A DNA stretch of 28,607 nt, from positions 1-28,607 of IMG/VR virus record IMGVR_UViG_3300032282_003029. One strand, 5' to 3'. This document shows, one piece after another, positions 1 through 28,607 of this stretch (its first letter is position 1; each line of letters starts with the position of its first letter). The notes under the pieces are model-generated. The model saw only the letters and a program-made list of their open reading frames with translations. It ran no database searches and had not been told where the DNA came from. The stretch is from a virus. The position numbers were made by a program, and so were the translations under genes.

Positions 1-912
1 ATGGGTGGCATTGCGGTCTATATCGATACGGAGAATGCAACAAATCCAGATACTCTCGCTAACATGGGTGTTGATGTGGCAAGAAGATTTGTATTCGTTC
101 AATCTCCATGCACAGAGGAAATCCTTTCTGTAATAGAAAGCACTATCCTCAAAGCCCGCACAATGACAAAAGACGTTCCCGTTACCGTTATATGGGATAG
201 CGTCTCTCAGTCTTCGCCAAAGGCTGAGTTAGAGGGCGACTATGATCAGAACACAATCGGTCTTCAAGCTCGTGTTCTATCAAAGGGTATGCGAAAGATT
301 GCCAACGTTATCGGTGGTCAGAAGGTTCTATTGGTTCTCGTTAGCCAACAGCGCCAGAAGATTGGTGTAATGTTCGGTGATCCAACAACTACATCTGGTG
401 GTATGGCAATACCATATTCTTCATCTGTCAGAATTCGTCTTGATGGCGGCTCTGCAATTAAGGATAAAGATGATAATGTTCTTGGCATTAACGTAACGGC
501 AAAGACCATTAAGAACAAGGTAGCAAAGCCTTTCCGTAAGGTTGGTTTCCGTATCTTGTTTGGACGTGGTATCTTTGAAGAAGAAGAGATATTTGATCTT
601 CTTCGTGAGCATTGTAAAAATGCAAAGAATGGCGTTATCGTAGGAGACAAGTCTGTATCCATTGCTGGAGATGGTGCTTGGAAGACCTTTACCGTAACTG
701 ACAATAGAACGGGTGAAGTAGGAACAGAAGTTAAATTCTATAAAAACGAGTTTGCACAGAAAGTTTTGAACAAGCCGGAATATTCAGAGTATGTTAACGC
801 CTTGATGGATGCTGCACTCATTATCAGCGGTAATGAGAAACCAGAGGAACATATCACGTATGAGGGTATGGCTGATGGTGATGTTAGAACCGCCGACGAG
901 TTAAGCGCCTGA
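1..912 (+). CDS. RecA/UvsX-type recombinase, N-terminus outside window
   Basis: This is an ATP-dependent strand-exchange protein for phage recombination and replication restart. The first visible residues (GGIAVYIDTENA) align to the RecA segment that follows Walker A (E. coli CAFIDAEHA), so the ATG at base 1 is an internal Met. About 70-90 residues, including Walker A, lie upstream of the window. Visible RecA signatures are the Walker B strand VTVIWDS near residue 62, SPKAELEG, the MRKIA helix, and the loop-2 region QQRQKIGVMFG followed by TTTSGG near residue 130. The motif KTIKNKVAKPF comes next. The acidic C-terminus ends in ELSA before TGA. The sequence is closer to bacterial RecA than to T4 UvsX by eye. 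dut and other DNA-metabolism genes follow on the same strand. The family call is firm; the orthology label is not. Confidence 0.95.
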   Translation: MGGIAVYIDTENATNPDTLANMGVDVARRFVFVQSPCTEEILSVIESTILKARTMTKDVPVTVIWDSVSQSSPKAELEGDYDQNTIGLQARVLSKGMRKIANVIGGQKVLLVLVSQQRQKIGVMFGDPTTTSGGMAIPYSSSVRIRLDGGSAIKDKDDNVLGINVTAKTIKNKVAKPFRKVGFRILFGRGIFEEEEIFDLLREHCKNAKNGVIVGDKSVSIAGDGAWKTFTVTDNRTGEVGTEVKFYKNEFAQKVLNKPEYSEYVNALMDAALIISGNEKPEEHITYEGMADGDVRTADELSA

Positions 913-943
913 TCATAACACACAACACATAACACCCCAAAAT

Positions 944-993
944 AAAGGCGGCAATCTAAACTTTAGAGATAGAGTTATAAGATTATCGCCTTT
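944..993 (+). terminator. Possible hairpin terminator between recombinase and dut genes
   Basis: AAAGGCG (944-950) pairs with CGCCTTT (987-993), and inside it AATC pairs with GATT after a 2-nt mismatch. The enclosed loop contains the small palindrome TCTAAA-C-TTTAGA. A T-rich run (TTTGTTCTTT) follows. The large loop makes this weaker than the other terminators in the window; it could also be a 5'-UTR structure of the dUTPase gene. Confidence 0.4.
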
Positions 994-1013
994 GTTCTTT
1001 CTACAGGAGAAAT

Positions 1014-1562
1014 ATGAGTAATAACAATATAAGTGATAGCATAGCACAGAGTTCATATAGAACCGTTGATAAAAACTGGTATGATCCTCAAATACCAAAG
1101 GTATCCAGAACAATCAATATCAAGTTTAAGCTAATGAATGAAAATGCCAAGCTCCCTCATGCAGTTAGAGATGGAGATATTGGTTTTGATGTTTATTGCG
1201 CTGAAAACATTAATGTTCCGGCTCATGGTTTTGCCAAATTGTCAACCGGTATTCAATTAGCAGATATGCCAATAATGGATAATGATCGTAATCGTATCTT
1301 TATGAAGATAGAGGGACGTAGTGGATTAGCCAGCAAGGGAGTATTTCCTGTTGGTGGCATTATAGATCCAAACTATCGTGGTGAGATAGGCGTTACCCTC
1401 GTTAATCATAGTGCTGCGGATATGGTATTTAGCGTTGGAGATCGTATTGCACAGTTGGTAGTTTACAAGGTATCTACTGCTGGTGAGGTATTAATGGTTG
1501 AGAGCGATAAGGTAACTGAAACCAATAGAGGTTCTGCTGGTTTTGGTTCGTCTGGCAAGTGA
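1014..1562 (+). CDS. dut: dUTP diphosphatase (trimeric dUTPase)
   Basis: Hydrolyses dUTP to dUMP and pyrophosphate, keeping uracil out of DNA and feeding dUMP to the thymidylate synthase encoded at 10490. All five motifs of the trimeric family are present in order: DGDIGFDVY near 53-61, GRSGLASKG at 101-109, GGIIDPNYRGEIG at 114-126, GDRIAQLV at 142-149, and the C-terminal Gly-rich RGSAGFGSSGK at 172-182. The last is the mobile arm that closes over the nucleotide. The protein has 182 residues, slightly longer than the usual 140-150 because of about 35 extra N-terminal residues without a recognisable domain. The start is fixed by the ribosome binding site AGGAGA at 1005-1010. The gene ends just before a strong hairpin terminator. 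Confidence 0.96.
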   Translation: MSNNNISDSIAQSSYRTVDKNWYDPQIPKVSRTINIKFKLMNENAKLPHAVRDGDIGFDVYCAENINVPAHGFAKLSTGIQLADMPIMDNDRNRIFMKIEGRSGLASKGVFPVGGIIDPNYRGEIGVTLVNHSAADMVFSVGDRIAQLVVYKVSTAGEVLMVESDKVTETNRGSAGFGSSGK

Positions 1563-1582
1563 AACATAAGAGATAAAAAAGA

Positions 1583-1620
1583 GAAACGCCGCTCGGGATT
1601 GATTTCCAGGCGGCGTTTTC
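1583..1620 (+). terminator. Rho-independent terminator after dut
   Basis: A nine-pair stem, AAACGCCGC (1584-1592) with GCGGCGTTT (1610-1618), is followed by TTTTC. It stops the dut transcript. It also shows that the open frame extending upstream of 1662 is not coding. Confidence 0.75.
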
Positions 1621-1661
1621 AATTGGTATATCAATTAAATCAGGTGGTATATGTTAAGTCT

Positions 1662-2672
1662 ATGTCCCAGCCAACCACAGAAAGACCGATAATAATCATC
1701 GACGCTTTTAACAATTTTCTTCGTCATTTTTTAGTTAATCAAGAAATAAATCTCCGTAGTCAGCCGGTTGGTGGAGTGGTTGGGTTCATGAAATCGGTTG
1801 ACTACCTTGTTGGAACCTTCTGCCCATCCCGTGTATACGTTGTCTGGGAAAACGGTGGTGCGTCTCAAAGGCGCAGACACATTTCCCCCGAATACAAGGC
1901 GAATAGAGCCAAGATGAAGGAAGTGAAGAAAATCCAACAAGGCAAGGAGAGCATACGGGATGTTTTGGCATTGGATGATGAAACAAGGGTTCAACAGATC
2001 ACCATGCTAACAGCTCTACTCAAGAGCACACCCGTATGTCAGATTTACGTGCAAGATACAGAATGTGATGATATAATTGCATATCTTGCTCAAGATAAAC
2101 TACGTAATGTAAACGCCAAAAAGATTATCGTTTCTAACGATAAAGACTTCTATCAGCTATTACATAATCCATTAATAGAAATATATGATCCTGCTACCCG
2201 TAAGATTGTAGATAGTAAAGAAGTTATTAATAAGTTTGGAATATCTGCAAGAAACTTTTGTTTAGCTAAAACCATAGCTGGAGATGATAGCGATAACGTA
2301 GCTGGTGTCCCTGGTGCGGGGTTCAAGACGGTAGCTAAACGATTTCCTAAAATGGCTTCCGAGGAAGAGGACGTAGATATAGCTACCATCATTTCAGAAG
2401 CCCGTGCTGCCAATATAGGAAAGAAGAAACCTATTGCCATATATGACCATATATCCCAATGTGAAGAGTTATTAAGACGTAATTGGGATTTGATGTATTT
2501 GAACAGTAGCAACATGAGTGCCAGTCAGATTAACAAAATAAATTACATTGTAGATAATCATGAACCCAAGATGGACAAGCTTGGATTGATTAAGACAGTT
2601 ATGGAATGCGGGATTAATACAACCTTTGATTATGACCGCTTTTGTTCTCAAATGCGTAATTTTATAAGGTAA
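1662..2672 (+). CDS. FEN/T5-D15-like 5'-3' exonuclease (RNase H role)
   Basis: Structure-specific 5' nuclease of the FEN/PIN superfamily that would remove RNA primers and flaps during phage DNA synthesis, like T4 RNase H or T5 D15. It is 336 residues from ATG 1662. Metal-binding motifs are visible: IIIIDAFN with Asp14, the acidic cluster DTECDD at 132-137, SNDKDF at 158-163 and GDDSDN at 207-212. The last is followed by GVPGAGFKT, the helix-hairpin-helix that tracks duplex DNA. The arch region has basic residues (RRRH near 70-73). The frame is open upstream to 1599, but that stretch is the dut terminator, so ATG 1662 is preferred. Its ribosome binding site is poor: AGGTGG at 1642-1647 is 14 nt away. 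GTG 1644 is an alternative start. Confidence 0.9.
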   Translation: MSQPTTERPIIIIDAFNNFLRHFLVNQEINLRSQPVGGVVGFMKSVDYLVGTFCPSRVYVVWENGGASQRRRHISPEYKANRAKMKEVKKIQQGKESIRDVLALDDETRVQQITMLTALLKSTPVCQIYVQDTECDDIIAYLAQDKLRNVNAKKIIVSNDKDFYQLLHNPLIEIYDPATRKIVDSKEVINKFGISARNFCLAKTIAGDDSDNVAGVPGAGFKTVAKRFPKMASEEEDVDIATIISEARAANIGKKKPIAIYDHISQCEELLRRNWDLMYLNSSNMSASQINKINYIVDNHEPKMDKLGLIKTVMECGINTTFDYDRFCSQMRNFIR

Positions 2673-2726
2673 TTTACGAGTTTAAATTAAATTTTGGAAT
2701 TGAGTAAAGTAAGGTAGAAAGAACCC

Positions 2727-4169
2727 ATGAGCGTAGTATTTATGAAAACGATGAGTGTTGAACAGACTAAACCGGAGCCCTCCAAGGCAGAAGCTGGAAA
2801 GCATTTCTCTTTTGACAAGAGCTTCCAAGAGAAGATTGTCCAAGCCTTCCTGATTGACAGGAACTGGGCATCTCAGTTTGCAGAAGTACTTGATGTGAAC
2901 TTTTTCCAGTTCGCATATCTCAAAAAGATTGCAGACACTTATATGTCTTATAACAAGAAATATAAGGAGTTCCCTTCAATGGCTCTACTTGCTCAGATTA
3001 TTGCTTCTGAGCTAAAGAATCCATCAGACGGCATTCTTCGTTCACAAATCCATGATTTCCTTCTACGTGTAGAAGAGAACAAGGATCTTGGTGATCTTGG
3101 TTATGTCAAGGAGAAATCACTTGACTTCTGTAAGCGTGCAGGGCTCCAGAAGGCTCTAGAAGCCTCCATTGAGTTCATTGAGACAGAGAAGTATGAGAAG
3201 GTTGTAGAAACCATTAAATCGGCTATTAATGCCGGTAATGAGCATTCCCCAGGTCTTGAACTTAGAGACGATGTTGATGCTCGTTATAGCGAAACCTTCC
3301 GCAGAACTGTAGCTACCGGCGTCAAACAACTTGATGAAAAGAAGATCCTTAATGGCGGTCTTGGTGCTGGCGAACTCGGTGTAATCATTGCTCCTACAGG
3401 GGTAGGTAAATCCCACCTACTTACCCACTTCGGGGCACAGGCTCTCCTTCAAGGCAAGAATGTATTGCATTATACGTTTGAGTTGAATGAGAGAGCTGTT
3501 GGTGTTCGTTATGACAGTCATTTGCTTGGTATTGACAGCATTGATTGTTATGACCACAAGGAACAGATCAAGAAGTATTATGAAGATAATGCAGAAACTC
3601 TTGGTCGTTTGAAGATCAAGTATTATCCAACTGGAACAGCAACAATCAATACCCTTCGTGCTCACATTGATAAGCTTGCAAATGAAGGTTTCCGCCCTGA
3701 CGTATTGGTTATTGATTACGCTGGTATTATGCGTTCTACAGAGAAGTATGAGCTTCTTCGTCTTGAACTAAAGAAGATTTACGAAGAACTTCGTGGCTTT
3801 GCTAATGAAGTAGATATTCCAGTATGGACAGCTTCTCAGTCAAATAAGGAAGGCGCTAACAAAGATTACGTTGACCTTACAAATATGGCAGAAGCTTATG
3901 GTCAGGCACACGTTGCGGACTTTGTTCTCGGTCTTGCAAGAAAGAGCATGAGCAAGAGCACAGGTTATGGCAATATCTTTATTGCAAAGAACAGAGCCGG
4001 TGTAGATGGTGTTCAATTCCAGATACACTTGGATACCGCCCGCTCTAAACTCCGTATTCTCTCTGAAGAAGAGTTTAATAAGATGAAGTCCGATCAGGAA
4101 GAACTTGAAGATGGTAATCTTAAGAACTTCTTCCGTGAGAAGATTAGAGATTTCCAGAAAAATCATTGA
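2727..4169 (+). CDS. Replicative DNA helicase, DnaB/gp41-like
   Basis: Hexameric replicative helicase of superfamily 4, 480 residues. The N-terminal third (about 30-170) is helical, as in DnaB. The RecA-like motor follows, with Walker A APTGVGKS at 222-229, the catalytic Glu in YTFELNE near 252, Walker B VLVIDYAG at 326-333, the sensor-like ASQSNKEG near 369-376 and the C-terminal KNRAG motif that corresponds to the arginine-finger region. There is no zinc-binding primase domain, so a primase should be encoded elsewhere in the genome. ATG 2727 follows AAGGTAGAAAGAA; Met6 and Met9 are alternative starts. The codon usage is rich in CGT and CTT, like the RNR genes downstream. Confidence 0.93.
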   Translation: MSVVFMKTMSVEQTKPEPSKAEAGKHFSFDKSFQEKIVQAFLIDRNWASQFAEVLDVNFFQFAYLKKIADTYMSYNKKYKEFPSMALLAQIIASELKNPSDGILRSQIHDFLLRVEENKDLGDLGYVKEKSLDFCKRAGLQKALEASIEFIETEKYEKVVETIKSAINAGNEHSPGLELRDDVDARYSETFRRTVATGVKQLDEKKILNGGLGAGELGVIIAPTGVGKSHLLTHFGAQALLQGKNVLHYTFELNERAVGVRYDSHLLGIDSIDCYDHKEQIKKYYEDNAETLGRLKIKYYPTGTATINTLRAHIDKLANEGFRPDVLVIDYAGIMRSTEKYELLRLELKKIYEELRGFANEVDIPVWTASQSNKEGANKDYVDLTNMAEAYGQAHVADFVLGLARKSMSKSTGYGNIFIAKNRAGVDGVQFQIHLDTARSKLRILSEEEFNKMKSDQEELEDGNLKNFFREKIRDFQKNH

Positions 4170-4177
4170 GGTGTTAT

Positions 4178-5158
4178 ATGTCCCTATTAGATCGTCGCAT
4201 CAATTACAAGCCATTTTCATATCCACAAGCGCATGACTATTGGCTTAAGCAGCAGCAAGCACATTGGCTCTCTTCTGAGGTTACTCTTAATCAAGACCTT
4301 CTTGATTGGAATATGAACCTTACCCCCTCAGAGAAGTCTATCATCGGCGGCATTCTAAAGGGATTTACACAAACCGAAATCTTTGTCAACGATTATTGGT
4401 CAAATAAAGTAGGTCGTTGGTTCCAGCATCCAGAAGTTGTAATGGCTGCTACAACTATGGCTTCTTTTGAAACCATCCACACTCAAGCCTATTCCTTACT
4501 TGATGAAACTCTTGGATTTGCCGATTATAAGGCTTTCCTTGCAGAGCCAACCATTAAGGCAAAGATTGATCGTCTTGTAGAAACTGGAAATATTGATACA
4601 ACCAATATGACCACAGAAAAGAAGATGATTATGGCTAAGTCTCTTGCTGTATTCTCTGCTTTTACAGAAGGCGTCTCTCTTTTCTCTTCATTTGCTGTTC
4701 TTTTGCATTTCTCTCGTTATAATAAGATGAAGGGCATGAGCCAGATTGTTACATGGAGCATAAAGGATGAAACGTTGCATTCGGAGTTTGGTTGTTATTT
4801 GTTTAGAACATTTATTGAAGAAAATCCGGAAATCTGGACCGACGAGTTCAAAAAAGAAATCTACCAAGCAGCAAGAGATACTGTGGCTTTAGAAGATAAC
4901 TTTATTGATAAGGTCTTTGAACATGGAAACATTGAAGGTCTTAGCAAGGAAGATTTGAAAGATTTCATTCGCCACCGCACAAATATGCAACTTGGAAAAC
5001 TGGGTTTAAAACAAAACTGGAAGAATGTAGACAAGGAATCATTGAAGCGTATGGAATGGTTTGACGCTATTGGTGCTGGAGTTAGACTTGATGATTTCTT
5101 CAGCGTTAAGCCAACGGACTATAGCCGTGGAGTTGTAAATTTTGATGAAATGTTTTGA
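4178..5158 (+). CDS. nrdB: Class I ribonucleotide reductase, small (radical) subunit
   Basis: The ferritin-like R2 subunit holds the dimetal-tyrosyl radical that activates the NrdA partner for NDP reduction. It is 326 residues from ATG 4178, with GAGGTG at 4168-4173 as ribosome binding site. Candidate metal ligands keep the E. coli spacing: E67, E98, H101, E164, E198 and H201. Tyr105 lies four residues after H101, exactly where the radical Tyr122 follows H118 in E. coli. The C-terminus (GVVNFDEMF) is the expected acidic-aromatic tail that docks on NrdA. The last codons overlap the start of an HNH endonuclease gene. The order nrdB-endonuclease-nrdA shows an insertion between two co-transcribed subunits. 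Confidence 0.95.
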   Translation: MSLLDRRINYKPFSYPQAHDYWLKQQQAHWLSSEVTLNQDLLDWNMNLTPSEKSIIGGILKGFTQTEIFVNDYWSNKVGRWFQHPEVVMAATTMASFETIHTQAYSLLDETLGFADYKAFLAEPTIKAKIDRLVETGNIDTTNMTTEKKMIMAKSLAVFSAFTEGVSLFSSFAVLLHFSRYNKMKGMSQIVTWSIKDETLHSEFGCYLFRTFIEENPEIWTDEFKKEIYQAARDTVALEDNFIDKVFEHGNIEGLSKEDLKDFIRHRTNMQLGKLGLKQNWKNVDKESLKRMEWFDAIGAGVRLDDFFSVKPTDYSRGVVNFDEMF

Positions 5159-5699
5159 TCCGCAAACCTTAATAGGCAATAAATTCAAACGTTTTATCGT
5201 GACAGAATATCTCGGTAGGAATGAACACAAAAGACATTTATATAAATGTTTATGCGAATGTGGTAAAGAAAAAGTTGTTACGAAAGATAATTTGTTTAAC
5301 AAAACAGGAAGTTGTGGTTGCTTAAAACGAGATTTAAACCTTAAAAATAAAGGAGTAACAATAGAAGAACGGTGCATTAAAGGATTATATAGCCGGTATG
5401 TTGCTCATGCAAAAAATAAAAATGTTCCGTTTGATTTGACATATGAAGACGTAAAATATCTTATATTTTCAAATTGTTTTTATTGTAACTCGCCACCAAA
5501 AGGAAAGTTTCTTCAAAAAAGAAAATATGAACAAAGAGCTATATGTTATAATGGAATTGACGAAGCTAATATTGGGCAAGGATACACTAAAGATAATGCT
5601 TTGAGTTGTTGTTGGACTTGCAATGATTTAAAAAGCAACAGAGATAAAGAAGATTTTCTAAATTTGATTAGAACGATATATATTAACTGTTTAGGGTAA
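5145..5699 (+). CDS. HNH-type homing endonuclease inserted between nrdB and nrdA
   Basis: 184 residues. The N-terminal zinc-binding module has C35, C37 and C39 followed by SCGCL at 56-60, a type often seen at the front of phage HNH/AP2 homing endonucleases. A central helical region is followed by a treble-clef HNH-like domain: CFYC at 111-114, YNGIDEANIGQGYT near 135-148 and CCWTCN at 155-160. The usual NGIDR Arg is Glu here. The start overlaps the nrdB stop by 14 bp. No good ribosome binding site is seen (GGAG is about 13 nt away), so translation probably couples to nrdB. Its codons are AT-richer (ATA, AAA, TTA) than both flanking nrd genes, which fits lateral arrival. The function is family knowledge; the target site is unknown. 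Confidence 0.87.
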   Translation: MKCFDPQTLIGNKFKRFIVTEYLGRNEHKRHLYKCLCECGKEKVVTKDNLFNKTGSCGCLKRDLNLKNKGVTIEERCIKGLYSRYVAHAKNKNVPFDLTYEDVKYLIFSNCFYCNSPPKGKFLQKRKYEQRAICYNGIDEANIGQGYTKDNALSCCWTCNDLKSNRDKEDFLNLIRTIYINCLG

Positions 5700-5702
5700 A
5701 AT

Positions 5703-7415
5703 ATGAAAAAAACATTAGAAGAATTAAAAGCAATAGGCGAAGCTCCAGAGTGGCTAACTGCTGATGCATTTCAAACACTCCGTGGCGGTTATTTGTTGGG
5801 AGAAGAAACCCCAAAAGAGATGTATCGTCGTGTAGCTGGTAGCGTATCTCGTTCTCTTAAGAAGCCAGAACTTGAAGATAAGTTCTTTAATATCATGTGG
5901 AAGAACTGGCTTTGTCCTTCTACTCCAGTTCTATGCAACTCTGGCACAGATAGAGGTCTTCCTATTTCTTGTTTCTCTTCATATATGGCAGATGACACAT
6001 ATGAAATCCTTGAAACACTACAAGAAGTAGCAATGCTATCCAAGTATGGTGGCGGAACAGCTATCCACGTTAATGATATTCGTGCTAAAGGTGCTCCAAT
6101 CTCCAAAGGTGGACACTCAGATGGTGTAGTTCCATTCCTTAAAATGGCAGATAGCGTTATTCTCGGTATCTCCCAGGGTTCTACTCGCCGTGGTGCTTGT
6201 GCCGCTTATATTGATATTGAACACGGTGATTTTGACGAGTTCCTTCAGTCCCGTAGACCAACCGGCGATACCAATCGTCAATGCCTTAATCTTCATCACG
6301 GCGTTTGCGTCTCAAATGCCTTTATAGAGAAGGTAAAAGCTGGCGACACAGAAGCCCGTAGACGCTGGAAAGAACTTGTTAAAAGCCGTGTAGAGACAGG
6401 AGAGCCTTATGTTTTCTTCTCTGACAATGCTAATGATCAAGCACCAGAAGTATTGAAGAACACCGGGATTAAGCTTAAGGGCTCAAATCTTTGTTCAGAA
6501 ATCTTCCTCCCAACAGACAAGGATCATACCTTTGTTTGCTGCCTTTCATCCCTTAATCTTGCAAGATGGGATGAATGGAAGGATACAGATACAGTTCAAC
6601 TATCTGTATGGTTCCTTGATGGTATTATGGAAGAGTTTATCCAGAAGGCGGCTAACTTGAGAGGATTTGAAAGAGCTCTTCGTTTTGCTCGTAAATCCCG
6701 TGCTCTCGGTCTTGGTGTCCTCGGCTTACACTCATACTTCCAAAAGAATATGATTGCATTTGACAGCCTTCAAGCCTATCTCCAGAATAAGATCATATTC
6801 AAGAAGATTAGAGAAGAAGCTGAGTTAGCTACAGCAGTTCTTGCTTCTGAATATGGTGAGCCAGAGTGGTGTAAGGGTTATGGCAGAAGAAATGCTACTC
6901 TTATGGCTATAGCTCCAACTGTATCAAACTCCCTTATTGCTTCTAACGTATCTCAAGGTATTGAACCATGGATTGCCAATGCATTTGCTCAAAAGAGCGC
7001 AAAGGGAACATTCGTAAGAAGAAATCCAGAACTTGAGAAGCTTCTTAAGAGCATTGGACAAGATACCGATGAAGTTTGGGGTTCAATTCTTAAGAATGAT
7101 GGAAGTGTTCAGCATTTAGAATGTTTAACCGCTGAACAAAAGGAAGTATTCCTTACTGCAAGAGAGCTAAATCAGTTTGCTATTGTTAAGTTGGCTGCTG
7201 AAAGACAGAAGTTTATTGATCAAGGTCAGAGCATTAATATCTTCTTCCCAGCTAACAGCGATCCAAAGTATATCAATCAAGTTCACTTGGAAGCAGCTAA
7301 TAGTGGTCTTAAGAGCCTTTATTATCTTCGTTCTACATCTGTTCTTAAGGCAGAACAAAATAGTAATGCGGTCTATAAGAGAGAATTAACAGAATGCACA
7401 TGGTGCGAGGGCTGA
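5703..7415 (+). CDS. nrdA: Class I ribonucleotide reductase, large (catalytic) subunit
   Basis: Reduces ribonucleoside diphosphates to deoxy forms using the NrdB radical. It is 570 residues, shorter than E. coli NrdA (about 760). Active-site residues are visible: C90 in LPISCFSS, the NLCSE motif with N262/C264/E266 (radical Cys and general base), C279 in VCCLSSLNL, the Tyr-Tyr pair in LKSLYYLRSTS for radical transfer, and the C-terminal redox pair in ECTWCEG. The protein begins directly with the catalytic core, and no N-terminal ATP-cone is seen, so dATP feedback inhibition at the activity site is probably absent. ATG 5703 follows TAGGGTAAA. It was presumably coupled to nrdB before the HNH gene was inserted. 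Confidence 0.95.
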   Translation: MKKTLEELKAIGEAPEWLTADAFQTLRGGYLLGEETPKEMYRRVAGSVSRSLKKPELEDKFFNIMWKNWLCPSTPVLCNSGTDRGLPISCFSSYMADDTYEILETLQEVAMLSKYGGGTAIHVNDIRAKGAPISKGGHSDGVVPFLKMADSVILGISQGSTRRGACAAYIDIEHGDFDEFLQSRRPTGDTNRQCLNLHHGVCVSNAFIEKVKAGDTEARRRWKELVKSRVETGEPYVFFSDNANDQAPEVLKNTGIKLKGSNLCSEIFLPTDKDHTFVCCLSSLNLARWDEWKDTDTVQLSVWFLDGIMEEFIQKAANLRGFERALRFARKSRALGLGVLGLHSYFQKNMIAFDSLQAYLQNKIIFKKIREEAELATAVLASEYGEPEWCKGYGRRNATLMAIAPTVSNSLIASNVSQGIEPWIANAFAQKSAKGTFVRRNPELEKLLKSIGQDTDEVWGSILKNDGSVQHLECLTAEQKEVFLTARELNQFAIVKLAAERQKFIDQGQSINIFFPANSDPKYINQVHLEAANSGLKSLYYLRSTSVLKAEQNSNAVYKRELTECTWCEG

Positions 7416-7419
7416 TATT

Positions 7420-8106
7420 ATGACAATAAGAGTATTAGACTTAAGAAAAGAACAAGTTAATCCATTTCCTCCAAAAAAAGGAGCAGATGGCAAGGTTGTA
7501 AATACATCAAAAACCCTTAAAGGTAAAACAGTTTGTCGTGATCCAAAAACAATAACCGGTATAACCATCCATCAAACTGCTTGTGTATTCGGTCCTGCAA
7601 ACGATAGAGAAAAAGCCTATAGACGTGCTTTGGGTATTCCAGCCCATGCAGTAGCATATAGAGACGGCGTATATGTTATAACAGCGCCATTAGATTGGTA
7701 TCTTTATCATGGAAACGACCTTAACTCATTCTCTCTTGGATTAGAGTGTGAAGGTCATTATCCAGGTTTATTAGACGACCCCAAGACGCCTATTAGAGAA
7801 GACATACAAACAACATGGGGCGGAGATCCAACTCCATTGGATGACAAGGCTATAGAGACGTTTAGAGCCGCTCTTAAGTGGTTAGTTGAGAATGGCAGAG
7901 CCGCTGGTATGCCAATAGAATATATCTGGGCACACAGACAGAGTAACGGTCAGAAGCCATCAGATCCAGGCATGGGAATATGGAAACACGTTGTATTAGA
8001 ATATGGTGTTCCAGTATTGGGATTAAAAACCCAAACAGATAAGTGCTGGAAAGATGGAAAGAAGATCCCAACAAACTGGGATCCTAATGGCGTAGGAAAG
8101 TATTGA
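7420..8106 (+). CDS. N-acetylmuramoyl-L-alanine amidase, PGRP/Amidase_2 fold
   Basis: Predicted peptidoglycan amidase of 228 residues, similar in motif layout to T7 lysozyme. Zinc ligands are likely H51 (ITIHQTA), H172 (IWAHRQS) and D182 (KPSDPG), the last replacing the Cys ligand of T7 lysozyme as in many family members. SLGLECEGH near 106-113 is the core strand with Glu111. AHAVAYRDG near 75-83 is the second typical strand. No signal peptide or membrane helix is seen, so release from the cytoplasm would need a holin, which I did not identify. The Trp/Lys-rich tail may bind the cell wall. ATG 7420 has GAGG at 7407-7410 and lies 4 nt after the nrdA stop. It could be the endolysin or a virion-associated lysin. 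Confidence 0.88.
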   Translation: MTIRVLDLRKEQVNPFPPKKGADGKVVNTSKTLKGKTVCRDPKTITGITIHQTACVFGPANDREKAYRRALGIPAHAVAYRDGVYVITAPLDWYLYHGNDLNSFSLGLECEGHYPGLLDDPKTPIREDIQTTWGGDPTPLDDKAIETFRAALKWLVENGRAAGMPIEYIWAHRQSNGQKPSDPGMGIWKHVVLEYGVPVLGLKTQTDKCWKDGKKIPTNWDPNGVGKY

Positions 8107-8127
8107 TTAGCTCAATATTTAAAAGAT

Positions 8128-9039
8128 ATGTATGAAGATTTAAAAAAACTTCTTGAATATCTTATAGAAGAAGAGTTAGAAGAACAAAATGCTTTAGGTG
8201 GTGGTGGAGTGGGAGCTACATCATCCGGTTTAGCATTGGATGCAACTAAGTTTAGACCACCTCCAAAAAAGAAACTTGAAGAAGTAAATACCGTATTCGG
8301 TTCATATGACTTATTTTCCGCAATGGAAGATAATAATAGCGGATTTGATTCTATTGATGAAAATGAAAACAATTTTGGAGAAGACAAGGGAGATGATTCT
8401 GAAACTCCAGACTCCAAATCAAAGAAAAACAAATCACAACATCATATCAAAAAAAATCACAAAAATAACAAAAAGAAAAATATATACACAGATATAATGT
8501 GGAAATATGCCGATCTTCCAACAGGGCAATTGCCACAATTGAAATATACTGCTTTGGAAGAACAAGCTGTTCCAAAAAAGAAAGCTGATAGAGTCCGTAT
8601 ATTTCAAGATAAAGGTCATCCAATGAAACAACAATCATTGGAGGTTTTGATTGATTTTATAAAGTTCTGCAATAGTATTCTTAAATTAGAAGATATGCCA
8701 GACATATATCTTCACACAGTTAAAAAGAAGGATATGACAACTGGTATGTATAATCGTGGTGAGCACATGATCCACGTATTAGTTGGCAAACGTCTTTTAG
8801 TAGATGTTTTAAGAACGATTGCTCATGAGTTGACCCATGCTCGTCAAGAAGAAGCAGGATTACTTGATAAGCATTTAGCAAATGTTGATCCTATGGACGA
8901 GATGGGAGACATAGACACAATATATGAGAATGAGGCTTATACGTTAGCTGGCAATATTGTAAAAATCTTCTGCCGCAAGTATCCAAAGATATCAAAAGAC
9001 GAACTTTATCAGCTTAATGAAGCACGTAAAAAATTGTGA
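8128..9039 (+). CDS. HExxH zinc metallopeptidase-like protein with possible capsid-targeting N-terminus
   Basis: 303 residues. The C-terminal domain holds a zincin motif, AHELTH (H233, E234, H237), with a downstream YENEAY in which E267 or E269 could be the third ligand. This is the layout of small gluzincin-like peptidases. The first 16 residues form an acidic amphipathic helix with LLEYLIEE. A Gly-rich linker and a long Asp/Glu/Lys/Asn-rich disordered segment (about 50-120) follow. The N-terminal helix resembles T4 internal-protein capsid-targeting sequences, which end in phi-x-E, and similar helices occur in the proteins at 24059 and 26037. No Shine-Dalgarno is seen; an AATATTTAA box lies a few bases before ATG. 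The exact peptidase family is unrecognised and the substrate is unknown. Confidence 0.7.
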   Translation: MYEDLKKLLEYLIEEELEEQNALGGGGVGATSSGLALDATKFRPPPKKKLEEVNTVFGSYDLFSAMEDNNSGFDSIDENENNFGEDKGDDSETPDSKSKKNKSQHHIKKNHKNNKKKNIYTDIMWKYADLPTGQLPQLKYTALEEQAVPKKKADRVRIFQDKGHPMKQQSLEVLIDFIKFCNSILKLEDMPDIYLHTVKKKDMTTGMYNRGEHMIHVLVGKRLLVDVLRTIAHELTHARQEEAGLLDKHLANVDPMDEMGDIDTIYENEAYTLAGNIVKIFCRKYPKISKDELYQLNEARKKL

Positions 9040-9085
9040 TAAAGATCACGGTTGACACCTATATTTATTAATATGGGGGTATGTT

Positions 9086-9865
9086 ATGAAAAAGGTGTTA
9101 TTGGGTTTATTGGTAGGGATGGCGCTATTATTTAGTTGCCATAGTAGTGCGCCTGTCCGTAGAGACAGAGGAAGTCCGCCGCTGGAAACTGCTGTAAGAG
9201 CAACGGTTGCCTTCGTAGAAAATAGAATAGAAACTGCCGCTGATCAAACCGCACAGGTATATTGCAGCGGCTTTTTTGTTTCTGAAACAACAATCGTAAG
9301 TGCATTACATTGTTTCCAAAGTATGCGTCTTGTTCGTTTGGGAGAATCGGTTGTTCAAATACCAACCATCCTCAATCCAACTGGAAACGTAGTTCAATTT
9401 GTAAGATATGGTGATATCAATATGCTAAATCGTCGCTTCATCAATGACGAACTTAATGAAGCAAGAGTAGCTTATATTGATTCAGCAAACGATCTGGCTA
9501 TATTAGAAATTCAGGAAAATACAAGAAGATCAGATTATAGCCTAATCATCCAAGTAGGAAATCCGGAGATAGCTCAAAGAGTATATTTGGTTGGGCATCC
9601 ACTTGAGTTAGTTTGGTCCGTAGTAGATGGCATAGTATCCAGAAACATTATTGTTGATGGTGAACTAGTCAATATACAAGCTTCTATACCTCTTATTGGA
9701 GGTTTCTCTGGTGGACCATTATTGCTTCCAAATGGTAGAGTGATTGGCGTTGCAAGTTTATATATTGGCAATATGCATCACTTATCAATATTTGTTGCTC
9801 CACGTCCTATTGTTAATGGATTATTTAAATATGAAATGAGTAGAAATCACGAAACACGTAGATGA
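9086..9865 (+). CDS. Lipoprotein trypsin-like serine protease
   Basis: 259 residues. The N-terminus is a lipoprotein signal: MKK, a hydrophobic stretch GLLVGMALLF, then a lipobox ending in Cys18. Residue +2 is His rather than Asp, so in a Gram-negative host the outer membrane would be the default destination. The rest is a chymotrypsin-fold protease with an intact triad: H75 in VSALHCF, D136 in SANDLAIL and S208 in GGFSGGPL. GRVIGVAS follows the nucleophile as in the V8/HtrA-like group; no PDZ domain is present. It is unusual for a phage to encode an exported lipidated protease. A role in changing the infected cell surface (superinfection exclusion) or in defence is inference. A GGGGG run at 9075-9079 precedes the ATG. 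Confidence 0.85.
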   Translation: MKKVLLGLLVGMALLFSCHSSAPVRRDRGSPPLETAVRATVAFVENRIETAADQTAQVYCSGFFVSETTIVSALHCFQSMRLVRLGESVVQIPTILNPTGNVVQFVRYGDINMLNRRFINDELNEARVAYIDSANDLAILEIQENTRRSDYSLIIQVGNPEIAQRVYLVGHPLELVWSVVDGIVSRNIIVDGELVNIQASIPLIGGFSGGPLLLPNGRVIGVASLYIGNMHHLSIFVAPRPIVNGLFKYEMSRNHETRR

Positions 9866-9885
9866 TATACTATCTTATTAAATGA

Positions 9886-9894
9886 TGCTATAAT
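9886..9894 (+). promoter_or_regulatory. Extended -10 promoter abutting a start codon
   Basis: TGCTATAAT is a perfect extended -10 element (TGn-TATAAT). The predicted start of transcription, about 7 nt downstream, coincides with ATG 9901, and no Shine-Dalgarno lies between them. No good -35 box is seen. The same TGCTAT core occurs in the two promoters at 15673 and 16943. Confidence 0.55.
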
Positions 9895-9900
9895 CTATTC

Positions 9901-10239
9901 ATGTTTGAACAGTTAAAAAACTTATTTTCTCGCAAGAAAGAAAAAGAGAAAACTATATTAGAGATTGTTCAAGATGCTCCAATTGGAATAACGTTAAAAC
10001 TCAAGTTTAAAGATCCAAGAAAACTTGGCTTAATAGATCCATCCGGAGCATTAACAAAAAGATATGATCCAGAAGACTTGGATAAAAGAGTTCTCATTGG
10101 CACGCTTCTAACAAAAAGAGTTGCCAATGGGATCTTTTTTATTGAGATTGGTTGTTTCAAAATGAGAAATGGAATGAGAGTTGAAAGAACATACACTCTT
10201 ATGGTAGAAGAGATAGAACAAGTAGAGGAAGTTAAATGA
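9901..10239 (+). CDS. Conserved-looking small protein of unknown function
   Basis: I do not recognise this 112-residue protein. The N-terminus (about 1-20) is strongly basic and acidic in alternation (FSRKKEKEKT). The rest alternates hydrophobic and charged residues in a pattern that suggests a small beta-barrel, with basic strands such as TLKLKFKDPRKLG and an acidic C-terminus (VEEIEQVEEVK). It may be leaderless, because an extended -10 sits directly before ATG. Its stop overlaps the next start (ATGA at 10236), so it is translationally coupled to the next gene and then to thyX. Confidence 0.7.
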   Translation: MFEQLKNLFSRKKEKEKTILEIVQDAPIGITLKLKFKDPRKLGLIDPSGALTKRYDPEDLDKRVLIGTLLTKRVANGIFFIEIGCFKMRNGMRVERTYTLMVEEIEQVEEVK

Positions 10240-10493
10240 AATCACTTCATATTCATTCGCAAAATCAACAACACGAAGAAGCTCGCATAGCAGGAACAAG
10301 AGAAGCTTTAGAAGCTTTGCAAAAAGCACTTAATCAACTTATTTCTTCTGGCAAATCAGAAAAAGATGTTAAAATCCAATTTGAATGTAATGACGGAGAA
10401 AGTTATGAGTTATTTGTTCAAATGAAGCCAGATCTTGGAGATGATAGTCTTCCTTATGCTTCTGGGAAGAAATGGGATGGAGAAAGCGTATGA
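10236..10493 (+). CDS. Small protein of unknown function, coupled to thyX
   Basis: This 85-residue protein is not recognised. Residues 13-38 are predicted as one helix (EEARIAGTREALEALQKAL), followed by a short beta segment with acidic residues (IQFECNDGESYELFVQ). It contains one Cys and no membrane segment. Both ends overlap neighbours by ATGA, and its C-terminal codons carry the ribosome binding site for thyX (GGAG at 10479-10482). A regulatory or accessory role to thymidylate synthesis is only suggested by position. Confidence 0.7.
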   Translation: MKSLHIHSQNQQHEEARIAGTREALEALQKALNQLISSGKSEKDVKIQFECNDGESYELFVQMKPDLGDDSLPYASGKKWDGESV

Positions 10494-11161
10494 AAGAACA
10501 GCATCAGAATAAGGTAGAACTTTTAGGGCATTACGGTGGGGATTTGCAGCACGCAATGTCTGCTTGGACTTCAACGGTTCGTGATATTGATGAAGCCAAG
10601 CTTGGACGTATGCCAGCACTTCTAAAGATGCTTGCAGAAAATCATCACGAAACTCCATTTGAGAAATCAAGTCTACATTTCCTTGTTACAACCGAGGTCG
10701 CCTCACATATCCATCTTATCAAACATCGTATTGGTGTTTCTGTTAATGGTGAGAGTGCCCGCTATAAGGAACTTAAAGACGACAAGTATTTTGTTCCCCA
10801 AGATTGGGACGATGAAGAAGTCAATCTTTATGTAGCCCATATGGAAACCAGCCTTAAGAACTATCACGATTGTTTGAATCGTCTTGTAGCTAAAGGTGTA
10901 TCCCGTAAGCGTGCAAAAGAGAGCGCAAGACTATACCTTCCATATGGTAATCAGTTGACGGCTGACGTAATGTTTAACTTCCGTTCATTTGCTCATTTCC
11001 TTGGATTGAGATATTCAACTCATGCTCAAGTTGAGATTAGAGATATCTCCAGACAGATGTTAGAGCAAGTAGTTAATATTGAAGGAAATCCTTTCCAACA
11101 TACTCTTAAAGCGTTCGGTTTAGTAGATGAAAGTGGAAAGATTAGAGAACCTTTTGAATGA
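10490..11161 (+). CDS. thyX: Flavin-dependent thymidylate synthase
   Basis: Converts dUMP to dTMP using methylene-tetrahydrofolate, FAD and NADPH, downstream of the phage dUTPase. It is 224 residues from ATG 10490, which has GGAG seven bases upstream; the upstream in-frame ATG 10472 lies before that site. The ThyX signature is KHRIGVSVNGESARY at 78-92. Compared with the classic RHR-x7-S it has Lys for the first Arg and one extra residue before Ser89. YLPYGNQ and the C-terminal LGLRYSTHAQVEIRDI, which contributes FAD and dUMP contacts, are typical. It shares no sequence with ThyA. The call is firm from the C-terminal half even with the altered signature. Confidence 0.93.
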   Translation: MKEQHQNKVELLGHYGGDLQHAMSAWTSTVRDIDEAKLGRMPALLKMLAENHHETPFEKSSLHFLVTTEVASHIHLIKHRIGVSVNGESARYKELKDDKYFVPQDWDDEEVNLYVAHMETSLKNYHDCLNRLVAKGVSRKRAKESARLYLPYGNQLTADVMFNFRSFAHFLGLRYSTHAQVEIRDISRQMLEQVVNIEGNPFQHTLKAFGLVDESGKIREPFE

Positions 11162-11179
11162 GCCTAATATTTAACGGAT

Positions 11180-11611
11180 ATGGCATTTAATTATAGAACA
11201 GGTCCAAACAACGTAGGCGAATATCAAGCAAGTGGGTTACCATACGTAACTCAATCTGTTGCAACCGCTGGTTCAGTATCTCAAGTTCAATTTCCATTTG
11301 TAACAAACGAGATTACTGTAAAGAATAATACTGCTGGAATACTAAAAGTTGCATTTACTGCAAATGGGTTGGCAGGTTCTAACTTCTTTACATTACCGGT
11401 AAGTGGTTCTTATGATGCACGTTTACGTGTTACAGACTTGTTTTTATCAGCTCAAGCCGGTTCAGTTACATATGAAGTAGTTGCCGGACTAACAACTATT
11501 GCAAGACAAGATTTCTATATTCTTACTGGCGCTCTTAACGTTTTCTCAGGCTCTGAACAACAAATACTTGATTATGGTCTAAAGGGTCTTGGATATTTGG
11601 GGATCGGTTAG
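11180..11611 (+). CDS. Probable beta-rich virion protein
   Basis: 143 residues with few charges and many Ser, Thr, Val, Ala and Gly, in alternating strands (VQFPFVTNEITVKNNTAG, then FTLPVSGSYDARLRV and VTYEVVAGLTT). This composition is typical of phage head-decoration or tail-fibre-associated beta-sandwich proteins, but I recognise no family. The C-terminus is Gly/Leu-rich (LKGLGYLGIG). No Shine-Dalgarno is seen. TAATATTTAA sits nine bases upstream of ATG, as in the genes at 8128 and 14783. A GIY-YIG endonuclease follows. Confidence 0.65.
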   Translation: MAFNYRTGPNNVGEYQASGLPYVTQSVATAGSVSQVQFPFVTNEITVKNNTAGILKVAFTANGLAGSNFFTLPVSGSYDARLRVTDLFLSAQAGSVTYEVVAGLTTIARQDFYILTGALNVFSGSEQQILDYGLKGLGYLGIG

Positions 11612-11645
11612 TCAAAACGTTACCTCTGATATATACTTACTTATG

Positions 11646-11662
11646 AGAGAACTTTATTCTCT
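11646..11662 (+). promoter_or_regulatory. Hairpin in the leader of the GIY-YIG endonuclease gene
   Basis: AGAGAA (11646-11651) and TTCTCT (11657-11662) form a perfect 6-bp stem with a CTTTA loop, 18 nt before ATG 11681. It could control expression of the endonuclease, as leader hairpins do in T4 homing-endonuclease genes. There is no U-run, so it is not a normal terminator. Confidence 0.4.
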
Positions 11663-11680
11663 TAGAAAGAGATTAAGTAT

Positions 11681-12538
11681 ATGGAATACAAATATGAGGG
11701 ACATTCGCTTAAAAGCGGTGTTTATAAACTAACTAATAAAATAAACGGTAGAATATATATTGGTTCTGCAAAACTATTCAAAGTACGTTGGAGCCAACAT
11801 TCTAAATCTTTAGAAACCAACAAGCATTCAAACAAGTTTCTTCAATCTGACTACAACAAATGTGGGACAGAGGCGTTTATATTTGAAGTAATAGAAGTTG
11901 TTGACGGAGACAAACAACAGCGTTTATTGGTTGAGGAACGTTACATAAAGCAACATTTTGATAATGGAAATAATTGTTACAACTTATGTGATCGTGCAAT
12001 AAGTCGTGAGGGTCATGGTGCTAAAGATCCGGAAGAAACAAAGAAGCTTATTTCTCAAAGGAGCAAAGAAGCTTGGGATGATCCTGACAAGAGAGAAAAG
12101 CGTTTAGTAAAGATGCGTTCAGAGGAGTTTCGAAATAAGCAATCTGAAAAGCAAAAAGAGGTAAGTGCAAATCCAGAATATAGAAACTCGGCGTCGGCGA
12201 ACCGCAAAAGGCATGAAAATCCGGAAGAGAGAGAGAAACACTCACAATCTTTAAAGGAGGCATGGGCAAAAGATGATGGCAGTCGCAAGGCTATGGCTTC
12301 AAAGTTAGGTAAACAGGTTTACGAAGCCAACAAGACTTCTCTGCGTGAAGCTTGTAGAAAAGCTTGTGCTAAAGAATATGGATATGTTAGATCGCCAGAT
12401 GGAGCAATAATAAAAGTTATTAATGCTGCGAAGTTTTGTAGAGATAATAACTTATCATATAATGGAACGATATATAACTTGTTGAGTGGTCGGATTAGGA
12501 CTTATAAAGGTTGGACTTTGTATGTTCCTGCTGAATGA
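11681..12538 (+). CDS. GIY-YIG homing endonuclease with NUMOD-type repeats
   Basis: 285 residues. The N-terminal nuclease domain has GVY at 13-15, YIG at 26-28, Arg36 and His40 (VRWSQH), with the family's catalytic Glu likely in the LVEERYIKQH helix. The middle (about 110-225) has repeated basic helical segments of the NUMOD3 kind (SKEAWDDPDKREK, ENPEEREKHSQSLKEAW, KEAWAKDDGSRKAM) that would contact DNA. The C-terminus (VRSPDGAIIKVINAAKFC and LSGRIRTYKGW) is a NUMOD1-like helix-turn-helix. It is a free-standing mobile gene, with a leader hairpin before it and a strong terminator after it. It may have moved in behind the virion gene at 11180. The target site is not known. Confidence 0.9.
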   Translation: MEYKYEGHSLKSGVYKLTNKINGRIYIGSAKLFKVRWSQHSKSLETNKHSNKFLQSDYNKCGTEAFIFEVIEVVDGDKQQRLLVEERYIKQHFDNGNNCYNLCDRAISREGHGAKDPEETKKLISQRSKEAWDDPDKREKRLVKMRSEEFRNKQSEKQKEVSANPEYRNSASANRKRHENPEEREKHSQSLKEAWAKDDGSRKAMASKLGKQVYEANKTSLREACRKACAKEYGYVRSPDGAIIKVINAAKFCRDNNLSYNGTIYNLLSGRIRTYKGWTLYVPAE

Positions 12539-12565
12539 AACCTGCCCTTTAACATATAACACTTT

Positions 12566-12596
12566 AAAAAGACAGGATTAACGTCCTGTCTTTTTT
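12566..12596 (+). terminator. Strong intrinsic terminator
   Basis: A perfect 12-bp stem, AAAAAGACAGGA (12566-12577) with TCCTGTCTTTTT (12584-12595), has a TTAACG loop and a T-run. It ends the transcript of the block 7420-12538. Confidence 0.92.
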
Positions 12597-12658
12597 GTTT
12601 AACTGATATAAAACGATAAATGTCCATGTTAAGCTTCCTTAAATAGAAAGAGGAGATA

Positions 12659-13291
12659 ATGGGAAAATATACAGATTTAGCCGAAAAAATCGGCAAGCTG
12701 GTTGATGAAAAGAATGCGGCATATGGTTCATCATTTGATCAAGCCGGAGATTTCTTAAAGCTGTTGTATCCAGATGGCATACCAGTAGATTCATATACAG
12801 ATATGCTTTGCGTAGTTCGTATATTTGATAAGCTTAAGCGTATTGCTACTCGCAAGGATGCATTTGGCGAGAGCCCTTATGGCGATATCGTAGGCTATGG
12901 TCTACTTGGTCTTTATAAGGATGGTGGGACTCAAAGGGTTGAGAATACAGAGCCAGAACCGGCTGCGTCAAAACCAGATGATGCCAGCAAAGCAAAAGAA
13001 CAACCGGTAAAAGAAAAACCGCAAGTTCAAGAGAAGATAATGGCTCCTGTTCAAAAAGCAATAGAACACGTAGGAGTAAAGAAGGAAATAGCACCAGCAG
13101 TATCAGTAGCGGAGCCCCCAGCCGAAAAAAAAGTAGAGGCCGACCCAGTAAAAAAGCCTAATTGTGCGCTCTGTGGGTTGGAAGTAGAAGGCACAATTCC
13201 GGAAGAAGAACTTAAAGCTGGTAAAACAATTGTTCACAATGATTGCTATAGCAAATATTTGAGAGAACAAAAAGCAAAGGCAAGCACCTGA
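12659..13291 (+). CDS. Nucleotide-modification-associated domain 1-like protein with zinc-binding tail
   Basis: 210 residues in three parts. Residues 1-88 contain VDEKNAAYGSSF (15-26), LLYPDGIP, then VRIFDKLKRIAT, followed by ESPYGDIVGYGLL (71-83). I recognise this pattern as the DUF1599/Nmad1 family, which is found near phage DNA-modification genes. Residues about 95-165 form a Pro/Ala/Lys/Glu-rich linker. The C-terminus has CALCG and, about 25 residues later, HNDC, a probable single zinc knuckle. AGGAG lies 8 bases upstream of ATG. The protein could bind or act on nucleotides and use the zinc tail for partner or nucleic-acid binding. The family assignment is from memory, and the biochemical role of the domain is not established. 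Confidence 0.65.
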   Translation: MGKYTDLAEKIGKLVDEKNAAYGSSFDQAGDFLKLLYPDGIPVDSYTDMLCVVRIFDKLKRIATRKDAFGESPYGDIVGYGLLGLYKDGGTQRVENTEPEPAASKPDDASKAKEQPVKEKPQVQEKIMAPVQKAIEHVGVKKEIAPAVSVAEPPAEKKVEADPVKKPNCALCGLEVEGTIPEEELKAGKTIVHNDCYSKYLREQKAKAST

Positions 13292-13292
13292 T

Positions 13293-13661
13293 ATGGAAAC
13301 GTTTTTAATATCTGCCAGCTATTTTGTGGTTTTTAGTTTGGGTTATATTATAGGTAAAATCAATTCTATTCCTATAAACGTCAATATTCAAAACCCTGTG
13401 GCTCAGAATATTAATACAGAACCAACAGTAGAAAAGCCCGTTAGTTTTATAACCCGAGCAGCATCAGAAACATCAAATAAAGGTTCTTTTGGTAGCCTTC
13501 GTAAGATTGAAATTGATGATAGAAAGTTTATAACTGAAGTCAAAACTGATAGTCTTGAGAAGAAATTTGATGATCTAGGAAAGACAACAGTATCCAAAGA
13601 CGAAGGTTTAAGTGCTAATGTTTCTAAACTTGCTTCATTGAAAAGGTCTAAAGAGGACTGA
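13293..13661 (+). CDS. Small membrane-anchored protein
   Basis: 122 residues, not recognised. Residues 3-21 (TFLISASYFVVFSLGYIIG) form one transmembrane helix. The rest is polar with a conserved-looking basic and acidic middle (LRKIEIDDRKF, then KTDSLEKKFDDL) and a Lys-rich end. The topology is probably N-out with a cytoplasmic tail, as no positive residues precede the helix. It begins one base after the previous stop and ends two bases before the actin-like gene. The protein might therefore tether the actin-like protein or the zinc-tail protein to the membrane; this is inference from position only. Confidence 0.7.
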   Translation: METFLISASYFVVFSLGYIIGKINSIPINVNIQNPVAQNINTEPTVEKPVSFITRAASETSNKGSFGSLRKIEIDDRKFITEVKTDSLEKKFDDLGKTTVSKDEGLSANVSKLASLKRSKED

Positions 13662-13663
13662 GC

Positions 13664-14752
13664 ATGGGCTTTAAACTAATAACACGAGAAGAGTTAGATT
13701 TAATGCAACAAAAGAAAACAAAGAAGAGGAGTAAAGTGATGACTAAGCTTGGAAAAGGTTTAGACGTTGGAACGTCATTTGTCGTTTTAGCATCTGAACA
13801 AGAAGAAGGATCGGTTCAATATAAAGATTTTCGTGATGCTTTCTATTTGATTAAGCCATCAACCCCAATCGCTGCAAAGATGATTGAAAAGGGTCTTATT
13901 GGCAAGACATTCGTGAAAGACACGGATGGTTCATTCATTCTACTTGGCAAGGATGCTATTGAAAAGGCAGTAGAACGTAATGATAGCGCCAAACGTCCAA
14001 TGTATCGTGGCGTAGTTTCCAGCAAGGAAAAGGATGCACGTAAAGTTCTATCCTATATCCTCAAGGAAGTAGCTGGAACACCAACAGAACAAGGAGAAAA
14101 GCTTGTATTCTGTATTCCTGCACAACCGATTGATCAAGATGATGAAGACTTTGACGTTGGATATCACGAAGACGTTGTAAAGAAAGTTCTATCTGACGTT
14201 GGTTATGCTCCAAGAGCTATTAACGAAGCAGAAGCCCTTTGTTACTCAGAACTTGAGAACGATGATTATACCGGCGTTGCTCTATCATGGGGTGCGGGTA
14301 TGGTTAACGTCTGCGTAATGCTCAACGGTGAACCTGTATTGACCTTCTCTACTACAAAGAGCGGTGACTGGATTGATCGTATGTCTGCTGTTGCTACAGG
14401 TCAAACAGACAGCATTGTCCAGGCTGAAAAGGAAGAAGGCGACTTCACCATCGGTCAACCAAACGATAATCAAATCCTCGCAGCAGTGGCAGCTTATTAT
14501 GAGCGGCTTATTGACTATACCACCAAACAACTTGCCGCTGCACTCTCAGACCACAAGGATCTTCCAAAGTTTAAGGACGCTCTTCCAGTTGTAGTAGGTG
14601 GTGGAACTACACAGGCTAAGGGTTTCGTATCTACATTCGCAAGAAAGCTTGAAGCTAATGGTTTCCCTGTTGCAGTTAAAGAAGTAAGACACGCTTCTGA
14701 CCCTCTTCATGCGGTTGCACGTGGCTGCTTGATTGCTGCACAAATACTCTGA
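13664..14752 (+). CDS. Actin/Hsp70-superfamily ATPase-like protein (ParM-like)
   Basis: 362 residues. Motifs follow the actin-ATPase fold: phosphate-1 GKGLDVGTS at 31-38, a strand KLVFCIPAQ near 146-154, the connect helix NEAEALCYSEL near 187-197, phosphate-2 VALSWGAGMVNV at 205-216 and the adenosine motif VVVGGGTTQAKG at 309-320. In phosphate-2 the usual Asp is Ser208, so ATP hydrolysis may be altered. Two starts have good ribosome binding sites: ATG 13664 (AGAGGA at 13651-13656) and in-frame ATG 13739 (AGAGGAG at 13725-13731), just before the fold begins. The first 25 residues are basic. A phage filament for DNA positioning or a chaperone are both possible. I cannot assign a named family. 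Confidence 0.75.
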   Translation: MGFKLITREELDLMQQKKTKKRSKVMTKLGKGLDVGTSFVVLASEQEEGSVQYKDFRDAFYLIKPSTPIAAKMIEKGLIGKTFVKDTDGSFILLGKDAIEKAVERNDSAKRPMYRGVVSSKEKDARKVLSYILKEVAGTPTEQGEKLVFCIPAQPIDQDDEDFDVGYHEDVVKKVLSDVGYAPRAINEAEALCYSELENDDYTGVALSWGAGMVNVCVMLNGEPVLTFSTTKSGDWIDRMSAVATGQTDSIVQAEKEEGDFTIGQPNDNQILAAVAAYYERLIDYTTKQLAAALSDHKDLPKFKDALPVVVGGGTTQAKGFVSTFARKLEANGFPVAVKEVRHASDPLHAVARGCLIAAQIL

Positions 14753-14763
14753 TAATGTTGGTT

Positions 14764-14782
14764 ACGGTTAATATTTAACCGT
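14764..14782 (+). promoter_or_regulatory. Perfect palindrome at the start of the SNase gene
   Basis: ACGGTTAA-TAT-TTAACCGT has 8-bp arms and a 3-nt centre and ends directly before ATG 14783. It contains TAATAT, a possible -10 box. It may be an operator overlapping a promoter, or a hairpin that hides the start codon. There is no Shine-Dalgarno. Confidence 0.5.
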
Positions 14783-15181
14783 ATGTTAACAGAAACAGAA
14801 CATTTAGTTTATTTCTACAAAGCCAAGGTCAATAGAGTTATTGATGGAGATACCGTTGATATTCTCATTGATCTTGGTTTCGGTCTTTTTAAAGATGTAA
14901 AGGCTCGTTTTTGGGGAATAAACGCTCCAGAAATCTCCCATCCAAAAGATGAAGAAGAGTTGATGCGGGGTTTACAAACAAAAGCCCGTGTAGAAGAATG
15001 GCTTAAACTAAATGCACCAGATGACTACATCATTATCAAAAGTCATAATGGTAAAGACCTCAAACAAGAAAAATATGGTAGATGGTTAATAGAAGTTTAT
15101 CCAATCGGATTTACAAAAGAGACAGTATCTTTGAATGACACACTTGTTAAAGAAAATCTTGCCGTTGAATTCATGCGATAA
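14783..15181 (+). CDS. Staphylococcal-nuclease-like (SNase) endonuclease
   Basis: 132 residues with the OB-fold nuclease motifs: VIDGDTVDI at 19-27 (Asp21/Asp23), ARFWGINAPE at 41-50 (Arg42, Glu50) and KYGRWLIEVY with Arg100. These correspond to Asp21, Arg35, Glu43 and Arg87 of staphylococcal nuclease. The position of the calcium ligand Asp40 is Asn47 here. There is no signal peptide, so it acts in the cytoplasm, perhaps on host DNA to recycle nucleotides for the RNR and ThyX genes, or in phage DNA processing. The C-terminus is complete (VKENLAVEFMR). It starts at the palindrome just upstream. Confidence 0.88.
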   Translation: MLTETEHLVYFYKAKVNRVIDGDTVDILIDLGFGLFKDVKARFWGINAPEISHPKDEEELMRGLQTKARVEEWLKLNAPDDYIIIKSHNGKDLKQEKYGRWLIEVYPIGFTKETVSLNDTLVKENLAVEFMR

Positions 15182-15194
15182 TAAAGGTAATTTT

Positions 15195-15278
15195 ATGTCA
15201 GACGAACATGATCCAATACCAGGGATTATCCTTGTTGTTTGTTTCTTTCTGTTATACCTTTCAGGCTACATTCCCTAA
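15195..15278 (+). CDS. 27-residue single-pass membrane peptide
   Basis: A short reading frame from ATG 15195 to TAA 15278 with AAAGG eight bases upstream. The peptide begins with the acidic MSDEHDPIPG and continues with a hydrophobic helix of about 16 residues (IILVVCFFLLYLSGYI). It fits between the SNase gene and the gene at 15301 and explains the longer gap between them. A holin- or antiholin-like or toxin-like small membrane role is possible, but no function can be assigned. Confidence 0.6.
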   Translation: MSDEHDPIPGIILVVCFFLLYLSGYIP

Positions 15279-15300
15279 ACTACATGGAAAAGGAATGGAT

Positions 15301-15609
15301 ATGTCTGAAGAAAATACAACAACTGAAACAAATAGAACCATCTTTAAAGTAGATGATAACGTTATTGCCATGGTAAGAGAATTAGTTCAACTCTCTCTTC
15401 TTACTGGCACAAACATTGTAGATCATCTTCGTTCTCTCGTAGTAGAGGTTCATCCAGAAGACAAGAGATACGTTACTCTTTGTCCAGAATATGTTGAGAG
15501 CTACAATCGTATGGTTGAAGGTCTTAATAAACAGGCTGAACAACAGATGCAAGAGAATGAACAAAAGCTTGCTGATACTGAAGTTGCTCCTCCTTCACTA
15601 CTTGATTGA
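15301..15609 (+). CDS. Small helical protein of unknown function
   Basis: 102 residues from ATG 15301, placed by AAGGA at 15290-15294. The frame is open further upstream, but that part overlaps the membrane peptide. The N-terminus is Thr/Glu-rich. Residues about 17-40 (NVIAMVRELVQLSLLTGTN) and 43-60 look like helix-turn-helix-like amphipathic segments. The end is a Gln/Glu-rich helix (KQAEQQMQENEQKL). I see no catalytic motif. It is the last gene before a strong terminator. Confidence 0.75.
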   Translation: MSEENTTTETNRTIFKVDDNVIAMVRELVQLSLLTGTNIVDHLRSLVVEVHPEDKRYVTLCPEYVESYNRMVEGLNKQAEQQMQENEQKLADTEVAPPSLLD

Positions 15610-15633
15610 TTTTCCTTCTTCCTCCAAAGATTA

Positions 15634-15667
15634 AACCCCGGAAAGCCCCAGATTTCCGGGGTTTTTT
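15634..15667 (+). terminator. Strong intrinsic terminator before the accessory module
   Basis: AACCCCGGAAA (15634-15644) pairs perfectly with TTTCCGGGGTT (15653-15663) and is followed by TTTT. It isolates the upstream operon from the promoter that begins six bases later. Confidence 0.93.
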
Positions 15668-15672
15668 ATTAC

Positions 15673-15701
15673 TTGAAATCTGTCCCCCCTTCTGCTATAT
15701 T
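15673..15701 (+). promoter_or_regulatory. Sigma-70-like promoter P1 of the accessory module, C-rich spacer
   Basis: TTGAAA (15673-15678), a 17-bp spacer containing CCCCCC, and TATATT (15696-15701) preceded by TGC (extended -10). TTTTTTATTAC lies just upstream as a possible UP element. The predicted transcript start is at about 15708, 2-3 nt from ATG 15711. It is closely similar to the promoter at 16943. Confidence 0.85.
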
Positions 15702-15710
15702 AAACAATAT

Positions 15711-15857
15711 ATGAAGAACTACACGATCATCTACTCGTTCAACGGTCATGCGAAGTGGGACACGGTTAAGGCTGCGTCTGAGACTGAGGCTCGGCACAAG
15801 TTTTTCCGCCGAATGTCGGGGGATAACGTCGTCGTCCTTGACATTTTCCTTATGTGA
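15711..15857 (+). CDS. 48-residue protein, first gene of the accessory module
   Basis: The sequence reads MKNYTIIYSFNGHAKWDTV, then a helix AASETEARHKFFRRM and a final strand NVVVLDIFLM. This is a beta-alpha-beta pattern of a tiny alpha/beta fold, with no family recognised. There is no Shine-Dalgarno: the promoter -10 ends 9 nt before ATG, so translation may be leaderless. Codons are C- and G-ended (ATC, TTC, GCG) and differ from the AT-rich genes upstream. Confidence 0.75.
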   Translation: MKNYTIIYSFNGHAKWDTVKAASETEARHKFFRRMSGDNVVVLDIFLM

Positions 15858-15870
15858 TTAGGTGAGTATC

Positions 15871-16089
15871 ATGCGTTATAAGACTGAAATCCTTATTCAT
15901 GCCCGTCAATATGCTTTTGATCGTGTCCGTGGTTTGGACAGCGATGATCTGGTGAATTTCGCCTTGGATCGCATGGATACGTTGCCCCCTCAACCTGCTT
16001 CGGAGTGGACTGAGAATTTTCTGATTAACTTTGCCCTTAATGAATTGATGAACGATTATCTTAAGGGACTTAACAAGTCTAATCGCTGA
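15871..16089 (+). CDS. Small helical protein of unknown function
   Basis: 72 residues, apparently all-helical: YKTEILIHARQYAFDRV, DDLVNFALDRM and WTENFLINFALNELMNDYL. No motif is recognised. AGGTGAG at 15860-15866 selects ATG 15871. It is moderately acidic and may be a small host-interaction protein. Arg codons are mainly CGT/CGC, as in the rest of this module. Confidence 0.75.
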   Translation: MRYKTEILIHARQYAFDRVRGLDSDDLVNFALDRMDTLPPQPASEWTENFLINFALNELMNDYLKGLNKSNR

Positions 16090-16123
16090 TTTATAGTTCG
16101 GAAAACTGAGAGGAGATAGGAAA

Positions 16124-16324
16124 ATGGTTGGTGATCTTGAAAAGCTGCTGAACAAGGGTGACAAGCTTGCTATGAATGTGCTTGGCAAGCCTTATGAGGT
16201 TGAAGTTATGGCAACGGACGTTTCTGAGTATGAGCGCCGTTATCTTATCGCATTCTCCGATAAGCCGGGGGATACGAAGTGGATCAATAATACGATTGTT
16301 CGTCAGTTTAAGTTTACGAATTGA
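16124..16324 (+). CDS. Small protein of unknown function
   Basis: 66 residues. An N-terminal helix (GDLEKLLNKGDKLAMNVL) is followed by beta-like strands (PYEVEVMATDV, YLIAFSDK, NTIVRQFKF). GAGGAGATAGG before ATG 16124 is a strong ribosome binding site. I do not recognise it. Confidence 0.75.
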   Translation: MVGDLEKLLNKGDKLAMNVLGKPYEVEVMATDVSEYERRYLIAFSDKPGDTKWINNTIVRQFKFTN

Positions 16325-16359
16325 ATAGTTACATTTAAGAAAGAAAGAAAAGGTAATAT

Positions 16360-16581
16360 ATGCGTCTAACATGGGCAGGTAAGTTGTTGGCGGCTGGTGT
16401 GGCTCTTCGTCTTGCGGAAGCAGGTTTGCGTAGAGCGGCAGATAGCATGGATGATGGTGGTGGCGATCACGTTGTTCTATCTCAGGATCAGATCAACGCA
16501 GCGCATAGTTTTGCTGCAAGCCAGGGCATTTCTCTTCGTGAGGCTGTTCTCCGACTTTATAATCTTAATCTTATTGACTGA
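16360..16581 (+). CDS. Small Ala/Leu/Arg-rich protein
   Basis: 73 residues. Residues 4-25 are a hydrophobic to amphipathic helix (TWAGKLLAAGVALRLAEAG) that may touch a membrane. An acidic Gly-rich linker (DDGGGD) follows, then a C-terminal helical pair (DQINAAHSFAASQG, LREAVLRLYNLN). No family is recognised. AAAGGTAA lies just upstream of ATG. Confidence 0.7.
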   Translation: MRLTWAGKLLAAGVALRLAEAGLRRAADSMDDGGGDHVVLSQDQINAAHSFAASQGISLREAVLRLYNLNLID

Positions 16582-16585
16582 TTAA

Positions 16586-16912
16586 ATGATAACTCCCGGT
16601 TATTATAAACGTGAATGTAAGTGGAACCCGACTTCGGGTAAGCTTTATCAAAATTATTATACGCCGGGATTTATTTTTAGCGATAAGCCATCATATCCAA
16701 ACCCATATGGTCGTGGGCACAATTATAAGGAATATGAGCGGATCCCGCACAGGGATATCTTCATGTTTATTGGTGGTCCCGGTGGTCGTCAGCGTTGCCC
16801 CGATTATTTTGTAGCTTATAAGGTATTGTGGGGCGAACGCCTGGGGTGGTTGATTTATCCAGAATATTTTGCAGAAGACGGATATCATCCTATTGACCCA
16901 ATTCGCCTATAA
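16586..16912 (+). CDS. Tyr/Pro-rich protein of unknown function
   Basis: 108 residues, rich in Tyr, Pro, Gly and Trp (YYKRECKWNPTSG, PSYPNPYGRGHNY, FIGGPGGRQRCP, WGERLGWLIYPEYF). It contains two Cys and several His. The composition suggests a compact beta fold, but I recognise no family. No clear Shine-Dalgarno is visible in the 4-nt gap after the previous stop, so translation is probably coupled. The weak A/T hairpin and T-run after the stop may end the P1 transcript. Confidence 0.7.
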   Translation: MITPGYYKRECKWNPTSGKLYQNYYTPGFIFSDKPSYPNPYGRGHNYKEYERIPHRDIFMFIGGPGGRQRCPDYFVAYKVLWGERLGWLIYPEYFAEDGYHPIDPIRL

Positions 16913-16942
16913 AAACAAGGGTTTTATTTTTCTTTTTATTAC

Positions 16943-16971
16943 TTGAAAAACCTCCCCTCCCCTGCTATTCT
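16943..16971 (+). promoter_or_regulatory. Sigma-70-like promoter P2 of the accessory module, C-rich spacer
   Basis: TTGAAA (16943-16948), a 17-bp spacer rich in CCCCTCCCC, and TATTCT (16966-16971) with TGC before it. The upstream TTTTTATTAC is identical to that of P1. The transcript would carry a leader of about 27 nt with the Shine-Dalgarno AAGGAAAG before ATG 17005. Confidence 0.82.
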
Positions 16972-17004
16972 GTATATAGATAGAGAGAAGGAAAGAGAGA
17001 GATT

Positions 17005-17277
17005 ATGTCGGTCAAGGTTGTTGCTGCTCCCCGTCGTGTTCGTGGCGTCCGTGTTGAGCAGAATTGTCAGCATTGTGAAGCGGTTTTCTCGTATGTCCCT
17101 TCGGACGTGCGTTCGGGGATTTCGCAGGGTGATGGACGTGGTATGGGTCATGTGCCCTATCGTATCGTCGGCTGCCCCTGCTGCCGGAAGGCTAATGACC
17201 TTCGTAGCCCTGCTGAGATTCGTGAGGCAGCCCGTCAGATTGCCGCTGAGTTGGTTTACGATAACGAGCGTTACTGA
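17005..17277 (+). CDS. Small zinc-ribbon protein
   Basis: 90 residues. Two Cys pairs, CQHC at 21-24 and CPCC near 57-60, are about 33 residues apart and form a zinc ribbon. The first 15 residues are basic (PRRVRGVRV) and the C-terminus is helical (AEIREAARQIAAELV). Such small phage zinc ribbons often bind nucleic acid or host RNA polymerase; the role here is not known. AAGGAAAGAGAG before ATG is the ribosome binding site, and P2 drives it. Confidence 0.8.
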   Translation: MSVKVVAAPRRVRGVRVEQNCQHCEAVFSYVPSDVRSGISQGDGRGMGHVPYRIVGCPCCRKANDLRSPAEIREAARQIAAELVYDNERY

Positions 17278-17310
17278 TTAAGCCTTAAAGAGCTAAAGGA
17301 AAGAAGCAAA

Positions 17311-17601
17311 ATGAACTTTGTTGCAAAGCCGGTTGATATTTGCGGAATGTCCCTTGCGCTACACGTTGATAATGTGAAGATGCATAATGTGCTTTCCACG
17401 TTCGCTGCTGGTCGCATGGAAAGCTGGGGCGAAACCGAAAAGGGTTATTCTAACTACGATATCGGTTTCGTTTGCGAGGAAACTGGTGAGACGTTTTACG
17501 TCTATGATCGTTGGGGCGCTGTGCGTATCGGTGCTCATAATCCGGATAGTGCTGGTGTTCGTGAGCTTGCTTCCTTCCTTGTGAATAGCCTTTCTAACTG
17601 A
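17311..17601 (+). CDS. Small alpha/beta protein of unknown function
   Basis: 96 residues. Alternating strands (LALHVDNVKM, YDIGFVCEETGETFYVYDRW, AVRIGAH) and a C-terminal helix (SAGVRELASFLVNSL) suggest a small alpha/beta fold. No family is recognised. AAAGGAAAG upstream supports the start. Confidence 0.75.
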   Translation: MNFVAKPVDICGMSLALHVDNVKMHNVLSTFAAGRMESWGETEKGYSNYDIGFVCEETGETFYVYDRWGAVRIGAHNPDSAGVRELASFLVNSLSN

Positions 17602-17614
17602 TAGGAGATTTAAG

Positions 17615-17797
17615 ATGCATTGCCAGAAGTGTTCGGGTGAGGGTCGTGTGATGGTGCAGGATGATGGCAACCATTGGCATTGGGAGGCTTGCTCCGATTG
17701 CAACGGGTTTGATGATATGGTGGTTGCTGGCGATACTTTTGGTGACGTTCCTCCGTATATGTTTTGCACGGATAACTGCGACGACCTTCCCTGGTGA
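17615..17797 (+). CDS. DnaJ-type zinc-finger-like small protein
   Basis: 60 residues. CQKCSGEG at 3-10 matches the CxxCxGxG repeat of the DnaJ zinc-binding domain. CSDCNGF at 26-32 supplies the second pair, giving one complete site. C51 and C55 near the end could add another. There is no J domain. AGGAG at 17603-17607 places ATG 17615. It may bind unfolded protein or a host partner; this is inference. Confidence 0.75.
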   Translation: MHCQKCSGEGRVMVQDDGNHWHWEACSDCNGFDDMVVAGDTFGDVPPYMFCTDNCDDLPW

Positions 17798-17802
17798 TAA
17801 TC

Positions 17803-18102
17803 ATGTATAATCTTTACCTTGACGATATCCGTAATCCTCCTGCCGATAGGGATTGGCTTGTGTGCCGGTCCTCTCAGGAGGCTCTTGATCGGATTGTTGA
17901 GAACGGTATGCCTTCGTTCTTTTCCTTCGATCACGATCTCGGAGAGGAGGATACCACGATGGTTTTTCTTCGGCGTCTTGTGAACGAAGTGTGGGATGGG
18001 GTTTCGGTTCCGCCTGACTACGTTATCCACTCGGCAAATCCTGTCGGTGTCCAGAATATCCGTAGCTTTATGGATAGCTGGCGAAAGAGCATGAGCCTGT
18101 GA
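17803..18102 (+). CDS. Cyclic-phosphate-processing receiver-like (cREC) protein
   Basis: 99 residues. YLDDIRNPP at 5-13, SFDHDLGEED at 41-50 and IHSANPVGVQNI at 75-86 form the motif set that I recognise as the receiver-like cREC domain, described by comparative genomics as a predicted cyclic-phosphate/nucleotide processing domain. The two Asp at 7-8 and Asp43/Asp45 are the likely metal site, and His76 and Asn79 the phosphate site. There is no output domain, so it is not an ordinary response regulator. It lies in a cluster of small, probably early genes, which suggests a role against host nucleotide signalling, but no activity is demonstrated. ATG 17803 is preferred over the in-frame GTG 17794. 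Confidence 0.7.
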   Translation: MYNLYLDDIRNPPADRDWLVCRSSQEALDRIVENGMPSFFSFDHDLGEEDTTMVFLRRLVNEVWDGVSVPPDYVIHSANPVGVQNIRSFMDSWRKSMSL

Positions 18103-18338
18103 ATTTTAAGCCTGGGAATTTGGTAAGAGTTCGCCGGGCTTTGCCTTTGTCTTTTGTCCGGTGCGTCAATCTTCATACCGCCGATTGGCATGAGTTTTAT
18201 TCAGATCAAGTCGCCATTTATCTTTCATGGGGTGGTTCAAAATGTAATGGTGCTACTCAGGTTGCCCACATTCTAATCGGTGACGTTAAATGCTCCATTG
18301 ATGAAAACGAAATTGAGCTTGTTCCTACAGAAGAATAA
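18099..18338 (+). CDS. Small SH3-like protein, GTG start
   Basis: 79 residues starting at GTG 18099, overlapping the preceding stop (GTGA). The pattern of FKPGNLVRVRRALP, then YSDQVAIYLSW and IGDVKCSIDENEIELVP, resembles a small beta-barrel of the SH3/KOW sort. Nothing more specific is recognised. There is no ATG near the start, so coupling by the overlap is the simplest explanation. Confidence 0.65.
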   Translation: MNFKPGNLVRVRRALPLSFVRCVNLHTADWHEFYSDQVAIYLSWGGSKCNGATQVAHILIGDVKCSIDENEIELVPTEE

Positions 18339-18378
18339 AGCAGTTTATATTAACGACAAAATCGGATAAGATATTAAT

Positions 18379-19308
18379 ATGTCATTGGGATTGTGCTGTC
18401 AGTATATCGAGCCGGTTCGTAAGCGCACCGGAAATGTCGTTTATAAAAATATCATTGAGGAGAAGACCTTGCAGCTTGGTGCATTCAAAGCTGGCAAGTA
18501 TCCCCTCTCTCGTATTCGTTCCACCTATCATCATAACGTTGATCAGCATATCAAGCTTGTGCCTCGGCTTGTAGAGCTTAATATTCGTTCATTCCGTCTC
18601 TCGTCCTGTTTGCTTCCTCTTTGGGATCAGAATAGTCAGATGATTAAGGATGATGCTATTCTTGTTGGTAAGCTTGAAAAGCTGGGTAAGCTATTTAGCA
18701 ATAATGGCATCCGTGTCACAACGCATCCTGGGCAGTTTACCGTCCTATCCAGCGATAGTGTAAATGTCGTTAAGAATTCTATTACAGAGCTTGAATATCA
18801 CGCATGGGTTTTTGACGTTATGGGTCTACCCCTTTCAAGCTATGCAGCTATTAATATTCATGGCGGCAAGGCTAATCGTTCAGACTCTATTGTAAACGTT
18901 TGTCGTTCTCTTCCGGATAATATTCGTTTGCGCCTTACTCTTGAGAATGACGAGAAGTGTTATAACGTTAGTCAGCTATTGGATATCCATGATCGTTGCG
19001 GTGTCCCGGTAGTGTTTGATAGCCACCATTTTACTTTCAATACCGGCAATATGTCATTTGCTCAGGCTTTTGATGATACCCGTTCTACATGGGGTTCTAT
19101 CAAGCCATTGCAGCATCTTAGCAATACGGAACCCGGCATGGAGAATGCAGCCTTCAATCAGCGGCGAGCTCATTCGCAGTATATTCATCGTATTCCAGAT
19201 ATGCAGCTAGAAGCCCTGCGTAATGATACAATTGATATAGACGTTGAAGCCAAACATAAGAACCTAGCCCTGCTGGATATTCGTAGAAAGTTTAATATTT
19301 CCTGCTGA
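18379..19308 (+). CDS. uvsE: UV-damage endonuclease (UVDE family)
   Basis: 309-residue TIM-barrel nuclease that nicks 5' of UV photoproducts and starts alternative excision repair. Typical strands with metal ligands are visible: SFRLSSCLLP near 71-80, VTTHPGQFTVLSS near 113-125 (His and Gln), INIHGGKA near 158-165, LTLENDE near 191-197 (Glu), VVFDSHHFTF near 211-220 (Asp-His-His) and IDIDVEAKHKNLAL near the C-terminus. The length is normal for the family. No Shine-Dalgarno is seen; an A/T-rich -10-like box (TAAGAT) ends 6 nt before ATG. A terminator with a GAAA loop follows. The CGT-rich codon use is like the accessory module. Confidence 0.92.
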   Translation: MSLGLCCQYIEPVRKRTGNVVYKNIIEEKTLQLGAFKAGKYPLSRIRSTYHHNVDQHIKLVPRLVELNIRSFRLSSCLLPLWDQNSQMIKDDAILVGKLEKLGKLFSNNGIRVTTHPGQFTVLSSDSVNVVKNSITELEYHAWVFDVMGLPLSSYAAINIHGGKANRSDSIVNVCRSLPDNIRLRLTLENDEKCYNVSQLLDIHDRCGVPVVFDSHHFTFNTGNMSFAQAFDDTRSTWGSIKPLQHLSNTEPGMENAAFNQRRAHSQYIHRIPDMQLEALRNDTIDIDVEAKHKNLALLDIRRKFNISC

Positions 19309-19312
19309 ATTT

Positions 19313-19339
19313 AACCCTTGAGAAATCAAGGGTTTTTTG
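19313..19339 (+). terminator. Intrinsic terminator after uvsE
   Basis: AACCCTTGA (19313-19321), a GAAA tetraloop and TCAAGGGTT (19326-19334) are followed by TTTTG. The next gene begins only 14 nt later, so it needs its own start signal. TATAAT at 19344-19349 ends 3 nt before its ATG. Confidence 0.88.
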
Positions 19340-19352
19340 TTATTATAATAAC

Positions 19353-20114
19353 ATGGTAAAGCGAACAATTGTTGTGGGAGATATTCATGGGTGCCTGGAC
19401 GAGTTTCGGGCACTTGTTGATCGTGTTGGCTATCGTCAGGGACAGGATCGTCTAATCATTGCGGGTGATCTTGTGGATCGTGGACCGGATAGTGCTGGTG
19501 TCGTGCATTATGCTATGAACATCGGTGCAGAGGCTATCCAGGGTAATCACGATGCGAAGCTTCTTCGTCGTCGGGGGCATATGATGCGCTCGGCAACTAA
19601 TCCTCAATATCGTAATCCGATGCAGCCAGACGTAGATCAGGAACAGACTATTTCTCAGCTAACTGACATTGAGTTCACATGGCTTGGTGGACTTCCGTAT
19701 TATATTGATCTTCCTGAGTTTAATACGGTTGTGGTTCATGCAGGTCTTCTTCCCGGTAGGGCGCTGAATAAGCAGTCTAAGGAGACTATGACGATGGTTC
19801 GCTACGTGCATCCGGTTGAATATCGTATGATGCCGCTTGTTATTCCTGGCTTTCGTAAGCCAGAGGGAAGTGTGTTTTGGGCTGATATTTGGGATGGTAA
19901 GCAGGACGTTATTTTCGGACATACGGTTGTGGGACGAGAGTGGATTAAGGATTGGGATGCTCAGAGTGGTGCCCGATGCTATGGGATTGATACCGGCTGT
20001 GTGTTTGGTGGTCATTTGTCTGCAATGATTCTTGATCCGGATATGCCTCATGGTCGTGAGGTAGTGCAGATTAAGGCTGCAATGGAATATTCCCATTATG
20101 GTGCAGGCGGCTGA
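19353..20114 (+). CDS. Calcineurin-like Ser/Thr phosphatase or ApaH-like hydrolase
   Basis: 253 residues. All metallophosphoesterase blocks are present: GDIHG at 9-13, GDLVDRGPD near 38-46, GNHD near 65-68, VVHAG near 127-131 and FGHTVVGRE near 190-198. The layout and size are those of phage lambda protein phosphatase and of diadenosine tetraphosphatase (ApaH), which cannot be told apart by eye. Two metal ions (Mn/Fe type) are expected. No Shine-Dalgarno is seen and TATAAT ends three bases before ATG. The gene ends at a two-way terminator shared with the convergent minus-strand operon. Confidence 0.87.
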   Translation: MVKRTIVVGDIHGCLDEFRALVDRVGYRQGQDRLIIAGDLVDRGPDSAGVVHYAMNIGAEAIQGNHDAKLLRRRGHMMRSATNPQYRNPMQPDVDQEQTISQLTDIEFTWLGGLPYYIDLPEFNTVVVHAGLLPGRALNKQSKETMTMVRYVHPVEYRMMPLVIPGFRKPEGSVFWADIWDGKQDVIFGHTVVGREWIKDWDAQSGARCYGIDTGCVFGGHLSAMILDPDMPHGREVVQIKAAMEYSHYGAGG

Positions 20115-20137
20115 TAGTTAAAGCTTAATAAAAGCAG

Positions 20138-20167
20138 AAAGGCGACTCAGAAATGGGTCGCCTTTTT
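20138..20167. terminator. Bidirectional terminator between convergent genes
   Basis: AAAGGCGAC (20138-20146) pairs with GTCGCCTTT (20157-20165), extendable by G-T/C-G pairs. T-runs are present on the plus side (TTTTT) and weaker on the minus side. It lies between the stops at 20114 (plus) and 20169 (minus). Confidence 0.88.
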
Positions 20168-20168
20168 C

Positions 20169-20438
20169 TTATCTAACTTCTGCAAAATATTGAACACGTT
20201 CATCTTTCATACGTCCAATAATGTAATTTACGATTTGAATTCCTTTATCGGCTTCTGTCATAAACCAGAATGTTCTGAAATAGTTTGGGTCTTCGCTAAC
20301 CCCCATAAAATAATAATAAGCATCTGATGCCACGTGCATAGAACGATATATAAGTTCTCTTGCTTCGTTTGTAGGCATATCAGACAAAGATGGTATCTTC
20401 CACCAGATTTTGATTAACTTCTTTTTATTTTTTTTCAT
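20169..20438 (-). CDS. Small protein of unknown function
   Basis: 89 residues. A Lys-rich start (MKKNKKKLIKIWWKIP) is followed by a helical, aromatic-rich body (ARELIYRSMHVASDAYYYF, FRTFWFMTEADKGIQIVNYI). No family is recognised. Its start overlaps the stop of the methyltransferase gene by ATGA, so it is the last gene of the three-gene minus-strand operon. Confidence 0.7.
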   Translation of the reverse strand: MKKNKKKLIKIWWKIPSLSDMPTNEARELIYRSMHVASDAYYYFMGVSEDPNYFRTFWFMTEADKGIQIVNYIIGRMKDERVQYFAEVR

Positions 20439-21055
20439 ATGATATTTGCGATTGAAGTTCTAACATCTTCACCATTGCAAACAGCATTTCCAATTGCATC
20501 CCAACCTGGGACTTGTTTACGAGCAAAGACTTCAATCATATCATAGCCTGGACCGAAAGCACTTTCAATCAATTCACGAAACACTTCGGGTTTTGTAGAG
20601 TGTCCTTCTCTTGGAGCCAATACAACTTGTGGAAGCTTTGAATTAATAAGCTTAATAGGTCTTCCAGCTTTCTTAGTAGTGGCGACCAATAAGAATTCTG
20701 TAGTAGGTTTGCTATAGGTTGGAGGAATGCCCTGTGCATTGATTATACCGCCGTCCTTGCGTGTCTTTACCCAGATATGACCTACGCCCCGGTAGTGAAG
20801 TCCCCAAGCCTTTATAGCCTCTATAGCGGCGTTTAGACGGGGCGTGGTAGCCCATACAAATACATAAGCATCTTTCTTTAAGATCTTTTTTAGGGGAAGA
20901 TTATTAACATCGGTATCGGTCATTAGTTGATAATGTTTACCTGCGGCTGCATCTTTGTTTGGGTCACCAAAATGCGCCCACGGTGGGTCAATCAACAAAA
21001 CATCGTAACGCTTGCCTTTGAGTGGATGGGGAGGAGGAATGATTAGATTTGTCAT
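20435..21055 (-). CDS. MT-A70-type adenine-N6 methyltransferase
   Basis: 206 residues. The catalytic motif DPPW is at 23-26 (VLLIDPPWAHFG). FVWATTPRLNAAIEAIKAWG, then KPTTEFLLVATT, and the C-terminal APREGHSTKPEVFRELIE with IEVFARKQVPGWDAIGN, are characteristic of the Ime4/MT-A70 and phage Dam-like subgroup. It would methylate adenine N6 in phage DNA using S-adenosylmethionine, for example to resist restriction. No endonuclease partner is adjacent. It is coupled by ATGA overlaps to the M23 gene upstream and the unknown gene downstream. The target sequence cannot be predicted. Confidence 0.92.
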   Translation of the reverse strand: MTNLIIPPPHPLKGKRYDVLLIDPPWAHFGDPNKDAAAGKHYQLMTDTDVNNLPLKKILKKDAYVFVWATTPRLNAAIEAIKAWGLHYRGVGHIWVKTRKDGGIINAQGIPPTYSKPTTEFLLVATTKKAGRPIKLINSKLPQVVLAPREGHSTKPEVFRELIESAFGPGYDMIEVFARKQVPGWDAIGNAVCNGEDVRTSIANII

Positions 21056-21546
21056 CGTCTATATGTCTTTAGAGCTAAAAGATTAGAAGTAGGATCAAGC
21101 AGCCTCTTTGGTTGAGCAGTATTTTGTTTCCAAATAATTGGCTGAATAGTTCCTTGGGTATACCATTCTAAATGCAACATTGCATGGTTTGTTATGGCAC
21201 ACTTTATAACAGCTATTTTAGAGCCGGGCTCAATTAATTGTCCAATGCTGATATCCTTTAATACTTCTACTTCCCCATATAGAACAACTCCAGATGCGCC
21301 TTCAATCATGATCGCATGAGTTGTATCTAAATCCGGATATGAAGTTCCCATACCGGTAAATTTAAATATATCAATTACCGTTCCACCTTCTACTGCATGA
21401 ACAGAAGAATATTCTGGAACGTATAAGTCTATTCCAGTATGAACGTTATAATTCTTTGAATATCCAAAACCTGCTGGATGGTATTTGCCTATAGGCAAGC
21501 TCCATGAAACTGCTGGTAATGGGTCTTTCCAAGTAATATTTTGCAT
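21052..21546 (-). CDS. M23/LytM-like metallopeptidase domain protein
   Basis: 164 residues. NVHTGIDLYVPEYSSVHAVEGGTV gives the M23 ligands His36 and Asp40. HAIMIEGASGVVLYGEV is the central strand pair and AMLHLEWY holds His125. In active M23 enzymes this last motif is HLH; the first His is Met here, so activity may be reduced or altered. The rest of the fold (HxGxD, gating strands) is intact. There is no signal peptide. It could be a tail-tip or lysis protein that cuts peptide cross-bridges. No Shine-Dalgarno is seen before its ATG. It is first in the minus-strand operon. Confidence 0.82.
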   Translation of the reverse strand: MQNITWKDPLPAVSWSLPIGKYHPAGFGYSKNYNVHTGIDLYVPEYSSVHAVEGGTVIDIFKFTGMGTSYPDLDTTHAIMIEGASGVVLYGEVEVLKDISIGQLIEPGSKIAVIKCAITNHAMLHLEWYTQGTIQPIIWKQNTAQPKRLLDPTSNLLALKTYRR

Positions 21547-21601
21547 TTGCTAACGTTAATAACTATTTATTATCGGTAACGTTTGCCAAAAACGAGAATA
21601 T

Positions 21602-21613
21602 TATTTGGGTGAT
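21602..21613 (+). repeat. 12-bp direct repeat copy 1, upstream of the gene at 21652
   Basis: TATTTGGGTGAT occurs here and at 22182-22193, in similar A/T context, each just before a plus-strand gene. The divergent spacer 21547-21651 also holds AATAAATAG on the minus strand before the M23 gene. It may be a promoter or leader element. Confidence 0.4.
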
Positions 21614-21651
21614 AATATTTATAGCTACCACAGGAAGAAGGTAAAAAAGAT

Positions 21652-22152
21652 ATGGCATCAATTTCAACAACAATAAATACAACCCAAGGCGTTGTAAGTT
21701 CATTAGACGAAACACCAGAAATCACATTTGGTTCTGATACATCTGTTGTTTTCTCTGGTAGCGTAGATTTTTCAGCAGCATCTGTTACAGGTCTAACAGT
21801 AGTTCCAAATGTAGCTGAATTAAATGATTCGTTCTCTACATCAGAAACATATAATTGCTCTGGAAATGTTCGTGTATTCAAATACAATGCATTAGCAATC
21901 AACAACAACTGGGCAGTTGCAGCAGTTACAAACTTAACAATCAGCGACAATCAAGGAACAACAATTAGAATTCTTGGTTCAACCGCTTCTGATAGAACTG
22001 TTACACTTACCGGCATGACAGTAAATGGCGTAGCTGCAACTGTCAATCCAGGATCTGTAAAAGCAAAACAAAAGGGCAGCGGTATTGCTCTTGATGTTGT
22101 TAAATCAGGTGGCGCATATTTCGTATTCGGTTCATCACTCGTTGCCGAGTGA
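21652..22152 (+). CDS. Ser/Thr/Val-rich probable virion (fibre or decoration) protein
   Basis: 166 residues with many Ser, Thr, Val, Ala and Asn and few charges. Strand-turn repeats such as SVVFSGSVDFSAASVTGL resemble the repeat units of phage fibre and spike proteins. The C-terminal half (TTIRILGSTASDRTVTLTG, GGAYFVFGSSL) is also beta-rich. No known family is recognised. AGGAAGAAGG about 15-20 nt before ATG may serve as ribosome binding site. It is not obviously homologous to the similar-looking protein at 11180. Confidence 0.65.
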   Translation: MASISTTINTTQGVVSSLDETPEITFGSDTSVVFSGSVDFSAASVTGLTVVPNVAELNDSFSTSETYNCSGNVRVFKYNALAINNNWAVAAVTNLTISDNQGTTIRILGSTASDRTVTLTGMTVNGVAATVNPGSVKAKQKGSGIALDVVKSGGAYFVFGSSLVAE

Positions 22153-22181
22153 TCATAAGACAAAAAATAATATTTCCAATA

Positions 22182-22193
22182 TATTTGGGTGAT
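22182..22193 (+). repeat. 12-bp direct repeat copy 2, at the start of the gene at 22192
   Basis: This copy of TATTTGGGTGAT includes the first two bases of the ATG at 22192. GGGTG could act as a very close ribosome binding site. Copy 1 is at 21602-21613. Confidence 0.4.
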
Positions 22194-22671
22194 GACGAAA
22201 ATATCATTACCCATTTTACCTGAGCGCAAATGTGGCAATTGTCAAAAATGTTGTGAAGGTTGGTTAGAAGCTGACATATATGGAAATAAAATGCAAGCTG
22301 GACAGCCGTGCTTCTATCTTGAAAAAGGAGAAGGCGGCTGTTCTATTTATGAAAATCGTCCTAAAGATCCTTGCATAGATTATAAATGTGCATGGTTAGA
22401 AGAACCTGGCACATTTCCAGCATGGCTTAAACCAAATCTATCAAATGTCATTATAACAAAAAAAACAATTGAAGATACAGATATTAGCTATTATCAAGCT
22501 GTAGAGGCTGGAAGTAAGATGGATGCATCTGTTTTGCATTGGTTTATGATGTTTGCATTGAGAACTGGAACTTGCATAATGTATGAAATAGAAGGAAAAT
22601 CTCATACGTTAGCCAGTCCTCAATTTGATGCCGCTTATAATGCCGCTGTTCAAAGAAAAAAGAATTCTTAA
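22192..22671 (+). CDS. YkgJ-like Cys-cluster protein
   Basis: 159 residues. An N-terminal Cys cluster, CGNCQKCC at 14-21, is followed by spaced Cys in PCFYLEKGEGGCSIYENRP, PCIDY and KCAW. This matches the YkgJ/UPF0153 family, thought to bind zinc or an Fe-S cluster. The C-terminal half is mixed alpha/beta with no motif. ATG 22192 is used rather than the overlapping GTG 22189. It ends at a strong terminator. Possible roles in protein or sugar modification are unproven, and the phage role is unknown. Confidence 0.8.
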   Translation: MTKISLPILPERKCGNCQKCCEGWLEADIYGNKMQAGQPCFYLEKGEGGCSIYENRPKDPCIDYKCAWLEEPGTFPAWLKPNLSNVIITKKTIEDTDISYYQAVEAGSKMDASVLHWFMMFALRTGTCIMYEIEGKSHTLASPQFDAAYNAAVQRKKNS

Positions 22672-22681
22672 TTGAGAAATA

Positions 22682-22713
22682 AAAAAGGGAAGGTCGCAAG
22701 ACCTTCCCTTTTT
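22682..22713. terminator. Strong bidirectional terminator between convergent genes
   Basis: AAAAAGGGAAGGTC (22682-22695), a GCAA tetraloop and GACCTTCCCTTTTT (22700-22713) form a perfect 14-bp stem. The A-run and T-run flank it on both strands. It serves the plus gene ending at 22671 and the minus gene ending at 22734. Confidence 0.95.
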
Positions 22714-22733
22714 CTTTTTAGTTATCTATTATT

Positions 22734-23384
22734 TCAGCGAATGGGCTTACCATTTGGAAGACGGAATTCCGTTTCAATCTTGAATTCGGCATGGAAACTT
22801 GGAATACCAACGTGATTGACGAGATTGTGCTTAAGAGCCTCATTAGCGTCAAGGAACCAATCGGCGTGCTTCTTCTGATGAACAAGCTCGAGGAAATAGT
22901 CTTCCTTGTGTCCGCAGTTCTTTGCCATTGTTCGAAGAATAGCCTCATTCAAACGATCCGTCTCGGCGGCGTTTGACTTAATCTCTTCATTCTTGCCCCA
23001 ACCCATGCTGGATACTTCATGGATCATTACGGTAGCTGATGGAGCACAGAAACGATATCCTTCTGCACCACAAGTAAGAAGAACAGCGCCACATGACATA
23101 GCCTTGCCTTCTACAATGGTAGCTACCTTAACCTTACAAGCATTAATCATATCAACCATAGCAAGAAGCGAATAGACTTCGCCACCGTAGCTATCAATGA
23201 TAATCGGCAAGATTTCCTGCTTTGCCTTTACGCAATGATCTTCTGCTGCTTCCAACTCTTCGCAGAACTTATTTGCTGTTTGTTCTGTAAAGGGACCAGA
23301 GAACTTGATATAGATCGGCATATAACACGCCGACTCAATATCCTTAACTCTTACTCTTTCGTCTACATTAACTGTATATCTCAT
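22734..23384 (-). CDS. ClpP-like serine protease
   Basis: 216 residues of the ClpP/crotonase fold. IIIDSYGGEVYSLLAMVDMI near 61-80 is the oxyanion strand and helix. The nucleophile is S97 in GKAMSCGAVLL and His122 lies in ATVMIHEVSS. Asp175 in HADWFLDANEAL is the likely third residue; EALKHNLV is the usual ending. It could degrade host or phage proteins with a host Clp ATPase, or act in capsid maturation as some phage S14-type proteases do. Its place beside a DnaQ-like nuclease gives no clue. AAGGAAG upstream, with an ATGA overlap to the upstream gene, sets the start. Confidence 0.9.
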   Translation of the reverse strand: MRYTVNVDERVRVKDIESACYMPIYIKFSGPFTEQTANKFCEELEAAEDHCVKAKQEILPIIIDSYGGEVYSLLAMVDMINACKVKVATIVEGKAMSCGAVLLTCGAEGYRFCAPSATVMIHEVSSMGWGKNEEIKSNAAETDRLNEAILRTMAKNCGHKEDYFLELVHQKKHADWFLDANEALKHNLVNHVGIPSFHAEFKIETEFRLPNGKPIR

Positions 23385-23965
23385 TTGTTACTTCCTTTGA
23401 TTAGTTGTGTCATATGTTGCAATACTTTTAGGGTCAAATCAGCGTCATAACTGGCTTCATGCCGTTTGCTTTCATCTACGTCAATCATCATAGCAGAAGC
23501 CATTTCAGAGAGACTGTAAGCATTGAGCTTAGGAACTATTCCAGTAAGAGCAAGAAACTTACCAATTGATGCAGTATCAATATGTCTGCGATCAAAATAA
23601 CGGTCCCAATCTTCTAGGATATGGGTTTTAACAAACTTTACATCAAAACGGACATTATGACCAATTGGTGTTAGTTTTTGATTAAGGGACCATCCACAAA
23701 TATAGTTTTTAAAGCGGGTTTTAACTTCAGAAATAGGTTTTGCTACACGATCATGCTCTGAGATATTAATACGGTTAATACTAAGACCTTCAGCACTTAG
23801 ATGATATATACCATCATCGGGCTTAATCTTTAAATCAATTGTATCCAGAATCTTAAGGTTTTCGTCAAGAATATGTCCATAAAGAGTTAGGAGGCTCATT
23901 TCTTTACGAACACCACCTGTTTCTGTATCGAACAAGAAATATTTAGGATTGTCTATTGTTGCCAT
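23381..23965 (-). CDS. DnaQ/RNase T-like 3'-5' exonuclease
   Basis: 194 residues of the DEDD superfamily. FLFDTETGG at 10-18 supplies D13 and E15. IGHNVRFDVKF in the middle supplies the HNxxFD motif. HEASYDADLTLKVL near the C-terminus gives the HxxxxD (DEDDh) motif. It may proofread replication, or trim DNA or RNA ends. ATG 23965 is chosen over an in-frame GTG five codons upstream; neither has a clear ribosome binding site. It is the first gene of the two-gene minus-strand operon, across from the plus-strand gene at 24059. Confidence 0.9.
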   Translation of the reverse strand: MATIDNPKYFLFDTETGGVRKEMSLLTLYGHILDENLKILDTIDLKIKPDDGIYHLSAEGLSINRINISEHDRVAKPISEVKTRFKNYICGWSLNQKLTPIGHNVRFDVKFVKTHILEDWDRYFDRRHIDTASIGKFLALTGIVPKLNAYSLSEMASAMMIDVDESKRHEASYDADLTLKVLQHMTQLIKGSNK

Positions 23966-24058
23966 ATATCCATCATACACTCATGGATTAAAAATATAAA
24001 GACTATTTTGCTTTTATGGAACGCTACCAATTAAGAGATAGATAATTAAGAATATCCC

Positions 24059-25357
24059 ATGACCAAAAAAACAAATCTGCAAAAACTATTAGAAGCTATG
24101 ATGATGAATAATGCCGGTCCTAACTTTTACGGCAATCCATCATTTGGTGGCACAGGCAACTATGGCATGGGCGGTTATACCCAATTAGCTCATTTCGGTC
24201 TTAATCCAGCAACTGAAGCTATAGCAGATCAAGAACAAGAAGAACTTGAACAAAACATAGAAGATCAAGAGTGGATTAATAACAAGTATCGTAGAGGATT
24301 TGGATTTAATGCAGATGAAGATCCAGTACCACATTGGAATGGTAGAGTTGGTTCTGTAGAAACTGTCGCTGAGAGTGCTCCTTATGATAACTCAGTTTCT
24401 CGCATGAGAGATTTGCCTGGTTTCCCAGCACCCAATACTCTCGTTGAACCTAAAACGTTTACTCCGCAAAATGCTGGAGCAGATTATGAAAATCCAATTG
24501 ATGGACGTAAAGTAGAATACTTGGGTCCAACCCTTAATGGTGTTGAGTTAGATGACGCAACAGGTAATTTCTCCGCTTTGGCTTTAGAACTATCTGAAGA
24601 ATTAATCGGCAAAAGAATCAAGAAACTAACAGATCCAGATAAAGAGTTGAATAAGTTGATTGGTCCGGATCCAGATATAGATGATGAAACGGAACATAAA
24701 GAAGATGCTGCCGAAATAATACTTTATGATTTGATAAAGGAATTGGCAAAACAATACATTAATGAAATTCTTGGTGCTCCAAAAGCTACAACTCCAGATC
24801 GTTTAGGTTGGAATAATACCCGAACAAATTCACTAGCTGCCTGGAGAAACCATATTAGTCCAGATCAACCTCCAACAGAAACATGGCGTCCACAGTTTGG
24901 AGAGAATGCAGAACAAAATCCTCCTGTAGATTATGTACCGGCTCAAAAAAGTCCGTTAGGAGGATTTGGTTCAATTGGTTGGCCAAAGCAATTTGTTCCA
25001 GCAGACTATGAGGCTACCTTTGGTCAAGACGAAGGATTTGGCGAAGATTTGTTAGGCGCAAGAAGATTAAGACAGTCTCCTACAGATGATGATCGTGTTG
25101 GAGTTAATGCAAGTATAAGAGAGGCACATATGAAACAGTTAGAAGCCCTATTAGAATATCTTTTGAATGAAGAAGTCCTTAACGAAGGAATAGATGAAGG
25201 GGAGAATGCTCCAACCAATCCAAGCCTTTGGAGCCGTGCAAAGGCTCAGGCTAAGAAAAAGTTTAAGGTATACCCATCTGCTTATGCAAATGCATGGGCA
25301 TCTAAATGGTATAAGGGTAAAGGCGGGGGCTGGCGTAAGAAAGGTAAGAAAAAATGA
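24059..25357 (+). CDS. Large low-complexity protein, probable head-associated protein
   Basis: 432 residues, not in a family I can name. The N-terminus (LQKLLEAMMMNN) is a helix with an LLE-A site at 10-13, followed by Gly/Asn/Tyr-rich sequence (FYGNPSFGGTGNYGMGGY). Pro/Asn/Gln-rich, acidic and probably disordered regions follow, then a second helix LLEYLLNEEVLNEG near 383-396. The end holds a short basic domain (KKFKVYPSAYANAWASKW, then GKGGGW), a type I recall from other large phages and giant-virus proteins. The layout suggests internal head or scaffold-associated protein. A GIY-YIG gene starts within its stop codon (ATGA). Confidence 0.6.
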   Translation: MTKKTNLQKLLEAMMMNNAGPNFYGNPSFGGTGNYGMGGYTQLAHFGLNPATEAIADQEQEELEQNIEDQEWINNKYRRGFGFNADEDPVPHWNGRVGSVETVAESAPYDNSVSRMRDLPGFPAPNTLVEPKTFTPQNAGADYENPIDGRKVEYLGPTLNGVELDDATGNFSALALELSEELIGKRIKKLTDPDKELNKLIGPDPDIDDETEHKEDAAEIILYDLIKELAKQYINEILGAPKATTPDRLGWNNTRTNSLAAWRNHISPDQPPTETWRPQFGENAEQNPPVDYVPAQKSPLGGFGSIGWPKQFVPADYEATFGQDEGFGEDLLGARRLRQSPTDDDRVGVNASIREAHMKQLEALLEYLLNEEVLNEGIDEGENAPTNPSLWSRAKAQAKKKFKVYPSAYANAWASKWYKGKGGGWRKKGKKK

Positions 25358-26034
25358 ACGAAGACTTACGCAAGTGGTTTTATGTTTATGCCTTGGTAAA
25401 TCCAATTAATAACGTTATATTTTATATCGGCAAAGGATCTAAAAGCAGAGCATATGATCATTTAAAACCATCTGGTTGGGGCAATAATCTTCATAAAAAA
25501 CATACAATTGAGAACATTAGATCATGTGGAAAAGAACCTTTAGTGATGTTTTTACATGAAAATTTAGAAGAGCACGTTGCTTTCCAACTTGAAATAGAAG
25601 AAATTAAAAAACATAAAGAACTTGGGTTTAAACTTACAAACATGACTGATGGCGGTGATGGTGGTCCTAAAAGATTTGGTAGTAGAAGTATAGAGGAAAG
25701 AAGATACGTATCTCAAAAAACAAAAGAAGCAATGTGGAAATCAGATACAAGACAAAGACATTTGCAATCAATACAAAGTGATTTAAATAGAAAAAATCTC
25801 AAAGAAGCTCAGAAATTAAAAATTAATGCAAATCCCGATTGGCATAAAAAATTTACTAAATCAAATTACAATGAAGAATATAGAACTCGTAAAATCATTA
25901 GAGACGATGGAATGATATTTAATTCGGCTGAAGACGTTGCTAAACACTACAATACCAATCTAAGCGTTATAGTAAGGCACCTTTTAGGAAAAAGAAAAAC
26001 TTATAAAAAATATGTTTTTAAATTCGTGGATTGA
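25354..26034 (+). CDS. GIY-YIG homing endonuclease between two structural-type genes
   Basis: 226 residues. The nuclease domain has YVY at 10-12, YIG at 24-26 and Arg32 (KSRAYDHL). The C-terminal domain IRDDGMIFNSAEDVAKHYN plus VRHLLGKRKTYKKYVFKF is a NUMOD1-like helix-turn-helix for DNA contact. The middle is basic and helical (YVSQKTKEAMWKSDTRQRH). The start overlaps the preceding stop by ATGA. Codons are AT-rich (AAA, ATA). The N-terminal GIY region differs from the endonuclease at 11681, so the two are not recent duplicates. Confidence 0.88.
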   Translation: MNEDLRKWFYVYALVNPINNVIFYIGKGSKSRAYDHLKPSGWGNNLHKKHTIENIRSCGKEPLVMFLHENLEEHVAFQLEIEEIKKHKELGFKLTNMTDGGDGGPKRFGSRSIEERRYVSQKTKEAMWKSDTRQRHLQSIQSDLNRKNLKEAQKLKINANPDWHKKFTKSNYNEEYRTRKIIRDDGMIFNSAEDVAKHYNTNLSVIVRHLLGKRKTYKKYVFKFVD

Positions 26035-26036
26035 TT

Positions 26037-27320
26037 ATGGAAAAATTAATTGAAGAAATAATTGAAGAAATATATCACAATTCTGGGCTTGGCAAATGGT
26101 TTTCTCAAGACTGGAAAGATATTAGCCGCAAGAAAAAAAGCGGTGGACACCCAGCTTGTGGCGCTTCCGCTGATAAAGGTGTAAGAGCAAAGGATAGCTC
26201 ACGTAAATATCCAAAATGTGTTCCAGCAAACAAGGCTAAGAATATGAGCAAAAAAGAAAAGCAAAATGCTGTAAGAAGAAAGCGTCGTGCTCCAAATGAG
26301 CCAGGTTCTCCAGATAACGTTAAGACCAAAGTTCAAAAGGAAAACTGGGAAAAGTGGCATCCATCAAGAGATAAAATTTATTCTCATGGAGTTCCAAGCA
26401 ATAACGCTCCTGAGAATCCAGAGCCTATGGGCGGTGCAATAGCCTTTGAAAAAAGCCGTGAAGAAGTTCTTTCTCAACTTAAAGAATATATTCAATATTT
26501 GATTAAAGAGGCAACTATGCCTGCTCGTCCAGCAGCTATGCGTGGATTTGGAGCTCCTCAACAAGATCCTCGTGCAACTCAAGAAAATGCAATCAATAAT
26601 ATTGATGACGCAATAGCTCTTCTTAATAAGAATGATAAAGAGTTGACCCCTGAACAAAAAACAAATTTAGAAAATTTCGTTGTCAAATATGCTTATGACA
26701 CAATTGGCACTAAAAAAACTCCAATGTATAGACAAGAAGATTTAGATAGAATGTCTGATAGTCTTGGATATGGAAATTTTACCGGTATAATAAATGATAA
26801 AATTCCTAACATGACAGAAAAAGGTGGTCAAATATTTAGTGCTCTAGAATTATATGACGGTAAAAGAGCATTCGCAGGACGTAAACAACCAGCTCTTTCT
26901 GCTGGCATTAAAGGCGCCGCTTCGCCAAAACAACAAAGCGTAGACGTATCTAAAACTGTTGAAGTTTTAAAATCAAAAGAAGTTCAAGATGCAATTCAAG
27001 GATATATTGAAAAGTTGAAAGCCGCTGGAGTTTCAAGCCCAGAGATATCAAAAAGAATTGCTGACTTGGGAGGAATGATTGATCCAAACTATCCAACAGC
27101 TTTAGCAGCGTCTACGATTAAAGGATTAGACCCTCGTTATCTTGGACCTCCACAAGTTTCACCAGAAGAAAAAAACGTATTTCAAAAAGTCAAAGGTTTC
27201 TTCGGATTGAATGAAGAAGAAACAAAACAATTGATGGAAAGCTATAATATCAGAACTCAAAAAGATTTTGATATCTTAGTAGAAGCCGTTGTTCAAGTAA
27301 TCCTTAAGGAAGGTAAATGA
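26037..27320 (+). CDS. Large protein with Cys/Lys-rich N-terminal domain, probable head-associated protein
   Basis: 427 residues from ATG 26037. Residues 2-13 form an acidic helix (EKLIEEIIEEIY). Residues 18-90 form a Cys/Trp/Lys domain (GLGKWF, WKDISRK, GGHPACG, YPKCVP, then RRKRR), a type I recall in large phages and giant viruses. The helix LKEYIQYLIKEATMPARP near 157-175 is followed by Ala/Pro-rich and helical regions. The C-terminus (FDILVEAVVQVILKEGK) is again a helix. The gene was probably next to the one at 24059 before the GIY-YIG gene was inserted. No enzyme motif is visible, and a structural or internal-head role is inferred. Confidence 0.6.
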   Translation: MEKLIEEIIEEIYHNSGLGKWFSQDWKDISRKKKSGGHPACGASADKGVRAKDSSRKYPKCVPANKAKNMSKKEKQNAVRRKRRAPNEPGSPDNVKTKVQKENWEKWHPSRDKIYSHGVPSNNAPENPEPMGGAIAFEKSREEVLSQLKEYIQYLIKEATMPARPAAMRGFGAPQQDPRATQENAINNIDDAIALLNKNDKELTPEQKTNLENFVVKYAYDTIGTKKTPMYRQEDLDRMSDSLGYGNFTGIINDKIPNMTEKGGQIFSALELYDGKRAFAGRKQPALSAGIKGAASPKQQSVDVSKTVEVLKSKEVQDAIQGYIEKLKAAGVSSPEISKRIADLGGMIDPNYPTALAASTIKGLDPRYLGPPQVSPEEKNVFQKVKGFFGLNEEETKQLMESYNIRTQKDFDILVEAVVQVILKEGK

Positions 27321-27321
27321 T

Positions 27322-27819
27322 ATGGATGATTGGGAAGCAAAGTATTGGGCAAATAGAGCGGCACAAATCCAACAGCAGCCACAACGCCCACAATATCACC
27401 AACAACCTACACGTCCTCAAATGCCAGAGGTAGACGTTGCTGGTATGCTCATGCAAAGAGCTATGATGCAACAACCAACTTCTCCTGGTGCGGTATACCT
27501 CCGTGAAGGCGCAAACTATTATCGTCAAATACAAAATCCAGATGGATGGGGAACCACAACTACTCTTATCCGTAGTATGGGTGCATTATCTGGAGTAGCC
27601 AATAAAGAGTTTGCTATAATGGGAGAGATGCGAGCCTACTGTGTGGATGACTTACCGTCTATAGATTTATCTAAAATCAACGAGCAGCCTCAAAGAATGA
27701 AAGATTTAGTAAGAGTAAGAGCTCCATTTGCAGGAGATTTGTTAGTTGAACGTTCCGCTATCGTAAATGGCGGCGGAAACAATACGTCATATGGTGGAAA
27801 AAGCTTATTGAAGGGTTGA
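27322..27819 (+). CDS. Gln/Pro-rich protein of unknown function, probably virion-associated
   Basis: 165 residues. The first 40 are Gln/Pro-rich (QIQQQPQRPQYHQQPTRP), likely unstructured. The rest is a mixed fold with YLREGANYYRQIQNPDGWG near 58-76 and a Gly-rich tail (NGGGNNTSYGGKSL). No family is recognised. Its ATG follows the previous stop by one base, with AAGGAAGG upstream, and it lies in the same structural-type block. Confidence 0.7.
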   Translation: MDDWEAKYWANRAAQIQQQPQRPQYHQQPTRPQMPEVDVAGMLMQRAMMQQPTSPGAVYLREGANYYRQIQNPDGWGTTTTLIRSMGALSGVANKEFAIMGEMRAYCVDDLPSIDLSKINEQPQRMKDLVRVRAPFAGDLLVERSAIVNGGGNNTSYGGKSLLKG

Positions 27820-27826
27820 GGAATAT

Positions 27827-28607
27827 ATGACAAAGAGGGCGCTTGTATTAAGTGGTGGTGGAAGTAGGGGAGCCTATCAAGTTGGTGCAATACAAGCGTT
27901 ATTAGAAGCTGGAAGAACATGGGATACAGTTCATGGCATTTCTGTTGGTGCCCTCAATGCTTCTTGGATTGCAATGCACTCCCCAATTGAACAACCTCAC
28001 AGCGTCGGCGGCTTATTAGATATCTGGAACAACATAAATACTTCCGATGATATCTACACACGTTGGAACCCTGTTAAACCTATCAACTATCTTTATTCAA
28101 TGTGGAAAGGTTCTCTGCATAGCGGGCAACCTTTAAAGAATATTGTTGACAAGTTTCTCATTAGAGAGAAGATGATATCAAGCGGCGTTAAACTTACTGT
28201 AGGTTGCGTAAACCTCAATACTACAGAATATACCGTAATACATGGGGATAATCCTGCAATAAAAGATTTTATATTAGCTTCCAGCCACTTGCCACTCGTC
28301 TTTGAACCAATAGATTTATATGGAGAAAAATGGGTAGACGGTGGTATACGTCACCAGATCCCAATTTATGAAGCTCTTAAAGAACGTCCAGATGAAATAG
28401 ACGTTATACTCACTTCCCCTATAGCCATTAGAGATCGTATGTTGCCAGCTACAAATCTCACAAGCGCCCCTAGAGTGGCTTTAAGGGCTTCCGAAATAAT
28501 GAGCGACCAGATTTATCTTATGGACTGCTATACCGTTCTAAGAGCCGCTAAGACGCTGGAAAACGTAAAGATTAATGTCTATATCCCAAGCGTATCCCCA
28601 AATCAAA
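27827..28607 (+). CDS. Patatin-like phospholipase, C-terminus beyond window
   Basis: The open frame runs from ATG 27827 (GAGGA at 27818-27822) to the end of the window, 260 codons without a stop. LSGGGSRGAYQVG at the N-terminus is the oxyanion-hole loop. GISVGALNAS contains the catalytic Ser in GxSxG. WVDGGIR holds the second catalytic residue, Asp of the DG[GA] motif. This is the Ser-Asp dyad of patatin/phospholipase A2-like lipid acyl hydrolases. No signal peptide is seen. Roles in membrane damage at lysis or in lipid remodelling of infected cells are inference. Confidence 0.9.
   Translation, partial: MTKRALVLSGGGSRGAYQVGAIQALLEAGRTWDTVHGISVGALNASWIAMHSPIEQPHSVGGLLDIWNNINTSDDIYTRWNPVKPINYLYSMWKGSLHSGQPLKNIVDKFLIREKMISSGVKLTVGCVNLNTTEYTVIHGDNPAIKDFILASSHLPLVFEPIDLYGEKWVDGGIRHQIPIYEALKERPDEIDVILTSPIAIRDRMLPATNLTSAPRVALRASEIMSDQIYLMDCYTVLRAAKTLENVKINVYIPSVSPNQ

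Follow-up and report, generated by a model that had tools for sequence, protein, structure and literature searches.

A phage zincin with an N-terminus resembling the cleavage junction of the major capsid protein: a putative internal head protein of a T4-superfamily phage

The window analyzed in this study is the whole 28,607-nucleotide stretch of viral DNA, not the feature under study, which is an open reading frame at 8128-9039 on the plus strand. Its product is a tag-bearing metallopeptidase of 303 amino acids whose first residues are MYEDLKKLLEYLIEEELEEQNALGGGG and whose N-terminal sequence is MYEDLKKLLEYLIEEELEEQNALGGGGVGATSSGLALDATKFRPPPKKKLEEVNTV... The start of this ORF is supported by the fact that M1 was aligned across all homologues. 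The gene order in the window is NrdA, an amidase and then the tagged metallopeptidase, and in G001, G002 and G004 a PAP2 gene comes directly next (the PAP2 label is a reading of the encoded sequence). Directly after the metallopeptidase, 9086-9865 encodes a trypsin-type protease with a signal-peptide-like start that is kept in relatives. The RecA and NrdA genes of G001 (L002 348-2083, 6391-9204) carry intein- or intron-like inserts, and the window's NrdA and partial RecA do not have them. Elsewhere in the window, 13664-14752 encodes an actin-like protein that matches Volactin (PF25216, E 9.4e-63) and has counterparts in related phage contigs. A GIY-YIG-like ORF at 25354-26034 starts with MNEDLRKWF. 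In relatives (G003 21049) the neighbouring 26031 protein begins with these residues, and the ORF has the appearance of a homing endonuclease that has inserted at the beginning of the 26031 gene.

The sequence-only reading of this locus had described an N-terminal helix, a Gly-rich stretch and then an HExxH enzyme, and this layout was recovered. AlphaFold2 modelling with seven sequences gave a helix at residues 3-23 (8134-8196; low confidence), disorder to about residue 150 and a compact domain at about 155-298, with a mean pLDDT of 52 and values of about 65-82 for most of the catalytic part. The helix, a putative leader or propeptide, carries the conserved LKKLLEYLxEEELEEQ. After it come a G/S/A-rich arm and then a basic patch, PPPKKK (together residues 21-49, 8188-8274), and farther on lies a divergent, low-complexity linker with predicted disorder (residues 57-150, 8296-8577). 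The catalytic domain (residues 155-298, 8590-9021) contains the zinc-binding motif HELTH at residues 233-237 (8824-8838), and all five of its residues, H233-E234-L235-T236-H237, are invariant in the alignment. E267 and E269 are also invariant and are candidate third zinc ligands. A conserved HExxH with a downstream Glu is the combination looked for in a zincin, and the metallopeptidase is a zincin. Foldseek searches placed the model nearest to phage IrrE N-terminal-like proteins in BFVD (E 1.5e-7, 28-30% identity) and matched PprI in the PDB (8sln, E 8e-3), which suggests a tentative assignment to M78 (IrrE/ImmA) as the nearest group by fold. Pfam matches to DUF6782 and DUF3920 were below cut-off, no Pfam or NCBIfam family was found above cut-off, and a sequence search of the PDB gave no match. 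VIA-align mainly returned M1 aminopeptidases (Z 8-10) from the low-confidence model, and this would support a zincin fold only.

The full architecture recurs in homologues from G001-G004, L289/L290 and L291 and in a more distant one from G011. In all full-architecture homologues the leader and two short islands are kept and the linker drifts. The pN/pS values were 0.34 for residues 1-34 (the tag), 0.29 for residues 50-55, 0.81 for residues 56-120 of the linker and 0.20 for the enzyme domain. Homologues made up of the enzyme domain only, with no tag, occur in Synechococcus phage S-SRM01 (132 aa), G009 and G007. These bare enzymes suggest that the N-terminal part is an addition in the window's clade.

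Residues 3-42 of the metallopeptidase family resemble the propeptide end, cleavage junction and N-terminal arm of the gp23-type major capsid proteins (MCPs) of related phages, and in the window protein the stretch that matched in profile and BLASTP comparisons is residues 3-34 (8134-8229). When the metallopeptidase N-termini were compared with the MCP junction using hhalign, the result was 96.8% over 40 columns (E 2.1e-10), and column shuffling gave at most 1.5% in 40 shuffles. BLASTP of the window protein against the G013 MCP found 14 of 31 residues identical (E 9e-5), with LEE19/QNALGGGG over LREQNTLGGGG and E19 over the MCP Glu (a slash marks the cut), and the L291 metallopeptidase matched the L223 MCP at 20 of 38 residues (E 7e-10). 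The similarity spans the cut and takes in the preceding helix as well as the following arm. BLASTP with the MCP was limited to this N-terminal stretch, and the capsid domain after the junction is absent, residues 155-298 being zincin-like with HExxH. The window sequence scored 17.1 bits compared to 8.8 for the best of 20,000 shuffles, and eight of eight homologues outscored their shuffles (about 4,000-4,900 scored for each).

Searches with profiles gave the same picture in both directions. When 2019 ORFs were searched with an HMM of 53 MCP junctions, the metallopeptidase N-termini came next in rank after the MCPs themselves, with the match at residues 17-34. With an HMM of 98 junctions and 4361 ORFs, the non-MCP matches at E < 0.03 were six metallopeptidases (all those in the set), a 204-aa protein of G010 and one 93-aa protein, all of them N-terminal matches; no unrelated Gly/Ser-rich N-terminus in the 4361 ORFs matched the junction equally well. 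The reverse HMM, made from metallopeptidase N-termini, recovered the metallopeptidases themselves and the G010 protein (1.4e-8), and then only MCPs at the junction (E 1.4e-6 to 0.15), with unrelated proteins beginning at E 0.35. When whole records were searched with an MCP N-terminus, the start of a metallopeptidase was matched in G029 (E 8.6e-6) and weakly in G028, and the second cargo, the family of the G010 protein, in G025 and G027. A tag profile built from nine sequences, to which the second cargo family contributed three, was used in a six-frame search of 37 large phage records. In 26 records it matched an MCP-sized frame at the junction, three (G010, G022, G011) had tagged cargo, and the remaining matches had E >= 0.0055. 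A tblastn search of the tag against isolated phages gave no match. It should be noted that a regular expression for the MCP site alone was unspecific (30 non-MCP matches compared to 25 expected on shuffling all proteins), and the case therefore rests on the longer profile. As judged from these alignments and profiles, the N-terminus of the metallopeptidase is related to the junction module of the clade's MCPs.

The junction of this MCP group, LLENQAxQxL[RK]E/[ASQ]N[ST]LSTGGGxLxSSG[DQ], is common to more than 100 MCPs. In T4, gp21 cuts after L/I-x-E and gp23 is a known substrate (PMC9026906). In a MAFFT alignment the Glu of the junction falls on the L-T-E/A site of T2 gp23, and we infer the cut position in the clade's MCP from this alignment. 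The first predicted prohead-protease site of the window protein, L17-E18-E19/Q20 (8176-8187), lies over the LRE/Q of the MCP and, by way of the MCP alignment, the LTE/A of T2 gp23. The second predicted site, L50-E51-E52/V53-N54-T55-V56 (8275-8295), fits the MCP rule L-x-E/x-N-[ST]-[LIV]. At this site the homologues have LEE/VNSL, LNE/INLV, LTE/INTV, LEE/INSY and LNE/ANSV, and L50, E52 and N54 (L-x-E/x-N) are invariant in eight homologues. Positions P3, P1 and P2' are fixed and P2 and P1' vary, as would be expected of recognition by a protease. A weaker third candidate, L143-E144-E145/Q146 (8554-8565), has A142-L143-E144-E145 invariant in seven homologues, but the residues downstream do not fit the MCP rule. 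Site similarity and conservation point to cuts after E19 and E52. However, L-x-E is a loose motif, and the farthest homologue (G011) has V-K-E instead of L-x-E at site 1, both of which count against these predictions.

The second cargo was found in G010 (119 kb), a record that carries both an MCP and an S77 protease. Its gene order, NrdB-NrdA-PAP2 followed by the tagged 204-aa protein, is much like the order in the window. This protein has no HExxH and its N-terminus is ELEEAMGISTGGASLASSGQIGGG; the tag has 12 residues, STGGASLASSGQ, in common with G010's own MCP. A recent origin of the G010 tag by copying of MCP DNA is unsupported, as the DNA is identical at only 25 of 36 positions over the identical 12-mer. 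In L295 and L296 a relative of the 204-aa protein comes immediately behind NrdA, and in L297 one follows PAP2. By these matching gene orders, two unrelated proteins with one kind of tag share a gene neighbourhood.

One caveat is that the MCP and prohead protease genes are missing from the window and from its nearest relatives, all of which are fragments, so that the window phage's own MCP and protease are unseen. The window is linked to these genes by synteny and by genes in common with G010 and others. In the larger relatives the gp23-type MCP corresponds to phrog_138 (E 1.4e-72) and the S77 prohead protease to phrog_207 (E 1.3e-48), the latter being found in G007, G009, G010, G013 and G014. 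Additionally, the metallopeptidase gene lies among replication and nucleotide genes, outside the head cluster, and most large relatives in the 37-record search are without tagged cargo. Both of these observations count against a packaging role, as does the possibility that an MCP-like arm has a purpose other than packaging.

With these points weighed, the product of 8128-9039 is probably a zincin that is fused to an MCP-junction module and serves a T4-superfamily phage as an internal head protein; it would be packaged, cut and possibly ejected. In the proposed mechanism, the helix-plus-arm module would bring the enzyme into the prohead core, where the S77 prohead protease would cut after E19 and E52. 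This would remove the leader and a G/S-rich, basic peptide and leave residues 53-303. In the last and least certain step, the mature enzyme would stay with the DNA, be ejected and cleave a protein of the host soon after infection begins. The ejection of T4 Alt and internal proteins (IPs), and the injection that has been proposed for zincin domains of polyvalent proteins, make such a delivery plausible by analogy. The more specific proposal, that the phage's own MCP cleavage junction has been re-used as a portable loading and trimming tag on unrelated cargo after nrdA, and that the cargo in the window is a host-delivered protease, is a possibility that we rate just short of even.

The sequence-only reading had proposed head loading and a cut by a T4-type prohead protease, and this part is strengthened by the MCP-like junction, the second conserved site, the protease in syntenic relatives and the tag on another protein. 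Its details did not hold: the cuts are likely to follow E19 and E52, not residues 10 and 14, and the leader does not look like a T4-type capsid-targeting sequence (CTS). The LLE at 8-10 and LIE at 12-14 on which it relied are both present in the product, and L9-E10-Y11-L12 and E15 are conserved. However, about 71% of shuffles of the 20-residue N-terminus hold at least two [LI]xE, at least one occurs within the first 20 residues of 22% of 2019 phage ORFs, and in a search for a leader of the MKTxxEF... kind the metallopeptidase showed no similarity to the N-termini of T2 Ip4, Ip5 and Ip7, which carry T4-type leaders. The frequency of the motif in shuffles and the lack of similarity to the T2 proteins make that evidence weak. 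An L/I-x-E-terminated leader is present as LEE19 and LEE52, both in an MCP-like context, and with the MCP-like junction at residue 19 a T4-type CTS cut after residue 10 or 14 is very improbable. A chance likeness between a Leu/Glu helix with a Gly/Ser-rich stretch and the MCP junction is equally hard to credit; the region is short and of low-complexity composition, but every control disfavours chance, including the shuffles, the direct BLASTP matches and reciprocal matches that were near-exclusive in 4361 ORFs and 37 records.

The same tag evidence would also fit an enzyme that is packaged and processed but acts within the head, as a second maturation or core-clearing protease with no ejection, and zincin domains have been proposed to process multidomain injected proteins (PMC5512222). 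However, the large records G013 and G014 have an MCP and a protease of this type but no match to the enzyme. This suggests that it is probably dispensable for head maturation, and we consider a role in the head unlikely. If the N-terminus were instead an auto-inhibitory pro-region that the enzyme removes itself, its MCP likeness would be inherited from a fusion and have no packaging role. A long disordered pro-region with flanking L-x-E sites would agree with this, but the same module is found on the 204-aa protein without HExxH, and the residues kept at site 2 are those that are constant at the MCP cleavage site, which makes self-removal quite improbable.

The reading as a packaged and processed head protein has precedents, since CTS-tagged internal head proteins are already known in T4 and P1. 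In T4 a ten-residue CTS packages IPIII, and Alt and the IPs are ejected (PMC9026906). The gp21-cut IPI-IPIII and Alt are like the window enzyme in that a phi-x-E-ended leader is attached to non-structural cargo and the phage group has an S77 protease. They differ from it in that the cargo here is a metallopeptidase; also, the T2 Ip leaders had no significant match to T2 gp23, whereas the window leader resembles its clade's MCP junction on both sides of the cut. With T4-type gp23 itself the window protein has in common the helix, L-x-E/[QASV]-N-[ST]-[LIV] and a G/S/T-rich arm, but this is only a short module with no capsid fold after it. Capsid targeting of phage P1 DarB depends on its first 30 residues (PMC9024508), and the Dar proteins likewise have an N-terminal cargo-packaging signal, though in a different head system. 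Zincin-like domains also occur in polyvalent proteins, for which entry into the host together with the phage DNA has been proposed (PMC5512222). The polyvalent proteins were inferred from context and have several domains each, whereas the window protein has a single enzyme domain and a head-protease-type tag. Its nearest fold matches are IrrE/ImmA-like (M78) proteins and PprI, although no Pfam or NCBIfam family exceeded its cut-off. In the open-access literature searched, we found no description of unrelated cargo that carries a tag like the phage's own MCP junction, with the likeness extending across the cut.

Other proteins of these phages have leaders or termini of related appearance. Runs of small proteins that each start with MKITxRQLRRIIRE(E/A), a leader that also ends in I-x-E, occur in related phages (G013 22207-28242; G014 174207-176597; G010 70772-71319; G004 179-5603; G017 65362-65951). 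A tblastn search of a related MKIT leader against isolated phages gave no match, and a text search of the literature found no mention of the motifs. In the window, the product of 24059-25357 starts with a similar helix (MTKKTNLQKLLEA) and has LEALLEYLLNEEVLNEG in its interior, immediately ahead of a DUF5872-like C-terminus; this product may be another processed head protein. The C-terminus of the 27322-27819 product, DLLVERSAIVNGGGNNTSYGG, is a weak match to the MCP junction (E 0.28-0.83) that is kept in relatives, and a C-terminal cut is possible there.

If the proposal put forward here is true, N-termini that mimic a phage's own MCP junction would provide a sequence rule for recognizing packaged and possibly injected proteins in uncultivated T4-superfamily phages, with the exact mature N-termini, Q20 and V53 in this protein, predicted in advance. 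The module would also be a natural tag for loading proteins into heads, and the window's metallopeptidase would be an early-acting phage protease with a host target to seek.
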